Source: Lachnospiraceae bacterium
Lineage (GTDB): Bacteria; Bacillota; Clostridia; Lachnospirales; Lachnospiraceae
Reading direction: 5' to 3'
NCBI GenBank assembly: GCA_910575005.1
Contig: CAJTCL010000012.1
Span: forward strand, 1 to 64,000
DNA length: 64,000 nucleotides
Positions within the stretch are counted from its first letter, which is position 1. Each line of letters opens with the position of its first letter. The notes beneath the pieces are model-generated. The model was not told the DNA's origin and did no database searches. It saw only the letters and a list, made by a program, of their open reading frames with translations. A program made the translations under genes and the position numbers. Of this stretch, positions 1-64,000 are shown piece after piece.

Positions 1-1
1 A

Positions 2-154
2 GGAACTATTTTTTGCCACTTTGGTGAAAAAGAGCAAAAGTATGATAAAATCATCGGTTCTTATGAAAGTCTTGAAATGCCTTGTCCAGCAAAATGCCTA
101 TCATTTATAAAAGTTGTAAATTGGTGTTTTATATATATACATACCTTTTTATAA
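2..154 (+). CDS. Partial 3' end of an unidentified gene
   Basis: An open frame enters from the left edge and stops at 154, giving about 50 residues (starting GTIFCHFGEKEQKYDKIIGS). The first 40 or so residues have normal protein-like composition. The last 10 are hydrophobic and encoded by AT-rich DNA, so the original stop may have been lost. I do not recognise the family. It lies beside small mobilisation-type genes, so it may belong to the same mobile element. Confidence 0.3.
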   Translation, partial: GTIFCHFGEKEQKYDKIIGSYESLEMPCPAKCLSFIKVVNWCFIYIHTFL

Positions 155-178
155 AATTTCTAAAATATATTAAAAAAA

Positions 179-308
179 CTACCCTTTACCCTAAACCCAG
201 GAAATTCAAGGCTTTGCTTGGGGCAATTTTGAAAATTAAAACTGTCCTTTATTCCATACAGGGAAACTTCTCTGTGACATGGGGTAATCGTCTGTCTTGG
301 TAGGGTAG
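179..308. other. Possible oriT/operator region with inverted repeat
   Basis: CTACCCTTTACC at 179-190 is mirrored by GGTAGGGTAG at 299-308, around an AT-rich then GC-richer spacer. It lies directly next to the ribbon-helix-helix gene. This layout resembles a transfer origin or the operator of an accessory mobilisation protein. No relaxase is present in the window, so this is only a suggestion. Confidence 0.2.
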
Positions 309-317
309 CCATTACTC

Positions 318-482
318 CTATTTGTTTACAGTTTCTTGATAGATCAAATCAATTCCTTTCCTTACAATGTCGGTTTTTGACATATTCATTCGTTCCATGC
401 AATATTTCAATTTTTCCATATCACCATCAGATAAGCGAAAACTTTCTCTGTTGTTTTTTGGGGTTTTTGTCGGTCTACCCAT
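318..482 (-). CDS. Small ribbon-helix-helix (CopG-like) DNA-binding protein, 54 aa
   Basis: Starts MGRPTKTPKNNRESFRLSDG and continues with a helix pair typical of ribbon-helix-helix proteins: a basic beta strand (ESFRLS), then DMEKLKYCMERMNMSKTDIV. Such proteins bind operators or transfer origins as dimers. In mobile elements of Firmicutes they often sit next to oriT as MobC-like accessory factors or act as copy-number regulators. It is too short for the usual ORF cut-off, but composition and domain fit make it credible. The downstream segment (155-317) contains an inverted repeat that could be its target. The role is inferred. Confidence 0.65.
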   Translation of the reverse strand: MGRPTKTPKNNRESFRLSDGDMEKLKYCMERMNMSKTDIVRKGIDLIYQETVNK

Positions 483-540
483 TTTTTTCTTTTCTACTTT
501 ACATCACTTCCTGTCAATGGTAAGATGTTTTTAGGAGATT

Positions 541-561
541 GGGCGGTGGCAAGCCCGCCCT
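541..561. terminator. GC-rich hairpin between two small genes
   Basis: GGGCGG and CCGCCC pair around a short loop just after the stop of the 46-aa gene (minus strand). There is no strong U tract on the minus side, so it may be a weak terminator or an RNA-stability structure. Confidence 0.35.
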
Positions 562-573
562 TTCTGCTATTCC

Positions 574-714
574 TTAGTCTTCTAAATCCTGCTGAATTTC
601 TTCAAGCATTATATCAAGTTTCTTGTCTCTTTCTTTTGCGTCCTTTTCGCTTTTTAATTCCTCCAAATCTCTCTTGAATCTTCTAAGCCAACCTTTCCAT
701 TGTTTATCTGTCAT
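574..714 (-). CDS. Small charged coiled-coil protein, 46 aa
   Basis: Begins MTDKQWKGWLRRFKRDLEEL and is almost entirely charged and helical. The start is set by a GGAGGT Shine-Dalgarno 7 nt upstream. A near-identical initiation context (GGAGGTAATGGAA then ATG) precedes the 54-aa gene at 5883, on the far side of the element remnant, which suggests a common mobile-element origin. I know no function. It lies upstream of the ribbon-helix-helix gene on the same strand and may be co-transcribed with it. Confidence 0.55.
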   Translation of the reverse strand: MTDKQWKGWLRRFKRDLEELKSEKDAKERDKKLDIMLEEIQQDLED

Positions 715-892
715 GTTCCATACCTCCATATGGTCTATTCTCCTTTCCGTTAAGGTCTTGCCATTCCTTAATTGTAATTAAATTATAACTTATGTCATGA
801 CACAAGAAAAGAGGTAAAAAGAAATTCTTCAATCCTGTCATGCTGTCAAATATACAATTTCAGCAAATTGCCTGATCTGTTCTTTGTCGTCC

Positions 893-1261
893 TTATTGAC
901 CTAAATCCATTCCAAAAAAGGTAAAAGGGGGTGTCGCACTAAGATTTTCATCTCCCCACTGTTTCATATGCTCAAAGACAGGAATGAAGCTTTTCCCCAA
1001 GTCAGTAAGGTTATATTCCACATGGGGAGGGACTTCTTTGTAATCATGACGGGTAATAAATCCGTCTGCTTCCAATTCCCTAAGCTGTTTTGTCAGACTC
1101 GATTCCGTAATATCGCCAATATGCCTGCGAAGCTCTCCGAAGCGGTGTATATCCCGAAAGGCGATGTAATAAATGATTTCAATTTTCCATTTACCGCCTA
1201 AAATTTTTTGTATGGTAGAAACTGTTTTGCAGCGTTCAATAGCCAATGTACTTTTTTTCAT
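893..1261 (-). CDS. HxlR-family winged-helix transcriptional regulator
   Basis: 122 residues if translation starts at MKKSTLAIERCK, which has AAAGG about 10 nt upstream; an upstream in-frame ATG would add 17 unlikely residues. The HxlR signature is clear: the N-terminal cysteine region, ILGGKWKIEIIYYI, RFGELRRHIGDITESSLTKQ as the recognition helix and wing, and LTDLGKSF near the end. HxlR proteins are dimeric repressors or activators of divergently transcribed redox or aldehyde-response genes. The divergent target here is a truncated radical SAM gene (1463). The 21-bp palindrome at 1331-1351 in the shared promoter is the natural binding site. Confidence 0.85.
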   Translation of the reverse strand: MKKSTLAIERCKTVSTIQKILGGKWKIEIIYYIAFRDIHRFGELRRHIGDITESSLTKQLRELEADGFITRHDYKEVPPHVEYNLTDLGKSFIPVFEHMKQWGDENLSATPPFTFFGMDLGQ

Positions 1262-1330
1262 TCCTGTCATTCCTTTCTGGAACAGTATAACATACATTTC
1301 CTTATAAATCAAAGTACCTATTTTATATAT

Positions 1331-1351
1331 GTACTACAAAAAATATAGTAC
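1331..1351. promoter_or_regulatory. Palindromic operator candidate for the HxlR regulator
   Basis: GTACTA at 1331-1336 and TAGTAC at 1346-1351 form a perfect inverted repeat with a 9-bp AT spacer. It abuts the -35 element of the plus-strand promoter below. HxlR proteins bind this kind of short AT-spaced palindrome. Confidence 0.55.
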
Positions 1352-1379
1352 TTGTAAAATCATTGTATAAAAGTATAAT
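1352..1379 (+). promoter_or_regulatory. Promoter of the truncated radical SAM gene
   Basis: TTGTAA (1352-1357), 16-bp spacer, TATAAT (1374-1379). The operator palindrome lies directly upstream, so the regulator could occlude RNA polymerase. Confidence 0.5.
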
Positions 1380-1462
1380 TAGTATAAATTACAGAAAACA
1401 CCCTACAGGTATGCCATTAGGTGTAGAAAACTACGCTGGAATAAGGAAAGGAGGAAACAATC

Positions 1463-1573
1463 ATGCACTTTACAGGTAGAACTTGGCGACCACCATATGA
1501 AGCACATTCAGTCATCATACAAGCAATATGGCCTGATGCTTCTTTTTCTCTTCTCATCCTGCCCCCCACTTAA
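1463..1573 (+). pseudogene. 5' remnant of a radical SAM protein gene
   Basis: A strong AGGAGG precedes ATG at 1463. The first 20 residues (MHFTGRTWRPPYEAHSVIIQ) match the N-terminus of a radical SAM family whose members begin with an RPPYEA/SVIIQ motif, followed by the CxxxCxxC iron-sulfur motif. Here the match ends after about 21 residues at about position 1525. Unrelated sequence follows, with a stop at 1571-1573. The cysteine motif and the rest of the gene are absent from the window, so this is a broken 5' end, probably cut by insertion or deletion of the neighbouring element. Confidence 0.6.
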
Positions 1574-1731
1574 AAAAAACAGGCGAACAAATATTTTGAT
1601 ATATTCTGCTACATCCTCTCTTGTAATACTGTCAATCAGTGCATGACGAATCTGTTTATTCTTTGTCACTGTGCCGCTCTTCCATTCCTTGCTTTTGTGG
1701 TTGGTTTCACATTCAACACTCCCTTTGACAT
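1508..1731 (-). pseudogene. Decayed or partial reading frame of unknown origin
   Basis: An open minus-strand frame of about 74 codons runs between two stops. It includes the protein-like stretch KSKEWKSGTVTKNKQIRHAL followed by IDSITREDVAEYIKIFVRLF. There is no convincing start codon or Shine-Dalgarno. The 3' end overlaps the broken end of the radical SAM gene, which suggests it arrived with the foreign DNA. I do not recognise the family. Confidence 0.25.
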
Positions 1732-1870
1732 TTCACCAGTTACTCAATACATTTTCACGTAAAAATTAAGATCAACCCTGTTACAATAATAATTAACCGA
1801 ACAATTAACAATACCAATTTTAAAATTTCTTTTACCATATTGATTTTACAGATGGACTTTGGTATATTTT

Positions 1871-1954
1871 TTATTGGACGCTCTGAATAACCATTTTGAT
1901 TACTGCAATGAGCGTTCCAATTTCTAAAATGAGCTGGATAAGTGCCGTTATCAC
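1871..1954 (-). CDS. Candidate very small membrane peptide, 27 aa (toxin-like)
   Basis: A GTG-initiated frame encodes 27 mostly hydrophobic residues (core LIQLILEIGTLIAVIKMVIQ) with a short polar tail. A charged stretch lies upstream in the same frame, and a strong GGGAGGAGG sits before an ATG in a frame that stops after five codons, so a frameshift may have damaged a longer version. Single-helix peptides of this size occur as type I toxins and holin-like peptides. That role is a guess. A plus-strand promoter at 2083-2112 points away from it. Confidence 0.25.
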   Translation of the reverse strand: MITALIQLILEIGTLIAVIKMVIQSVQ

Positions 1955-2082
1955 TGTTTTCAGCTCTTTTATTTTTCCATCTGCATTTCCTCCTCCCAGA
2001 TTCGATAATATAATTATATCCTATTTCGGATTATTTTTTAATGATTTTTATAATACTTTTTTATTATTTTTATCCTTTTTAG

Positions 2083-2112
2083 ATTGATGAATAACCTTTT
2101 TTTACATTATAA
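2083..2112 (+). promoter_or_regulatory. Promoter-like sequence in a 750-bp region without clear genes
   Basis: TTGATG, 18-bp spacer, TATAAT. No convincing plus-strand gene follows. The segment from 1574 to 2326 otherwise holds only the decayed frame and the peptide listed above. It could drive a small RNA. Confidence 0.3.
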
Positions 2113-2326
2113 TAGTATCATCAAACAAAAGTGAGGTGCAAAATAGCTATCGTTTAGAAAGACAATGAACCTGATGCAGCATACTCTTTTTTGCCTAAAA
2201 ATCCATCCATTATACCAGAAATATAGCTTTTACTTATGTATACTCATCAAACCCATGTTTATATAATTCTATGTTTGATTAGCCATTTTTTACACCTCAT
2301 TCTTTCATTATCAAAGTTATGGGCAA

Positions 2327-2509
2327 CTAATTTTTTGGTATTCTTACTTCCAAATAAGCCTTCTTATATCGCCCATTTTCTCCTTTTTCTGCCTTATATG
2401 ACTGAATGATTGGATGGAGCAGCCTAAGTACCATATGGAGCTCCTGCTGTTTTTCATAGCTTACTCTTATTTTTATAGACATCCTGTCAAATATCACCTC
2501 TTTCTCCAT
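2327..2509 (-). CDS. Small element-encoded protein, 60 aa, unknown function
   Basis: Starts MEKEVIFDRMSIKIRVSYEK and lies only 4 bp behind the stop of the primase gene, so it is almost certainly co-transcribed and translationally coupled. The alternating beta strand and helix pattern is compatible with a small DNA-binding or regulatory fold, but I recognise no family. Small ORFs in this position are common in integrative elements that carry a P4/D5-type primase. Confidence 0.5.
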   Translation of the reverse strand: MEKEVIFDRMSIKIRVSYEKQQELHMVLRLLHPIIQSYKAEKGENGRYKKAYLEVRIPKN

Positions 2510-2513
2510 TCAA

Positions 2514-4619
2514 TTACATTCCATATTTCTCGCCTAAAATACCTTTGAAAAATATGTTTCCCCCTGACTTCTTTTCCTTATATCCTTTCAGCCGCAAACT
2601 CTTATAAAAATTATTTCGTTTTAAGCTCTGGCGCTCCACATCTTCACAATATCTTATATACTTGTTGTAGAGTTCCCGCCGCTCAATCCTTCCGTCTTCC
2701 TCTAAAACACATGCTTCCATAAGAAACGCCTGTACAGTATCACTGTCACATCGTAATTGTGTAACTGCTTTCTCAGAATCATCTGAAATCATAATAATGT
2801 TTTTCTCATACATTCTTTCAAGTGCCTGCACAGATAACCATAAAAAATAATCAATCTCCTGCAGCAGTTCATTTAATAAATTTGGATTCTTTTTCTTTGG
2901 CACTCTGTTCATATGAAGCACCAAAAGCCGCCGATAAAAACCATTCGTCTTCTCATTTTTCACTAACGGCAATTCATTTGTTGAGAAAATCATCTTTGCA
3001 TAAGAACGAAAAGAAATTGCGTCACGACCTTTTTGTTCTGCTCTCAGAGTATCTTCTCCTAAAACTTTTTTAATGATTGCTGTATCTTCCAATGCAGATA
3101 TTTCCAAATCTGCGCAGCTATTCAATAGCTTTCCCATAAGACCAAAACTTGCAAACCGCTGTTGTAAATCAGTCAAACTTATACTTGATAGATTGTGGCT
3201 TCCAACAGATGCTTCCATCAGTCTTATAAATGTGCTTTTGCCGCTGCCGCCCTCTCCAAGCATAACCAGAAATTTCTGCTGTCCCACATCCCTGGTGTGC
3301 GCATATCCCGAAAACTGCAGCAACATCTCCCTGCAATCTGGCTCTGGACAGATAAAGTTTAAAAATTCCTCTGTCCTCTCCCCCTTATGCAGCATCTCTG
3401 GATTGTACTCATGCGGTATCTGATTGACCGCTCTATATTTTGGACTATGCGGCAACAGACGTTTCTCTTTACAATCATACATGCCATTTTTAAAACATAT
3501 CCAATGTGCTGGATAACAATTTAATTCATCAAAAGATACCTCCAGAGATATATCACAAAGAAATCTATCATATATTCTTTTTAAAGTAGTACTTTTAATA
3601 AATTGTGGATATATCAGCTTACTAATCATTGTTTTCAATTTGGCGCCTCTTGTGTCCGCCTTAAAATAACCATTATCATAAATATAAACTGTACCACCAC
3701 ATACAAATAAGTTCTCTTTCTGCTTTATGTATTGAAAGATTGCTTCATCAAATACACCTGTTGTGCTGCCCTTGCTGTTTGCAAGATGAAACTGTGACAA
3801 ATCAGGTACATTCTCCATACTTTTTTCCGTAATAACTTCCTCTTGCTGCAAAAGATTTTCAAAATCTTCCTTGCTGTGCCCTGCTGCAAAATAATCCGAA
3901 ATGTCAGCCTTCGGAATATCTGGTACTGGAATAATGACTTTTACCTTTTTTGCTATCCCTTGCAGATCGCCTCGAATCGTATTTGCCACACGTTGGCCAG
4001 GTTCATCATTGTCAGCCAACACATACACTTCTGCCCCTTTGCACAATTGTGCCATATCTGGAACCCAATCATTTACACCACCATAGGAAAATGCTGTATA
4101 ACCCTGTTTTTCCAGCGTATCAACATCCTTTTCACCTTCCGGGATAAAAATAGGCTTTTCTTCTGTAATTGCCTTCTTTATGGCTTGTACATTTCCATAA
4201 ATGGCTTTCCATTCTTTTCTGCTCTGTCCCTGCAATCCATAGGTAAAACGCTCATTTTTCAGCTTCCCATATCGTATTATTTTTCCTTGTAAACGTACCT
4301 TTGTAAAAGCATAACTGCCATTCATAAAAACATAATGATACACCGCTTCAATCTTCTTTTTTTCTCGGTTCTCAATATAGAACCGCCAACTGCTATAAGG
4401 CTGATTTTCTTGATAAAATAAATCAGATTTTTTCAATCCAACTGCTGACAAAACATTTTCAATGCTGCATCCTGTATGACAATGCACAAGAATCGAATCA
4501 CGTCCTTTTGTAATAGTTAGAGAAGCCTGCTTATCCTCATGCGACGGACACTGGCATTGTGCCTTATTCTGATTGCGTTTTTTTACTTGAAAATAAGTCA
4601 GCATTTCTTCATAAGTCAC
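2514..4619 (-). CDS. Element-encoded primase-helicase (zinc finger, TOPRIM, D5/P4-type SF3 helicase)
   Basis: 701 residues. Residues 22-51 carry a CHC2-like zinc finger (CQCPSHEDKQASL ... HCHTGC). Residues about 155-215 form a TOPRIM domain (FIPEGEKDVDTLE, then VLADNDEPGQ). The C-terminal half is a superfamily 3 helicase of the D5/P4 type, with Walker A GEGGSGKST at 455-463 and the motif C region IFSTNELP at 544-551. These proteins prime and unwind DNA for replication of phage satellites and integrative mobilisable elements. Length and motif order match an intact protein. It lies downstream of an excisionase gene and a divergent XRE repressor, the usual element control module. No integrase or relaxase is visible, so the element is incomplete in this window. 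Confidence 0.88.
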   Translation of the reverse strand: MTYEEMLTYFQVKKRNQNKAQCQCPSHEDKQASLTITKGRDSILVHCHTGCSIENVLSAVGLKKSDLFYQENQPYSSWRFYIENREKKKIEAVYHYVFMNGSYAFTKVRLQGKIIRYGKLKNERFTYGLQGQSRKEWKAIYGNVQAIKKAITEEKPIFIPEGEKDVDTLEKQGYTAFSYGGVNDWVPDMAQLCKGAEVYVLADNDEPGQRVANTIRGDLQGIAKKVKVIIPVPDIPKADISDYFAAGHSKEDFENLLQQEEVITEKSMENVPDLSQFHLANSKGSTTGVFDEAIFQYIKQKENLFVCGGTVYIYDNGYFKADTRGAKLKTMISKLIYPQFIKSTTLKRIYDRFLCDISLEVSFDELNCYPAHWICFKNGMYDCKEKRLLPHSPKYRAVNQIPHEYNPEMLHKGERTEEFLNFICPEPDCREMLLQFSGYAHTRDVGQQKFLVMLGEGGSGKSTFIRLMEASVGSHNLSSISLTDLQQRFASFGLMGKLLNSCADLEISALEDTAIIKKVLGEDTLRAEQKGRDAISFRSYAKMIFSTNELPLVKNEKTNGFYRRLLVLHMNRVPKKKNPNLLNELLQEIDYFLWLSVQALERMYEKNIIMISDDSEKAVTQLRCDSDTVQAFLMEACVLEEDGRIERRELYNKYIRYCEDVERQSLKRNNFYKSLRLKGYKEKKSGGNIFFKGILGEKYGM

Positions 4620-4760
4620 TGTTTTTCCCCCATTCTAGCAATAGGTTTTCTCACATTTTCCATTTACAATCCTCCTTTAAAACAAAGTCAATATAACACT
4701 TTCGTTACTCTACATAGCTCTAAATTAATTGCTTTTCAGAAGTTTTTTACAATTTGTCAA

Positions 4761-4976
4761 TCACTTATTTCCTGACAAAGTATCCATGTATTTATCAACC
4801 TTTGAAACGTTGATCAGATAACTTTTACCAATGCGAACCACGGCTCCGGCATCCTCAGCAATTTTCCGCATGGTATTCTTGCCAACTCCATACCGCAGAC
4901 ACGCTGGCTCAATCTTAATGGTTTTTACAAGAGGATCTTCTCTTTTCATCATTTTTTTTACTTTTAATGCTTCCAT
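4761..4976 (-). CDS. Excisionase-like small DNA-binding protein, 71 aa
   Basis: The sequence includes RYGVGKNTMRKIAEDAGAVV and RIGKSYLINVSKVDKYMDTL, the winged-helix pattern of Tn916-Xis-like excisionases found in Clostridia. AAAGGG precedes the start. It sits between the primase and the divergent XRE regulator, the position expected for the excision/replication operon. In the family, Xis binds attachment-site DNA and directs the tyrosine recombinase toward excision. No recombinase is encoded here, so it may be stranded or act on a distant integrase. Confidence 0.75.
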   Translation of the reverse strand: MEALKVKKMMKREDPLVKTIKIEPACLRYGVGKNTMRKIAEDAGAVVRIGKSYLINVSKVDKYMDTLSGNK

Positions 4977-5014
4977 AAATTGTTTCCCTTTCTATGTTTT
5001 TATTGCGTATTATG

Positions 5015-5048
5015 TTTCTTTATGATAATATTATATCATTATAAGAAA
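5015..5048. promoter_or_regulatory. AT-rich dyad in the divergent xis/XRE promoter region
   Basis: TTTCTT at 5015-5020 and AAGAAA at 5043-5048 are the outer ends of a longer imperfect palindrome (TATGATAATA against TATATCATTATA). It sits between the divergent starts, as expected for the operator of the XRE repressor. Confidence 0.45.
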
Positions 5049-5121
5049 TAAGTTTCGATAATCAATATAGAAATGTTGTTTTAAAAATTATTTTAGTTAT
5101 AGAAACTTACTAGGAGGCCAA

Positions 5122-5739
5122 ATGACAATAAAAGAAACTTTTTTAAAAAATCTTTCTAAAATTAGAGGAAACACCCCAGATTATAAATTAGCAGACATTA
5201 TACAATGTTCCAAAGGAACCATTTCAAAATACTTAAATGCAGAACAATATCCTGACCTTTTACCGCCTTTTGATGGTATATATCGTATTTGCACTCACTT
5301 TAAAGTTTCGATTGACTGGCTTATGGGAATAGACAAAAAAATGGAAACATCAGAAACTATAAATATAAAAGAATTGTGTTCACTAATTTCAACCCTATTA
5401 GAAAGTGATAAATGTAAGTTTCAAAACATCACTTACAAAGAAGAATGTTGGGAACAATATGAAACTGATAACAACGGGTATTGTGAATATAGCTTTGCCC
5501 AACGCTTTAAATCAAATAAATATACTGCAGTCTTTTTTCCCGACTACAAAACATCTAAAACAGAAGATGATTTATTGGAATTTGAACAAATTGGAAATCT
5601 TGATCGTAAAAATTACCATATCAATAATTTTATTCAAAAAATGTTAAAGGCTAATAGCTTGTATAAAGAAAATGGAATTGATAAAGAGATGTATCATGAT
5701 TTGATAGAAAAATATATCAGCGACTTACCAGATGAATAA
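5122..5739 (+). CDS. XRE-family helix-turn-helix repressor, 205 aa
   Basis: The N-terminal 75 residues form a lambda-repressor-type HTH (YKLADIIQCSKGTISKYLNA, then ICTHFKVSIDWLMGID). The remaining 130 residues are a polar, lysine-rich domain of unknown type. AGGAGG stands 5 nt before ATG. It is divergent from the excisionase/primase operon and most likely keeps that operon silent. Codon use is more AT-rich than in the core genes downstream, which fits acquired DNA. There is no LexA-like protease motif, so induction would need an anti-repressor or another signal. Confidence 0.8.
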   Translation: MTIKETFLKNLSKIRGNTPDYKLADIIQCSKGTISKYLNAEQYPDLLPPFDGIYRICTHFKVSIDWLMGIDKKMETSETINIKELCSLISTLLESDKCKFQNITYKEECWEQYETDNNGYCEYSFAQRFKSNKYTAVFFPDYKTSKTEDDLLEFEQIGNLDRKNYHINNFIQKMLKANSLYKENGIDKEMYHDLIEKYISDLPDE

Positions 5740-5767
5740 AAAATAGGAAACCCAAATTAACATAAAC

Positions 5768-5796
5768 TTTACACTGTACATTCAATACGCTATAAT
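5768..5796 (+). promoter_or_regulatory. Near-consensus sigma-A promoter for the 54-aa gene
   Basis: TTTACA (5768-5773), 17-bp spacer, TATAAT (5791-5796). Transcription would start near 5803, leaving a leader of about 80 nt. Confidence 0.65.
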
Positions 5797-5882
5797 GATT
5801 ATTAGAGATAATGAAATAATAACAATAACTCATAGACAAACTACGAAATAAAAAGGCGGTGGAAAATATGGAGGTAATGGAA

Positions 5883-6047
5883 ATGACACTTGATGAACTA
5901 AAACAAATAACTATTGATTATTATGTAAATTTGCAGCGTATCAAAAAAGCTGACACAGGAAACAACCCAGAATTAGAATATCAATTGAGAGTTGTTAAAA
6001 ACAAATTAGCCTCTCTTGGTATTCCATCGGAAGAATTTGAAATGTAG
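5883..6047 (+). CDS. Small conserved-looking protein, 54 aa
   Basis: Begins MTLDELKQITIDYYVNLQRI and is helical with mixed charge. I chose ATG 5883 because GGAGG lies about 8 nt upstream; upstream in-frame GTG 5859 and ATG 5868 are alternatives with a weaker GGCGG. It has its own strong promoter and is followed by a bidirectional terminator. The function is unknown. The initiation region resembles that of the 46-aa gene at 574-714, suggesting both came with the same element family. Confidence 0.55.
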   Translation: MTLDELKQITIDYYVNLQRIKKADTGNNPELEYQLRVVKNKLASLGIPSEEFEM

Positions 6048-6070
6048 AAATGAAATAACTGCATAACCCG

Positions 6071-6119
6071 AAAAAAGTGTAAAACCAATGATAATTTTTC
6101 AATGGCTTTACACTTTTTT
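6071..6119. terminator. Bidirectional rho-independent terminator
   Basis: AAAAAAGTGTAAAACCA and TGGCTTTACACTTTTTT pair around an AT-rich loop. There is a U tract on both strands, so it can end the 54-aa gene and the ilvA operon. Confidence 0.8.
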
Positions 6120-6149
6120 GGATATGACTATAATGAACATTCACTTACA

Positions 6150-7361
6150 CTATAAATTTGTCCTCACCAGCTTAGGCTTATACCCCTTAGTCTCCAGCGA
6201 CTCCATAATCTGCTTCTTATGTTCTGTGCCAAAGGCTTCCATAGTAATCCGCAGCTCCACCGCTGCATTGCGGTTGGTGGTCACAAACTGGTTATGCTCC
6301 AGTTTAATGACATTGCCCTGCTCAGTGGCAATGGTATCTGCAACCTTGCTCAATTCTCCTGGCTTATCTGGCAAAAGCACTGACACCGTAAAGATACGGT
6401 CACGGAAAATCAATCCCTGCTGTACGACAGAGGACATAGTGATCACATCCATATTTCCACCGCTTAAAATCGAGACCACACGTTTCTTCTTGACATTCAA
6501 ATGACGCAATGCCGCCACTGTCAAGAGTCCCGAATTTTCTACGATCATCTTATGATTTTCCACCATATCCAGAAAAGCGACGATCAATTCGTCATCTTCT
6601 ACTGTAATGATATCATCCAAATTTTCTTTAATATAGGGAAATATCTGTTCCCCCGGCGTCTTGACTGCTGTACCATCGGCAATCGTACTCACCCCAGGAA
6701 GTGTAACAATCTCGCCGGCCTCAAAGGAAGCCTGCATACAGTTTGCACCAGCCGGCTCCACACCAATTACTTTAATCTTTGGGTTTAAGAGTTTTGCCAA
6801 AGTGGACACTCCGGTGGCTAAGCCGCCTCCGCCAATGGGAACCAAAATATATTCCACCAAGGGCAGCTCTTTAAAAATTTCCATCACAATTGTTCCCTGG
6901 CCGGTGGCAACGGCAAGATCATCAAAGGGATGAATAAACGTATAACCATGCTCGCTGGCCAGCTCATAAGCTTTATTGCAAGCTTCATCATATACATCAC
7001 CATACAGAATCACCTCTGCCCCATAACTCTTAGTGCGATTGACCTTAATTAATGGCGTTGTGGTAGGCATAACAATTGTTGCTTTTACTCCATAACATTT
7101 TGCAGCATAGGCCACTCCCTGGGCATGATTTCCTGCTGAGGCAGTAATCAACCCTTTTTCACGCTCTTCCTCTGTCAAGGTACTTATCTTATAGTAAGCG
7201 CCCCGCACTTTGTATGCTCCAGTAAACTGCATATTTTCCGGCTTTAAATATACTTTATTTTCAGTCTGCTCACTTAAGAAATCACTGTAAACTAACTTAG
7301 TTTCCAATGTCACTTCTTTTACTACTCTGCTTGCTTCTTCAAATTTATCTAATGTCAACAT
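6150..7361 (-). CDS. ilvA: Threonine ammonia-lyase (threonine dehydratase) with ACT domain
   Basis: 403 residues. This cytoplasmic PLP enzyme deaminates L-threonine to 2-oxobutanoate, the entry to isoleucine synthesis or to threonine catabolism. The PLP lysine is K51 in TGAYKVRGAYYK; SAGNHAQGVAYAA and the glycine loop PIGGGGLATG are present. Residues about 325-403 form a single ACT-like regulatory domain, typical of the 400-residue form found in Clostridia. It follows ftsY by 21 bp on the same strand and is probably read through from the smc-ftsY operon. The single ACT domain leaves open whether it is feedback-inhibited (biosynthetic) or catabolic. Confidence 0.93.
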   Translation of the reverse strand: MLTLDKFEEASRVVKEVTLETKLVYSDFLSEQTENKVYLKPENMQFTGAYKVRGAYYKISTLTEEEREKGLITASAGNHAQGVAYAAKCYGVKATIVMPTTTPLIKVNRTKSYGAEVILYGDVYDEACNKAYELASEHGYTFIHPFDDLAVATGQGTIVMEIFKELPLVEYILVPIGGGGLATGVSTLAKLLNPKIKVIGVEPAGANCMQASFEAGEIVTLPGVSTIADGTAVKTPGEQIFPYIKENLDDIITVEDDELIVAFLDMVENHKMIVENSGLLTVAALRHLNVKKKRVVSILSGGNMDVITMSSVVQQGLIFRDRIFTVSVLLPDKPGELSKVADTIATEQGNVIKLEHNQFVTTNRNAAVELRITMEAFGTEHKKQIMESLETKGYKPKLVRTNL

Positions 7362-7382
7362 TTCTTTTCTCCTGTTCTCTAT

Positions 7383-8327
7383 TTATTCCGCTGTCTCGTC
7401 TCCCTTTGAGAACAACGCATTTACAAACTGCTGGGAATCAAATTTCTGTAAATCGTCAATGGTCTCCCCAACACCAATATACTTAACTGGAATGCCAAGC
7501 TCTGACTGAATTGCCACTGCAATGCCGCCTTTGGCCGTTCCATCCATTTTCGTCAAAATAATACCGGAAATGTCTGCCACCTCTGAAAACTGCTTTGCCT
7601 GCGCCAAAGCATTCTGCCCTGTGGTTCCATCTAACACAACCAGCGTTTCCCGAAAAGCATCAGGATATTCTTTTTCCAGAATACGGTGGATCTTTTTTAA
7701 TTCTTCCATCAGATTCTTCTTATTGTGCAGCCGTCCGGCAGTATCACAGAGCAGAACATCGGCATTTCTGGCTTTTGCCGCTGCCACCGCATCAAAGACC
7801 ACAGAGGCCGGATCTGCCCCTTCCTGACCACCGATCATCTCCACGCCGGCGCGGTTTGCCCACTCACTGAGCTGCTCTCCCGCCGCTGCGCGAAAGGTAT
7901 CGGCCGCGGCAATCACTACTCTTTTGCCCTGATCTTTGAGTTTTCCCGCCAGCTTTCCCACAGATGTCGTCTTGCCCACACCATTGACACCAATCACCAG
8001 CACCACTGATTTCTGGTCTTCAAACTGATAAGCCGTCTCGCCAACATCCATCTGTTCTTTGATACTGGCAATTAATAGCTCCTTACACTGTCCTGGCTCC
8101 TTGATGTGCTCCTGCTTTACCTTTTGCTTCAAACTTTCAATGATCTCTGTTGTGGCGTGTACGCCCAAATCTCCCATAATCAAAATTTCTTCAATTTCCT
8201 CATAAAAATCATCATCGATCTTGGAAAATCCACTAAATATGGAATCAATTCCAGAGACAATATTATCTCTGGTTTTTGTCAATCCCTTGACTAGACGTCT
8301 AAAAAAACCTTTCTTTTCTTCTGCCAT
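7383..8327 (-). CDS. ftsY: Signal recognition particle receptor FtsY
   Basis: 314 residues. This SRP-type GTPase docks ribosome-SRP complexes at the membrane for co-translational insertion. It shows the NG-domain G1 loop GVNGVGKTTSVGKLAG, ADTFRAAAGEQL, DTAGR, TKMDGTAKGG and the closing IGVGETIDDLQKF. The acidic A domain of proteobacterial FtsY is missing, with only about 60 helical residues before the NG core, as is usual in Firmicutes. It lies between smc and ilvA in the conserved rnc-smc-ftsY cluster. Confidence 0.97.
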   Translation of the reverse strand: MAEEKKGFFRRLVKGLTKTRDNIVSGIDSIFSGFSKIDDDFYEEIEEILIMGDLGVHATTEIIESLKQKVKQEHIKEPGQCKELLIASIKEQMDVGETAYQFEDQKSVVLVIGVNGVGKTTSVGKLAGKLKDQGKRVVIAAADTFRAAAGEQLSEWANRAGVEMIGGQEGADPASVVFDAVAAAKARNADVLLCDTAGRLHNKKNLMEELKKIHRILEKEYPDAFRETLVVLDGTTGQNALAQAKQFSEVADISGIILTKMDGTAKGGIAVAIQSELGIPVKYIGVGETIDDLQKFDSQQFVNALFSKGDETAE

Positions 8328-8376
8328 ACTTTAGCTCCTCTCTGTCATTTACAGTGCATTGTTTGACATTTATCTG

Positions 8377-11300
8377 TTATTTATCCAAATCTTCTTCGAT
8401 TAAGTTTACGGACACCAGGGTGGACACGCCCTTCTCCTGCATGGTAATACCATAGAGACGATCTGCCGCTGCCATTGTTCCGCGCCTGTGTGTGATCACA
8501 ATAAACTGTGTATTTCTTGTCAGTTTATGTAGATAATTGGCAAAACGCCCGACATTGGAATCATCCAGAGCCGCCTCTATCTCATCCAGCAGACAAAATG
8601 GGGACGGCTTTAGATTCTGAATGGCAAACAACAGGGAAATGGCTGTCAATGACTTCTCCCCACCAGACATCTGCATCATATTCTGCAGTTTCTTCCCTGG
8701 GGGTTGTGCAATAATACGAATACCGCACTCAAGAATATCTTCCTCTTCCACCAGCTCCAGGCTGCCCTTGCCGCCGCCAAACAATTCTTTAAACACCTTG
8801 TTAAATTCTGTCTGTATCTGCACAAACTTCTCCATAAACTGTCTGCGCATCCCTACATCTAGCTCTTCAATGATGTCAAGCAGCGTCTTTTCTGCTTCCA
8901 CCAAATCATCATGTTGGGTTTTCATAAATACATAGCGCTCTGATAAGCTCTTATAATCCTCAATGGCATTGACATTGATGTCCCCTAATTTGCGTATCTC
9001 ATCCTTAATCTGAACAATCAATTTCTTTAGCTCCGCTGCATTATCATACTCTAAACTGCGCAATTCCAAAGCATTGTGACGCGTCAATTCATACTCCTCC
9101 CACATATAATTGACTTGATTTTCCTCAGATTCCTGGAGTTTCTCTTTTTGGCTGTTTAAACGATACAATTCCTTATCCAAATCATTGATCTGCTTCGACA
9201 ATTCCTCCTGCTTTTGGAAAAATCCCCGATATTTCTGGGACAATTCTTCCCGCTGCTGCTGCTCCTGTTTTAGCTTTTCCGCCAACTTAAGATTTTTCTG
9301 TTCTGATTCCTCTATCTTACTCTGTATGTCCCTGGTCTCCTGCTGCTTCTTATCAATATCTGCCTGAGAATCGTCCTTTTCCTGCTTGGCTCCTTTTAAA
9401 TCCTGTTCCAGCTTTTGTAGTTCTCCCTCCACACGGGCGATATTTTCCTCCAAAAACTGCCGCTTCTGTACTAGACTGGCCTCCTCAAGCTGTACCTTAG
9501 AGACTGCGCTCTGATTCTCCTCCGCCAGCTTACTGCGGCGCTCCAAAGTCTGCCGAAGTGTTTGATTTTCCTCCTCAAGCTCCTTTTCCCGTTGTTCTGC
9601 CTCCTGAATTTTTTGCTGAATCTCACTGCGGTTTTCATTTAATTCTCTAAGCTGAAATTCAATTTGGCTGCTCTCCATCTGAATATCTGTAAACTGGCTG
9701 TCATTCTGTTCCTTCTGCTCCCTGGCACGGTCCAGATTCATCTTCTCTGTATTCTGCAAGAGCATTGCCTCTTTCAGCTTCTCCTGAAGCTTTGCCATAT
9801 TTTCTTTTACTGTCTCCCGCTTGGTGCGGCTCTCCTGCAGCCGATTCTGCGCTTTGTCAATCGCAGCCTTTAAACGCTCTGTCTGCTTTTGCAGATCCTC
9901 AATTTCACGTTTTCTTCCCAACAAATTACTGCTGTTTTTAAATGCCCCTCCTGTCATAGAACCGCCAGGATTTAAGGATTCGCCTTCCAGTGTGACAATT
10001 CTTAGACTATACTGATATTTTCGGGCAAGGGCGATGGCATGGTCAACGGTATCAACCACATAAGTTCTTCCTAGAAGATATGTTTTCAAACCTGAAAAAC
10101 GACTTTCTGCGTGCACCAGATCGCTGCCAAGGCCAATCACTCCTGATTCCTTTAACGCCGCCTGATTGACCTGATATGACTTCTTACCCACACTGGTCAA
10201 AGGCAGAAATGTAGCACGGCCAAAGCGATTCTTTTTCAGATAGCCAATCATTTTCTTGGCTGTTTCCTCGTCACTGGTGACAATATTTTGCACGCTGCCG
10301 CCGAGTGCTGTCTCAATGGCGACTTCATATTGCTTATCCACCTGAATCAGATCCGCCACCACTCCCAAAAGTCCTGGCTCTGTCTCCTTTTTCTCCATCA
10401 CGCGGCGAATAGAATTTCCATACCCGTCATAACGCTCTGCAATATTGACCAGAGACTCCAAACGTGACTGCTCTCTGTGGTATTGCGCCTGATTCTGTTC
10501 TAAAGACTGGGTAATCTCAGCCTGCTTTGTCTGACATTCCTGACTTTTTTGCTTTAATTTCTCTTCCTGTGCCAGTAACGCCTGATAGTTATCTTTTGCT
10601 TCCTGATACTTATGTTCACACTCATTTAGTATAAACTGCAGCTCTTCCTCCTCACTTTTATGCTCCAACAAACGTTTGCTAATCTGTGCCTTACGAATAT
10701 TCACCTGTTCTTGCATGGTGTCATAGCGCTGTTGTCTTGCTTTCGTGGAGGCTTTGCTGTTGAGAAGCTCAATCATCTCATTCTTGCCATCCTCCATTCT
10801 GCGGCTGCAATGGGCAATTTCTTCCTGAAGTTCCTGATATCTGGCCATAACCTGGCTTTTCTGCTCTTCCATAGATTTGAGCTGTCCATCCACTTCTGCC
10901 TTTTCTTTTACAAAATGAATCCGCTGCTCTTGGCGCTGTGCCTGTTCCTGGCTGATCTCCTTTTGACGTATCTGAAAATGTTCCTCACTCTGTTTCGCAG
11001 CATGAATTTGTTCCCTTAAGACATTGATCTGCCCCTCCAGCTTCTCCTTAAGAACTGTGGTATCATTGAGTTCCTTCTGAAATGCCTGCAAGCACTCATC
11101 CGCCTGTTGTATATCCTGTTCCATCTGCTCATATTCTGCTTTAATGCTGGCATAGGAAGTATTGGCCTCTTTGAGATCGTGATCGACAATCACAATCTTG
11201 CCCTGCAGCTCTTTAGACTGCCGCTCCATACGCTCCATCTCCATCAGGAACATATTCACATCATATACCTTTAACTGCTCTCGTTTTTTTAAATAAATTT

Positions 11301-11937
11301 TGGCCTTCTCTGCCTGTCGTTCCATCGGAGCGACCTGCTTTTCCAGCTCCGCCAAAATATCATTGACACGTACTAGATTTTGACGCTCGTCCTCCAATTT
11401 TTTCTGGGCAGTGGCTTTTCTGCGTTTATATTTTACAATTCCCGCCGCCTCGTCAAACAATTCTCGGCGCTCCTCCGGTTTGCCGCTTAAAATACGCTCT
11501 ATCTGCCCCTGTCCAATAATAGAATAACCCTCTTTGCCGATTCCGGTATCATAAAACAGCTCATTCACATCCTTTAGCCGACATGAAGTGCCATTGATCA
11601 AATATTCACTCTCACCAGAACGGTACACACGGCGGGCTACTGTGACCTCATTGTAATCTACATTGAGCTGACGGTCGCCATTGTCCAAAGTGATTGCCAC
11701 ATAAGCATAACTTAAAGGTCTGCGATTCTCAGTGCCAGAAAAAATAACATCCTGCATACTGGCGCCTCGAAGCTGCTTTGCCCGCTGTTCCCCCAGCACC
11801 CAGCGCACCGCATCCGCCACATTACTCTTACCACTTCCGTTCGGCCCCACAATCCCAGTAATTCCATTGTGAAATTCAAACAAAATTTTATTGGCAAAGG
11901 ACTTGAATCCGTGGACCTCTATACTCTTTAAATACAT
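8377..11937 (-). CDS. smc: Chromosome segregation ATPase SMC
   Basis: 1186 residues, full family length. Walker [10 protein letters not shown] is at about 32-40, two long coiled coils flank a hinge at about 515-640 ([20 protein letters not shown]), and the C-terminal head has signature [10 protein letters not shown] and Walker [15 protein letters not shown] works with ScpA and ScpB as a condensin that organises and segregates the chromosome; scpAB are not in the window. It is in an operon with rnc (13 bp upstream) and ftsY downstream. The coiled-coil segments are strongly Glu/Gln/Lys-rich, as expected. Confidence 0.97.
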
Positions 11938-11949
11938 ACCCTTCCTCCA

Positions 11950-12645
11950 TTATCCTTTGGATTCCTGCTCCTTTAACAGCAGCAGTGTATGGTATGCCGC
12001 TTCCTGCTCTGCTCCCTTTTTTGTCCTTCCAACCCCTTGCCCATATACATCTTTACCTATTCTGGCTTCCACCACAAATTTTTTATCATGATCAGGACCT
12101 TCCTCACTGAGAAGATGGTAGTGCAGTTCTTGACTGAAATTTCCCTGTACCAATTCCTGCAAGATAGTCTTGCTATCATAAAAGAGCTGCTTATGTTCAA
12201 TATCATTGAGCACAAAACGGAAAATAAACTCTTTTGCATTAGCAAAACCACCATCCAAATAGATTGCTCCGATCACTGCCTCCAGCGCATCTGACAAAAT
12301 AGATTTTCTCTCCCGTCCTCCCGTCTGTTCCTCTCCTTTGCCCAGCAGCAGGTATTTCCCCAATTCTAGTTCCCTAGTACAAAATGCCAGCGTCGGTTCA
12401 CATACCATACTGGCCCGAAGTCTAGTGAGTTCGCCTTCTGGATGATTTGGGTATTTGTGAAATAGAAATTCACTGGACACAATCTCAAGAACCGCATCTC
12501 CCAGAAACTCCAGCCGTTCATTGTCGGCATGTTTTCCAATATGCCGCTCATTGGCATAGGAACTGTGTGTCAATGCCTGGGTTAGAAGTTTCTGATCTTG
12601 AAACTGATACCCTATTTTTTTCTCAAATTCTCTCTGCAATTTCAT
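11950..12645 (-). CDS. rnc: Ribonuclease III
   Basis: 231 residues. The endonuclease domain has the signature NERLEFLGDAVLEIV and the acidic ILSDALEAVIGAIYLD, followed by a C-terminal double-stranded RNA-binding domain (FVVEARIGKDVYGQG to the end). It cuts double-stranded regions of rRNA precursors and other RNAs. AAAGG precedes the start. It is the first gene of rnc-smc-ftsY and lies 95 bp after acpP, the standard Firmicute order. Confidence 0.97.
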   Translation of the reverse strand: MKLQREFEKKIGYQFQDQKLLTQALTHSSYANERHIGKHADNERLEFLGDAVLEIVSSEFLFHKYPNHPEGELTRLRASMVCEPTLAFCTRELELGKYLLLGKGEEQTGGRERKSILSDALEAVIGAIYLDGGFANAKEFIFRFVLNDIEHKQLFYDSKTILQELVQGNFSQELHYHLLSEEGPDHDKKFVVEARIGKDVYGQGVGRTKKGAEQEAAYHTLLLLKEQESKG

Positions 12646-12740
12646 ATTATCTGCCTTTCATAAAACAATAAGGGCAGCCAAAAGAAAATCTTATCCATTC
12701 CTTTCAGATACCCTTATCTCATTTTGTCTGCCATAGGTTT

Positions 12741-12971
12741 TTAATTCAATGCATTTTTAATCTGTTCTACCGCATCTCCAACTGTGACAATCTTCTCTGC
12801 TTCCTCATTGGCAATCTCAACATCAAATTCTTCTTCCAGTCCCATGATGATCTGAAAAATATCCAGGGAATCTGCACCCAGATCATCTACAAATGTAGTA
12901 TCCATTGTGATTTCTTCCACATCCACGTTTAATACCTCTGCAATGATTTTTTTCAGTTTTTCAAATTCCAT
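12741..12971 (-). CDS. acpP: Acyl carrier protein
   Basis: 76 residues from [15 protein letters not shown]. The phosphopantetheine attachment serine is in [11 protein letters not shown]. It shuttles acyl chains in fatty-acid synthesis, in keeping with plsX directly upstream. The start region is unusual: the ATG is preceded by a repeated leader cassette (12972-13092) whose last bases are CTTGGTGCAAATC, with no good Shine-Dalgarno at normal spacing (GAGG lies about 13 nt away). In-frame TTG and GTG codons upstream would add MVQI, so 4 extra residues are possible. The same cassette precedes purH and tpiA. Confidence 0.95.
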
Positions 12972-13092
12972 GATTTGCACCAAGCCTCAAGCGAAAATGC
13001 TTGTATTTTCATTTGAGGCGCAAACACAAAGGGTGAAAGATATGTGTTTGCATTTTATCCTTCCTTCTTTTTTTCTGACACCCTTTTCTCCA
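12972..13092 (-). repeat. 5'-leader cassette, copy 1 (upstream of acpP)
   Basis: About 120 bp, nearly identical to the leader of purH (25612-25732) and sharing its outer half with the leader of tpiA. In transcript order it holds an AAGGGTG arm, a purine-rich stretch, an AAGGAAGGA Shine-Dalgarno with a 14-codon ORF, the complementary arm TCTTTCACCCTT, a hairpin formed by CTCAAATGAAAAT and ATTTTCGCTTGAG, and then CTTGGTGCAAATC-ATG of acpP. The plsX stop lies 65 bp further upstream. Confidence 0.8.
13009..13053 (-). CDS. Putative 14-codon leader ORF in front of acpP
   Basis: Reads MQTHIFHPLCLRLK then TGA, preceded by AAGGAAGGA at close spacing. The copies before purH (MQTRIFHPLCLRLK) and tpiA (MCEHIFHPFSLRFD) have the same length, stop codon and a purine-rich ribosome-binding site. 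It overlaps one arm of the long stem, so translation would open that stem. Conservation may be of the DNA or RNA repeat rather than the peptide. Confidence 0.4.
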   Translation of the reverse strand: MQTHIFHPLCLRLK

Positions 13093-13156
13093 TTCTGTGT
13101 GCCTTAGGCACATATAGGTATGCTGGAAGAATTATCCAATCCTTCCATATTCATTT

Positions 13157-14182
13157 TTACTGCTCCCCATCTATGGGAGATGTTCCAATCTGTTTCCTAA
13201 TCTTCTCATTAATTTCCTGTTCTTTGAAAGTTACACACTGCACAATCGAATTGGTTACTTCCTTAGCCTTAGAACTTCCGTGGGTCTTGACTACCAAGCC
13301 ATTGAGACCCAAAAGCGGCGCTCCGCCGTATTCACTGGCATCAAAAGACTTTAGAGTCTTCTTCAAAGCTGGCTTCACCAGCAAGGCTCCCAATTTACTG
13401 CGCGGCGTCTCCATGATACCCTGCTTAATCATACTCAAAAAGGTTGCCCCTACGCCCTCATACAGCTTTAGAATGACATTTCCCACAAAAGCCTCGCAAA
13501 CGATAACATCTGCTCCTCCGTGGGGAATCTCTCTTGCCTCAATACTTCCCACAAAATTAATGTCGGGACAATTCTTTAAAAGGGGGAAAGTCTCTTTCAC
13601 CAGTGCATTTCCCTTTTCCTCCTCCGCGCCAATATTGACAATGGCAACTTTCGGATTCTTGACTTGCAGTACATTTTCCATATAAATAGAACCCATTTTT
13701 GCAAACTGCACAAGATGGGATGCTCTGGCGTCTACATTGGCGCCACAGTCAATCAGCAGTGAAACCCCCTGCTCTGTGGGAATCAATGGTGCCAGCGGCG
13801 GACGCTCCACTCCTTTGATTCTGCCAACAATAACTTGTCCTCCTACCAGAATGGCGCCAGAACTTCCCGCAGACACAAATGCATCTGCCTTCTTTTCCTT
13901 GACCAGATTCATGCCTATTACAATAGATGATTTCTTCTTCTTACGAATCGCCATCACTGGCGGCTCTGCTGTCTCAATCACCTCTTCTGCATGTATTACC
14001 TCAATCTGTGCCCCCTGGTAAGAATATTTTGCCAGCTCCTGCCTCACTACATTCTCTTGACCAATCAAAAATACTTTGATATCTTGGCGCATCGTAACAG
14101 CATCAATTGCCCCTTTTACCATTTCTGTAGGTGCATAATCCCCACCCATGGCGTCTACTGCTACTTTTATCATATCCTGCAT
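13157..14182 (-). CDS. plsX: Phosphate acyltransferase PlsX
   Basis: 341 residues from MQDMIKVAVDAMGGDYAPTE, chosen because AGGAGG lies 5 nt upstream; the open frame extends 9 residues further. PlsX converts acyl-ACP to acyl-phosphate, feeding PlsY in phospholipid synthesis at the membrane. Family motifs are the N-terminal DAMGGD, the SAGSSGAILVGGQ segment and the C-terminal GAPLLGLNG. It sits upstream of acpP as in many Firmicutes, but 185 bp apart with the leader cassette between. Confidence 0.96.
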   Translation of the reverse strand: MQDMIKVAVDAMGGDYAPTEMVKGAIDAVTMRQDIKVFLIGQENVVRQELAKYSYQGAQIEVIHAEEVIETAEPPVMAIRKKKKSSIVIGMNLVKEKKADAFVSAGSSGAILVGGQVIVGRIKGVERPPLAPLIPTEQGVSLLIDCGANVDARASHLVQFAKMGSIYMENVLQVKNPKVAIVNIGAEEEKGNALVKETFPLLKNCPDINFVGSIEAREIPHGGADVIVCEAFVGNVILKLYEGVGATFLSMIKQGIMETPRSKLGALLVKPALKKTLKSFDASEYGGAPLLGLNGLVVKTHGSSKAKEVTNSIVQCVTFKEQEINEKIRKQIGTSPIDGEQ

Positions 14183-14290
14183 ATTTTCCTCCTTATGGCC
14201 TGCAAACAAGAATACTTTCCTTATTTTGCTAATGCCTCTCTAAGAATATACTATAACTAGTAGGATAAATCAATATAAAAATAGTTTGAG

Positions 14291-14932
14291 TTAATTATAA
14301 TTATTCTCTTCCTCCCTGGCTCGATCTTCCTCTGTCATATATTTGCGGAAAATCCGCTCCAGAATATAACTCTGAATCCAGGCATAGACTGCAGGCAAAA
14401 GTCCCAATAACAATGGTATCATATAAATAAGCACTGCTATCATTGCCACCAGAACCAACATCACGATAGTCATCGGAAGATGCGCTGCTACTAACAAAAT
14501 TGCATTTTTCATAGACTGGCGCCTGGTATTTTCAAAGCGCGCCATAAAGGGAAACAGATAAGAAACCCATGCGAAAAGCACAATCATTCCCACTAAAATT
14601 GCAGCCATCAACGCTCCTAGTACATCTTCATTCTGCACATAGGCGCCTAACACATACCAGTCTATCCCCAATATGGTTCCTAATAGCATGGTCAACAGCC
14701 ATACTGGAACTGTCTGCTTGAAATTATCTTTAAATGCTGTGATATACTCTCGAAAAATATAGCCTCGATCAAGACGCAGAACCTTATGGGCTGTATAATA
14801 TAGCGCAGTAGCTGCTGTCCCAATCGTAAAGACAGGGACACAGCTTATCAAAAATAACACACTCAAATAAATACAATCTGTAAATTTGGATAGAGCTTTC
14901 ATCAACCCGCCTTCTAAATTAAAAATATTCAT
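14291..14932 (-). CDS. YesL-like DUF624 membrane protein
   Basis: 213 residues from MNIFNLEGGLMKALSKFTDC (AGAGGA upstream). It has four or five hydrophobic helices, the GTAATALYYTAHK motif after helix 1, and an acidic C-terminal tail (EEDRAREEENNYN), typical of the DUF624/YesL family. In Bacillus, YesL lies in carbohydrate-use operons, but its role is not established. Here it stands alone between plsX and a MITE-like repeat, with no carbohydrate genes adjacent. Confidence 0.75.
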   Translation of the reverse strand: MNIFNLEGGLMKALSKFTDCIYLSVLFLISCVPVFTIGTAATALYYTAHKVLRLDRGYIFREYITAFKDNFKQTVPVWLLTMLLGTILGIDWYVLGAYVQNEDVLGALMAAILVGMIVLFAWVSYLFPFMARFENTRRQSMKNAILLVAAHLPMTIVMLVLVAMIAVLIYMIPLLLGLLPAVYAWIQSYILERIFRKYMTEEDRAREEENNYN

Positions 14933-15013
14933 CTTTGATTCCTCTTTTTCTGTCTTTTCCTGAATTACCATTTTCGCAAGTGCGCCTATGATTTTTCTTT
15001 ATATAATTTGAAG

Positions 15014-15187
15014 GTATTATTTTAGAATCCTTGCCACAGACGTGCCAGAAAAGCTGTCATTCTCCTCTAACGAGGCTTTTGTCTGTGGCTGAGGAGATTA
15101 TCACCCTCATGAAAATAAATATTCATCCCTTCTCAAATAAATTTGAAAGATCTAACTATTTATTTTCATGGGGTTCTAAATAGTTAC
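15014..15187. mobile_element. MITE-like element A
   Basis: A 174-bp non-coding element with imperfect terminal inverted repeats: GTATTATTTTAGAATCC at the left, and the complement of GTAACTATTTAGAACCCC at the right. It contains an internal hairpin with arms GCCACAGAC (15033-15041) and GTCTGTGGC (15081-15089). The core AGCTGTCAT ... AGGCTTTTGTCTGTGG recurs in elements B and C. Confidence 0.5.
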
Positions 15188-15191
15188 ATAT

Positions 15192-15224
15192 GAAGAAAAG
15201 CCCCTCCATAATGGAGAGGCTCTC
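15192..15224 (-). terminator. Terminator after rpmF
   Basis: On the minus strand GAGCCTCTCCAT pairs with ATGGAGGGGCT and is followed by TTTTCTTC. It ends the ackA-DUF177-rpmF transcript. Confidence 0.8.
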
Positions 15225-15228
15225 ATAA

Positions 15229-15408
15229 TTAATCCTGAGGAATAATCTCTTTCTTGTTATAGCTTCCGCAGTTCTTGCAGACTCTATGGGGCATCATCAG
15301 CTCTCCACATTTGCTGCATTTTACCAAAGTCGGAGCAGTCATTTTCCAGTTTGCCCTTCTCTGATCTCTTCTCCCTTTGGAAGATTTATTCTTTGGACAT
15401 ATAGACAT
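15229..15408 (-). CDS. rpmF: Ribosomal protein bL32
   Basis: 59 residues from MSICPKNKSSKGRRDQRRAN. The zinc-ribbon CxxC ... CxxC form (CSKCGE, CKNCGSY) is kept, so this is the zinc-binding version. The ribosome-binding site AAGGAGG is embedded in the last codons of the upstream DUF177 gene, which ends at 15411, so the two are translationally coupled. Confidence 0.95.
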   Translation of the reverse strand: MSICPKNKSSKGRRDQRRANWKMTAPTLVKCSKCGELMMPHRVCKNCGSYNKKEIIPQD

Positions 15409-15410
15409 GG

Positions 15411-15932
15411 TCACACCTCCTTAAATTTGTTAAAAATATCCTGGATTGCCGCCATTCTTGGATCAGGTTCTGTCTTTGGACACTGGCACTCTGACAGATT
15501 TAAATTCGCGCCGCAGCGCTTGCAGATGCCTTTGCAATCCTCTCTGCAAAGAACCTTCATTGGCCAACTCACCAAAATTTCTCCAAAAATAAGTTGATCC
15601 ACATCCAGACTTGTTCCTATTATATAGTTTGATCCTTCCATGCTCTTTTCCTCATCATTTCCGTTAAGATCTAATTCCTTATCTATAACAATGGGAAAAA
15701 CCTTCTCTACCATCTCTAGGCAGCGGTCACATGGAATTGCAATTGTCACCTCCGTCTGACCTTGAATAAGCAGACGCTTATTGCTCTCATTGGTAAACTT
15801 CAGTACAAAAGGTGCTTTTTTGACAATGGGAAACCGCCCTAATTTAGAATCAAAGGACGCAAGTTCCACTTCTGCCTGTCTGGACATTTCCTTGCCCTCA
15901 CAGGTAATTATGTCAGCTAACTCTACTCTCAT
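15411..15932 (-). CDS. DUF177 (YceD) family protein
   Basis: 173 residues. The C-terminal CKGICKRCGANLNLSECQC and the central ITIPCDRCLEMV-like segment are the conserved cysteine motifs of the YceD/DUF177 family, probably zinc-binding. In bacteria and plastids, family members are linked to 23S rRNA maturation and ribosome assembly. The near-universal coupling to rpmF is seen here too: its last codons carry the rpmF ribosome-binding site. It lies downstream of ackA. Confidence 0.9.
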   Translation of the reverse strand: MRVELADIITCEGKEMSRQAEVELASFDSKLGRFPIVKKAPFVLKFTNESNKRLLIQGQTEVTIAIPCDRCLEMVEKVFPIVIDKELDLNGNDEEKSMEGSNYIIGTSLDVDQLIFGEILVSWPMKVLCREDCKGICKRCGANLNLSECQCPKTEPDPRMAAIQDIFNKFKEV

Positions 15933-16030
15933 GGCAGTCTCCTATCCACACTCGATATATTATACATAGCCACATACAATTTGTCAAGAACAAATAATTC
16001 TTCGTATCGGCTGACGAGCGAACTATAACA

Positions 16031-17224
16031 CTATTTTAAAACCAGGCTTTCTGTCTCACGGGCGATCGCCAGCTCCTCATTGGTGGGCAGACAAATCACT
16101 GTTACTTTAGAATTGGGTGTGGAGATAATAGTCTCTTCTCCATGTACTTCATTAGCTTTGTCATCCAACTCTACACCTAAATATCCCAGATAATCACAGA
16201 TACCCTTTCTGGTATCAGGCCCATTCTCTCCTACGCCTGCGGTAAAACAGATCACATCCACGCCGTTCATGGCAGCAGTATATGCTCCTACATATTTTGC
16301 CGCACGATAGATAAATGTATTCAGCGCACGGATGCCTGCATGATCATTTTTCTCTGCTGCTGCCTCCAAATCACGGAAGTCACTGGAAATATGAGAAAGT
16401 CCCTGCACACCTGACTTCTTATTTAAGATTTCCATCACACCTTCCAGATCCAAATTCTCCTTATTGGCAATATATTCCATCGCTCCTGGATCAATATCAC
16501 CGGAACGTGTTCCCATAATCAACCCCTCCAGAGGAGTGAGACCCATAGAAGTATCAATGGATTTTCCATTTTTAACTGCACAGATGGAAGCTCCATTTCC
16601 CAGATGGCAGACAATCGTCTTAAGCTCCTCATAGGGCTTGCCGACAATCTCAGCCGCACGCTTGGAAACATAACTGTGGGAAGTACCGTGGAAACCATAT
16701 CTGCGCACTTTATACTTCTCATAGTAATCATAGTCAATACCATACAGATACGCCTCCTCAGGCATAGTCTGATGGAATGCTGTGTCAAACACGCCCACCA
16801 TAGGCACATTTGGCATCAATTCCTGACATGCACGAATTCCAATCAGATTTGCCGGATTATGCAGCGGAGCCAGTTCGTTACATTCCTCAATTACTTTCAG
16901 CACTTCTTCGTTTAAAATCGTGGAAGAAGCAAATTTTTCTCCGCCGTGGACTACTCTATGGCCAACAGCTCCAATCTCCTCCAGGCTCTTTAATGCCCCC
17001 GTCTTAGGATTTACCAGAGCATCCAACACCATCTGAATGGCCTGTTTATGCGTAGGCATGTCCGCGTCTGTAATTTCCTTCTCGCCGCCTGCCTTCTGGT
17101 ATACCAGCCTGCCATCAAGACCAATCCTCTCACACAATCCTTTTGCCAGTACCGCCTCTGTATCGGAATTGATCACCTGATATTTCAGGGATGAACTTCC
17201 ACAGTTGATTACTAATATATTCAT
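16031..17224 (-). CDS. ackA: Acetate kinase
   Basis: 397 residues from MNILVINCGSSSLKYQV; AAAGGAG lies 12 nt upstream and the frame extends 16 unlikely residues further. It converts acetyl-phosphate and ADP to acetate and ATP, the final energy step of acetate fermentation. ASKHA motifs are present: NxGSSSLK, VGHRVVHGG, FDTAFHQTMP, the YGFHGTSH active-site loop and CHLGNGAS. pta is not adjacent. It begins the ackA-DUF177-rpmF unit and has a good promoter at 17284-17312. Confidence 0.97.
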   Translation of the reverse strand: MNILVINCGSSSLKYQVINSDTEAVLAKGLCERIGLDGRLVYQKAGGEKEITDADMPTHKQAIQMVLDALVNPKTGALKSLEEIGAVGHRVVHGGEKFASSTILNEEVLKVIEECNELAPLHNPANLIGIRACQELMPNVPMVGVFDTAFHQTMPEEAYLYGIDYDYYEKYKVRRYGFHGTSHSYVSKRAAEIVGKPYEELKTIVCHLGNGASICAVKNGKSIDTSMGLTPLEGLIMGTRSGDIDPGAMEYIANKENLDLEGVMEILNKKSGVQGLSHISSDFRDLEAAAEKNDHAGIRALNTFIYRAAKYVGAYTAAMNGVDVICFTAGVGENGPDTRKGICDYLGYLGVELDDKANEVHGEETIISTPNSKVTVICLPTNEELAIARETESLVLK

Positions 17225-17283
17225 TTCTTTTTCTTTCTCCTTTCCCGTGCTCTTCCTTACTGGATTTCGCAATCTTTTTATCC

Positions 17284-17312
17284 ATTATAAACCAATCTTT
17301 TTTTGTATACAA
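17284..17312 (-). promoter_or_regulatory. Promoter of ackA
   Basis: On the minus strand TTGTAT (17312-17307), 17-bp spacer, TATAAT (17289-17284), giving a leader of about 50 nt. Confidence 0.6.
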
Positions 17313-17407
17313 GAGGATTTTTATATTTGAGTTTCTTCATTTTGTAATTACCTGTCAATAGAATGCCAAATTTATGTTTCCTACTTCATAGCTCTGTATT
17401 GCTGGCC

Positions 17408-17896
17408 TCACACTTCCATATAATAAGGACAGATATCCTCATATTCTCCACTCTTTAAGCGAAAACCCCCTGGAATTATCCCCAACTGCCGAAAGCCTAT
17501 TTTTTCATACAAATGCCTTGCAGATGCATTTGAGGCCACCACAGCATTAAATTGCAAAATCCGAAAACCAATTGCATGTGCCTGCTGAATGCAGTCTAAC
17601 ACCAGCTTCTCTCCAATATGCTGCCCTCGCTTCTTTACCGATACTGCATAGCTGGCATTGCAAATATGCCCGCATCTGCCCACATTATTTGGATGCAGAA
17701 TATACAATCCCAAAATTTCCCCTGTGTCCTTGTCCTGGGCCACACCACAATAACTCTGAGCCGAAAAAAACTCTACCCCCTCTGCCTCTGTCAGCATTTC
17801 CTCCTGCGGAAATGCAATCCCTTCCTCCACTACTTGATTCCAAATATCAATCATAGCAGGAATATCTTTTATTATGTATTCTCTTATGATTACCAT
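17408..17896 (-). CDS. GNAT-family N-acetyltransferase
   Basis: 162 residues. The acetyl-CoA binding loop region VKKRGQHIGEKLVLDCIQQA (Q/R-x-x-G-x-G/A type) and the C-terminal ASARHLYEKIGFRQLG are classical GNAT motifs. The substrate is unknown. The closest general type is phosphinothricin/amino-acid-like acetyltransferase. AGGAAAGG precedes the start. It follows ackA in opposite order on the same strand without an obvious operon link. Confidence 0.85.
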   Translation of the reverse strand: MVIIREYIIKDIPAMIDIWNQVVEEGIAFPQEEMLTEAEGVEFFSAQSYCGVAQDKDTGEILGLYILHPNNVGRCGHICNASYAVSVKKRGQHIGEKLVLDCIQQAHAIGFRILQFNAVVASNASARHLYEKIGFRQLGIIPGGFRLKSGEYEDICPYYMEV

Positions 17897-18106
17897 ATCT
17901 AAGCTTCCTTTCCTCTCAATTTTGTTTCAAGATATTGGTTACAAAATCTTAATGTTTTAAATCCGAATCTTATAGAATAGCAATTCAGACCTTTCAAATT
18001 TATTTAAATAGAGATAAATATATATTTTTATTGCATTATAAAATAATTACATCTTTACTGCAAGCACCAATAAATATTATTAAAACAGAATTAAATTTAA
18101 TTATTC

Positions 18107-18390
18107 TCATATATTCAGCCACTGAATAAATGCTGTCTTATCTGTACAGTTGTATCCTGCGTTTCTATAAAAATCCAAGGTTTCCTTTTTCCTGCTTCCT
18201 GTCAGCAGCATTATCTTATAACAATTTCCCCAGCAATTTCATTCACAATCAGATGATGGTTTTGATCTTCTAACATCTGCTTCCATGTGTTGGACAGATA
18301 CTCCGATTGTTCTGGAATAGATTCTTCATGTAAACACAAATATAAATTTAATATTTGTTCTAAATCTTCTTTCTCGACTTCTCTTACCAT
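18107..18390 (-). pseudogene. GNAT acetyltransferase pseudogene with internal deletion
   Basis: The 5' part reads MVREVEKEDLEQILNLYLCL and on to EIAGEIVIR before a stop. Immediately after, in another frame, come MLLTGSRKKETLDFYRNAGY and TDKTAFIQWLNI to a natural stop. These are the N-terminal and C-terminal ends of one GNAT family. The roughly 65 middle residues with the acetyl-CoA loop are missing, so the enzyme cannot work. A ribosome-binding site (AGGAGA) still precedes the start. Confidence 0.75.
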
Positions 18391-18548
18391 AAGTTTCTCC
18401 TCTTATATAAAGTTTTAACACAAAATCTATCTACTAATTACATTTAGCTTACTTATCACACTACACCTATATTATAACTTTTATTGAGAGTACCTGCAAG
18501 AATATCACTTACAAAATAAATTTATGGAAAATATAATTCCTATTTGCT

Positions 18549-18635
18549 ATTACTCTGGCGGTTAAACGATTGATTTCAACGCAGCAGATGGAAATAAAGC
18601 AAGTAAAAACGTTGATATTTAACCGCCGGAGTAAT
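18549..18635. repeat. 18-bp inverted repeat overlapping a promoter
   Basis: ATTACTCTGGCGGTTAAA (18549-18566) and TTTAACCGCCGGAGTAAT (18618-18635) are inverted copies with one mismatch, 51 bp apart. The right arm fills exactly the spacer between the -35 and -10 of the promoter below, so this is an operator candidate. Confidence 0.65.
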
Positions 18636-18640
18636 ATAAT
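18612..18640 (+). promoter_or_regulatory. Promoter of the orphan 105-aa gene
   Basis: TTGATA (18612-18617), 17-bp spacer, TATAAT (18635-18640). The spacer is the right arm of the inverted repeat. Confidence 0.65.
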
Positions 18641-18673
18641 ACTTCTTGAAAAACTTTAATGGAGGCGGATATC

Positions 18674-18991
18674 ATGGGCTTTTGGGTCGGGGACTGGTTG
18701 CATAATGCACCAGATACAAAATATAATGCCAATGGAAAACAATCCATCGTCAAGCATTTATGCTTTGGACCTCTTGAAACGCGAATATGGTATAAACTAA
18801 CAAATGGGCAATACTGCCGCGAAATTCATTTTATTGAGGGATTTCAAGCGGGAGAAAGATTTACCGACTTTATTAGCAAAACTGAAATGCTTGAAGTTAT
18901 TGAATCTGAAATTGTACTGTGTAAAAAGCACAATGAAACAAACTTAGCCCTTCTGTTTCAAGCAGAAAAGGAAAAAATAAATCTATCATAG
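18674..18991 (+). CDS. Orphan protein of unknown function, 105 aa
   Basis: Starts MGFWVGDWLHNAPDTKYNAN; GGAGG lies 8 nt upstream, so I prefer this ATG over one 15 bp earlier. It is soluble, mixed alpha/beta, rich in aromatic residues, with no signal peptide or membrane helix. I recognise no family. It is a single-gene transcription unit with a consensus-like promoter that carries a paired operator and a strong terminator behind, so it is probably tightly regulated. Confidence 0.6.
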   Translation: MGFWVGDWLHNAPDTKYNANGKQSIVKHLCFGPLETRIWYKLTNGQYCREIHFIEGFQAGERFTDFISKTEMLEVIESEIVLCKKHNETNLALLFQAEKEKINLS

Positions 18992-19010
18992 ATTAAATAA
19001 TACACACCGT

Positions 19011-19048
19011 AAATTTTTTTCGGCAGTGGTCATAAACCGAAAAAATTT
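19011..19048. terminator. Terminator after the orphan gene
   Basis: AAATTTTTTTCGG and CCGAAAAAATTT pair around a 13-nt loop. It can work on either strand. Confidence 0.7.
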
Positions 19049-19087
19049 GTTCATTATTTTTAATCAACAAAAACAGAAGGAGCGCCT

Positions 19088-20422
19088 ATGAATATTATTG
19101 GAATTATCGCTGAATACAACCCCTTCCATCGGGGACATGCCTATCAAATTGAACAATTAAAAAAAATCTGCCATGCAGATTATGTGATCATTGCCATGAG
19201 TGGAAATTTTGTACAACGGGGAGCCCCCGCCCTGATGGATAAATACAGCCGCACAAAGATGGCCTTGCACTGTGGTGCTGATCTGATTCTGGAACTTCCC
19301 ACTCTCTTTGCATCTGCCAGCGCAGAAACCTTTGCCCGCGGCGGCGTCTCTCTGTTAAACAACACCGGAATTGTCACTCATCTTGGTTTTGGCGCTGAAA
19401 CTGACAATATCCATCTGCTGTCAGAACTTGCAAACCTCCTCTGTTTACAACCAGATCCTTATCGAGAAGCACTGCACAAAGAATTGAAGATGGGCCATTC
19501 CTTTCCTGCTGCCCGCGCCAATGCTCTGGAAAGTTATCTGTTGTCCCATTCCTTGGCACTTTCTGCAAATACAGATTCACATTTCAACTGCTCTGACAAC
19601 AATTTACAAGAAATCTTAGCCAGCCCTAACAATATCCTGGCTCTGGAATACTTAAAAGCTCTGAACACCACCAAATCCATTTTAATTCCAGTTCCTATTT
19701 TGCGGCAAGGCCGAAGCTACCATGATACCACAATTGCAGAAGATTTCTGTTCGGCCACTGCCATCCGCACCTATTTAAAAAGGGAACCTTGTTGGAGAAA
19801 TGCTCAATACGACCTGGGCAGCAATAATCATATATCTTCTTCCTGTGATTGTGCTGACTCACTGAAAACTGCCATGCCTTTGGATTCTTATAAAATTTTA
19901 AGAGATTATACTCATCCATTTCTATTTGAAGATGACTTTTCCACATTGCTCCACTATAAACTGCTCTTCAATGACGCAGATCATCTTGCAGCCTGGGCAG
20001 ACAGCTCTCCCGCCTTGGCTGACCGCCTGCTCCATGAACGAGAATATTTTACGAATTGGAGCAAATTTTGCCAACGCATAAAAACAAAAAATATCACTTA
20101 CACCAGAATAAGCCGTCTTTTTCTGCATATGTTGTTAGATATCAAGCAGTCGGACTATCATACATTCCCTGTGCCCTCTTATCTGCGTATTTTAGGATTT
20201 CGTCAAACGGCTAGCCCGCTGCTCTCTGCACTAAAATCACACAGTCGGCTTCCAATTATCACGCACCCGAAAAAGGCACAGACACTGCTCTCAAAACAAG
20301 AACAGAAACTTTGGGACATGGATCTGCGTGCTGCTGACTTGTATCGTCTGGGACTGACTGGCAAAGGTGACTATAGTATGAAAAGAGAATACCGCCAACA
20401 GATGATTATCAGCCCACCATAA
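19088..20422 (+). CDS. tmcAL: tRNA(Met) cytidine acetate ligase TmcAL
   Basis: 444 residues. The N-terminus GIIAEYNPFHRGHAYQIEQL carries the nucleotidyltransferase HxGH motif, and AMSGNFVQRGAPALMDKYSR is diagnostic for the family formerly called DUF795/YlbM. The enzyme uses acetate and ATP to form acetyl-AMP and makes N4-acetylcytidine at the wobble base of elongator tRNA-Met. GAAGGAG stands 5 nt before ATG. It is the only core gene on the plus strand in the first 50 kb. It uses free acetate, the product of the nearby ackA, but no operon links them. Confidence 0.93.
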   Translation: MNIIGIIAEYNPFHRGHAYQIEQLKKICHADYVIIAMSGNFVQRGAPALMDKYSRTKMALHCGADLILELPTLFASASAETFARGGVSLLNNTGIVTHLGFGAETDNIHLLSELANLLCLQPDPYREALHKELKMGHSFPAARANALESYLLSHSLALSANTDSHFNCSDNNLQEILASPNNILALEYLKALNTTKSILIPVPILRQGRSYHDTTIAEDFCSATAIRTYLKREPCWRNAQYDLGSNNHISSSCDCADSLKTAMPLDSYKILRDYTHPFLFEDDFSTLLHYKLLFNDADHLAAWADSSPALADRLLHEREYFTNWSKFCQRIKTKNITYTRISRLFLHMLLDIKQSDYHTFPVPSYLRILGFRQTASPLLSALKSHSRLPIITHPKKAQTLLSKQEQKLWDMDLRAADLYRLGLTGKGDYSMKREYRQQMIISPP

Positions 20423-20425
20423 AAA

Positions 20426-20462
20426 GCACTCCTCAGAGTATTTCTCTCTGAGGAGCGTTTTC
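20426..20462 (+). terminator. Terminator after tmcAL
   Basis: GCACTCCTCAGAG pairs with CTCTGAGGAGCG and is followed by TTTTCTGTC. Confidence 0.85.
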
Positions 20463-20600
20463 TGTCTTATCCCATATCAGAATAATATCTTCTCTTTCTG
20501 ATATACTTTCTATGGATTCTAGAAGGCGGATCTGATCTTGCCAGCAGATAATCTGCGTTTTTAGCAAGAATACCCATAACATGCTTACATAATTTTATAT

Positions 20601-23117
20601 TCACTTTAACTTTTCTAAATCCACCCAAAGCGCCGGCCGAATCCCATAACTTTTCGTAGTCGAAACACCACTGTAATCTATATTGCCGTTCTTAAAAACA
20701 CGCGCCGCCTGTTTCTTATTTTTTCTGACCGTTCTCAGTAACCATTGATCTATGGTATCATCGCCTACATAATTTATATCGAGATAAATCGTTCCATCTG
20801 TCTTTCTGTCTTTGGATTTATCAAAATATTTTTCAGCTTCTTTTACACTGAGTAAAAATATATGATCTTTCGTAGTCTCTCCTTTTTTCGTTCCAAATTT
20901 GCGGTCACGAGGGTTTTTCACTTTCACGGAAAGTATCTTATTTTGTTGATCCTCGCTAAATGCCTCCTTAAAAAAAGTTTCATTGAGCCATTTTCGGATC
21001 GAAGACTTCTTCCACTCAACAGCCTTATCTTTTGTATGATATGGCTGCTTGTCCAGACAGTATTGACTAATCAGAAGAACTTTATCTTTTTTCTTATCAA
21101 GTACCCGCCATTCAATTCCTTCTTTCCCATTATCCAAATTATTATCCTGTTCATACCTTCCAAATGACACAGAATCCCCTATTTTCGCCGAAAGAATCAT
21201 CTTATAGCGTTCCACATTCATCCGTGCTTCCTCTTTTTGGTCTGCAATCTTGAATTTCTCCGCACTATCCTTATAGTCCTTGATCTCTTCCAACAGCCAA
21301 CAGGCCTCCCAGTAGTCTTCTTCTTCCATAGCTTTCATCGCCTGCTGATATTTCTGTTCTGGCACAGCTACCTTATAATAAAAAATTGTGCCTGCAAGCG
21401 CAACTGCAACAAACGCTGCTATGATAATCCTGCAAATTTTGCGATTCCTCTTCTGCTTCTGAGCTGCAAGCTCCCTCATCCTTTTCCAACGTTCCCGCTC
21501 TGCTCGATCTTCTTCCTGTTTGCGTTTGATCTCCTCAATTTCATTCTCACAGTATAATTTCTTCTCACTAACATCTTTCCAATCTGGAATTTCAATAAAA
21601 ATCTTTATGGCATCTTCTATCATCATAAGCGGCTGCTGATCATAACAACTATACCCATTTTTTGTTATATACGCATGGTATTCTTCCATTATTTCACAGC
21701 CTTCCTGATATCGCTCCTCCTTGTAAGCCTGTTCTGCTTTTGCCAGGCACTGCTGCGCTCTTGTGTCTGCATCAGCATAACCGGAGATATCCTGAAATAT
21801 CTGTGCTATTTCCCTGTATTCACTTTCCTTTGAAGCCTGCTTTTCCCTATCATTTGCCTTCTGATAAATCTTTTTCCTTCGGGCATTCTCCTTTCGTTCT
21901 AGAATCTGAGACAGATACCCCTCTACGGTCTCCTTTAGCTGCGGATCTGCAAATCTCAAAATTTTCTGATAGTGATTACAGTTTTTAAAGGACTTATCAC
22001 AATTTGCCAAATCCTCCTGATGGGAAACATGCAGCTCTGCCATCAGCTTTCCCAGATAAGCCTGACCATTCTCTGGATCCATATCCAGCACTTTTTCACA
22101 ATATTCATCGGCGCTCGCCCAGTCTCTATCCTCCAAAAATAAAAACACACGCTTTAACAGCGGTGTAATCGCTGTCGTACCTGTGGCTGGTAAAACCGCC
22201 TGCGGTTGCTGCTCTCTTTTGTCAACCTCCAAGATCTTCTTGATTCCCCGTATTAAATCTTGCAAAAATCCAAGCTGTGACATATCCTGTGCCTGCAAAT
22301 GTGAAAACTCTTCTGGCAGATCATAGGGATCCATATCCTTATAAGCAGGAATCAGGATCTTATCTGCCCCGCCCTGAATCAAAGACAGGAATCTTGACCA
22401 TTCATTTTTTACCCATACTGCATTAAAATATTCCCGCTTTGTGCCCAGTACCACCATAACCTTTGCCGAGTTAAGCGCCGCAAAAATATATGGCTCATAG
22501 GCAGAGCCCAACTTATTTTCTAAAGTAATTCTGGCAAAAAAAACTTTAAGCCCCTCTTCGGTCAACTCGTGATAGAGATCATTAGCAAGAACAGAATCCG
22601 GTGTTCTATGTCCAAGCTGGTCATTCTCTTTATAACAGATAAATACATCAAAAGGCTCTTCCTGTTGCGAAATATTTAAAATTCCTCTTTGAATCTCATC
22701 AATCGTCCTGGCCTCTGCTTCATACACACTGCGCTGATAGCTGTCTGCATACTGCAGCGCCGCCTTATAGTTTTCATCTGCAAATACAGAAGTATATTGG
22801 GCACGGTTTACCGTAGGCACGCGTCTGTGAGTGGCAGGATCCTCTACATATTCAATTCCGTAACGCCCCAGCACCAATGACCAATAAGCCTCTGCATCCG
22901 TCGTATCTTCATTGAGAATCTGTTCATAGATCGCCATTGCCTTGTCAAATTCATTATTTCTCCGAAAATGATTTGCCCGATCATAGAGATTCTTTTTCTT
23001 ATCATCGTCCAGTCTGGGCAGCGTCTGTTTGGTGCCGCAATACTCACATTCTGCCACTGTCATTCCAGGCTGAATCGACAATGTACCTCCGCACATTTTG
23101 CACTTAAACATCAGCAT
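20601..23117 (-). CDS. TIR-domain protein with zinc ribbon, TPR, transmembrane helix and C-terminal DUF6273-like domain
   Basis: 838 residues from MLMFKCKMCGGTLS (GGGG 8 nt upstream). Domain order: zinc ribbon (C6, C9, C24, C27); TPR-like helices 40-145; TIR domain 155-295 (FDVFICYKENDQLGHRTPDS), with E208 in GSAYEPYIFAAL at the place of the catalytic glutamate of NAD-cleaving TIRs; further TPR-like and coiled-coil repeats 320-560; one membrane helix 562-581 after a basic stretch; then 648-838, a DUF6273-like domain (WRVLDKKKDKVLLISQYCLD, SSIRKWLNETFF, YGIRPALWVD) on the far side of the membrane. It follows an SPFH protein gene on the same strand. A TIR NADase effector coupled to a membrane or surface sensor is the likely reading, as an immune or stress device. 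The NADase activity and role are inferred. Confidence 0.85.
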   Translation of the reverse strand: MLMFKCKMCGGTLSIQPGMTVAECEYCGTKQTLPRLDDDKKKNLYDRANHFRRNNEFDKAMAIYEQILNEDTTDAEAYWSLVLGRYGIEYVEDPATHRRVPTVNRAQYTSVFADENYKAALQYADSYQRSVYEAEARTIDEIQRGILNISQQEEPFDVFICYKENDQLGHRTPDSVLANDLYHELTEEGLKVFFARITLENKLGSAYEPYIFAALNSAKVMVVLGTKREYFNAVWVKNEWSRFLSLIQGGADKILIPAYKDMDPYDLPEEFSHLQAQDMSQLGFLQDLIRGIKKILEVDKREQQPQAVLPATGTTAITPLLKRVFLFLEDRDWASADEYCEKVLDMDPENGQAYLGKLMAELHVSHQEDLANCDKSFKNCNHYQKILRFADPQLKETVEGYLSQILERKENARRKKIYQKANDREKQASKESEYREIAQIFQDISGYADADTRAQQCLAKAEQAYKEERYQEGCEIMEEYHAYITKNGYSCYDQQPLMMIEDAIKIFIEIPDWKDVSEKKLYCENEIEEIKRKQEEDRAERERWKRMRELAAQKQKRNRKICRIIIAAFVAVALAGTIFYYKVAVPEQKYQQAMKAMEEEDYWEACWLLEEIKDYKDSAEKFKIADQKEEARMNVERYKMILSAKIGDSVSFGRYEQDNNLDNGKEGIEWRVLDKKKDKVLLISQYCLDKQPYHTKDKAVEWKKSSIRKWLNETFFKEAFSEDQQNKILSVKVKNPRDRKFGTKKGETTKDHIFLLSVKEAEKYFDKSKDRKTDGTIYLDINYVGDDTIDQWLLRTVRKNKKQAARVFKNGNIDYSGVSTTKSYGIRPALWVDLEKLK

Positions 23118-23158
23118 ACTTCTTTCCCCTTTTCCTTTTACCTTTCTTTTATCTTCTA

Positions 23159-23191
23159 GGGCGTGTCTGAAAACCGCTTTCAAACACGCCC
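23159..23191. repeat. GCGTGTCTGAAA palindrome, copy 1
   Basis: GGGCGTGTCTGAAA and TTTCAAACACGCCC pair around a short loop between the SPFH and TIR genes. A second copy of the same palindrome lies at 31836-31871. It may attenuate transcription or stabilise the upstream message. Confidence 0.6.
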
Positions 23192-23225
23192 CAATTCACA
23201 CTACTCCATATTAAAAAATATTATA

Positions 23226-24395
23226 CTAGTCAACTTTATGACCACACTGGGAACAAAACTTTGCACTGCTAGGAAGTTGTGCCCCACATTCTGGACATTG
23301 CGGAATGATCGACGAACCACATTCGACACAGAATTTTGCATTTTCTGGAACTGGTTTCCCGCAATTAGCACAGAAAACTGCTGATTGGACAGGTTGTGCA
23401 GACACCTGTGCTGTAGGATTAATAGCATTGCCCATCATATTTCCAACCATGCCGCCCACTGCACCGCCAACGCCTGCCATTGTTCCAAGCCCCAGCCCCA
23501 AATTGGTAAACTGGCCTGCCGCCTGATTCTGTGCTACCTCTGAAGCCACATCAAATCCTCGCTCCTGCTGGTATGTATAACCTTCCTGAGCCCGCTTTGT
23601 GGCCATTGCCTGAGATTCAATCACCATCTGCTGTGCCTGCGTCTGCTGGTCAATAATCCCCACCTGCTGACGCAGCTTGGCCTCCGCCACCTCAGAATAC
23701 TGGCGAAAATGTAATTCCTTGAACCTTTCATACTGCGGTTCTCCATCTGGCTTCAAAATTGCTGTCACAAAAAAGCGTTCCAGTGAAACTCCATAGTCTG
23801 CAAAATCCCCAGCGAGCATTCCCTTTAACTGCTCAGAAAATTCTGTCAAATTTTCATCAATCTCAAAAATACTGACAGCATTCTCTTTCATAAACCTTGC
23901 AATATAAGTCTTCACCCGTGTCATCAAAAAGGCTCGAAAATGATTTATTAACTGTTGCTGTCCTAATGTATGCTCTGTTCCCACCAACCTCAACAAAAGC
24001 TTTTGGGAATCCTCCACACGCAAACTCATTTCCCCGCACGCGCCAATTGAAATGGGAAAGCCGTAAGTTGGCTCTATGTACTGAACCTTGCTGTCTGTCC
24101 CCCATTTCAGAGCCAGTTGCTCAGTTTTATTGATAAAATAAACCTCACAATGAAATGGCGATTGATCCCCTGTCAGGCGGTTTAAGAGCCTGCCCAACAA
24201 TGGAATATTCTGACTGTCCAGCGTATATCTGCCTGCTGGAAATAAATCTAACGCCTGCCCATCCCGAAAAAAGATCGCCTCCTGAGATTCATGTACAATC
24301 AATTGAGAAAACATATTAAAATCTTCCCTGGGATGCTTCCATATAAAAGTACTGTTATCTCCCTCATATTTAATAATATCTGCTATCTGTGCCAT
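23226..24395 (-). CDS. SPFH-domain protein with two C-terminal zinc ribbons (YdjI-like)
   Basis: 389 residues. Residues 1-230 form the SPFH (stomatin/prohibitin/flotillin-like, 'virion core') domain of YdjI type; 235-300 is an Ala/Gln-rich helix; 300-325 is a Gly-rich hydrophobic hinge (GLGTMAGVGGAVGGMVGNMM). Two zinc ribbons follow: C342/C345/C356/C359 and C367/C370/C381/C384. There is no signal peptide. In Bacillus, YdjI works with PspA-type proteins in membrane-stress response. Here the partner is a TIR protein that also starts with a zinc ribbon. SPFH proteins oligomerise on membranes, so this one could recruit or sense for the TIR effector. That link is inferred from adjacency. Confidence 0.88.
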   Translation of the reverse strand: MAQIADIIKYEGDNSTFIWKHPREDFNMFSQLIVHESQEAIFFRDGQALDLFPAGRYTLDSQNIPLLGRLLNRLTGDQSPFHCEVYFINKTEQLALKWGTDSKVQYIEPTYGFPISIGACGEMSLRVEDSQKLLLRLVGTEHTLGQQQLINHFRAFLMTRVKTYIARFMKENAVSIFEIDENLTEFSEQLKGMLAGDFADYGVSLERFFVTAILKPDGEPQYERFKELHFRQYSEVAEAKLRQQVGIIDQQTQAQQMVIESQAMATKRAQEGYTYQQERGFDVASEVAQNQAAGQFTNLGLGLGTMAGVGGAVGGMVGNMMGNAINPTAQVSAQPVQSAVFCANCGKPVPENAKFCVECGSSIIPQCPECGAQLPSSAKFCSQCGHKVD

Positions 24396-24432
24396 AGATA
24401 AACCTCCTAATAACGGAACACAGCGTTACTTT

Positions 24433-25611
24433 TTAGTGATGGAACAAACGAATCCCTGTAAAGCACATTGCCATATGATATTTATTGCAAGTGGCAATTA
24501 CATGGTCATCCCGAATAGAACCACCTGGTTCTGCGACATAGACCACACCGCTTTTATGAGCACGCTCAATATTGTCCCCAAAGGGGAAGAACGCATCAGA
24601 ACCAAGAGCCACATCTGTCATCTGATCGAGCCAAGCACGCTTCTCCTCCCTGGTAAATACTTCTGGCTTTACTTTAAATATCTTCTCCCAGGCACCATCC
24701 GCCAATACATCCATATAATCTTCTCCAATATATAGATCTATCGAGTTATCACGGTCTGCCCGTCCAATGCCATCCACAAACTGCAGGTTCAATACCTTGG
24801 GCGCCTGACGCAAAAACCAGTTGTCCGCTTTCTGACCTGCAAGACGGGTACAATGGATCCTTGACTGCTGTCCAGCACCAATACCGATTGCCTGACCGCC
24901 CTTTGCATAACAAACTGAATTAGACTGCGTATATTTGAGAGTGATCATGGCAATTGCCAAATCAATTTTAGCAGATTCTGGAATTTGCTGATTTTCTGTG
25001 ACTACATTGCCAAAGAAATCGTTATCAATCTTTAACTCATTTCTGCCCTGCTCAAAGGTAATGCCAAACACTTCCTTGCGTTCCACTGGACTTGGCACAA
25101 AGTTGGGATCAATCTCAATCACATTATAATTACCTTTCTTCTTGGCCTTTAAGATCTCTAAAGCCTCAGGTTCATAGCCTGGAGCAATCACGCCATCCGA
25201 TACTTCACGTTTGATAATCTTTGCCGTTGCCACATCGCAGATATCAGACAGAGCGATAAAATCTCCAAACGAAGACATTCTGTCCGCTCCTCTGGCTCTT
25301 GCATATGCGTTGGCAAGCGGCGTAAACTCCAAATCCATATCATCTACCCAGTAAATCTTCTTCTCCACTTCGGTCATTGGCAGCCCCACTGCCGCTCCAG
25401 CTGGAGAAACATGTTTAAAAGAAGTGGCCGCTGCAAGCCCAGTAGCACCCTTTAATTCCTTTACAAGCTGCCAGCCATTGAATGCATCTAAAAAATTGAT
25501 ATAACCTGGTTTTCCATTCAACACTTTAATGGGAAGCTCCCCACTTTCCATATAGATTCTGGAAGGTTTCTGATTTGGGTTACATCCATATTTCAATTCT
25601 AATTCCTGCAT
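24433..25611 (-). CDS. purH: AICAR formyltransferase, stand-alone
   Basis: 391 residues from MQELELKYGCNPNQKPSRIY. It matches only the transformylase half of bifunctional PurH (AICARFT): SFKHVSPAGAAVGLP, RARGADRMSSFGDFIALSD, the TQSNSVCYAKGGQAIGIGAG loop and GSDAFFPFGDNIERAHKSGV. It transfers the formyl group from 10-formyl-tetrahydrofolate to AICAR in purine synthesis. The cyclohydrolase half is supplied by the gene directly upstream. Translation starts behind leader cassette copy 2, with the same CTTGGTGCAAATT-ATG context as acpP. In-frame TTG and GTG codons could add MVQI. Confidence 0.95.
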   Translation of the reverse strand: MQELELKYGCNPNQKPSRIYMESGELPIKVLNGKPGYINFLDAFNGWQLVKELKGATGLAAATSFKHVSPAGAAVGLPMTEVEKKIYWVDDMDLEFTPLANAYARARGADRMSSFGDFIALSDICDVATAKIIKREVSDGVIAPGYEPEALEILKAKKKGNYNVIEIDPNFVPSPVERKEVFGITFEQGRNELKIDNDFFGNVVTENQQIPESAKIDLAIAMITLKYTQSNSVCYAKGGQAIGIGAGQQSRIHCTRLAGQKADNWFLRQAPKVLNLQFVDGIGRADRDNSIDLYIGEDYMDVLADGAWEKIFKVKPEVFTREEKRAWLDQMTDVALGSDAFFPFGDNIERAHKSGVVYVAEPGGSIRDDHVIATCNKYHMAMCFTGIRLFHH

Positions 25612-25732
25612 AATTTGCACCAAGCCTCAAGCGAAAATGCTTGCATTTTCATTTGAGACGCAAACACAAAGGGTGAAAGATGCGTGTTTGCATTTTATCC
25701 TTTCTTCTTTTTTTCTTTCACCCTTTACCTCC
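25612..25732 (-). repeat. 5'-leader cassette, copy 2 (upstream of purH)
   Basis: Over 90% identical by eye to the copy before acpP. The arms AAGGGTGAAAGA and TCTTTCACCCTT are perfectly complementary here, and the second hairpin (ATGCAAGCATTTTC region) is intact. It lies between the IMP cyclohydrolase stop (25736) and the purH start. Confidence 0.8.
25649..25693 (-). CDS. Putative 14-codon leader ORF in front of purH
   Basis: MQTRIFHPLCLRLK then TGA, preceded by AGAAAGGA 4-5 nt upstream. It is the same frame, length and stop as the copies before acpP and tpiA. Confidence 0.4.
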   Translation of the reverse strand: MQTRIFHPLCLRLK

Positions 25733-25735
25733 ATC

Positions 25736-26449
25736 TCACTGATTCTTGTTGACAATCCTTGTCTGATATTTTCCAGTCTCAATTTCAATATATCTCACAA
25801 ACAGTGATACTTTATTCTCCTGATTCAAACTGTCCCAGATCTTCTCTGTAAAAGTATCAATGTCTCCATCCATCTCCACCAACTTTGGTTCACCTTCAAA
25901 ACTAGGCAATGGATTGCCATCCCCCATATAAGTATGAATAAAATGACCTTCACCATTCCGTGGATTTTCATAGGCAAATGTATAACGGTTACAGGATTCT
26001 GGATTTCCATGATTGCTCTTTAGAATGGACAAAGCATAATTATAGGAACCATTTTCCAAATGCATAATTCCAGAAATTCTTGGCGTATAGTTGGGAGCAT
26101 CTGGCTCAAATTCACGGGTACGCAGCGCCTGCTCAAACGTCTGCTGCTTGTCCATCAATTCATAAATCGTATCTGTCTGATCTCCATTTGTAACAATCGT
26201 CTTATTTCCCAGCACACGTACTGGGGCATAAATAATCAAACTAGGATCACTTAACTTGGAAGGATCAAATGCCTGCGTACGAATTCCTTCCCCTTCTTCC
26301 ACAAAAATACGGTTCCTGCTGTTTTCACTTCTTCCCATAATAAAATAAGCAGTCACCGCATATTTCCCATCCTCAGATTTTCCAATTACAATTCCTCTTC
26401 CAGGATAAGAATTTCCTTTTAATTCTGTTTCCAATGATACACTATTCAC
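25736..26449 (-). CDS. purO: IMP cyclohydrolase, PurO-type
   Basis: 237 residues starting at GTG 26449, which has AAAGGAGG 7 nt upstream. The frame is open for another 20 codons, but these come from a MITE-like repeat and should not be translated. The sequence (ETELKGNSYPGRGIVIGKSE, YFIMGRSENSRNRIF) fits the PF07826 family first known as archaeal PurO, which closes FAICAR to IMP. It is unrelated to the N-terminal domain of bacterial PurH. Next to the stand-alone transformylase it completes purine synthesis. Confidence 0.9.
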   Translation of the reverse strand: MNSVSLETELKGNSYPGRGIVIGKSEDGKYAVTAYFIMGRSENSRNRIFVEEGEGIRTQAFDPSKLSDPSLIIYAPVRVLGNKTIVTNGDQTDTIYELMDKQQTFEQALRTREFEPDAPNYTPRISGIMHLENGSYNYALSILKSNHGNPESCNRYTFAYENPRNGEGHFIHTYMGDGNPLPSFEGEPKLVEMDGDIDTFTEKIWDSLNQENKVSLFVRYIEIETGKYQTRIVNKNQ

Positions 26450-26480
26450 ACCATTTCCTCCTTTGTTATAATTTAAAGAT

Positions 26481-26656
26481 AACGATTCAGACCCCCAAGA
26501 CGCAGACATGCCAATTAAGCTGTCATACGACTCTGATAAGACTTTTGTCTATGCAAGGCTGTACCTAACACTCTGTAAAAAAATTGATGGAATTTTATTA
26601 TCCAAAACGCCACCGGCGTTTTGACGGCGGTGGCGTTCATGAACAGACCTTGAACT
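26481..26656. mobile_element. MITE-like element B with extra hairpins
   Basis: The left end AACGATTCAGACCCCC resembles element D (TAACTATTCAGACCCC). The core ATGCCAATTAAGCTGTCAT and GACTTTTGTCT match elements A and C. The right half carries AACGCC/GGCGTT and GAACGCC/GGCGTTC hairpins like those in the tpiA leader. The right boundary is uncertain. It fills the gap between cheV and the IMP cyclohydrolase gene. Confidence 0.4.
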
Positions 26657-26658
26657 AT

Positions 26659-27579
26659 TTATTTCTGTTCTAGAGCCTCTTTTCTCTTATCCATAAGATT
26701 GTCAATTGCACTTACTAATTTACCAATCTCCGGTTTTGTGAGCTGTGCATCTGCGCCCAGCATCTCTCCTTTACGTCTCATTTCTTCATTTACCAGAGAG
26801 GAGAAAATAATCACAGGAATATGTTTTAAATCATCATCTTCTTTGATCAGCTTTGTCAAACGGTGTCCATCCATCAAAGGCATCTCAATATCTGTGATCA
26901 CCATATGTACTTTCTCATCCAAATCTCCCTCTTTGCGGTATTCACAAAGTTTGTCCCAAGCTTCCTGACCATTGCTGTTGATATTTAACTTCACATAGCC
27001 AGCTTTCTTCAGACAGTCTGTAATCAACTTACACAACAAAGGAGAATCCTCTGCAATCATAATTGGAGCATCGCTTCTGTTGCGCTCCTCCAGTCCCTCA
27101 ATATCAGAGACTTGAAGCCCAGTTTCTGGACTGATGTCAGTAACAATCTTCTCAAAATCCAAAATAACAATTAATCGATCCTCTAGCTTAATCACTCCGG
27201 TAGACACGCCGCTCTCTTGTACATTGATGGTAGAATCCGGCTTAATAATATCAGCCCAGGAAAGTCTGTGGATCCCACAAACTTCATCCACATGGAACGC
27301 AATATTCAATTTATTGAAATTAGTAATAATAAACAATCCATCTATGTTTACCTCTGGAAGACCCAGACAATTACGCAAATTAATCACTGTAATCATCGTA
27401 TCACGCGGCATAAATATACCTTCCACGCTGGGATGCGCATTCGGAATCGGAGTAACTGGCTGATAAGTTAGTATCTCCCTAATTTTTGCAACATTAATTC
27501 CGTAATGATGCCCAGCCAAGGTAAATTCCAATACCTCCAGCTCGTTTGTGCCATTCTCTAAAAGAATATTTGTATCCAT
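26659..27579 (-). CDS. cheV: Chemotaxis coupling protein CheV (CheW-receiver fusion)
   Basis: 306 residues. Residues 1-150 form a CheW-like domain (LEFTLAGHHYGINVAKIREI) and residues 172-295 a response-regulator receiver with phosphorylation site D230 (VITDIEMPLMDGHRL). CheV couples chemoreceptors to CheA, and its receiver allows adaptation. The window also encodes a soluble chemoreceptor (31889-33241) but no cheA or flagellar genes. It is a single gene on the minus strand. Confidence 0.95.
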   Translation of the reverse strand: MDTNILLENGTNELEVLEFTLAGHHYGINVAKIREILTYQPVTPIPNAHPSVEGIFMPRDTMITVINLRNCLGLPEVNIDGLFIITNFNKLNIAFHVDEVCGIHRLSWADIIKPDSTINVQESGVSTGVIKLEDRLIVILDFEKIVTDISPETGLQVSDIEGLEERNRSDAPIMIAEDSPLLCKLITDCLKKAGYVKLNINSNGQEAWDKLCEYRKEGDLDEKVHMVITDIEMPLMDGHRLTKLIKEDDDLKHIPVIIFSSLVNEEMRRKGEMLGADAQLTKPEIGKLVSAIDNLMDKRKEALEQK

Positions 27580-27728
27580 AATTTGTCACTCTCTCCTCTC
27601 CGGTATATTTCCGTTTCTATTCAGCTACTCTATTATAGCATATACTTTCTGAAAAATACATAATATTTTTTTATTTATCTCATTTTTTTTGACTAAACTA
27701 CAAGCAAATCCTTTATTTACCTTAACCC

Positions 27729-27785
27729 CTCTGGGGGATGCACACATTTCTTGCAAGGTAATTTCTGCGTTTACACGCAGTAAAA
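27729..27785 (-). terminator. Hairpin region after the lipoprotein gene
   Basis: CCCCTCTGGGGG and CTGCGTTTACACGCAG can each fold. The rest of the 250-bp gap to cheV holds nothing else I can name. Confidence 0.35.
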
Positions 27786-27828
27786 ATCAGTGCTGGAAAC
27801 GTCATAAGGAAAAGATTTCTGCTGTTTC

Positions 27829-28578
27829 CTATAATTTAATCTGACTAGTTTTCTGATTCATCTGGACACTAAGCTGTACAGAAGAAATACTTTCTGCTGT
27901 CTTTTCCGGCACTTCAAACAGCAAAACAGCTGCATCTGTCTGACCTGGCTCTAGCTTTCCCACATAAGTAGAGAGATCATTTGACAGAATTGTCACTTCA
28001 TTTTTAACCCCTGCCCCCTGATTCAACTTTAAAGTAAAAATTGGCTGTTTTGTCAACAAATCACAGTCGACCGCCTGGCTTCCAGTGTTTGTGATATTCA
28101 CATTCATAATTAAAAAAGTATTGCCTGCTGCTGCATCCAAAGAAAAATACTCTCCCTGCTTATAACTGCTGCTGACGGAATAATCCTTATACGAAAATTC
28201 CACGCCTGATACTGCTAACGCCTCCGACAAAGTAAGCTGCCCCGCCTCCTCTGTCTGTGTGGTATCTTTTTCCTTATCTTCTTCCTTTTTATCCTTGGAA
28301 TCTGTCTCCTCCTTCTTTTTCTTCTCCTCGGACTCTGTTTTTTTCTCCTCTTTCTTCTCCTCCGGTTCCTGCTCTTCTTCCTGCTCTTCCTCTTCTTGTG
28401 GATATAGCGCTGTCATACCCTCTTGTTGATAACTATTATGCTTTGCAAGGGTTCCGGCAGAATATTGGATCACAATGGCCTCCTCACTCTCTGTCAAAGG
28501 CGCCATCTCTTCCCCACATCCGGTAAGAAGCACTGCCGACGCAATCAGTACTGTTCCCTTTTTAATGGCTCTTCTCAT
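27829..28578 (-). CDS. Lipoprotein with DUF4352-like domain
   Basis: 249 residues from MRRAIKKGTVLIASAVLLTG; AAAGGAG lies upstream and the frame's extra 20 residues are unlikely. The lipobox LLTG-C predicts lipid attachment and export. Residues about 55-115 are a very acidic/basic low-complexity linker (runs of E, K and D). The C-terminal 130 residues resemble the DUF4352 immunoglobulin-like fold (VEFSYKDYSVSSSYKQGEYF, IMNVNITNTG). It follows the histidine kinase by 85 bp and may be a surface accessory of that system. The function is unknown. Confidence 0.75.
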   Translation of the reverse strand: MRRAIKKGTVLIASAVLLTGCGEEMAPLTESEEAIVIQYSAGTLAKHNSYQQEGMTALYPQEEEEQEEEQEPEEKKEEKKTESEEKKKKEETDSKDKKEEDKEKDTTQTEEAGQLTLSEALAVSGVEFSYKDYSVSSSYKQGEYFSLDAAAGNTFLIMNVNITNTGSQAVDCDLLTKQPIFTLKLNQGAGVKNEVTILSNDLSTYVGKLEPGQTDAAVLLFEVPEKTAESISSVQLSVQMNQKTSQIKL

Positions 28579-28663
28579 AAGTCCGTCTCCTTTTCCTATA
28601 ACTACTGCTATTTTACCATTATTTATTCCACAGGGCAACTATATTTTCCTTATGCTCCAAAAA

Positions 28664-30136
28664 TTACCTGCTGCTGTTGTCCAGTTCAAACCAAAATGTG
28701 ACACCATTTTCTTCATTTCTGACACCACACTGCCGATGAAATGAGTCCATAATTGCCTTTACAATTGACAATCCAATCCCATTTCCGCCGTATTCCCGCG
28801 TTCTGGCCTTATCAACTTTATAAAATTTATCCCAGATATGGGGAATCTCTTGTTCAGGAATTAAATTTCCAGTATTAAACACCTCAACTCTTACTGTCTC
28901 TTCTCCTGGAAGCACTGTGACAGAAATGTGCTTTTCACCTGCTGCATAGTGAATCGCATTGCTGATATAATTGGTGAGCACTTGCTCTGTCTTAAACTCA
29001 TCTGCCCATACATATTCTGGCTTCTGTCCATGTACGATAAGTGAGATTTGATTCTGCTCTCTGAGAATAGCTGTGGCATTGACCACTCCCTGGATTACTT
29101 CCATCAAATCAAAATGTTCAAACACTACCTGGTCACTGCCAGATTCCAATTGATTCAAAGTCAAAAGATTTTTTACAAGCTGATTCATCTTATCCGCTTC
29201 ATCTATAATAACTTCACAATAGAAGTCACGGCTCGCCTGATCATCATTGATACATTCCTGCAGCCCTTCTGCATATCCTTGAATGAGGGCAATCGGCGTT
29301 TTCAGCTCATGAGATACATTGGATATAAATTCTTTGCGCATCTTGTCAATTTCTGTCTTCTTCTCAATATCAATCTTTAATTCATTATTGGCACTTTTGA
29401 GCTCAGAAATCGTTTTTTCTAAGGTTTCCGACATTTGATTCATATGTTCGCCAAGCAGGTCAATCTCATTCTTTCCTTTACTCTGAAACTTGACATCAAA
29501 CTCCAAATCTGTCATCCGCCTAGAAATCTCTGCAAGCTGCAGAATTGGATTAGTAATTTTTTTTGTCACCATGTAAATAATTACTGCACACATAATCACA
29601 GCAATCACTCCTACATAGCTGAGAAAACGATTGGCAATCGCCACACTCTCCTTAATACTCTCTACCGCCGAACGCATCAATATCATATTTCCATTCTGTA
29701 AACTGCCCCAAAGCACCAGATAATCCGATTGCAGCCTGTTATCTATCGTCTTCTCCACAGTGTATTGCTGTGTACTTTCCAAAATCTTGGTATGCTGATT
29801 TTTTGTATGAAAAATCAACTCCAAAAACTGCACTAACATCCGTTCGTCATCACCAACATTGGTATACATAATCGTTCGGTCAGAACTGATAATCATCATA
29901 CTAATATTGCTATTGGTGCTCTGTTTTTCCAGACGGATGAGAAAATCTTCATCATCTGTCCTCCCTTTTGCACTCTCCTGATCTACCATCTCAAAAAGAT
30001 CCAGCAATATTTTCTGTTTGTGTTCCACATAATAAGATTCCAAAAGTGTCGTATTAATAAACCAGCACAGTAGCACGGTACCGGCCACTATGCTGATCAT
30101 AATCAATGTAATTTTTTGTGTAATGGAATACTTCAT
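28664..30136 (-). CDS. Sensor histidine kinase (HAMP, HisKA, HATPase)
   Basis: 490 residues. TM helices at about 8-28 and 172-192 enclose a 140-residue external sensor domain. Then come HAMP at 190-245, a short coiled coil, HisKA with H276 (FISNVSHELKTPIALIQGYA), and the HATPase N, G1 and G2 boxes (NYISNAIHYA, GGNGIGLSIVKAIMD). Its start overlaps the stop of the response regulator gene by 4 bp (ATGA), so the pair is translationally coupled. The signal is unknown. The lipoprotein gene downstream may belong to the same regulon. Confidence 0.94.
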   Translation of the reverse strand: MKYSITQKITLIMISIVAGTVLLCWFINTTLLESYYVEHKQKILLDLFEMVDQESAKGRTDDEDFLIRLEKQSTNSNISMMIISSDRTIMYTNVGDDERMLVQFLELIFHTKNQHTKILESTQQYTVEKTIDNRLQSDYLVLWGSLQNGNMILMRSAVESIKESVAIANRFLSYVGVIAVIMCAVIIYMVTKKITNPILQLAEISRRMTDLEFDVKFQSKGKNEIDLLGEHMNQMSETLEKTISELKSANNELKIDIEKKTEIDKMRKEFISNVSHELKTPIALIQGYAEGLQECINDDQASRDFYCEVIIDEADKMNQLVKNLLTLNQLESGSDQVVFEHFDLMEVIQGVVNATAILREQNQISLIVHGQKPEYVWADEFKTEQVLTNYISNAIHYAAGEKHISVTVLPGEETVRVEVFNTGNLIPEQEIPHIWDKFYKVDKARTREYGGNGIGLSIVKAIMDSFHRQCGVRNEENGVTFWFELDNSSR

Positions 30137-30810
30137 ACTTCCACCTCGAATTTGTAGCCCATGCCCCAGATGGTCTTGATATAATCTCCCTTGCCCCCCA
30201 ACTTGCTGCGCAATTTTTTAACATGGGTATCAATCGTTCTGGCATCTCCAAAATAATCATAATTCCAGACATGATTTAAAATTTTTTCCCTAGAAAGGGC
30301 AATTCCCTTATTCTCGATAAAATAGGTCAGCAATTCAAATTCCTTGTAACTCAACTCCAGCTCTTTGCCATCTACAAGTACCTGGTGCCCAAGCTTGTCT
30401 ATAGATATTCCGCCGATCTTTATCACCTCTTCCTCAGATTTTCCAGTACGCCGCAAGATTGCCTCCACTCTGGCCACTAAAATTTTAGGACTAAAAGGCT
30501 TGGAGATATATTCATCTGCGCCAATGCTAAAGCCCTGTAATTCATCGCTCTCTTCTCCCTTAGCCGTCAGCATAATAATAGGAACCTTAGAATTATCCCT
30601 GATTTCTCTACATACATCCCAACCATTAATTTTGGGCATCATCACATCTAGAATGATCAGCGCAATATCTTTTTGCTCATAGAATTTATTTAACGCATCC
30701 TCCCCATCCTCAGCTTCCACAACCTCATAATCTTGCTTAACCAGAAAATCCCGCACTAGTTTGCGCATCCGGCTCTCATCATCTACTACAAGTACTTTCA
30801 GCTTCTCCAT
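30133..30810 (-). CDS. OmpR-family response regulator
   Basis: 225 residues from MEKLKVLVVDDESRMRKLVR. Receiver domain with D55 (LIILDVMMPKING) and conserved K in TAKGEESD; winged-helix DNA-binding domain from about 125 (ELSYKEFELLTYFIENKGIA, RTIDTHVKKLRSKLG). The frame extends 20 residues upstream without homology. It is the partner of the coupled kinase gene. Confidence 0.95.
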   Translation of the reverse strand: MEKLKVLVVDDESRMRKLVRDFLVKQDYEVVEAEDGEDALNKFYEQKDIALIILDVMMPKINGWDVCREIRDNSKVPIIMLTAKGEESDELQGFSIGADEYISKPFSPKILVARVEAILRRTGKSEEEVIKIGGISIDKLGHQVLVDGKELELSYKEFELLTYFIENKGIALSREKILNHVWNYDYFGDARTIDTHVKKLRSKLGGKGDYIKTIWGMGYKFEVEV

Positions 30811-30927
30811 TTTTTTCACACCTTCCGTCCTGCCGCAGATTCTCCGGCAAAGACAATTTTTTCTTTTCATAACAATAGCATATAATTATGTTAAATCTGT
30901 GAAACGATTTCCGATTCAAAAAAACCA

Positions 30928-31785
30928 TCAATGCTCTTTGTCCTTGAGAAGCTGCTCCCTGTTTTCAAGATCTGTCTCCCATGCCTCATATTTCTCAATA
31001 ATGCGATTCTCATAATTGAGAATATTAGGATTCTGATCCATGAAAGTGACCGCCACCATGCCTGCTGCTACAAGAAACAGAAACAAACTTCCAAGCAAAC
31101 TAAAATGCAAATGTCTGAGGCTCTGTTTGGTACGTTCCTCTGCGCGTCTACGCCTGAAATCCAAATCCCGCTCCTTGCGTTTTGAATCTTCCAATTTCTC
31201 TACATACCAATCAAGCGTCCCTTCCTCCATCGCCAGCGTTTTTGGCTCTTGTAACTGTTTTTCCTGAAATAACTTATTTGCGGCATCTGCACTCTGCTGT
31301 GCTTGAACAGATTCTTTTATCTGGTTTGCACTCTGCTGTGCTTGAACGGATTCTTTTTTCTGACCTTCACTTTGCTGCACTATGGATGACTCTTTTTGCT
31401 GCTCCCAATTTTGCTGACTCTGAATTAATTCTTCACTTGCTTGCTCGCTCTGATGTCCTTGATTATCTCCACTCTCTGCCACCTGTGTCTGCTCAAAAAA
31501 GGGCTGCATTCTCTCAAATACTTCGATTGGCTCAATCTCCTCCTCTGCCAGTTCTGGCTCCACCAAAAGATAATCTTGCAATTCTTTTAAATACATCATG
31601 CCTACTGGTGTCTCAAACACCTGCTCCGCCAAAAGCTTGTGATACATCTCAAGTACCATGCGGGGATTTTCCATATCTAATCTCTCCCTGACGTATTTAA
31701 TGCCCTCCACTTCCTGGCAGGCAGCCTGCGCCATACTCTCATTTGTGAATAGAAATCCCTCCACAACCATATTAAAATTGTTCAT
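30928..31785 (-). CDS. Membrane protein with Gln-rich internal repeats, unknown function
   Basis: 285 residues. An N-terminal domain of about 95 residues (MNNFNMVVEGFLFTNESMAQ) is followed by a Gln/Ser/Glu-rich linker with a tandem repeat (KESVQAQQSANQI, KESVQAQQSADAA). Then come a basic helix, one transmembrane segment (SLLGSLFLFLVAAGMVAVTF) near 230-250, and a short acidic tail. There is no signal peptide, so the N-terminus is probably cytoplasmic. I recognise no family. It lies between the response regulator and the chemoreceptor. Confidence 0.7.
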   Translation of the reverse strand: MNNFNMVVEGFLFTNESMAQAACQEVEGIKYVRERLDMENPRMVLEMYHKLLAEQVFETPVGMMYLKELQDYLLVEPELAEEEIEPIEVFERMQPFFEQTQVAESGDNQGHQSEQASEELIQSQQNWEQQKESSIVQQSEGQKKESVQAQQSANQIKESVQAQQSADAANKLFQEKQLQEPKTLAMEEGTLDWYVEKLEDSKRKERDLDFRRRRAEERTKQSLRHLHFSLLGSLFLFLVAAGMVAVTFMDQNPNILNYENRIIEKYEAWETDLENREQLLKDKEH

Positions 31786-31835
31786 CTTCTTCTCCTCTCA
31801 GAACTAAAACAGGAGTATTTAATCCCTATATTTAT

Positions 31836-31871
31836 AAAGCGTGTCAGAAAACAATCTTTCAGACACGCTTT
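31836..31871. repeat. GCGTGTCTGAAA palindrome, copy 2
   Basis: AAAGCGTGTCAGAAA pairs with TTTCAGACACGCTTT. It is the same repeat as at 23159-23191 and sits just after the chemoreceptor gene on the minus strand. It may act as a terminator. Confidence 0.6.
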
Positions 31872-31888
31872 AATTCTTTAAAACTTCA

Positions 31889-33241
31889 CTAACTCTGTGC
31901 AATATGTAACATCTGCTCCATATCTGATATCAGCTCTCTGGAATAATCTCCTGCTTCCCTGCAAATCTGCTGCGCTTTCGTATAATCTTCATCAAACAAT
32001 GCTTGGATTGCTTGCGCTCCATATCCGTGAAATTTCTTGTGCTTCTCGCCAAGCGCGTCCCAAATAACACGAATTTCTGGATTCTTTGGCGTGATAGAAT
32101 AATAAAAATGCCCAAATCCACATTTTGAAGAATCTAACTGCAAAGGCACAATCACTCGTTCCTGAACCATCTTTTCCAGGTTACGGATCCAATTCTGATG
32201 TGCCGTAATTGCATTTTGCATATAAGCGGCAAATTCTCGATTCTCCAAATGGAAAAATGCATCATTTGACATATTTCCCATCTGCTTTAACACTTCATCC
32301 AACGTTCCCTCAATCTCAACTACTGGTTGAGCCGCCTTGGTAAGCTCATCTCCAATCTGGCGCATGAAATCAGTGCTGCTCGTCAATTGATTTTCCATCT
32401 CTGCCATTGTACTGCTAATTTCTTCACTGACTGCCGCTAGAGATGTGACTGACTGGCTGACTGCCGATACACGATTCTGATTTTCATCATTTATCTTCCA
32501 TACATTGCCAATCTTCTCTGTCATACTTCCAAGCGCCTCAATGGTATTGGTCGTGCTGGAAGCACTTTTTTGTGAGGCGTTCTCAATCCCCTCCACAAAT
32601 TCTCCCATACTTCCAGTCAATTTCTGTGTCTCCTCTGCCAAAGAACGTATCTCATCTGCTACCACTGCAAACCCCCGGCCTGCTCTGCCTGCTCTTGCAG
32701 CCTCAATGGACGCGTTTAATGCCAGAAGATTCGTCTGGCGGGAGATCGATTCAATCCCTGCAATTACATCATTCATATGATTAATCACTTCCAAAAGATG
32801 ATCCATATCATTTCTCATCTCTTTGGAAACCTCAATAGCACGGCCGGAAAGATCTCGGATTGCTGTCAGCTCTCCCTGTCCAGTCTCGATCTTACGATAC
32901 ACTTCTTCTGTATCCTCGGAAACCTTAATAATCGTATTTGTCAATTCCTCAAGAGAATTATTGCCTGCCGCACCCTCACTTGAGCCAAAAATAACCTCCG
33001 TAGCTCTGGCAACATTACGGGATATCTCAAAAATTTTATCCTTCTCATGCTGCAACATTAAATCAAGAGAACTGATCTGCATCACAGCCTTGATATTTTT
33101 TTCAAAAACCTGCGCAAACTGTTCCCTTCCTTCTACTAATCTTTGATAAATACCATTCAATTCTGGATTTCCAGAATAATCAGCATGTTTCAGCTCTGAC
33201 ACTGATTTCACTAGTTTATTCTTTGTCATTCCAATCCCCAT
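31889..33241 (-). CDS. Soluble methyl-accepting chemotaxis protein with CZB domain
   Basis: 450 residues with no transmembrane helix. Residues about 70-320 form the coiled-coil signalling domain with the hairpin-tip sequence [20 protein letters not shown]. The C-terminal 110 residues form a chemoreceptor zinc-binding (CZB) domain ([29 protein letters not shown]), whose His/Cys set binds zinc in other species and can sense oxidants. The receptor is cytoplasmic, so it must sense an internal signal. CheV is encoded 5 kb downstream. Confidence 0.94.
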
Positions 33242-33330
33242 TTTATAAACCTCGCTTTTTCTAAGTATATCGCCTTTCTATATTATATGCTTATTATTTA
33301 TTGTTTTTCGGCATATGTCAATATTATTTT

Positions 33331-33491
33331 GTAACTATTCAGAATGCTGTAAAAATAAAAAATTAGGATTTATAAATTTTTTGAAAGCGCCTGATTTGCC
33401 ATTTCTGTAAGGATGATTGCGCCCTCAGCCACAGACAAAAGCCTCTTTAGAGACGCATGACAGCTCTGTGGATTAAAGATATGAATAGTAC
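33331..33491. mobile_element. MITE-like element C (opposite orientation to A)
   Basis: The left end GTAACTATTCAGAATGC and right end ATGAATAGTAC are imperfect inverted termini. The core, read on the minus strand (CAGAGCTGTCATGCGTCTCT, then AGGCTTTTGTCTGTGGCTGAGG), matches element A closely. It fills most of the 380-bp gap between the chemoreceptor gene and ssrA. Confidence 0.5.
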
Positions 33492-33504
33492 ATTATTATT
33501 TTTA

Positions 33505-33545
33505 AAAACATAAAGGGCAGACGAGACTCTCGCTCTTCTACCCTC
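33505..33545 (-). terminator. Possible terminator downstream of ssrA
   Basis: On the minus strand AGAGGGTAGA and TCTGCCCTTT can pair through a GAG/CTC inner stem, followed by a T-rich stretch. Confidence 0.4.
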
Positions 33546-33621
33546 TTTCTGCAATTGCTAATTCAATTGTACTTAAAACCAAACGTCCCCGCACAATTGC
33601 TCAAATTCAATCTCAGCTAAA

Positions 33622-33964
33622 TGGAGCTGAGGGGAATCGAACCCCTGTCCGAAAGTCAATTCACTATGGCATCTCCCATTACAGTCATTAGTTTGTCATT
33701 CCCTCTGTCGAACGCCTAATGACAGGCTTCCGATTTCAGTAGCTTCATCATACGCCCATACACGCAAAGCTTTGTATATGTCGTTTCCCACATCGTCGAA
33801 GCCGGAATCTTAAACTGTGGGTGGTCTAAGGCCGACTGCTGCAACTAGGCAGCGATTGCTAAATTGTCTTCAGCGTTTATATTTATTGTTCCCGTTTTAA
33901 GGCGGTCAGGAGCCGCCAATGGCTTCCATAGCTGCACAACCCCCGTCGAAACCAGTACAACCCC
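33622..33964 (-). ncRNA. ssrA: Transfer-messenger RNA (tmRNA)
   Basis: The 5' end GGGGTTGTACTGGTTTCGACGG and the 3' end GGTTCGATTCCCCTCAGCTCCA are the conserved tRNA-like halves. GGGGTTG pairs with CAGCTCC as the acceptor stem. The 3' CCA is not encoded. The internal reading frame ends NAEDNLAIAA followed by TAG at about 33846-33875, a typical clostridial degradation tag. It rescues stalled ribosomes and marks the nascent protein for proteolysis. Confidence 0.96.
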
Positions 33965-33996
33965 TGGTTCAAACTACTGCTATCCAGCGTTGATTT

Positions 33997-34025
33997 ATTA
34001 TAGCAACATCTATCATTTCTGTCAA
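33997..34025 (-). promoter_or_regulatory. Promoter of ssrA
   Basis: On the minus strand TTGACA (34025-34020), 17-bp spacer, TATAAT (34002-33997). The start would lie about 25 nt before the mature 5' end. Confidence 0.75.
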
Positions 34026-34057
34026 GTTTTCTTAGAGATTTTTTTGATCTCCAATAC

Positions 34058-34672
34058 TTACCACTTCTCTCGCAGAATAATCCCTCCTGCCAACAATACA
34101 AACGCTGCTGGCAGCATCAGCGCCACAAAATCATAAGATCCTTTCATCATCTGGAACAGGGCAAATTTCCCCAAATATTTGGAGCCTCCTATATTTACCA
34201 TAAAATAGAGCACAGAAACCATATATCCCAAAATCACCTGATTGGTAATGCCGCTCACAAAAAAGCCAATACTTCCCAAAAAGAAAATTTCAGCAAACGA
34301 ACCAAGCCATAGGCTGCCCACAGAAAACACACTGCCGCCCTGCCTCATCAAAAATAAAAACACTGTGACAATCGCCATAAGCAGCACGACAGCCTCCAAA
34401 ACCCGAATCAAATATAACTGCCACAGAGGAGTTGCTTTGGAGCGCTCCAGCAGCCAAATCTCTCGATTCTGTTCTGGCATAAACAATGGGGTCAACAGCA
34501 AAATACCCGTAAAAGCAATATACATTTCCATTACCTTGGCGGCCTGGGAAGCATCCAGATTGCGAAAACTCACAAAAAAACCAGACATAACACAAAACAA
34601 TACTGTGAGCAGAATATGAGGCGCGTATTGTCTGCGGATAAAACTACCTCCTGCGTTTAAATATCTTTCCAT
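34058..34672 (-). CDS. ABC-2 type membrane protein, second permease
   Basis: 204 residues from MERYLNAGGSFIRRQ (AAGGAG 9 nt upstream; the frame is open 11 codons further). Six hydrophobic segments form a small ABC-2-like integral membrane protein. It overlaps the end of the larger permease gene by 29 bp, so the two are made together and probably form the membrane part of one exporter with the ATPase at 35900. The substrate is unknown. It follows the pattern of lantibiotic-immunity or bacitracin-type transporters but lacks diagnostic motifs. Confidence 0.75.
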   Translation of the reverse strand: MERYLNAGGSFIRRQYAPHILLTVLFCVMSGFFVSFRNLDASQAAKVMEMYIAFTGILLLTPLFMPEQNREIWLLERSKATPLWQLYLIRVLEAVVLLMAIVTVFLFLMRQGGSVFSVGSLWLGSFAEIFFLGSIGFFVSGITNQVILGYMVSVLYFMVNIGGSKYLGKFALFQMMKGSYDFVALMLPAAFVLLAGGIILREKW

Positions 34673-35888
34673 AAATGGTTTCTCCTTCCCTGCGCTTTTT
34701 CTCATAGATCACAATAGTGAGCACAAACATCACCAACGATAGAACAAAATAAAACCCTCTATTCAACAATAACTCCTGTCTCTGCTGCCAGAACGCTGTG
34801 GTATCTCCCAAGGCATTCCATCTGGCTATCAAATTCCAGCCAAAATTGCCTTTTAATGCCATAGAACTGAACAAACTGGCAATCGCCCAAAATACTTGCA
34901 CAAAAATAGAAATCACATTTTCGGTAAGCTCTGTAAGAAAAAATGCTACTGCAAGCACAACCATAATTTCTGGCAGCAGCCAAATACAACTGTATTTTAA
35001 AAATGCCAGCAAATCTGGAGCAACGCCTATTGTCCTGGCATGATATTGATAAGGCATCTGCATAATCAATAATGTAATGATCACGGGCAAAAATGCCATA
35101 CATACATTGGCTAGATATCGACTGCCAATGATCTTTGCAGTAGAAAGCTTGTGTGCATACACTACCTGCACCACTTGTGCCCGCTTATCTCTAAGACAAC
35201 GTGTTACTCCCAGAAATATCGGCAGTATCGCTAAGACAATCCCTGCATAATCACAAAAAAGCCTCGCTATCGCTCCAGTGATCCTGTCTTTGGTACAGAT
35301 GGCCTCAAACTCTTCCACTGCCTGTTCATAAGTCCCAGGCACGGAGACACCTTGTGACCATTTTTCCTTTTGATAAGAACTTCCTGCCCCCACCAAACGA
35401 CAGATTTCTTCCATATATTCACAAAATTCTGCATAGCTTAAATCATCTCTTGGAAAAACAGAAAAGGTAACTTGTGCCTGCATTGCACCCTCCATACTGC
35501 TCTGGTCATAGCTGTTAAAATGCTCTGTCATCTCCCCTGTCACCTGCTGCCAGTTCTTCCCTGTACACTCCTCCACAATCGCTTTGACCTTCTCTAATTC
35601 TGTTTCATTCAAAATAACACCCTTATAAAATCCCATAGGATAAGTTGCATAAGAATTACGTTCTGTTTCTAGTACCAATTCTGCCAGCATTTTTCCCATA
35701 ATATCAGATTCCTTCTGGCTGTTTGTCATCCCATAACTCTCCTGCCCTGGCTGTGGCCGCTGCAAATTTTCTGTGATATCTCCGCCAAGCTGACTGGAGA
35801 GAAACAGTACAAATACTACCACATAGATATAGTAGACCATGCTTTTTAAAATCTGCTTACACTCTTTGATCAACAATGTCCCAAACAT
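34644..35888 (-). CDS. ABC-2 type membrane protein, first permease
   Basis: 414 residues. An N-terminal TM helix (about 15-33) is followed by a large external domain of about 190 residues, then a cluster of six TM helices, as in ABC-2 permeases of export or immunity systems. It starts 11 bp after the ATPase gene. The end of the protein is very basic (EKKRREGETIYGKIFKRRR). It is part of the four-protein ABC/two-component module 34058-38897. Confidence 0.8.
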   Translation of the reverse strand: MFGTLLIKECKQILKSMVYYIYVVVFVLFLSSQLGGDITENLQRPQPGQESYGMTNSQKESDIMGKMLAELVLETERNSYATYPMGFYKGVILNETELEKVKAIVEECTGKNWQQVTGEMTEHFNSYDQSSMEGAMQAQVTFSVFPRDDLSYAEFCEYMEEICRLVGAGSSYQKEKWSQGVSVPGTYEQAVEEFEAICTKDRITGAIARLFCDYAGIVLAILPIFLGVTRCLRDKRAQVVQVVYAHKLSTAKIIGSRYLANVCMAFLPVIITLLIMQMPYQYHARTIGVAPDLLAFLKYSCIWLLPEIMVVLAVAFFLTELTENVISIFVQVFWAIASLFSSMALKGNFGWNLIARWNALGDTTAFWQQRQELLLNRGFYFVLSLVMFVLTIVIYEKKRREGETIYGKIFKRRR

Positions 35889-35899
35889 ACTTACACCCC

Positions 35900-36787
35900 C
35901 TATTGTCTGCCCTTAGAGGCAGAAGTACAATTCATCAGGTACATATAGGCATCCTCCACATCTGGCTCTGCAAGTTTGGCCTCCTGCATCGGCACACTGT
36001 CGGCAATCAATTTAATATTTGCAGTGCTGCCATTGGTAAGAATACCTGTCACCAAAAATTTTTCCTGTATCATCGGCAGCTCCAGCGTTGAGACCTCCAA
36101 TGTATACACTTTCCCCCTCACTGCCTGCAAAAGTTCTGAAACAGTTCCTCGAAATAAAATTTCACCCAAATTTAAAACGGCAATATTTTCACAGGTTGCT
36201 TCAATATCCCCCACAATATGCGTTGATAAAATTACAATCCGGTCTTTGGCAATCTCACAAAGAAGATTACGAAAACGCACACGCTCCTCGGGATCCAATC
36301 CAGCAGTTGGTTCATCCACAACAATAATCTTCGGATTATGAATAATCGCCTGTGCAATGCCCAGTCTGCGCTTCATACCACCAGACATTGCTTTTACCTT
36401 TGTCTTGTGCTGATCATTTAAATTTACTTTTTCCAACATCTGCGGCACCAGAATTGCTCTTTTTTTCTTTTCTATCCCTGACAATACCGCGAGATAATCC
36501 AATGCTTCATACGCTCCCATATTTCCATACATAGAGAAATCCTGCGGCAGATAACCAATCATCTGCCTGATCTGGCCACACTGCTCCACTGGAACACCAC
36601 AAAGGCGCACTTGGCCGCCGCTCTTTTTGGTCAATGTGGTAAGAACCTTCATCAAAGTAGTCTTTCCCGCTCCATTCGGTCCCAAAAGCCCAAACATTCC
36701 TTGTTCTATCTGTAAATCCACATGCTTTAAGGCCTGCTTTTTTCCATAATTCTTAGATAAATCCTTGATTTCAATTGTAATGCCCAT
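35900..36787 (-). CDS. ABC transporter ATP-binding protein
   Basis: 295 residues. Walker A GPNGAGKTTLMK, signature MSGGMKRRLGIAQAI, Walker B IIVVDEPTAGLDPEER, switch histidine in LSTHIVGDIE. The protein is of the antibiotic/bacitracin (BcrA) class with a roughly 80-residue C-terminal extension. It is the first gene of the exporter operon. A histidine kinase/response regulator pair is encoded just upstream on the same strand, the usual layout of peptide-antibiotic sensing and resistance modules. Confidence 0.92.
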   Translation of the reverse strand: MGITIEIKDLSKNYGKKQALKHVDLQIEQGMFGLLGPNGAGKTTLMKVLTTLTKKSGGQVRLCGVPVEQCGQIRQMIGYLPQDFSMYGNMGAYEALDYLAVLSGIEKKKRAILVPQMLEKVNLNDQHKTKVKAMSGGMKRRLGIAQAIIHNPKIIVVDEPTAGLDPEERVRFRNLLCEIAKDRIVILSTHIVGDIEATCENIAVLNLGEILFRGTVSELLQAVRGKVYTLEVSTLELPMIQEKFLVTGILTNGSTANIKLIADSVPMQEAKLAEPDVEDAYMYLMNCTSASKGRQ

Positions 36788-36868
36788 AAAATCATCCTCT
36801 CTTTTCTATTCAGAATACCTTACTACTATTTCCATGAATTAAGGTATTGCTAAATTTTTAGAATAAAA

Positions 36869-36923
36869 TAACTATTCAGACCCCTAACGACCATCATGTC
36901 AGCAAAGCGGTTCTGAATAGTTA
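36869..36923. repeat. Short palindromic element D (solo MITE end)
   Basis: TAACTATTCAGA (36869-36880) and TCTGAATAGTTA (36912-36923) are perfect 12-bp inverted repeats. The flanking ACCCC matches the end of element B. It lies in the 250-bp gap between the transporter and kinase genes, which holds nothing else I recognise. Confidence 0.6.
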
Positions 36924-37041
36924 CAATATAAAGTAAATTTATCTATGAATTTCCTATAAAATTAACTTAATAAAAAAGATTCTCTTAATATTTCTTGCGT
37001 AGCAGCAGAAGATTTTCCATAAAATCTGTCTGCAGACTATA

Positions 37042-38244
37042 CTATTTATCGTTTTGTATACCCACTATAAGTGTGGCTGCGCTAATGGCTCCTTGCTGCA
37101 CACTGTTTTGCAGCGTAAGATTCCCGCCGTGATTTTCACAGAGCATTCTACAGATTGACAATCCAATTCCAAAATGTTCCATGCTGTTTTCCTCCTCACT
37201 GAAATAGGCATCCATACCGCTGCGCAGTGCCTTTTTAGAAAAACCAGGCCCATCATCTTTGATATAGAGCATAAACGACCTTCCTTGCAATGTAATTTCT
37301 ATCTGCACGCAATTTCTGGCAAAGCGCAGTGCATTGCTCAACAGATTTTCAAATACCTCTGTGATAAGATTCTTATCCAACAGCAATTTTTGTTCTGGTA
37401 TCTGTGTATGAAGGCAGATTTCTTTTTCTGTACTTTGTCTTAGCCCTTGTATCACCGCACCTAACTCTCCCATAACCTCTGAGACTTGATACCACTTGCT
37501 GCAAAGCTCCCACTTTTCAATATTCTGAATGGTAGTCATTGTGGTAGAAAAGCGAAACAACCGTTCCTCCTGCTGATGCATCGTGTTTAATTTCTCCAAC
37601 AATATTTCTTCTGTCACTCTGCCCGTGGGAACATATTTCTGTAAAAATTCTGTATAGCCACGTATCACAGTGAGCGGTGTACGAATGTCATGGGCAAATG
37701 CCGCATTGATTTTTCGCTGTTGTTCCTGCTGCCTCCACTGGTCTTTTCTTTGATTGAGCATGTTTTTTCGCATCTGTTCCATCTCTTCACAGAGTTTTCC
37801 CACCTCATCTTCACTATGCCAGGAAATCTCATGACTGTAATCTCCCATATTGATATAATTCAGCCCCTGCGCAATTGCTGTCAATGCAGGTTTGACCTTT
37901 TTATCAAGAAAAATTTTTCCCACCAGACAAAAACAGATCAATGTATAAATATAAAGGCAATAAACATATAAAAAATTGACTAATTCCAAAATCCATTTTT
38001 CTTTACCGCTCACATTCTGTCGACTCCACCCACTCCATCCGCCCCATGTGTGATAAATCATTGGAATAGTCTGATGGCGCGTTGAGAATACTTCCAACCA
38101 TGCTTGACATACATTTCGGGTAATCCAGTACAAAGTTCCCACTCCAAGCATTCCAATGCACAGATAACACACCAATGACATTGCCAGAGATTTCTTCTTT
38201 AGATACCTCCGAAATTGTTCTATTTTTTCCTCTAACCAATCCAT
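37042..38244 (-). CDS. Sensor histidine kinase of the ABC-linked two-component system
   Basis: 400 residues. Two TM helices (about 22-45 and 88-112) enclose a short 45-residue external loop, then HAMP, HisKA with H185 (NAAFAHDIRTPLTVIRGYTE), and HATPase (NLLSNALRFARN, DDGPGFSKKAL, FGIGLSICRMLCENHGG). A very short sensor loop is typical of kinases that detect peptides together with an ABC transporter rather than alone. The start overlaps the regulator gene by 13 bp. Confidence 0.93.
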   Translation of the reverse strand: MDWLEEKIEQFRRYLKKKSLAMSLVCYLCIGMLGVGTLYWITRNVCQAWLEVFSTRHQTIPMIYHTWGGWSGWSRQNVSGKEKWILELVNFLYVYCLYIYTLICFCLVGKIFLDKKVKPALTAIAQGLNYINMGDYSHEISWHSEDEVGKLCEEMEQMRKNMLNQRKDQWRQQEQQRKINAAFAHDIRTPLTVIRGYTEFLQKYVPTGRVTEEILLEKLNTMHQQEERLFRFSTTMTTIQNIEKWELCSKWYQVSEVMGELGAVIQGLRQSTEKEICLHTQIPEQKLLLDKNLITEVFENLLSNALRFARNCVQIEITLQGRSFMLYIKDDGPGFSKKALRSGMDAYFSEEENSMEHFGIGLSICRMLCENHGGNLTLQNSVQQGAISAATLIVGIQNDK

Positions 38245-38897
38245 TTATAACCCACGCCCCAAACTGTCTCAATATGCTTCGTATTTTTATCTATTTTCTG
38301 ACGAATCCTGCGCACATGTTCCGCGATAATTGAAGCATCCGCCTCCCCATCAAACCCACGCACACTCTCATAAATCTGTTCTTTCTCAAACACCTGTCCG
38401 CTGTGGGTAATTAACAATTCCACAATAGAAAACTCTGTCTTAGTTAGTCCGATATCTTTGCCCTCCAACAACACCTGACGGCCAGAAAAATCTATGGTAA
38501 GGTCTTTGCTTATATAAATATTACTGTTTGACTGCCGGCGCTCCTCGCGTCGCAGATGTGCCTGTATGCGTGCTAACATTTCCTCCATGCCAAAAGGCTT
38601 AATAATATAGTCGTCTCCGCCTGACTTAAATCCATTGACCCTGTCCTGCTCCTGCGTCCGTGCGGTCAGAAATAAAATCGGACAATCCACATAATCACGA
38701 ATCTTTTCACAGACTGTATAACCATCTATATCTGGCATATTGACATCCAAAAGAATCAAATCTGGCTGATGCTTTAATTTCTCCATCGCCTCCATACCAT
38801 TTTGAGCCGTATAGACCAGATACCCCTCCATCTCCAGGGAATCCTTTAATAGTCCACGAATATCAGGTTCATCATCCACTACAAGAATTTTTTTCAT
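38232..38897 (-). CDS. OmpR-family response regulator of the ABC-linked system
   Basis: 221 residues from MKKILVVDDEPDIRGLLKDS (GAGGAG upstream). Receiver with D51 (LILLDVNMPDIDGYTV), winged helix from about 125 (GLTKTEFSIVELLITHSGQV, IIAEHVRRIRQKID). It is co-transcribed with the kinase and probably with the two tiny ORFs just upstream, and likely controls the exporter genes. Confidence 0.95.
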   Translation of the reverse strand: MKKILVVDDEPDIRGLLKDSLEMEGYLVYTAQNGMEAMEKLKHQPDLILLDVNMPDIDGYTVCEKIRDYVDCPILFLTARTQEQDRVNGFKSGGDDYIIKPFGMEEMLARIQAHLRREERRQSNSNIYISKDLTIDFSGRQVLLEGKDIGLTKTEFSIVELLITHSGQVFEKEQIYESVRGFDGEADASIIAEHVRRIRQKIDKNTKHIETVWGVGYKWIG

Positions 38898-38997
38898 CTC
38901 TTCTCCTCTCAAATATCTCAAATTGGTCAGACAGCCACTGTTCAAAATATGATATCGGCTTTCCAGAGACCTTATAAATCTGAAACAATTTATCCAT
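38872..38997 (-). CDS. Tiny ORF overlapping the response regulator start, 41 aa
   Basis: Reads MDKLFQIYKVSGKPISYFEQ and ends GLU/ARG-rich inside the regulator gene. Its start overlaps the stop of the ORF upstream, so translation would be coupled; its own Shine-Dalgarno is poor. It could be a regulatory leader or a gene remnant. Confidence 0.35.
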   Translation of the reverse strand: MDKLFQIYKVSGKPISYFEQWLSDQFEIFERRRDEKNSCSG

Positions 38998-39127
38998 TGC
39001 CACGGCCGCTTATCCTCTTGTGATACGCATACATGATTTTTAAAAGCTCATCCTCACTCATCTCACCAAGCTTCACACATGCTTCCGCCTCTGTAGGACA
39101 GCGTTTGGTTGTAAAGATTATCCCCAT
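38990..39127 (-). CDS. Small ORF upstream of the two-component operon, 45 aa
   Basis: Begins MGIIFTTKRCPTEAEACVKL, with GAGG 9 nt upstream, and continues GEMSEDELLKIMYAYHKRIS, a plausible folded helix pair. It overlaps the 41-aa ORF, which overlaps the response regulator, giving a three-step coupled series. I recognise no family. Confidence 0.4.
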   Translation of the reverse strand: MGIIFTTKRCPTEAEACVKLGEMSEDELLKIMYAYHKRISGRGNG

Positions 39128-39166
39128 ATCAAGATGCCTCAAATCATGGTAGCCTTACTATAACAA

Positions 39167-39556
39167 ATGTCTGTCTCTTCCTCCACAGGAAAATCAAAAT
39201 TATCAATTATCCGCACACAAGAATTTGCCGCCCATTTTTATACCCATATTGAGGAGAAAGAAAAATACATTTCTACGAAAACTAGCATTTACTATACCAA
39301 TACCCCAGCCGTTAAAATAAAAAATCCAAATGCAAAGCCCCTTTTTATGTACCCAGATTCTGCCACTGCTAACAGATTTGATTCTACAAACGTAAATTAT
39401 CGAAATATGAAAGCTTACACAGAACAAGAACGCTTTATTTTTGGTCTATATCCGTATCTGAAAGACCATGCCGATTCTTTAAAATATCGTTTTAACTGCA
39501 GAGCCTGCTGTGAAAAAAATGTCAGTATCGCTATTTCAATTCTTCGTTCTATATAA
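39167..39556 (+). CDS. Hypothetical protein or gene remnant, 129 aa
   Basis: The frame has protein-like composition (for example FGLYPYLKDHADSLKYRFNC) and ordinary codon use, but no Shine-Dalgarno before its first ATG, and it starts only 39 bp from a divergent small ORF. It may be the 3' part of a larger gene lost by rearrangement. No family recognised. Confidence 0.35.
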   Translation: MSVSSSTGKSKLSIIRTQEFAAHFYTHIEEKEKYISTKTSIYYTNTPAVKIKNPNAKPLFMYPDSATANRFDSTNVNYRNMKAYTEQERFIFGLYPYLKDHADSLKYRFNCRACCEKNVSIAISILRSI

Positions 39557-39645
39557 TAACAGCGTAACAGCCAATAAAACTACTACGCTTAAAAGTCTAA
39601 CTTTTGGGGTGCATCTCACGTAGACCCTGCCTTTCATAGTATTAT

Positions 39646-42600
39646 CTATGTAATCATCGCATTCTCTTTGAATGCATTTATAACATGCACCAATTTAATC
39701 TGCTCAGCACGTGTAAAAATCATACTAAACTTAAATGGCCTGTCAAATGGCGCTTTCATCAAATCTAACACATCTTTCACATATCCATTTTCAACAACAT
39801 AATCCACCACTTGATTAATAAAGTATATCTGCTCAGCATTCGGTCTTTCCTCAGCAATAAAGGAAGAAAAAGCTGCATATGCAGATTCTCTGTCCATCTT
39901 TGCAATTTTGCGGATTAGGATTCCAAAAGGTGAATCATTATAATTATTCTCATACTCTTCTTTTGTCCCCAATTCCTTTGTAAAAATACGTTCCAGTTCT
40001 TTATAATCGTCCTGTGCAATAGGTTCGTTATATATCAATTTTTTAATCGCTGGATGTTGCTTATGCGTTTCAATATATTCATGAACCTTTTTTCTATAAT
40101 CCTCAAAATTATCCATAGACATACTAATTTCTCTGCCTTCTGTCCGATAGAGTATTTCATCTTTAAAATCAACATAATGAATTTTTGTACTCTCAGATGA
40201 CAGAAATTTCATAATATCCCGCAGCTCTTTCCTTGTCTTTTCAAATTTTAAAATGTCTTTTTCGTTCCAGTAATGTTCCGACTGGATTTCTCGCAGCTTT
40301 GGGATTTTTTCTTTTACTTCTGGAATTGCTGCACATTCTGTCAACAATGTTTTAATATTTTTCTGTATGTGGTTCTTGATTCTGTTCAAGTTCCTGTTTT
40401 TTTCAAGTGCCGACAAAATCAAACCATACATAGAATTATCAAAATTAACCGCATTTTCATCTGTTTCAAAAGAACTTATCAGAGCGGCTAAATGTTCTAT
40501 AATGTCCTCCTTGTCTGCATCCGTCATACATTCAAAACACTTTTCATCTTTGTATTTTTCCACATACCGAAGTTTCAGTTTCACTTCTATTCTCTCTGGA
40601 TTTAAACTACAGATTTCCTCTTGGACATCCTTTACTAATTCACTTCTGAATTCTTGATACTCATCAGCCGCATATTCTGCATTCTGCAATAATTTGACAA
40701 TGCGTACTTTTTTTATAAAGATCTCCGTTACAGGAGACAGGATAACTCTCACTTCTTTGCCCTTGGGGTGTTCATCAAAATATTGAAAATTTCTCACATA
40801 ATCAAAAATATAAAATTCCTTCTTATGGTTTCCACTCCCAAATAAATTTTCACACAAGCGTGTACCTCTGCCTATCATCTGATCGAACTTAATTCGGCTG
40901 TATACTTTCTTGGCAAATACAAGATTTACAAGCTCTGGCACATCAATACCCGTCTCAAGCATATCAACAGTGATTGTGATAAACGGCATACCATCTGCCT
41001 TTTTAAAATCTTTTAAATTTTTATCTGCATATGGTTCATCACAGATAACCAATTTACAAAACTGCCCTCTATACTCTGGATATAACTGATCAAATCTTTC
41101 AACCAGAAATTGTGCATGTTTTTTGGTCTGTGCAAAGATGATTGATTTTCCTACATGATTCCCATTTTTGTGTCTGATTCCATTGTTCATCAAGTCGCTA
41201 ATCATCTGATCAGCAGTATCTTTATTGAATATATATTTATTGATTCTCTCAGGCGGAATCCTCTCAGGCGTCTCTCCTTCCTCTGTAAATTCATCCTCAT
41301 AGTATTCCCGCTCTTTATCATCCATTTCCTGTGGCTTTAGCCCTTCCTCTGGTATCTTTGTGCTTGTTTCTATTAAATAGAATGGTACAAGTACATGATC
41401 TGACTGAACTGCTTCCTCATACTCATATACATCTGTGGGCATATGATTCTTCATTTCAAAAAAATCATAGGTAGATTGATGTACTGTATTCTTTGGCGTA
41501 GCTGTTAAACCCAATTTACAAGCATCAAAGTATGCAAAAATAGCCCTATATTTATGAAAGATACTTCTATGTGCCTCATCCACCACAATCAGGTCAAAAT
41601 GACCTGGTGAAAAAAATTTGCTCCCATCCTCATTTAATTCCGTATCAATTGCATTGAGAATCGTTGGATATGTCGAAAATATAAATCTAGCATTACGCCC
41701 TTTTCGATTCTTTACCAGATTACAAGTAGTTGTATGTGGTAGGTATCTTTGAAATGCCTCATTCGCCTGCTCCACAAGGGCTTTCCGATCTGCCAAAAAG
41801 AGCATTGTCGTAATATGCTCTCCCCTTGTCAGAACATCTACAATGGAAGCAGCCGTTCTTGTCTTTCCGGTACCTGTCGCCATAACCAAAAGACAATTTC
41901 TATTCCCTTTTTCGTAATTCTCACAGCATTTTGATACTGCACGAAGCTGATAATGCCTGTTTGTTATATTTTCATCAATTCTAATAGCGTTAAGCGGCTT
42001 ACGGTTATAACGCCTCTCTATCATCTTATCCAGATCGCAGCGCTGAAATATACCGCTGACCATCCTGGGCGCTCCCATCATGTCATCCCATAAATATGTT
42101 TCAAAACCATTTGTACAGAATATAATAGGCCGAAATCCCTGCATATTCTGAATACAATTTGCATAGAGTTCACTCTGGTTTTTTCCTTTTTGGGCAGACA
42201 CAGAAGTTTTCTTTGCCTCAATCACAGCAATAATTTTTCCAGTGTCGCCCCATATGACATAATCTGCAAACCCTGTACCAGAAGCATTCGGCATCCCCAC
42301 AACAGGGTACTCCGTCTCAATACAATTCCTCTTTTCAGTCTGGCTAAATATATAGCCATTATATTTCAAATCAGCATCAATATACCGTTTACGGGTTTCC
42401 CATTCCGCCATATTGTCATCATAAGAATACGTCCGCTGCTGCTCATGAATTTTCTTGGCTTCTGTCCTCTCCTGGCTCAACTGTGCATTAATGCGCAGTA
42501 GTTCCTGAATCTGCTTATCCTTTTCATCAACAATTTTATCAGCATTTTTTTGTATATCCTGAATCACACGTGTATACTCTGCCTCTATTCTTTTGCTTTC

Positions 42601-43038
42601 AGCATTCTCATTCGGAATCATGTTGGCATGAAATGTTCTCTCTGTATACTCCTGGCCATAACAATACTCGATCCATTGTACAAAATCGAATAAAATATTC
42701 AGAGAAAGGATAGCATCTTCTTTTGAAAGAACTTTTGCGGTATGTACAGACATATTACCATTCTTTACAACATACTGAAATCTTCTCCACAAATTATAAT
42801 CCATCAAGGACGGAAAACCATTATTATGTAATAAAGCCTGTAAACCATCTTCCCTAGGTTTTAAAAGTGTCTCATCTGTAGAGTATATCCACTTCACGCA
42901 AAGTTCTAACGCCTTGCGGGATGCCACAGCACTCATCACAGGAGAAGTAGCCAAAACATTCTCGGCGTCAATGCACGCCGGTCCAAAAAGAGCGTATTCT
43001 GTTTTTCCTTTTAAATATGAAAAATTCGTATTCATCAT
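39646..43038 (-). CDS. hsdR: Type I restriction enzyme, R subunit
   Basis: 1130 residues. Residues 10-125 resemble DUF4145. Then comes a coiled coil (145-205); a PD-(D/E)xK nuclease domain with D259 and E274-A-K276 (FADYVIWGDTGKIIAVIEAK); a DEAD/DEAH translocase with Walker A MATGTGKTR (386-394), DEAH 487-490 and GLTATP; helicase motif VI QMIGRGTRL; and a C-terminal domain binding the HsdM/S core. It cuts unmodified DNA after ATP-driven translocation. It is the last gene of an hsdM-hsdS-hsdR operon and appears intact. Confidence 0.96.
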   Translation of the reverse strand: MMNTNFSYLKGKTEYALFGPACIDAENVLATSPVMSAVASRKALELCVKWIYSTDETLLKPREDGLQALLHNNGFPSLMDYNLWRRFQYVVKNGNMSVHTAKVLSKEDAILSLNILFDFVQWIEYCYGQEYTERTFHANMIPNENAESKRIEAEYTRVIQDIQKNADKIVDEKDKQIQELLRINAQLSQERTEAKKIHEQQRTYSYDDNMAEWETRKRYIDADLKYNGYIFSQTEKRNCIETEYPVVGMPNASGTGFADYVIWGDTGKIIAVIEAKKTSVSAQKGKNQSELYANCIQNMQGFRPIIFCTNGFETYLWDDMMGAPRMVSGIFQRCDLDKMIERRYNRKPLNAIRIDENITNRHYQLRAVSKCCENYEKGNRNCLLVMATGTGKTRTAASIVDVLTRGEHITTMLFLADRKALVEQANEAFQRYLPHTTTCNLVKNRKGRNARFIFSTYPTILNAIDTELNEDGSKFFSPGHFDLIVVDEAHRSIFHKYRAIFAYFDACKLGLTATPKNTVHQSTYDFFEMKNHMPTDVYEYEEAVQSDHVLVPFYLIETSTKIPEEGLKPQEMDDKEREYYEDEFTEEGETPERIPPERINKYIFNKDTADQMISDLMNNGIRHKNGNHVGKSIIFAQTKKHAQFLVERFDQLYPEYRGQFCKLVICDEPYADKNLKDFKKADGMPFITITVDMLETGIDVPELVNLVFAKKVYSRIKFDQMIGRGTRLCENLFGSGNHKKEFYIFDYVRNFQYFDEHPKGKEVRVILSPVTEIFIKKVRIVKLLQNAEYAADEYQEFRSELVKDVQEEICSLNPERIEVKLKLRYVEKYKDEKCFECMTDADKEDIIEHLAALISSFETDENAVNFDNSMYGLILSALEKNRNLNRIKNHIQKNIKTLLTECAAIPEVKEKIPKLREIQSEHYWNEKDILKFEKTRKELRDIMKFLSSESTKIHYVDFKDEILYRTEGREISMSMDNFEDYRKKVHEYIETHKQHPAIKKLIYNEPIAQDDYKELERIFTKELGTKEEYENNYNDSPFGILIRKIAKMDRESAYAAFSSFIAEERPNAEQIYFINQVVDYVVENGYVKDVLDLMKAPFDRPFKFSMIFTRAEQIKLVHVINAFKENAMIT

Positions 43039-43098
43039 TTACATTCCCTCTTTAAAATTATATTGTTACAAATTAGTAGAATAAAACATTGTTATTAC

Positions 43099-44247
43099 TT
43101 ACCCAAAATATTTTTGCATTAGGCTGTCAAATAAAGTTTGAGTTTTTTCTAGTCTTTTTTGTTCTTCTGATTTTAATTTTTCTACTTGGTGGACGAATAC
43201 AACAAATTCATCTTGTTTTACTTTAGGAACTTGAATTAAAGGAATACTTTGCACCTGTTTTGAATTTAAGTGTGGTTGTGCTGCACGTCTTGTTAAGGGC
43301 TTTACTACTTTATCCATATATTGAGTATTTATCATTTCATTAACAAATATCGGATTCACTTCATCTTTAAACTCCAAAATCATATCATATCCTGCATATT
43401 GACCTATATACTCTTGTGTAACAACACACGTATCTCCTGAATTAACCCCACTCCTCACAATAAGAAGTTCTCCACCTTGTAAACGACACTTTTTAATTTT
43501 ATCAGCTTCATACTGATCAATATATTTCATATCGTTTAAAACAATATGACCATTCTTTATATTCGTTGCTCTTATAAAAGCATATCCGTCCTCAGAAAAT
43601 TTCGGTGGTATACTTGTTCCATATCTTATACTTTTTAAAGACTCTCCTAAAGATTTTTGTCCCCACTGTAGGTTATCTATAACAGGATCTCCAAACATTT
43701 CTATAAATCGGGATTTGATTAAAATATCAAACATCTGTAACTGCTTCTTTTGTAGCTCAATTAAATACGCAATACAGACTAAATTCCGAACAATGTTTTC
43801 TCTTTCCCCCTGCGTCTTAATATCTATCTTCAATTCCCCTATATCCGTAAGACTAATAGATGGATATGCCTCATCCTTAATAAGTTTATTGGGGCGATTA
43901 TACTCAAAATAATATTTCAAGTACTCCGACATATCTTGATTTGGAATAACACATGCTAAATGACTAACCACATATGCATCCTGCGGCAAAACATATATAT
44001 ATCCTTTCAAACAAGACATCCCACTTTTAGCAAATAAAACACTTCCCTTTTTATACAATCTCAGCCTATATTTCTTTGCCACTTCTCCAGATACCTTTTG
44101 TATTTCAGTAATCGGTTTACCCTCTACGAGTTCTGCCAAATTCCCAGCTTTCACAAATGGTACACCATTATCGCAATAATTTTCATCTCCTTGAGGTGCA
44201 CCTTGTCCAGCCGCGATAATAGCAATGTTCTTTAATAGTACTTTCAT
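43099..44247 (-). CDS. hsdS: Type I restriction enzyme, specificity subunit
   Basis: 382 residues. Two target-recognition domains (about 1-160 and 195-355) are separated and followed by helical spacers (ELQKKQLQMFDILIKSRFIE; HQVEKLKSEEQKRLEKTQTL). The first domain starts near the N-terminus (KNIAIIAAGQGAPQGDENYC), the second at SLKSIRYGTSIPPKFSEDGY. It sets the bipartite target sequence for methylation and cutting. No second hsdS copy, inverted repeat or invertase is nearby, so phase variation is not indicated. It is 24 bp downstream of hsdM. Confidence 0.93.
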   Translation of the reverse strand: MKVLLKNIAIIAAGQGAPQGDENYCDNGVPFVKAGNLAELVEGKPITEIQKVSGEVAKKYRLRLYKKGSVLFAKSGMSCLKGYIYVLPQDAYVVSHLACVIPNQDMSEYLKYYFEYNRPNKLIKDEAYPSISLTDIGELKIDIKTQGERENIVRNLVCIAYLIELQKKQLQMFDILIKSRFIEMFGDPVIDNLQWGQKSLGESLKSIRYGTSIPPKFSEDGYAFIRATNIKNGHIVLNDMKYIDQYEADKIKKCRLQGGELLIVRSGVNSGDTCVVTQEYIGQYAGYDMILEFKDEVNPIFVNEMINTQYMDKVVKPLTRRAAQPHLNSKQVQSIPLIQVPKVKQDEFVVFVHQVEKLKSEEQKRLEKTQTLFDSLMQKYFG

Positions 44248-44271
44248 CTATTCATCCCCACAACTCCAAAT

Positions 44272-45753
44272 TTATTCATCGTTCTCTTTACTAAGCAGCT
44301 CTTTGATGGCATTTATTTGTTCGCCAATTCTATTATGTCGTTCTTCAATATCCGCAATAATTTCACTGGTAGGCGGATAATTTTTTGCCACATACTCAAT
44401 CTCTTTATATTTATTGACAGATAAATCATAACTGTTTTTTACAATCTCGTCCTTCTTTACAAAGAAACTTTTCTCTGTCCTGCTTCGCTCCTTCTCTCCC
44501 TCAAGATTATGGAATCTCTGTATAATATCAGGAATATCATTTTCGGCAATCGGTTGTCTTTTATCATCAAGGCTATATCCATCTGCTTTCATGTCATAGA
44601 ACCATACATGATCTGTACCTCCAGAATTTGTCTTCGTAAAGACCAAAATAGCTGTCGACACACCCGCATATGGTTTAAAGACACCAGAAGGAAGAGAAAT
44701 AACAGCTTCAAGATACTGGTTTTCAACTAATTCCTTTCTAAGACTTTTATGTGCATTTGAAGCTCCAAACAAAACACCATCCGGCACAATACAAGCGCAT
44801 CTTCCACCAATCTTGAGCATTTCTATAAACAACCCCACAAAGAGTAATTCCGATTTCGTTGTGTTCGTAATTCCTTTTAGTTTATCGCTAATATTTTCTT
44901 TGTTCAACGTCCCTTTAAATGGAGGATTTGCCAGAATTAAGTTAAATTTCTCCTCTTCATGGTAATCCTTTGACACGCTATCCCGCTTCTCTATCTTAGG
45001 ATTGCTGACAGAATGCAGCATCAAATTCATACATGATAATCTGCACATTGTCGCATCTGTATCATATCCTGTGAATAAATCCGTTTGATAATATTTCCAC
45101 TGTTCCTCTGACATTTTTCTTTCGTAATGCTCACGTATGTATTCAGCACATGAAATCAAAAATCCAGCGGTTCCACAAGCAGGATCGCATATCAGCATGT
45201 CTACCGTCGGCTGCATAAGATTTACCATCAAGTCTCTGATCTGCTTTGGTGTTCGAAACGCCCCAAGTCTGCCAGCCGAATTTAATTTCGCAAGCATATG
45301 TTCATACAGATCCCCTTGCATATCTAAGCCTTTGATATCGTGTTCAAATAGATCATCCAATCCCGAGACTACTTTCTGTAATGCCAGCGGTTCATTAATT
45401 TTAAATATTGCATCTGCTAGAAAACGCGAAAAAGAAGAGTTCTTATCTCTATTCACCGATTTAATAAAAGGAAATACCTTCTGAGAAAAAACAGCATGGA
45501 GCTGTCTTGCTTCTAGTTTTCTAAAATTTCTCCAACGTAATGACTGTTCATCATCGGATTCACCAAACAAATGCTCTTGGCTTTTTCCAGATAATAATTC
45601 TGAAGTTTCAATATCTGCTTCCATTTCATCCAACTGTTTTGCAAACATAAGATATGTTAGCTGCTCTATTACTTCTGTTGGTTGTGATACGCCGCCTGCT
45701 ATCACATCCAGCCATATTTGTTCTATTTTATTTTTTGCACTCTCTGGTAACAT
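44272..45753 (-). CDS. hsdM: Type I restriction enzyme, methyltransferase subunit
   Basis: 493 residues from MLPESAKNKIEQIWLDVIAG (GGAGGAG 5 nt upstream). N-terminal helical HsdM domain to about 130, then the SAM-binding motif DPACGTAGF (190-198) and catalytic NPPF (276-279), which mark an N6-adenine methyltransferase. With HsdS it modifies the host's recognition sites. It is the first gene of the operon, with a promoter at 45875-45903. Confidence 0.96.
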   Translation of the reverse strand: MLPESAKNKIEQIWLDVIAGGVSQPTEVIEQLTYLMFAKQLDEMEADIETSELLSGKSQEHLFGESDDEQSLRWRNFRKLEARQLHAVFSQKVFPFIKSVNRDKNSSFSRFLADAIFKINEPLALQKVVSGLDDLFEHDIKGLDMQGDLYEHMLAKLNSAGRLGAFRTPKQIRDLMVNLMQPTVDMLICDPACGTAGFLISCAEYIREHYERKMSEEQWKYYQTDLFTGYDTDATMCRLSCMNLMLHSVSNPKIEKRDSVSKDYHEEEKFNLILANPPFKGTLNKENISDKLKGITNTTKSELLFVGLFIEMLKIGGRCACIVPDGVLFGASNAHKSLRKELVENQYLEAVISLPSGVFKPYAGVSTAILVFTKTNSGGTDHVWFYDMKADGYSLDDKRQPIAENDIPDIIQRFHNLEGEKERSRTEKSFFVKKDEIVKNSYDLSVNKYKEIEYVAKNYPPTSEIIADIEERHNRIGEQINAIKELLSKENDE

Positions 45754-45874
45754 ATTTACTCCTCCGCCTATAAGCACTATTTTCTATTATTTAATTCTTT
45801 TATTCTGATCTTATTCAAGGATTTTCTAGTTTCTTTACATCTGATGGCATCATCCAACATTCTTCCTTCTTTCT

Positions 45875-45903
45875 ATTATATTAGAGTAAAAGAATAGTTT
45901 CAA
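45875..45903 (-). promoter_or_regulatory. Promoter of the hsd operon
   Basis: On the minus strand TTGAAA (45903-45898), 17-bp spacer, TATAAT (45880-45875). Confidence 0.7.
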
Positions 45904-45954
45904 GTAACTTTACTCTGACATTTGACAATATAATCCAGTAGAGAAGATTTTCTT

Positions 45955-46142
45955 CCCCTACTCGCTGTGTGCGGGGCGCATACTGCGTAAGCAGTAAATT
46001 TCCTTATGCGCCTCTGTGCAGAATAAAGCGGACAAGTCCGCATCAACTCCCTAAATCCCTCATTCATGAGGGACTTGGACGGTTTGCTGCGCCGAGTGCA
46101 GTCGCTTTAGCGACTAATACCCCATGCACGAATGCGCATAAT
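45955..46142. other. GC-richer structured intergenic segment
   Basis: Several hairpins follow each other: GGCGCATA/TATGCGCC (45976-46013), TCCCTCATTCATGAGGGA (46055-46072), AGTCGCTTTAGCGACT (46099-46114), and TGCACGAATGCGCA (46124-46137). No ORF fits. The base composition differs from the AT-rich DNA on both sides. It may be a structured RNA or a composite of palindromic repeats. The 540-bp gap between hsdM and tpiA holds this, the repeat below and two terminator-like structures. Confidence 0.35.
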
Positions 46143-46144
46143 TG

Positions 46145-46216
46145 TTTTTTATCTTATAGGAAAGACACTTTCACGCATCAGCGTAACAAGGTCTTTCTTC
46201 CTATAAGATAAAAAAA
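46145..46216. repeat. Long inverted repeat with T/A-tract ends
   Basis: TTTTTTATCTTATAGGAAAGAC (46145-46166) is mirrored by GTCTTTC-TTCCTATAAGATAAAAAA (46191-46216) with a 2-base insertion. The arms end in T and A runs, so it can terminate transcription on both strands. Confidence 0.6.
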
Positions 46217-46252
46217 GGATATCAAAGGATTACATTTCCCTTGATACCCTTA
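46210..46252 (-). terminator. Terminator after tpiA
   Basis: On the minus strand GGGTATCAAGG pairs with CCTTTGATATCC and is followed by seven Ts. Confidence 0.8.
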
Positions 46253-46295
46253 TTTTACTGTATTTTCTAACGATCAGATTTTTGCACGTTTCTTA

Positions 46296-47045
46296 TTATT
46301 TATAACATACAATCTTCCCAAAATCCGGTTTGAGGGACGCCCCGCCAACTAATCCGCCGTCAATATCTGGTTTTGCAAACAGTTCTGCTGCATTTCCAGC
46401 ATTGACAGAACCGCCATATTGAATGCGAATAGCCTCAGCAGTCGCTTCGTCATACACCTCCTTGATACATGCACGAATTGCAGCACATACTTCCTCTGCC
46501 TGATCAGAAGTAGCCGTCTCACCTGTACCGATCGCCCAGATCGGCTCGTAAGCAATCACTGCGCCCTTTGCCTGATCTGCAGTCACATTCTGGAAAGCAA
46601 TCTTAATCTGCATACGAATCCAATCAATATAGATTCCCTGTTTCCTCTGTGTCAAGGATTCTCCGCAGCAGATAATCGGAGTAATACCATGCTCAAATGC
46701 CTTTAACACTTTCTTGTTTACAGTCTCGTCCGTCTCTGCAAAATATTCTCTTCTCTCAGAATGTCCCAATACGACATATTTTACACCAGCGTCTGCCAGC
46801 ATATTAGGAGCAATCTCTCCAGTATAAGCGCCGCTCTCCTCGAAATACATATTCTCAGCACCAATCTGAATATTGGAGCCTTTTGCAGCCTCCATCGCTG
46901 GAATAATATCAATTGCGGGCACGCAAAATACTACATCAACCTCATCATTTGCCACCAACGGCTTTAATTCATTTACCAGAGCCACTGCCTCACTGGGGGT
47001 TTTATTCATTTTCCAGTTCCCTGCAATAATTTTCTTTCTAGCCAT
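46296..47045 (-). CDS. tpiA: Triosephosphate isomerase
   Basis: 249 residues. It interconverts dihydroxyacetone phosphate and glyceraldehyde 3-phosphate. Active-site motifs: K in [10 protein letters not shown] in [12 protein letters not shown] in [12 protein letters not shown], phosphate loop [10 protein letters not shown]. It follows pgk but is separated by a 345-bp leader region that ends in the same CTTGGTGAAATT-ATG context as acpP and purH. Confidence 0.97.
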
Positions 47046-47317
47046 AATTTCACCAAGTTCCGATGTATCTCACCGGCGAAAACTCCCACTTCTAAAAATG
47101 GTGAGTAAACAACTTTGTCTCAGTGGGAGTTAGGTCTCCGGCTGAGATAGAGCCTCCGGCGGATTGCAGGGGTGCGGAATTGTTTTTGTCAGCAAAGCTG
47201 ACCCGCACCCCGCAACAAGAACGCCGATGGCGTTCTTGAATTTCAATCGAAACGCAAACTGAAAGGGTGAAAGATATGTTCGCACATTTTCCTTTCTTTT
47301 ATTTTTCTCTCACCCTT
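47046..47317 (-). repeat. 5'-leader cassette, copy 3, enlarged (upstream of tpiA)
   Basis: The distal part (AAGGGTGAGAG ... TCTTTCACCCTTT, about 47245-47317) and the last 15 bases before ATG match copies 1 and 2. Between them, in place of the single hairpin of the other copies, are about 190 bp of extra hairpins: AAGAACGCC/GGCGTTCTT, GGGGTGCGG/CCGCACCCC and ACTCCCAC/GTGGGAGT. The whole makes a long structured 5' region. Confidence 0.65.
47243..47287 (-). CDS. Putative 14-codon leader ORF in front of tpiA
   Basis: MCEHIFHPFSLRFD then TGA, preceded by AAAGGAAA. It has the same length and stop position as the ORFs before acpP and purH, and retains IFHP and LR. Confidence 0.35.
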   Translation of the reverse strand: MCEHIFHPFSLRFD

Positions 47318-47390
47318 GTTTTTATAATATTACATAGTTATTTAGCTCCCTAAGCCATACACATACCAACTTAGCGGAATCATTATGATC

Positions 47391-48599
47391 TTACTTATTT
47401 GTTGCTGCTGCAACGCCAGGAAGCTCTTTCCCTTCCAAGAACTCCAGAGAAGCCCCGCCGCCAGTGGAGATATGGCTCATCTTTTCGCCAAATCCTAACT
47501 GATTAACTGCTGCTGCGGAATCTCCGCCGCCAATAATCGTAGTTGCATCTGTCTCTGCCAATGCTTTGGCTACTGCAATCGTTCCCTCTGCAAGAGTCGG
47601 ATTCTCAAATACACCCATAGGTCCATTCCATACTACTGTCTTTGCAGATTTTACAGCTTCTGCAAACATTGCTGCTGTCTTTGGTCCAATATCGCAGCCT
47701 TCACGATCTGCCGGCATATTCTCAGAATCACATACAATTACTTCTACTGGGGCATCAATTGGATTTGGGAAATCTGTAATGGTGGCAGAATCTACTGGCA
47801 ACAATAATTTTTTGCCCAGTTTATCTGCTTTTGCAAGCATCTCTTTGCAGTAGTCTAACTTAGTGTCATCCACCAAAGATTTTCCAATCTCAAATCCCTG
47901 TGCTTTTAAGAAGGTGTATGCCATACCGCCGCCAATAATCAAGGTATCACATTTCTCTAACAAGTTGGAAATTACATTCAGTTTATCAGCAACCTTTGCG
48001 CCGCCCAAAATTGCCACAAATGGCCTGACTGGATTTTCAACTGCGTTTCCTAAGAAATCAATCTCTTTCTGCATTAAGTAACCAACTGCTGCTGTCTCTA
48101 CCAATTCAGAGACGCCAACATTTGAACAATGTGCTCTATGTGCTGTTCCAAATGCATCATTTACAAAAATATCACACAGAGAAGCCAAATCTTTGGAGAA
48201 TGCCTCGCCATTCTTGGTTTCTTCTGCTCTATAGCGAGTATTTTCCAATAATACGATCTCGCCATCCTTCATGGCTTCCACTGCTGCCTTTGCATTCGGT
48301 CCAACCACTTCAGGATCTGCGGCAAATTTTACTTCCTGTCCTAACAGTTCAGAAAGTCTTGTAGCTACTGGAGCCAGAGATAACTCCGGTTTTGGCTCTC
48401 CCTTAGGTTTGCCAAGATGGGAACAAAGAATTACCTTGCCTCCATCTGCTACCAGCTTCTTGATGGTTGGAAGAGCTGCAACCAGACGGTTTTCATCTGT
48501 GATTTTGCCATCCTTCAGCGGAACATTAAAATCACATCTGCACAATACACGTTTTCCACTTACATTGATATCATCTACCGAAACTTTATTTAAAGACAT
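47391..48599 (-). CDS. pgk: Phosphoglycerate kinase
   Basis: 402 residues from [20 protein letters not shown] (GGAGGG 7 nt upstream). Makes ATP from 1,3-bisphosphoglycerate in glycolysis. Motifs: [37 protein letters not shown] and [13 protein letters not shown]. It lies between gap and tpiA in the glycolytic cluster, with a strong hairpin between gap and pgk. Confidence 0.97.
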
Positions 48600-48631
48600 A
48601 TTTATTCCCTCCTGAATGTTATAAATGAACA

Positions 48632-48664
48632 AAGGTCCGGTCCTCGAAAGACCGGACCCTTGTT
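48632..48664 (-). terminator. Hairpin between gap and pgk
   Basis: AAGGGTCCGGTC and GACCGGACCTT form a very stable stem with a CTTTCGAG-type loop on the minus strand. The T tract behind it is weak, so it may partly terminate or act as a processing/stability structure setting the gap:pgk ratio. Confidence 0.55.
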
Positions 48665-48704
48665 GAGTCTTATCTGCACCTTAGGGCTTGTCCCCACTGG
48701 GCGC

Positions 48705-49721
48705 TTATGCTAATTCACTGAAATATTTGATTGTACGAACCATCTGGCTGGTATAGCTGTTCTCATTGTCATACCAAGAAACAACCTGTACTTCATATAA
48801 ATCATCAGATACCTTGGAAACCATAGTCTGGGTAGAATCGAACAGAGAACCAAATCTCATTCCTACGATATCAGAAGAAACAATTTCATCCTCATTGTAG
48901 CCGAAAGATTCATTTGCTGCTGCCTTCATAGCTGCATTGATTCCATCAACTGTTACATCTGCTCCCTTAACAACTGCGGTTAAGATGGTAGTAGAACCTG
49001 TCGGGGTCGGTACACGCTGTGCAGAACCGATCAGCTTACCGTTCAACTCTGGGATAACAAGACCGATTGCTTTAGCAGCGCCTGTGCTGTTCGGAACGAT
49101 ATTAACTGCTGCTGCACGGGATCTTCTCAGATCACCTTTTCTCTGTGGTCCGTCCAAAGTCATCTGATCACCTGTATATGCATGGATGGTGCACATAATA
49201 CCTGACTGGATAGCTGCATATTTGTTCAGAGCATCAGCCATCGGTGCCAAGCAGTTTGTAGTACAGGAAGCTGCAGAGATAATAGTATCGTCTGCCTTCA
49301 ATGTCTCATGGTTTGTATTGAACACGATGGTTGGAAGGTCGTTGCCTGCTGGAGCAGAGATTACAACCTTACGAGCGCCAGCATTGATGTGAGCCTGAGC
49401 CTTATCCTTGGAGGTATAGAATCCAGAGCACTCCAGAACAACGTCAACTTTTAACTCTCCCCAAGGACAGTTATTTGCATCTGGGAACGCATAGATCTTA
49501 ATCTCTTTTCCATCAACTGTAATGGAATCTTCGCCTGCTGTTACTTTATCTGCTAATTCATATTTTCCCTGAGAAGAGTCATACTTTAACAGATGTGCTA
49601 ACATTTTAGGGCTTGTTAAGTCATTGATTGCTACTACTTCGTATCCCTCTGCCCCAAACATCTGTCTGAAAGCCAAGCGTCCGATACGTCCGAAACCATT
49701 GATTGCTACTCTTACTGACAT
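48705..49721 (-). CDS. gap: Glyceraldehyde-3-phosphate dehydrogenase
   Basis: 338 residues. NAD-binding [15 protein letters not shown] at the N-terminus and catalytic cysteine in [13 protein letters not shown]. Oxidises and phosphorylates glyceraldehyde 3-phosphate. AGGAGG precedes ATG at normal spacing. It is the first gene of gap-pgk-tpiA with its own promoter at 49785-49813. Confidence 0.97.
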
Positions 49722-49784
49722 GATAATTCCTCCTAATTTTGAATGAATTTATATTTCTTTGGATATATTACCCAATCTAGTTAC

Positions 49785-49813
49785 ATTTTAACTAATCTCA
49801 GGAAAAAATTCAA
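49785..49813 (-). promoter_or_regulatory. Promoter of gap
   Basis: On the minus strand TTGAAT (49813-49808), 17-bp spacer, TAAAAT (49790-49785). A dyad around GTCGAC (CCATAATGTCGACTATGG) lies about 50 bp upstream and may be an operator. Confidence 0.6.
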
Positions 49814-49908
49814 GGGGCTTTTTCGATTTTTTAACAACAGTTCGGCCATAGTCGACATTATGGACGATTGCTGTTTACATAAATGGAAAATGATATAATC
49901 TATGTCCC

Positions 49909-50004
49909 AAACAGTCAATAAAGTTTTGCGGTACAAACTGTTGACAAACGAAACTTTCTATGCTATGCTTGTCTCAGAAACAATCAATAGAGTAATGCGG
50001 TACA
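49909..50004 (+). promoter_or_regulatory. Direct-repeat operator pair around a promoter
   Basis: Two 27-bp direct repeats, AAACAGTCAATAAAGTTTTG... (49909-49935) and AAACAATCAATAGAGTAATG... (49978-50004), both ending GCGGTACA, match at about 23 of 27 positions. They flank a promoter: TTGACA (49941-49946), 17-bp spacer, TATGCT (49964-49969) with an extended TG. Binding by the ribbon-helix-helix protein encoded downstream would give autoregulation. Confidence 0.65.
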
Positions 50005-50020
50005 TGAAAGGAGAATGACT

Positions 50021-50752
50021 ATGGCCAGACCTGGTTATTTATCTGTCTATGCAGATCAGCGCACACAAAATATTTTTGATGAATTTGTAAAACTGAAAGG
50101 CATCAGCAAATCAACAGCCCTCACAGAGATGATGGAAATCTATATGTTGGCACAAGATGAAAATCTCTATCTGACATTAAAAAAGAAATCTTTACACAGT
50201 GATTATGCCAGAGATCTCTTATTACAGCGGGAAGATATTTCTCCCTTTAACGATTTTATCATTATGAAACTTGGGACATCTTTTACCATCGACGAGCAAG
50301 AACTGAACGGAGAAGAAATTGTGCAAGCTTATGCCAGAATGATCGAGAAATATGGTTATTCGTGGTTTAGCACGATCAGCCTTCACTCTGGGATGGCTGA
50401 ACAGAAAATCAAGTTTTACAAAAACGCCATCCAAAAGGGTGAAACGGTTAAAATTTTATTTGTCATTGGTATGGGTATCAATGAAATCCGCTACTCAGCC
50501 ACGATCGCCGAAATCGAATCTCAACGAGAGGAATTTACTTGTCCTGGGGATCCTGAGACTATTCCAGAAGAATTTGGACCCGATGAAACTGGGAAAATCT
50601 GGTTTAAACTCACCGATTTAAAAGAAGAAAACAACATAAAAGCGGATATGCTGAAATTCCGAAATGGCGATGGCAGCGTAAAAAGAGCGATCACCAAATC
50701 CCAATTTCATTTTGGATATGCATATCTGCCAATTAACGAAAACGTTGAATAA
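50021..50752 (+). CDS. Ribbon-helix-helix protein with C-terminal domain of unknown type, 243 aa
   Basis: Starts MARPGYLSVYADQRTQNIFD, with AAGGAG 7 nt upstream; an ATG 6 bp earlier is too close to it. Residues 1-50 fit a ribbon-helix-helix DNA-binding domain (LSVYADQ strand, then NIFDEFVKLKGISKSTALTE). Residues about 80-240 form a separate alpha/beta domain; the part TVKILFVIGMGINEIRYSAT ... KIWFKLTDL recalls PUA-like/EVE folds, but this is uncertain. It is in an operon with the PHP phosphatase gene (11 bp gap). The repeated operator in front suggests autoregulation. Confidence 0.65.
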   Translation: MARPGYLSVYADQRTQNIFDEFVKLKGISKSTALTEMMEIYMLAQDENLYLTLKKKSLHSDYARDLLLQREDISPFNDFIIMKLGTSFTIDEQELNGEEIVQAYARMIEKYGYSWFSTISLHSGMAEQKIKFYKNAIQKGETVKILFVIGMGINEIRYSATIAEIESQREEFTCPGDPETIPEEFGPDETGKIWFKLTDLKEENNIKADMLKFRNGDGSVKRAITKSQFHFGYAYLPINENVE

Positions 50753-50763
50753 GGAGGTTCGCT

Positions 50764-51570
50764 ATGCTTTGGGACACACATATGCACACACATTTCTCTG
50801 GTGACAGCGAGGCAGACACTTTTGAGATGGCACAGGCGTCCATAAATGCGGGCCTTGAGGGAATTTGTTTTACAGACCATATGGATTTAGATTACCTGGA
50901 TGAAGCACCAGAAAAGTACCTGATTGATTTTCCTGCTTATTTTAAGGAGATGCAGAGCATACAGAGGCAATTGAAAGATAAATTCCCCATATGCATCGGT
51001 GTAGAACTGGGATTACAGCCCCATCTTGGACAAGAATTATCAGAAATTGCAGATAATTACCCTTTTGATTTTATCATTGGCTCTTCTCACATGGTACATG
51101 GCATAGATCCCTATTACCCAGAATATTACCAGGGAAGAAGTGAAGATCAGGCATACCGAGAATATTTTGAATCCATTCTTGAAAATCTGGCTGTCTTTGA
51201 CTGTTTTGATGTATATGGACATATTGACTATGTGGTACGCTATGGACCAAACAGAAATCAATATTATACTTATGAGAAATTCGCTGATCTGCTGGATGAA
51301 ATACTGCGCACTATAATCCAAAAGGGCAAAGGGATTGAGATCAATACTGGCGGTTTTAAATATGGGCTTGGACATCCCAATCCCACAGAAGCAGTCTTAA
51401 GACGCTATCGCGAACTGGGCGGAGAAATTATTACGATTGGCGCTGATGCCCATAAACCAGAGCATGTGGCATATGATTTCCAGAAAGTGCCTGACATCTT
51501 ACAGGAGGCTGGCTTTAAATACTATACCGTATTTCAAGCGCGAAAACCGATTTTTTATAAACTCTATTAA
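50764..51570 (+). CDS. hisJ: PHP-family histidinol-phosphatase
   Basis: 268 residues. Metal-binding PHP motifs: DTHMHTHFSGDS, CFTDHMD, E in GVELGLQP, SSHMVHG, YGHIDYVVRYG and the C-terminal GADAHKPEHV. This is the HisK/HisJ type that removes phosphate from histidinol-phosphate in Gram-positives. No other his genes are near and its partner is a DNA-binding protein, so a different phosphoester substrate is possible. AGGAGG precedes the start. Confidence 0.82.
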   Translation: MLWDTHMHTHFSGDSEADTFEMAQASINAGLEGICFTDHMDLDYLDEAPEKYLIDFPAYFKEMQSIQRQLKDKFPICIGVELGLQPHLGQELSEIADNYPFDFIIGSSHMVHGIDPYYPEYYQGRSEDQAYREYFESILENLAVFDCFDVYGHIDYVVRYGPNRNQYYTYEKFADLLDEILRTIIQKGKGIEINTGGFKYGLGHPNPTEAVLRRYRELGGEIITIGADAHKPEHVAYDFQKVPDILQEAGFKYYTVFQARKPIFYKLY

Positions 51571-51680
51571 ATATCAAAAGGTTTACTTTCGCTTGAGAAC
51601 AACCACAAGGACAATAAATAGCCTACTGGGTGCAATAATTTTTTACAACATAAGAAATATAAAGCATTTTCCTATAATTA

Positions 51681-51725
51681 AAAAGAATCCTTGAACCGTG
51701 AGACAACACAGTTCGAGGATTCTTC
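51681..51725. terminator. Bidirectional terminator between hisJ and the GH30 gene
   Basis: AAGAATCCTTGAAC and GTTCGAGGATTCTT pair around a 12-15 nt loop, with flanking A and T runs on both strands. Confidence 0.8.
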
Positions 51726-51738
51726 CTATTTATCAAAA

Positions 51739-54700
51739 CTATTTTACAGAAGCTGCCGCAGGAAGACCTGCCTTTTTAAATAATGCCTTATATTTCTTGA
51801 CTTTCTTATTCGGTACATCAATCTTGGCCTTTTTTGCAATCCCCTTACATGCAAGCTTCCCGACCGATTTTAATTTATTGGACTTTAAGGTTACTGTCTT
51901 AAGCTTTGAATCTTGATAGAATGCTTTACTGCCAATCTCTGTAATTCCTGTCCCCATAGTCACAGAGATCAATTGTTTGTCAGAGGCAAATGCAGAAGCG
52001 CCAATCTTTAAAACACTGTTGCCAATCACAACTTTTTTCAGCTTTTTATGATTGTAAAAAGCTTTTGCGCCAATACTTGTAACTTTAAACTTATAGCCAT
52101 TGATCGTTATCGTCTCTGGAATCTTTACAGAAGTATACGTTTTCTTTGCCGGTTTTGTCAAGGCAACTGTGCCATTCTTTGCCGCCGATTTGGTCACTTT
52201 ATAATAGAACTTTCCAATCTTGCGGACAGTACCTTTCTTTGGCACGCTTGCCTTTTTCACAGTCACAACAGCCTTATCATATTTGGATTTATCCAATGTG
52301 GAAGCTGCTTTTACAGTGACCTTTGCCGCCGTCTCATTTGCGGCTACCGTAAGAAGACCCTTGCTGCTGATCGTGGTCTTGCTGCTCTTATTGCCTTCTA
52401 CACTCCAAGTCACAGTACTTGGAGCATTATTCTTGCCTGTTACTTTGGCCTGGAACTGCTTGGTTTTTCCAACCTGCACGGTTGCTGTCTTGGGCGTTAC
52501 ACTGACACTTTCCACTTCTGGATTCTGCGTTTTCGCAATCACCGTCACAAATACCTGGGCATACACGGAATCATCTCTTTTAGAAACAGCTTTTATCTTC
52601 AGTTTCTGCGCTGTCTCATCTTCGCCAATCTTTAAGAATCCCGTCTGACTGATCGTGGTCTTGCTGCTCTTATTGCCCTCGACACTCCAGACTACTTTCT
52701 CAGTTTCTTCTCCCTCTGCCGTAAATTGCTGGCTCGCTCCTGCCTCAAGCTGCAGCGTAATGCAGATAATCCCCAATTCCGGTTCCTGTGTATCATCCTT
52801 GGTGACAGTAACTTCTGCCTCATCATATTTGGTTGGGTCTTCTGTGGAGGCGGCTCTCACAAAAAGCTTGCTCCCTGCTTCATCCTCCGCCACGTGCAAG
52901 AGTCCATCTGTACTGATTTTTGTTTTGTCACTGCTATTTCCAGACACACTCCAGTCCACGGTCTCTGCTGCGCCATTTTTTACGCTTACATCTGCTTTGA
53001 ACCGCTGACTCTTTCCAGTCTGTACCGTTGCTGTCTTGGGCGTTACACTGACACTTTCCACTTCTGGCGTACCCTCTGAGGGGCTGGACACTGCCTTCAC
53101 GTTCCATAACTGAAGTTTAGAGTCACTGGCTGCTTTCTGTACTGCTTTTGCTGCCGGATTTTCTGATTCCAAGGTCAAATACAATCCTGTCTTAGCATTT
53201 TTAAATTTCACATACTCGCCGCTTGGTTCCTGAATCCAATTTTGATCTTCCCCACCAGTGTACGGCCAGATAATCAGGCGTTCCCCCTCATTGGAGTTTC
53301 CGCCATTTACAGCGATCACACTAAAACTCTTAATATTTACCAGCTTTACGGTATCTGTGTCTCCCACTTTGCTGGATTCTAAATACCATTTCTGATTGGC
53401 CTGGCCGCTGTAATCCCAGGAAATAACATTGGCAAGAGATTTCACACCTCCGCCCTCCACACAGAGCGCCTGCCCTGTCTCGGCATTCTGGATGGATACA
53501 ATCTTATCCTCTGCAATCGTCTCAGACATATCCTTCTCATTTCCAGTCAGTGGCGTCCCCTGTGTGGTAAAGGTACTAATAGAATATGCTGGAAGCTCTG
53601 CACTCACTTTACGTCCATTGAAATTAATATCCACATTCTTTGTCTGATTGCTGCCATTCTTTACTAAAAGGGCGATGGTTCCATCCAGATTACGGAAAGC
53701 AATCTCACGCAGCTCTTTGGAATATACGGAATCTGCTTCCTGATCAGAATCTTGTGTCAGCTCATAGGGCATATCATAAGTGCCGCCGCTCTCAATTCTG
53801 CGTGCCCCTGCTTTTACCGCATCCGTGTAATGTTTTGTCTCATAAAATTGAGGGTTGACAGTATATTTTTTTGTTGTCTCATTTACTGTAATCGGTGCAT
53901 TTTGATGCCAGGGATTTTCTGCGGTGTTATTTCCGCCTGGATTTACACCATCCCATTCCAAAACCATATTCCAGAGGTTATAGGCTGAAATACCATTTGA
54001 CAGATACATCCACATTTCATCAAACTGATATTGTGCATACTGCCAGTTATTATTGCCGTCTCCGCACATGGTCTCTGACTGCATCATTCCCAAATCAAAC
54101 CCTGTACGATATAAAGAACGTGCCTTGTTGTAAGACCACCACTGGAAATTGATTCCAGAGATATATTTTCTGGCATCCTGGTCATTCAGTGTAGGATCGA
54201 TCAGGCTGTCATCTGAATTGGTGAAAGTCCCCAGATAAATCTGTACGCCTAATTCCTTCATTTCCGGCCCCAGATAGCCCTTGATAAAATCTCGCAGCTG
54301 TTCACCTGTCCAAACACAAGAAGCATATGCAGTCCACATCGTCGGCTCATTCTGCGGCGATACCATATAGATATCAATCCCTTCTGCTTCGTATGCCTCA
54401 ATAAATTTTCGGAAATACTTGGCATATGCAGCCATATTTTCTGGCGTACTGTCAAAATAACCAGCAATCAGACTATTCCACGCAGAACCATCCTCTGCCT
54501 TTTTCATCCAAGCAGGTGGAGACCAGGGAGAAGCCCATAATTTCAAATTAGGTTGACGCTCAAGCGCTGCCTTGATATAGGGAATCAATTTTTCCTGATC
54601 TCTGGCAATGGAGAAGTGTTCCATCTCATAATCATCTTCGGTATCATTGAGTGAATATAAATCCATCGCATAGTCACTAGAGCCTATTGGTATTCTTCCC

Positions 54701-57700
54701 ATTGTCAGATGAAGGCCCTCTGGCTCATCTGGTTTAAACAACAGATCTAAAATATGATTCCGCTCTGCTTCTGTGAGCTGCATCAACTTATCCCAGCCAC
54801 GCTCATTAAAGCAGCCGCCCCAGACATTCTCTGCCATCTGCTGATAAGTAATAGTTTCATCCACATCAATATAGAGTTCACTGTGGTTATTCTCATCCCA
54901 ATCTGTACTCTTCAAAGTGCCCTTATCTTGCAAATATTTTCCATCCTCGGACAAAACCCAGCTCACATCGCCTTCCTGTGGCGGATCCACTGGTTTTTCT
55001 GGTATCATAACTGTCACGGCTACTTGATCAAATTTACTCTCATCCTCCGTGGAAACAGCCTTTATGGTCAGAGTTTTAGCCGTTTCACTATCTGCAACTG
55101 TCAACAACCCTGCTGTACTGACTGTTGTAGTTTTGCTTTTATTGCCGCTGACGCTCCAGGTTACAGTCTGGGCGGCGCCATTTTTTACACTTACTTCTGC
55201 GGTAAACTGCTGTGTTTTTCCAGCTTCTACCGTTGCCGTCTTTGGTGTCACACTTACGGATTCTACCATCGGATCTGTACTCTCTGTTGCTGTCAATGTC
55301 ACCTCTGCCTCGCCATATTTGGTCACATCCTCCGTGGAAACCGCCTTTACTGTAATCTTCTCTGCCGTTTCCTCTTCTGCCACAGTCAGCAATCCTTTCT
55401 CACTGATTGTAGTGCCACTATTATGATTTCCGCTGACGTTCCAGGCTACAGTCTCTTTTGCTCCGCCCTTTACTTCCACCTTCGCAGTAAACTGCCTGGT
55501 AGTTCCATATTGTACATTTGCTGTCTTAGGCGTCACATCTACAGACACTACTTCAGGCGCTGTTTTCTCTATCGTCACAGTTGCTTTTGCTATTTTACCT
55601 GTGTCAAAGGTAGAGGCAGCCCTGACAGTCAACGTGGAAGCTGTCTCGTCCGCTGCTACCGTCAAAAGACCCGTTCTGCTGATTCCTGTACCGGCGCTCT
55701 GACTGCCTTCCAATTCCCAGTTTACGGTTTCCGGCGCCCCGCTTCCGCCTGTCACTGCGGCGGTAAACTGCTGGCTGTTTCCAGTCTGCATGGTAAGATT
55801 CCCAGGAGTAATACTGACAGACTCTATCATCGGAACATCAACAGAAGCCTTTTCTACCTTCCAAGACTTATCATCTTTGCCCTCTTCCCAACTCCATAAA
55901 ATCGCTGGATTCGGATTGACACTGGCATTGATCGCCATATAAAGTTCCGTGCCTGCTTTTTTAAACCTTACATACCCATCCCCTGTATCTTCCATCACCC
56001 AGTTTTGGCTGACATCATCACTTTCTGGCTGAATCGTCACTTGATCTAATTGATTCCCACCGGCTGAGGCCACATTAAAACTTTTCAAATTTACCAACTT
56101 TACTACATGATTTGTCTCGTCCACAGTTTTGATATACCATTTCTGGTTCATCTCGCCGCTGTAATTATAGCGCAGTACCTGCGCTCCCGTTTTCGCACCT
56201 CCATCATTGATACACAACCCTAATTCTGCACTATTTGCTCCTGGTACTTTATTTATAAGTTTGACAATATTTTCCTGAGAAATCTTCTCTGTCATATCTG
56301 TCTCAGTCCCAGTCAAAGGAGTTCCCTGTGCTGTAAAAGTATGTATGGAATGGGCTGGAAGCTTTGCACTGACTTTTCGTCCATTGAAATTGATATCCAC
56401 ATGTTTGGCTTCATCACTGCCATTTTTTACTAACAAAGATATCGTTCCATCTGAATTTCGGAAAGCAATCTCACGCAGAGGGGCACAATATACCGAATCC
56501 TCCTGCTTATCTGAATTTTCAGAAAGCGTATAGGGCATATCGTAAGTTCCGCCGCTCTCAATTCTGCGTGCCCCAGGTTTTACCGCATCTGTAAAATGTT
56601 TGGTCTCATAATACTGAGGGTTAATACTATACTGTTTTGTTGTCTCATTTACCGTAATCGGTGCATTCTGGTGCCAGGGATTTGGGGCGGTATTGTTTCC
56701 GCCTGGGCTTACCCCATCCCATTCCAAAACCATATTCCACAGATTATAGGCTGAGATACCATTAGACAGATACATCCACATCAAATCAAATTGATTTTCT
56801 GCATACTGCCAGTTATTATTTCCATCTCCGCACATCGTCTCTGACTGCATCATTCCCTGAGGAAAACCAGTTCGGTACAAAGCACGGGCACTGTTATAAG
56901 ACCACCATTGAAAATTGATCCCAGAGATATATTTTCTTGCCTCTGTATCATTTAACGTCGGATCCATCAATTTATCATTGGAATCTGTAAAAGTTCCCAG
57001 ATAAATCTGTACGCCAAGTTCCTGCATCCTGGGCCCTAAATAATCGCGAATAAAATCCCGAAGCTGTTCTCCAGACCAAACACAGGAAGAATATGGTGTA
57101 TTCATAGTCGGCTCGTTCTGTGGAGAAACCATATAAATTTCAATACCTTCCGCATCATAGGCCTCAATAAATTTACAAAAATACTGTGCATATGTCTCCA
57201 TATTTTGTGGCGTATATTCAATAAAACCACCATTTTTCTGATCGACTGTGTGCGGAACACCTTTGTCTGTCTGCTTCATCCACCAAGGCGGGGACCAAGG
57301 CGACGCCCAAATCTTTAAATTCGGCTGGCGTTCCAAAGCCGCTTTTATATATGGAATCAACTTTTCCTGATCACGAGCGATAGAAAAATCATGCAACTCA
57401 TAATCATCTTCCGTCTCATCCAGTGAATACATATCCATAGCATAATCACTAGAACCAATTGGCATTCTCGCCATTGTCAGATGTAGTCCGTCAGGTTCAT
57501 CTGGTTGGAACAAAAGATCAAGGATATGATTTCGTTCTTCTTCTGTCAACTGCATCAACTTATCCCAGCCCCGTTCGTTAAAACAACCGCCCCATACATT
57601 CTGAGCCATTTCCTGATAAGTAATGTTTTGATCCACATCAATATAGAGCTCGCTGTGGTTGTTTGGGTCCCACTCTGTGGTAGTCAAATCTGCCTGTTTT

Positions 57701-57876
57701 TGCATATAATTTCCATCCTCAGACATCACCCAAGACACCGTGTCCGTCTCATTCGCCGCATGGCTGACTGATGCCGGACGAATACCGATACCAGAAACAG
57801 CTAAACTGGCTGTAAGCAATACAGACAGGCAGATTTTTTTGATAGATACTGCTTTTTTGCATTTCTCCCGCTTCAT
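51739..57876 (-). CDS. Giant secreted glycoside hydrolase with two GH30 domains, lectin-like, Ig-like and BspA repeats
   Basis: 2045 residues. A signal peptide (1-41, cut near SHAANE) leads to: GH30 domain 1 (about 46-525; acid/base E255 in SPQNEPT, nucleophile candidate E346 in MMQSETMCGD); ricin-type beta-trefoil (530-680); three bacterial Ig-like domains (688-957); GH30 domain 2 (about 970-1445; E1177, E1268); a second ricin-type domain (1450-1595); three more Ig-like domains (1604-1873); and BspA-like leucine-rich repeats (1915-2010). The two halves are clearly tandem copies; both keep the catalytic residues. There is no LPxTG, so surface attachment, if any, is through repeats or lectin domains. 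GH30 enzymes cut beta-linked glycans; the exact substrate cannot be read. Single-gene unit with AAGGAGG. Confidence 0.9.
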   Translation of the reverse strand: MKREKCKKAVSIKKICLSVLLTASLAVSGIGIRPASVSHAANETDTVSWVMSEDGNYMQKQADLTTTEWDPNNHSELYIDVDQNITYQEMAQNVWGGCFNERGWDKLMQLTEEERNHILDLLFQPDEPDGLHLTMARMPIGSSDYAMDMYSLDETEDDYELHDFSIARDQEKLIPYIKAALERQPNLKIWASPWSPPWWMKQTDKGVPHTVDQKNGGFIEYTPQNMETYAQYFCKFIEAYDAEGIEIYMVSPQNEPTMNTPYSSCVWSGEQLRDFIRDYLGPRMQELGVQIYLGTFTDSNDKLMDPTLNDTEARKYISGINFQWWSYNSARALYRTGFPQGMMQSETMCGDGNNNWQYAENQFDLMWMYLSNGISAYNLWNMVLEWDGVSPGGNNTAPNPWHQNAPITVNETTKQYSINPQYYETKHFTDAVKPGARRIESGGTYDMPYTLSENSDKQEDSVYCAPLREIAFRNSDGTISLLVKNGSDEAKHVDINFNGRKVSAKLPAHSIHTFTAQGTPLTGTETDMTEKISQENIVKLINKVPGANSAELGLCINDGGAKTGAQVLRYNYSGEMNQKWYIKTVDETNHVVKLVNLKSFNVASAGGNQLDQVTIQPESDDVSQNWVMEDTGDGYVRFKKAGTELYMAINASVNPNPAILWSWEEGKDDKSWKVEKASVDVPMIESVSITPGNLTMQTGNSQQFTAAVTGGSGAPETVNWELEGSQSAGTGISRTGLLTVAADETASTLTVRAASTFDTGKIAKATVTIEKTAPEVVSVDVTPKTANVQYGTTRQFTAKVEVKGGAKETVAWNVSGNHNSGTTISEKGLLTVAEEETAEKITVKAVSTEDVTKYGEAEVTLTATESTDPMVESVSVTPKTATVEAGKTQQFTAEVSVKNGAAQTVTWSVSGNKSKTTTVSTAGLLTVADSETAKTLTIKAVSTEDESKFDQVAVTVMIPEKPVDPPQEGDVSWVLSEDGKYLQDKGTLKSTDWDENNHSELYIDVDETITYQQMAENVWGGCFNERGWDKLMQLTEAERNHILDLLFKPDEPEGLHLTMGRIPIGSSDYAMDLYSLNDTEDDYEMEHFSIARDQEKLIPYIKAALERQPNLKLWASPWSPPAWMKKAEDGSAWNSLIAGYFDSTPENMAAYAKYFRKFIEAYEAEGIDIYMVSPQNEPTMWTAYASCVWTGEQLRDFIKGYLGPEMKELGVQIYLGTFTNSDDSLIDPTLNDQDARKYISGINFQWWSYNKARSLYRTGFDLGMMQSETMCGDGNNNWQYAQYQFDEMWMYLSNGISAYNLWNMVLEWDGVNPGGNNTAENPWHQNAPITVNETTKKYTVNPQFYETKHYTDAVKAGARRIESGGTYDMPYELTQDSDQEADSVYSKELREIAFRNLDGTIALLVKNGSNQTKNVDINFNGRKVSAELPAYSISTFTTQGTPLTGNEKDMSETIAEDKIVSIQNAETGQALCVEGGGVKSLANVISWDYSGQANQKWYLESSKVGDTDTVKLVNIKSFSVIAVNGGNSNEGERLIIWPYTGGEDQNWIQEPSGEYVKFKNAKTGLYLTLESENPAAKAVQKAASDSKLQLWNVKAVSSPSEGTPEVESVSVTPKTATVQTGKSQRFKADVSVKNGAAETVDWSVSGNSSDKTKISTDGLLHVAEDEAGSKLFVRAASTEDPTKYDEAEVTVTKDDTQEPELGIICITLQLEAGASQQFTAEGEETEKVVWSVEGNKSSKTTISQTGFLKIGEDETAQKLKIKAVSKRDDSVYAQVFVTVIAKTQNPEVESVSVTPKTATVQVGKTKQFQAKVTGKNNAPSTVTWSVEGNKSSKTTISSKGLLTVAANETAAKVTVKAASTLDKSKYDKAVVTVKKASVPKKGTVRKIGKFYYKVTKSAAKNGTVALTKPAKKTYTSVKIPETITINGYKFKVTSIGAKAFYNHKKLKKVVIGNSVLKIGASAFASDKQLISVTMGTGITEIGSKAFYQDSKLKTVTLKSNKLKSVGKLACKGIAKKAKIDVPNKKVKKYKALFKKAGLPAAASVK

Positions 57877-58035
57877 GTTACCTTCCTCCTTGCCGTTTTT
57901 ATCTTTCTATTGTAGCATGGAGGTTTTCAGCCAAATATAGAATAAAATTACCAGATTCTATAAATTTATTACCACTTTTAGCTCCCAGAACAAACTCATA
58001 TTAGCCACCCTTCTATGTGCAAGTTTGCATCATAG

Positions 58036-58082
58036 AAAAAAAAGAACTGCCACACTAAAAATAGTATGACAATTCCTTTTTC
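58036..58082 (-). terminator. Terminator after cysK
   Basis: On the minus strand GGAATTGTCATACT pairs with AGTGTGGCAGTTC and is followed by eight Ts. Confidence 0.85.
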
Positions 58083-58091
58083 CTCATGCTC

Positions 58092-59024
58092 CTACTCCAC
58101 AAACAGTGGTGTAGAATAATATCTGTCACCGCTGTCCGGCAGCAATGCCACAATGGTCTTGCCCTGGTACTCTGGACGTTTTGCAAGCTCCAATGCAGTA
58201 TATAACGCTGCACCAGAAGAAATTCCCACTAATACGCCCTCTGTCTGGGCAATTTCCTTACCCATCTCAAAAGCATCCTCACTCGACACGGCAACAATCT
58301 CATCGTATATCTTGGTATTTAAAGTGTCTGGCACAAATCCCGCGCCAATTCCCTGAATTTTATGAGGGCCGGCCTTACCCTCAGACAACACCGGCGAATC
58401 TAAAGGCTCCACAGCCACAACTTTGATCTCTGGATTTTGAGATTTTAAATATTCCCCAACTCCAGTGATGGTTCCCCCTGTGCCGACGCCAGCCACAAAA
58501 GCATCCACCTTGCCCTCGGTATCTCTCCAGATTTCAGGTCCAGTGGTTTTTCTATGAACCTCTGGATTGGCTGGATTTTCAAACTGCCCTGGAAGGAAGC
58601 TGTTGGGCAGTTGTTTTGCCAGCTCTTTGGCAGCAGCAATAGCCCCTTTCATCCCCTGACTGCCCTCTGTAAGTACTAACTGTGCGCCATAGGCTTTTAA
58701 GATATTTCTGCGCTCTACACTCATAGTTTCTGGCATAGTAAGTAGTACCTGGTAGCCCTTTGCCGCGGCAATGGCAGCAAGACCAATTCCAGTATTTCCT
58801 GATGTTGGCTCTATAATCACAGAACCTTCCTTTAAAATTCCTTTTTCCTCCGCATCCTCAATCATAGCTTTGGCGATACGGTCTTTGACACTTCCAGCAG
58901 GATTCAAATACTCCAATTTTACCAACACTCTTGCCTTAAGGCCATATTTTTGCTCTATATTTTTCACCTCTACCAAAGGCGTATTACCAATTAAATCTAA
59001 TGTACCTTGATATATCCCAGACAT
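58092..59024 (-). CDS. cysK: Cysteine synthase (O-acetylserine sulfhydrylase)
   Basis: 310 residues from [20 protein letters not shown] (AGGAGG 9 nt upstream; the frame has 3 more codons). PLP lysine in [13 protein letters not shown], substrate loop [11 protein letters not shown], phosphate loop [13 protein letters not shown]. Makes cysteine from O-acetylserine and sulfide. It is 25 bp behind metY, in one operon from the promoter at 60578. Confidence 0.96.
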
Positions 59025-59049
59025 TCTTGACATCCTCCTATTTCAAAAA

Positions 59050-60363
59050 TTATTCTAAATTTACCGCCTGAAACGCCTCTTCCAGATCTTCAATAATATC
59101 ATCAATATGCTCTGTTCCAATCGAAAGACGAATGGTATTTTTGGCGATTCCCTGTTCCTGCATCTCCTGTTCATTCAACTGTGAATGTGTCGTGGAAGCT
59201 GGATGAATGGCAAGAGATTTTACATCCGCCACATTTGCCAACAGGGAAAATACTTCCAAATTATCTATAAAATCCTTGGCTGTGCGGTCGTCGCCTTTGA
59301 TCTCAAACGTAAAGATAGAACCGCCTCCCTTGGGGAAATATTTCTGATACAAGGCCTGCTGCTTTGGATCCGTACTCACAGAAGGATGGTGTACCGCTTC
59401 CACCTGCGGATGACGATTTAAGTATTCAACCACCTTTAAAGCATTTTCTACATGCCGCTCCACTCTCAAGGACAGGGTCTCCAATCCCTGTAAAAAGATA
59501 AATGCATGAAACGGCGAGAGTGTCGCTCCTGTATCTCTTAAGAGAATCGCGCGGATTTTAGTCACAAAAGCTGCCGCCCCTGCCGCCTTGGTAAAACTCA
59601 CGCCATGATAACTTGGATTTGGCTCAGTGAGCGCAGGAAACTTACCGGAAGCCTCCCAATCAAATTTTCCGCTGTCCACAATCACGCCTCCAATCGCAGT
59701 TCCATGTCCGCCGATAAACTTTGTTGCCGAATGTACCACAATATCAGCGCCATATTCAATCGGCCTTACCAGAAATGGAGTTGCAAAAGTACTGTCAACC
59801 ACCAAAGGAATCTTATGAGCATGTGCAATCTTAGCAATCGCTTCTATGTCGCTGACATCGGAATGAGGATTGCCCAAAGTCTCAATATAAACCGCCTTGG
59901 TATTTTCTTGGATGGCATTCTCAAAATGACTGACGTCGGAAGGATCCACAAATGTCGTCGTAATTCCATAGTCAGGAAGCGTATGTTCCAGCAGATTGTA
60001 ACTGCCGCCATAAATATTATTGGCTGCTACAATGTGCTCGCCACTCTTGGCCAGATTTTGAATTGTATAGGTCACAGCCGCTGCCCCAGAAGCAACCGCC
60101 AGGGCTGCCGCTCCGCCCTCTAGCGCTGCAATTCTCTGTTCAAAGATATCCTGCGTGGGATTGGTCAGCCTTCCATAAATATTACCTGCATCCTGAAGCC
60201 CAAATCTTGCCGCCGCATGATCAGAGTTATGGAACACATAGGAAGAAGTTGCATAGATAGGTACCGCTCTGGCGTCCGTAACCGGATCTGGCTGTTCCTG
60301 TCCCACGTGTAATTGTAAGGTTTCAAATTTCAGTTTTCTATCGGTATATGCTTTTTTTGCCAT
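59050..60363 (-). CDS. metY: O-acetylhomoserine sulfhydrylase
   Basis: 437 residues, the length of MetY rather than the roughly 390 of MetB/MetC. PLP lysine in VVHSATKFIGGHG; family segments YGRLTNPTQDIFEQRIAALE, the FLQGLETLSLRVERH region and ATTHSQL. Makes homocysteine from O-acetylhomoserine and sulfide. Upstream are a 205-nt leader with a Cys-containing ORF and a consensus promoter. The JAMM/ThiF/TtcA-like genes directly upstream may deliver sulfur to it. Confidence 0.95.
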   Translation of the reverse strand: MAKKAYTDRKLKFETLQLHVGQEQPDPVTDARAVPIYATSSYVFHNSDHAAARFGLQDAGNIYGRLTNPTQDIFEQRIAALEGGAAALAVASGAAAVTYTIQNLAKSGEHIVAANNIYGGSYNLLEHTLPDYGITTTFVDPSDVSHFENAIQENTKAVYIETLGNPHSDVSDIEAIAKIAHAHKIPLVVDSTFATPFLVRPIEYGADIVVHSATKFIGGHGTAIGGVIVDSGKFDWEASGKFPALTEPNPSYHGVSFTKAAGAAAFVTKIRAILLRDTGATLSPFHAFIFLQGLETLSLRVERHVENALKVVEYLNRHPQVEAVHHPSVSTDPKQQALYQKYFPKGGGSIFTFEIKGDDRTAKDFIDNLEVFSLLANVADVKSLAIHPASTTHSQLNEQEMQEQGIAKNTIRLSIGTEHIDDIIEDLEEAFQAVNLE

Positions 60364-60422
60364 AATTATTTCTCCTTTATCTTAATTCAGTGATACTTTC
60401 GCTTTATCTGTTCCTTTGTTCC

Positions 60423-60518
60423 TTAACAATCTCTCCTACAACCATCTTGCTTGTCATTTTTGCAGCTCCACATTCGAACATCTCTCAAATTGTAACCTTT
60501 TCTCCAACTTAATCTCAT
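60423..60518 (-). CDS. Putative 31-codon leader ORF with three cysteines before metY
   Basis: Starts MRLSWRKGYNLRDVRMWSCK and ends with CRRDC and TGA-free TAA stop; three Cys codons fall in the last 13. AGGAAG lies about 8 nt before ATG. It lies in the metY leader between the promoter and metY. A cysteine-sensing leader is conceivable but unproven. Confidence 0.35.
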   Translation of the reverse strand: MRLSWRKGYNLRDVRMWSCKNDKQDGCRRDC

Positions 60519-60551
60519 CTTTGCACTTCCTTTTCCTATTTTCCCTACAGG

Positions 60552-60574
60552 TTTACTTGGTTATTAAGTATAAA
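60552..60574. promoter_or_regulatory. Dyad at the metY transcription start
   Basis: TTTACTT and AAGTATAAA flank GGTTATT just downstream of the metY -10 element. It may be the operator for a repressor of sulfur metabolism (for example an Rrf2/CymR-type protein). It does not match a consensus I can state with certainty. Confidence 0.35.
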
Positions 60575-60577
60575 AAC

Positions 60578-60606
60578 ACTATACCTCATTTTCTCAACAG
60601 TGTCAA
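60578..60606 (-). promoter_or_regulatory. Promoter of metY-cysK
   Basis: On the minus strand TTGACA (60606-60601), 17-bp spacer, TATAGT (60583-60578). Confidence 0.75.
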
Positions 60607-60723
60607 CCACTTATTTTTCAGTTATCCTCTCCCTTCATATAAGAATAACCAATTTAAGAAAAAATCTTGTATTACTATATTAAAAATAACTGTATCATGA
60701 TATATTTAACCACTACAGTAATC

Positions 60724-61134
60724 TTACACAACCACCAGTTTTTCCTCTTCTAGCCTTCCTTTTTCATTCAAATAAAACGCCCTTAACACTGGTTTGGCAT
60801 CCATGAGCGATAAAATAAGATAGCGAAAACCTCTGTCATTTGCCAATCGCCTGTCTTCCTTCGAAGGCTCTGCACTCGTCTTGGGATGAGAATGAAAATT
60901 ACCCAACAGCACAAAGCCACAGGAACGCAGATCTTTGATAGCGGCAAACTGCTCTTTCGGATTCATCGAAAAATGTGTCTCGCTGTAATCTATATTAGTA
61001 AGAAAAAGTACGCTCTTCACATAGCCATCCACACCATCTACTCTGCCCCCTAATAAACCACAGGCTTCAAAGGGCAGTTGCTGCTGACAATATGCCACAA
61101 TCGTTTTATAATCCTGTTTTGTTACATATAACAT
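60724..61134 (-). CDS. JAMM/MPN-type metalloprotease
   Basis: 136 residues from MLYVTKQDYKTIVAYCQQQL. The JAMM zinc motif is complete: E in PFEACGLLGG, then NFHSHPKTSAEPSKED. Prokaryotic JAMM proteins such as Mec and HcyD cut a sulfur-carrier protein after sulfur or amino-acid transfer. The gene overlaps the ThiF-like gene by 29 bp, so both are made together. The neighbourhood (ThiF-like E1, MetY, CysK) supports a role in thiocarboxylate-dependent cysteine or homocysteine synthesis, but no carrier protein is visible. Confidence 0.85.
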   Translation of the reverse strand: MLYVTKQDYKTIVAYCQQQLPFEACGLLGGRVDGVDGYVKSVLFLTNIDYSETHFSMNPKEQFAAIKDLRSCGFVLLGNFHSHPKTSAEPSKEDRRLANDRGFRYLILSLMDAKPVLRAFYLNEKGRLEEEKLVVV

Positions 61135-61915
61135 TGTCTTCCACCACAATACTGGGATGTTCCCCACAGACAGCACAGCCTGGCACCTGTCCAGGTAATT
61201 TTATGTTACGAAATTCCATCTTCAAGGCGTCATACGTCATAAGCCTTCCCGTCAGAAGTTCTCCTGTTCCCAGCAAATATTTCATGACTTCCATCGCCTG
61301 CAGGCTGCCAATCACCCCTGCCATCGCCCCAATAATTCCCACCTGTTTACAGTTTGGCACGGCGTCTTCTGGCGGAGGACTTTGAAAGACACAGCGATAA
61401 CAAGGCCCCTCCCCTGGAACATATGTCATAAGCTGTCCCTGGAAACGGCTAATCCCCGCATGACAGAACGGCTTTTTTGCTAAAACACAGGCATCGTTGA
61501 TCAAAAATTTTGCTGAAAAATGATCGGTGCAATCCACAATAAAGTCATAATCTGTCACCAATTGCCAAATATTTTCTGAATTCACAAATACAGAATATGT
61601 ATGGACAGTCACATCTGGATTCATTTTGTGAATTTTTTCCTGGATAGATTTGATCTTAGCCTTTCCAATATCTGCAGTTGTATGACCAATCTGTCTCTGT
61701 AGGTTGGATAGATCTACATCATCTGCATCTACAATACCGATTGTTCCCACTCCAGCAGCAGCAAGATATAGCGCCACTGGTGAACCTAATCCTCCGGCGC
61801 CAACAATCAACACTCTGCCCTGCAGCAACTTTTGTTGTCCTTCCATGCCTGCTTCTGCAAGTACAAGATGTCTTGCATAACGCTCTATTTGTTCTTTTGT
61901 CAACACTTCCATCAT
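61106..61915 (-). CDS. ThiF/MoeB/HesA-family E1-like adenylyltransferase
   Basis: 269 residues. ATP-binding GAGGLGSPVALYLAAAGVG, SNLQRQIGHTTADIG, catalytic cysteine in EDAVPNCKQVGIIGA, zinc cysteines CYRC and CAVCGEHP. This class activates the C-terminal Gly-Gly of a sulfur carrier (ThiS, MoaD, HcyS) by adenylation. Residues match an intact protein. It is coupled to the TtcA-like gene upstream (4-bp overlap) and to the JAMM gene downstream. Confidence 0.9.
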   Translation of the reverse strand: MMEVLTKEQIERYARHLVLAEAGMEGQQKLLQGRVLIVGAGGLGSPVALYLAAAGVGTIGIVDADDVDLSNLQRQIGHTTADIGKAKIKSIQEKIHKMNPDVTVHTYSVFVNSENIWQLVTDYDFIVDCTDHFSAKFLINDACVLAKKPFCHAGISRFQGQLMTYVPGEGPCYRCVFQSPPPEDAVPNCKQVGIIGAMAGVIGSLQAMEVMKYLLGTGELLTGRLMTYDALKMEFRNIKLPGQVPGCAVCGEHPSIVVEDNVICNKTGL

Positions 61916-62808
61916 TCGCTCCTCTGATAAGAATCCAGAAAATGGCGGCGTTCTCCCTGTTCCTTATAGGCTATTACTGTACTTAAATTCACATTTTCCA
62001 CACTTCTAAAAATATTTGCCTCCACAAATGGATTCTTCTGTTTCATTTCTGCAATTAACTGCTTGATTTCCATACGTTTTGATTTGTTCTCATCCTCAGG
62101 CTCACGGACTGCACAGGCTTCTGTAAATCGACAGGCACACTGAAGAAAATGCAGACGATTGTAATCACGCCAATGTTTGATATCATCCTCCCTGATATAG
62201 TACATCGGACGAATCAATTCCATACCCTGAAAATTCGTACTATGCAATTTGGGCATCATCGTCTGTACCTGTCCCCCATAGAGCATTCCCATCAAAATCG
62301 TCTCAATCACATCATCATAATGATGTCCCAATGCAATCTTATTACAGCCCAATTCTCTGGCCTGATGGTAGAGATGTCCTCTGCGCATTCTGGCACAAAG
62401 ATAACAGGGAGATTTCTCAATCTCATACACTGCATCAAAAATCTCTGTCTCAAAAACCTTGATCGGAATCCCCATTTTTGCTGCATTCTCCTCAATCAGA
62501 CTTCGGTTCCTGGGCAGATAGCCAGGATCCATCACCAGAAATTCCAGTTCAAAGGATACTTTGCGGTGCTTCTGCAATTCCTGAAATAATTTTGCCATCA
62601 ACATAGAATCCTTGCCGCCGGAAATACAGACTGCAATCCGGTCTCTCTCCTGTATAAGCTGATAATCCCGCACTGCCTTGGCAAAGCGGGAAAATAGCTG
62701 TTTATGAAATTTTTTGCGAATACTTTTTTCTATTTCCTCTGCTGTCTTTTCTTCTAATCTTTGTGACCGCAAAGAATTAATTTCTGATTCTTCTACCTTA
62801 TGCTCCAT
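61912..62808 (-). CDS. TtcA-like PP-loop ATPase / tRNA thiolation protein
   Basis: 298 residues. PP-loop SGGKDSMLMAKLF near residue 63; cysteine pair PCYLCARMRRGHLY and a third Cys region CACRFTEAC, the pattern of TtcA-type iron-sulfur proteins that thiolate cytidine 32 of tRNA. HHYDDVIETILM is also family-typical. As the first gene of an operon with E1-like and JAMM proteins it may instead serve sulfur transfer in that pathway; both are possible. Confidence 0.85.
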   Translation of the reverse strand: MEHKVEESEINSLRSQRLEEKTAEEIEKSIRKKFHKQLFSRFAKAVRDYQLIQERDRIAVCISGGKDSMLMAKLFQELQKHRKVSFELEFLVMDPGYLPRNRSLIEENAAKMGIPIKVFETEIFDAVYEIEKSPCYLCARMRRGHLYHQARELGCNKIALGHHYDDVIETILMGMLYGGQVQTMMPKLHSTNFQGMELIRPMYYIREDDIKHWRDYNRLHFLQCACRFTEACAVREPEDENKSKRMEIKQLIAEMKQKNPFVEANIFRSVENVNLSTVIAYKEQGERRHFLDSYQRSE

Positions 62809-62906
62809 GCTATTTCTCCTCTGTCAATAGTTCAAATGTCAGCGATATTCACTGCCCATTATACGAATCCAGCAAAGAAATAGCAAGAGCAATTTTAATA
62901 TTATAA

Positions 62907-63983
62907 CTATCTCTCTGTATATTGATAGGTTCGAAGAATCAACCTACCATTATCCTGTAACGTATAAGTCTCAATATACGCGGTATCTTCATCATCTCCA
63001 CTGCGAACGCTGCGTACTTTAGCTAATCCTTCTTCATCTCTTTCAGAGATAAATTCTGGCATGATGGTTCCTGAAGAACCCATCCCGTTTTCTCCTATGG
63101 TATAATCATACTCAAACGCTCCTTTGGCATTCGGTGCAATCTCTATCTCTGTTATCAACTTCGTTTTCTCATTAAAATCTGCCAATTTCCACTCGCTGAC
63201 TTCCTTTGAGACCTTGTTACATAAACTCTCCTCTGAGATACTTTCCTCTTCCTTGGCTTCTTGCCCAGACAATTCTGACTGCAAGGTTTTTAAATACTCC
63301 TCTGCTGCTTGTTTGTCTGCCTTTTCCTGATCGAAAGGCAGCGTAAATAATGCATTGACGCCTTGATAAGATTCATTTCTGCTGATCACTCCACTATTCT
63401 CGTCATACTGATATGCCTCTATATTATAGAAGTTTCCATCACTAACACAGAGATATACCTCGCGATCTGCAAACATTTCCACATTATCACACTCTGCAAT
63501 CCGGTATTGAATACCATCCTCGACCATCTCGAAATATGACCCATTCATGGTTATAATATTGTAATCTTTGGGATTCAATCCCTGAATCAGCGGCGATACC
63601 AAAAAGGGATCCTTACCATAATCATCATCACTGGTATCAGGTCTTTTTGTACCATCAGCATTTTCAATGGCTGTCACCACATAAGTTCTGTTGTCCTGCA
63701 GATTTCCAGCATAATCTGTACTGATATATTGACTGAGATTTTTGCCTGATACTATGCCTAATAATGTAATTCGATATTTTCCACATTCCTGAACTTCATT
63801 GACTGCCACCGCGTCTTCTCCACGAAAGGCTTCTGCCAGTTTTAAATCTTCTGCTACCTCGGCCACCTGATCTGGAGTCAGATATTTCCATGCCGCATAC
63901 ACCGTTGCAGAGCCTGCAAAAATTACCAATGCTGCCAACAATGCTGCCGCCGGAACTCTTATTCTGTTGCTATTTTTATCCAT
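62907..63983 (-). CDS. Membrane-anchored extracytoplasmic protein, unknown function
   Basis: 358 residues. Short basic cytoplasmic N-terminus, one TM helix (about 11-31, VPAAALLAALVIFAGSATVY), then an acidic, Ser/Thr/Asp-rich external region. The arrangement (TM helix, then YAAWKYLTPDQVAEVAEDLK and CGKYRITLLGIVSGKNLSQY) resembles the DUF4179-type anti-sigma-like proteins of Clostridia, in which the sigma gene lies upstream; the window ends before that point. AAAGGAG stands before ATG. Confidence 0.6.
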   Translation of the reverse strand: MDKNSNRIRVPAAALLAALVIFAGSATVYAAWKYLTPDQVAEVAEDLKLAEAFRGEDAVAVNEVQECGKYRITLLGIVSGKNLSQYISTDYAGNLQDNRTYVVTAIENADGTKRPDTSDDDYGKDPFLVSPLIQGLNPKDYNIITMNGSYFEMVEDGIQYRIAECDNVEMFADREVYLCVSDGNFYNIEAYQYDENSGVISRNESYQGVNALFTLPFDQEKADKQAAEEYLKTLQSELSGQEAKEEESISEESLCNKVSKEVSEWKLADFNEKTKLITEIEIAPNAKGAFEYDYTIGENGMGSSGTIMPEFISERDEEGLAKVRSVRSGDDEDTAYIETYTLQDNGRLILRTYQYTER

Positions 63984-64000
63984 ATGTGCTCTCTCCTTTT

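What the first reader, a model, noticed from the sequence alone, without database searches (positions are those of the whole stretch)
20601..24395. SPFH-zinc-ribbon protein coupled to a TIR-TPR-membrane protein: candidate undescribed immune or membrane-stress system
Two adjacent same-strand genes: a YdjI-like SPFH protein ending in two zinc ribbons, and an 838-aa TIR protein starting with a zinc ribbon. The TIR has a glutamate (E208) where NAD-cleaving TIRs have the catalytic residue. SPFH proteins assemble on membranes, and the TIR protein has its own transmembrane helix. Known TIR-based defences (Thoeris, TIR-CBASS, Pycsar, SPARTA) do not have this composition as far as I know. The inference is a membrane-associated sensor (SPFH) with an NADase effector.
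Basis: partly seen in the sequence, partly recalled or inferred. Interest (0 to 1): 0.78.

Follow-up and report, generated by a model that had tools for sequence, protein, structure and literature searches.

The report
Modular membrane TIR immune-type operon
Side by side in this bacterium lie a membrane-scaffold gene and a gene for a membrane-spanning TIR protein; relatives in other gut bacteria carry the same pair, often with a third membrane gene and swappable toxin-like genes, which looks like an undescribed bacterial immune system.

Summary
Both genes are real: an SPFH protein ending in two zinc ribbons (23226-24395, -) and an 838-aa zinc ribbon/TPR/TIR/one-helix/DUF6273 protein (20601-23117, -). 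The pairing is conserved: SPFH in at least 52 of 79 TIR loci, same strand 52 of 52; both genes in 10 of 11 strong-TIR genomes of 245 and 15 of 21 of 299. Corrections: the catalytic glutamate is E239, not E208 (both invariant, 73 of 73). Most relatives add a four-helix membrane gene (50 of 79 loci) and some a swappable gene slot: 14 of 30 slot genes are SIR2/AbiH-like, HEPN, RES, FRG or DUF4365, 7 of them above Pfam's cut-off. The TIR protein's tail models like a domain of a secreted IgA protease and varies among relatives. PspA is absent from 9 of 10 carrier genomes. Best reading: a patchy, membrane-anchored, receptor-like TIR conflict system with exchangeable tails and effectors, of which the window holds a stripped two-gene version. 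NAD cleavage, topology, trigger and defence are inferred, not shown; PADLOC did not show cargo enrichment.

The parts
20601..23117 (-). TIR gene, 838 aa: zinc ribbon - TPR - TIR - TPR/helical - one membrane helix - TPR - DUF6273
   Evidence: ORF; Pfam; model; relatives
23013..23117 (-). N-terminal zinc ribbon (residues 1-35; Cys 6/9/24/27, each 73 of 73)
22218..22658 (-). TIR domain (residues 154-300)
22401..22403 (-). E239, candidate catalytic glutamate in helix alpha-C (W235-x-x-N238-E239), 73 of 73
22494..22496 (-).
21381..21437 (-). membrane helix (residues 561-579), Lys/Arg-rich on the TIR side
   Evidence: hydropathy and charge only; low confidence in the model at 552-575
20619..21086 (-). 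DUF6273 (residues 678-833), predicted outside the membrane
23226..24395 (-). SPFH gene, 389 aa: Band_7_1 plus two C-terminal zinc ribbons
   Evidence: ORF; Pfam
23745..24341 (-). SPFH/Band_7_1 domain (residues 19-217)
23232..23381 (-). two zinc ribbons (residues 339-388)
20427..20457 (-). terminator-like hairpin with T run after the TIR gene
   Evidence: consensus scan only

Best explanation
The pair is a reduced member of an accessory, patchy conflict (immune-type) system of Clostridia, many of them gut bacteria, built as SPFH - four-helix membrane protein - [variable effector] - zinc ribbon/TPR/TIR membrane protein. The SPFH protein and, where present, the four-helix protein form a platform at the cytoplasmic membrane (inferred from their families). 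The TIR protein is anchored with its TIR inside and, in most relatives including this one, a C-terminal binding domain outside (DUF6273 here). A change at the cell surface or membrane is proposed to cluster the TIR proteins. Clustered TIRs would cleave NAD or make an NAD-derived signal through E239, stopping the infected or damaged cell, alone or together with a neighbouring NADase, RNase or nuclease. Shown: gene pairing, shared strand, third gene, variable cargo, variable tails, invariant active-site residues, TIR fold, absence of PspA. Inferred: topology, NADase activity, trigger, immune outcome.
For: Pairing: SPFH in 52 of 79 loci (3 more show a partial SPFH at a contig edge), same strand 52 of 52; 41 of 53 loci with 4 kb or more upstream have it. 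Class sample: 10 of 11 strong-TIR genomes vs 8 of 234 others; family sample: 15 of 21 vs 3 of 278. Third gene in 50 of 79 loci and in 7 of the 11 strong-TIR class genomes; four N-terminal helices in its model. Cargo: of 30 slot genes, 14 are HEPN (6), SIR2/AbiH-like (4), DUF4365 (2), RES (1) or FRG (1); 7 exceed Pfam's cut-off, the rest are sub-threshold or by homology. Rarity: DUF4365 in 2 of 148 class genomes, one of them being a cargo gene of this system; SIR2_2 in 19 of 148. Active site invariant, TIR fold. Tails: DUF6273 in 34 of 61, RCC1-like 5, LRR 3; hydrophobic helix after the TIR in 57 of 73 (54 single, 3 double), TIR side more positive in 55 of 57. Fusion: in L092 and L093 the four-helix gene is fused to a TPR-DUF6273 tail without TIR. 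PspA absent in 9 of 10 carriers. Patchy: the other genome of the same genus in the family sample (G419) has neither gene at the cut-offs used.
Against: The window copy lacks the four-helix gene (no match in its genome) and any cargo, so it may be degenerate or work differently. TIR residues 1-320 are strongly conserved (mean column identity 70%), unusual for an arms-race gene. 12 of 53 well-covered TIR loci lack SPFH, and 6 of 21 TIR genomes of the family sample do. 16 of 73 TIR proteins show no membrane helix, among them two LRR tails and one MORN tail; 3 have two helices; in L061 almost nothing follows the helix: not all tails are outside. PADLOC does not show enrichment of cargo: 25 models matched among 30 cargo genes, 77 among 80 flanking control genes. 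16 of 30 cargo genes are not of effector families. No copies in plasmid or phage collections. The same SPFH also sits in loci without a strong TIR. No functional data.
Confidence: 0.6

Rival explanations
1. Envelope-stress/membrane-repair system like the B. subtilis ydj operon: the SPFH protein positions a membrane-remodelling machine and the TIR is only an assembly module.
For: Band_7_1 SPFH with C-terminal zinc ribbons next to membrane protein genes resembles the ydj operon, where YdjI is needed to bring PspA to the membrane (abstract of PMC8581546; passages of PMC11237479 and PMC10936438). Strong sequence conservation.
Against: No PspA in 9 of 10 carrier genomes, the window's included; TIR active site fully kept; cargo of RNase/NADase/nuclease-type families; patchy distribution.
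Confidence: 0.18
2. Toxin-antitoxin-like or stacked-toxin cassettes: TIR, RES, HEPN and SIR2 genes are toxins, and SPFH and the 4TM protein are immunity or stabilising partners.
For: RES and FRG genes among TIR genes in L098, HEPN/SIR2-type cargo, tandem TIR copies.
Against: The TIR-SPFH core is far more constant than the cargo; no antitoxin family was seen constantly linked among the neighbour clusters; TIR proteins carry varied tails.
Confidence: 0.11
3. Signalling adaptor without enzymatic activity: the TIR only mediates protein-protein contact, as in animal Toll-like receptors and MyD88.
For: The only PDB sequence match of the TIR-only profile is a TLR15/TLR2 entry (7ylf, E 4.4e-6); VIA also aligns MyD88 and MAL TIRs.
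Against: W235, N238, E239, Y207 and R242 invariant in 73 of 73; the aligned folds include SPARTA, AbTir and SARM1 TIRs.
Confidence: 0.11

Closest known systems
SpbK (B. subtilis TIR NADase against phage SPbeta)
   Same: TIR with an alpha-C N-E motif (SpbK N191-E192; here N238-E239); NADase activated by clustering on the phage protein YonE (passages of PMC12847820)
   Different: no SPFH, four-helix partner or surface-type tail appeared in the passages seen
SPARTA (TIR-APAZ/short Ago)
   Different: no APAZ or Ago in the window proteins or in the neighbour genes scanned
Thoeris (ThsA/ThsB)
   Same: TIR plus, in a few relatives here, a SIR2-like gene next door
   Different: the SIR2-like gene is one of many cargo types and absent from the window; no PADLOC hit
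B. subtilis ydj operon (PspA-SPFH envelope system)
   Same: SPFH with zinc ribbons next to membrane protein genes
   Different: TIR instead of PspA; PspA absent from 9 of 10 carrier genomes
Animal Toll-like receptors
   Same: layout idea: binding domain outside, one membrane helix, TIR inside; a few LRR tails
   Different: reverse domain order, lectin-like tail in the largest group, NADase-type residues invariant; two LRR-tailed members examined lack a predicted membrane helix; no common descent of the layout is claimed
Kiwa (KwaA/KwaB)
   Same: recalled: a four-helix membrane protein plus a cytoplasmic partner in phage defence
   Different: no PDB match of the 4TM model at E <= 0.001; partners differ

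Membership tests
TIR NADase | TIR fold | tested here: met
TIR NADase | catalytic Glu in helix alpha-C | tested here: met
   E239 in alpha-C 234-248 of the model, 73 of 73; equivalence taken from SpbK paper passages and a profile alignment to a TLR TIR, not from a residue-level superposition
TIR NADase | NAD cleavage on clustering | not testable with these tools
   needs biochemistry
Thoeris | ThsA partner (SIR2-SLOG or macro) of ThsB | tested here: not met
   the window partner is SPFH; no PADLOC model matches either protein at E <= 1
SPARTA | APAZ domain and short Ago partner | tested here: not met
   no such Pfam domain in either window protein
CBASS with TIR effectors (TIR-STING, TIR-SAVED) | CD-NTase and cyclic-nucleotide sensor domain | tested here: not met
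   absent from both proteins and the four flanking proteins scanned on Pfam
PspA/Ydj envelope-stress system | PspA in the genome | tested here: not met
   PF04012 in 1 of 10 carrier genomes, not in G000; the named control genomes rang in 9 of 14
PspA/Ydj envelope-stress system | SPFH (Band_7_1) with C-terminal zinc ribbons | tested here: met
   no direct alignment to YdjI was made
Transmembrane receptor with surface domain | single membrane helix between TIR and binding domain, binding domain outside | tested here: inconclusive
   hydrophobic helix in 57 of 73 (54 single), 55 of 57 more positive on the TIR side; no topology experiment
Kiwa | KwaA/KwaB homology | tested here: inconclusive
   no PADLOC hit for the window proteins; 4TM model without PDB match at E <= 0.001; the 4TM protein itself was not scanned against PADLOC

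The most novel reading that the evidence does not exclude
Clostridia of the gut carry true cell-surface immune receptors of Toll-like layout: a lectin-like or repeat domain outside, one membrane helix, and an NAD-cleaving TIR inside, held in an SPFH/four-helix membrane platform. Sensor tails are swapped by duplication of the TIR half, and intracellular effectors (SIR2, HEPN, RES, FRG, DUF4365) are swapped in a slot of the operon, so recognition and killing evolve as separate modules.
Probability: 0.35. Interest if true: 0.92.

Novelty: new variant of a known kind. Interest (0 to 1): 0.75.

Why it matters
The best-known bacterial TIR immune proteins (recalled) sense from inside the cell. A widespread operon that places an NADase-type TIR under a surface-facing, variable binding domain, on an SPFH platform with a variable effector slot, would give bacteria a membrane-spanning receptor arm of immunity and a testable parallel to Toll-like receptors. 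It would also suggest a function for DUF6273 on TIR proteins, for an unnamed four-helix membrane family, and for an SPFH branch outside the Psp response.

Tried and rejected
E208 as catalytic residue: rejected; it sits in alpha-B of the model. Psp-type role: weakened. PADLOC as an enrichment test of cargo: tried, did not support enrichment. The 80 flanking control genes matched 77 models, the 25 shown having one member each; the call does not give the number of distinct members. The 30 cargo genes matched 25 models.

Special transfer of the TIR gene: L005, a near relative, shows 98-100% nucleotide identity over most of the TIR gene but 68-76% around the 3' end of SPFH; the whole locus is mosaic (68-100%), so nothing special is claimed. 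Mobile-element carriage: none in plasmids or phages; one viral-contig locus, L104, followed only by one Pfam scan. TIR tree: families are mixed, but support is modest and it is no proof of transfer. The four-helix protein: no Pfam family at or above cut-off, no PDB match at E <= 0.001. PDB sequence hits for SPFH were weak: Erlin-1, E 3e-4. Foldseek on the full TIR model led with helical-repeat proteins, 3 hits at E <= 0.001, and did not show 9qa6 among its first 50; the 9qa6 match comes from the VIA second look. DUF6273 placing by a jackhmmer script gave 28 hits after and 9 before the membrane helix; it probably drifted into TPRs and is not used for topology. Thoeris, Kiwa and Pycsar proteins were not among the 50 VIA rows; that shows nothing. 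The genome search scored only the best few first-look SPFH candidates of each genome, so some absences may be misses.

After the self-check I corrected the intergenic distance (108 bp), the count of unassigned cargo (7), the single/double-helix split and the organism labels, and lowered confidence slightly (0.62 to 0.60) because of the double-helix tails and the PADLOC control.
Full report
What is there. Two ORFs on the - strand, 23226-24395 and 20601-23117, sit between an AICAR formyltransferase gene (24433-25623, same strand, 37 bp upstream of SPFH) and a convergent nucleotidyltransferase gene (19088-20422). The upstream protein is Band_7_1 (PF13421, E 5e-40) with two zinc ribbons. PADLOC gives 0 models for both at E <= 1. 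The window's genome (99.45% complete) has one copy of each; besides them the TIR query found only a DUF6273-region match elsewhere, and the SPFH query only a zinc-ribbon match.

Is the pair conserved? A scan of genome contigs with the TIR protein found 101 relatives; the best 80 were kept, giving 79 loci. The record titles name Clostridia or their families for nearly all; exceptions are an Erysipelotrichaceae bin (L065), a bin labelled planctomycete (L054) and records titled only Bacillota bacterium or bacterium (L018, L046). Clustering of neighbour ORFs gives an SPFH gene in 52 of 79 loci and a third gene ('4TM', median 233 aa) in 50 of 79; three more loci show a partial SPFH at the contig edge (L014, L040, L071). 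SPFH is on the TIR strand in 52 of 52; 43 have SPFH upstream of the nearest TIR and 9 downstream; 41 of 53 loci with 4 kb or more upstream have it and 12 do not. SPFH and 4TM are usually under 25 bp apart, and 4TM and TIR under 105 bp where no cargo lies between. The window's bare SPFH-TIR form recurs in L005 (near relative), L045 and L059. In 245 genomes drawn from the class, 13 have the TIR at E <= 1e-10, 11 of them strongly (E < 1e-150); 18 have this SPFH strongly (E < 1e-130). The overlap is 10 of the 11 (11 of 13 with the two weak TIR genomes), 9 of the 10 on one contig. The 4TM gene is in 16 of 245 at E <= 1e-5, among them 7 of the 11. In 299 genomes of the family the TIR (E <= 1e-50) is in 21, SPFH (E <= 1e-100) in 18, both in 15, of which 13 on one contig within 10 kb. 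Fisher p = 2.6e-12 and 5.7e-18, treating genomes as independent and with cut-offs chosen after seeing the scores. The other genome of the window's genus in that sample has neither gene. So the pair is real, linked and patchy.

Third gene and cargo. The 4TM protein has no Pfam family above cut-off. Its model has four N-terminal helices and a helical tail; hydropathy finds 2-4 membrane helices in 23 members; the tail has a near-invariant R-Y-x-D-P and ends in lysine; no PDB match reaches E <= 0.001. It gives no match in the window's genome. In L092 and L093 it is fused to a TPR-DUF6273 tail with no TIR, linking it to the same tail. Twenty-six genes lie on the same strand between core genes in the 79 loci; I added four from L098 and L099. 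Of these 30, 28 were scanned on Pfam; the other two, L038 and L047, are homologues of scanned ones. HEPN: L010 above cut-off, L009/L025/L034 below it, L060/L083 by homology to L034 and an R-N-P-L-I-H motif. SIR2/AbiH-like: L065 and L027 above cut-off, L043 below, L016 by homology. RES and FRG in L098, DUF4365 in L099 and L035, all above cut-off. That makes 14 of 30, 7 of them above cut-off. The remaining 16: DUF2971 (3), DUF1413 (2), zinc ribbon (2, weak), DUF4760 (1), HTH_17 (1), and 7 without a clear match, four of which are related to each other (L011, L014, L069, L098). A reverse-transcriptase gene also lies among the L098 TIR genes but is not counted. Base rates: SIR2_2 has 22 matches in 19 of 148 class genomes; DUF4365 is in 2 of 148, and one of the two (G039) is the L099 cargo gene itself. 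With the 24 genes scanned (two L098 genes outside the 30 included) and an assumed 2,500 genes per genome, two hits each have Poisson p of 1e-6 and 8e-9. The PADLOC comparison with 80 flanking genes does not show enrichment.

Context of the SPFH branch. The same SPFH occurs in 8 of 234 class genomes without a strong TIR. Loci of these carry other genes, for example ZnR-DUF6591 followed by a bacterial PH gene in L084, or a zinc-ribbon protein with hydrophobic stretches in L089; one, L090, has a gene with a weak match to the TIR profile that was not examined. PspA is missing in 9 of the 10 class genomes that carry both genes, so this is not simply the Ydj/Psp system.

Mechanism, with status. Shown by sequence: composition, linkage, active-site conservation, fold, variation of cargo and tails. 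Inferred: SPFH and 4TM form a membrane platform; the tail senses something outside; clustering activates TIR NAD cleavage; cargo adds a second effector. The window has a minimal version, SPFH plus a DUF6273-tailed TIR, ending in a terminator-like hairpin. No terminator-like site was found between the purine gene and SPFH, so read-through from the purine genes is possible.

What is in print. Searches of the open library for TIR+SPFH, DUF6273, YdjI/PspA/SPFH, TIR+transmembrane+NADase (15 of 99 papers listed), SPFH+phage defence and Kiwa listed no paper whose title or abstract start describes this pair. Only listings, abstracts and the passages named above were seen, no whole paper; subscription journals and most preprints are not covered. 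The conflict-system survey PMC7159879 (passages) mentions SPFH only in its reference list.

Noticed in passing
window 24433-26509; L005, L032, L046: The AICAR formyltransferase and IMP cyclohydrolase genes sit right beside SPFH in the window, L005 and L032 (gene clusters c9/c10), and downstream of the TIR in L046: a shared insertion site or a link to purine metabolism.
   Followed up: no
L098 940-17055: A genome of the window's family (G087) packs several TIR genes with RES, FRG and reverse-transcriptase genes in one stretch.
   Followed up: partly
L092 1-1278, L093 2557-4071: The four-helix protein is fused to a TPR-DUF6273 tail without TIR (L092 is cut by the contig end).
   Followed up: partly
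L084 7232-12261, L085 2519-7548: SPFH-4TM operon without a Pfam TIR, followed by a ZnR-DUF6591 protein and a bacterial PH-domain gene.
   Followed up: partly
L005 8525-10608 vs window 20423-20594: A 2-kb stretch downstream of the TIR gene present only in L005 (a DedA-like membrane gene and a glycosyltransferase-like gene, named by eye), within a mosaic of 68-100% identity.
   Followed up: partly
L081 6001-6966, L050 198-1163: TIR genes with an in-frame stop in the fetched sequence: pseudogenes or assembly errors.
   Followed up: no
L082 6001-7716: TIR protein whose tail looks by eye like an L,D-transpeptidase-type enzyme, which would be a surface domain.
   Followed up: no
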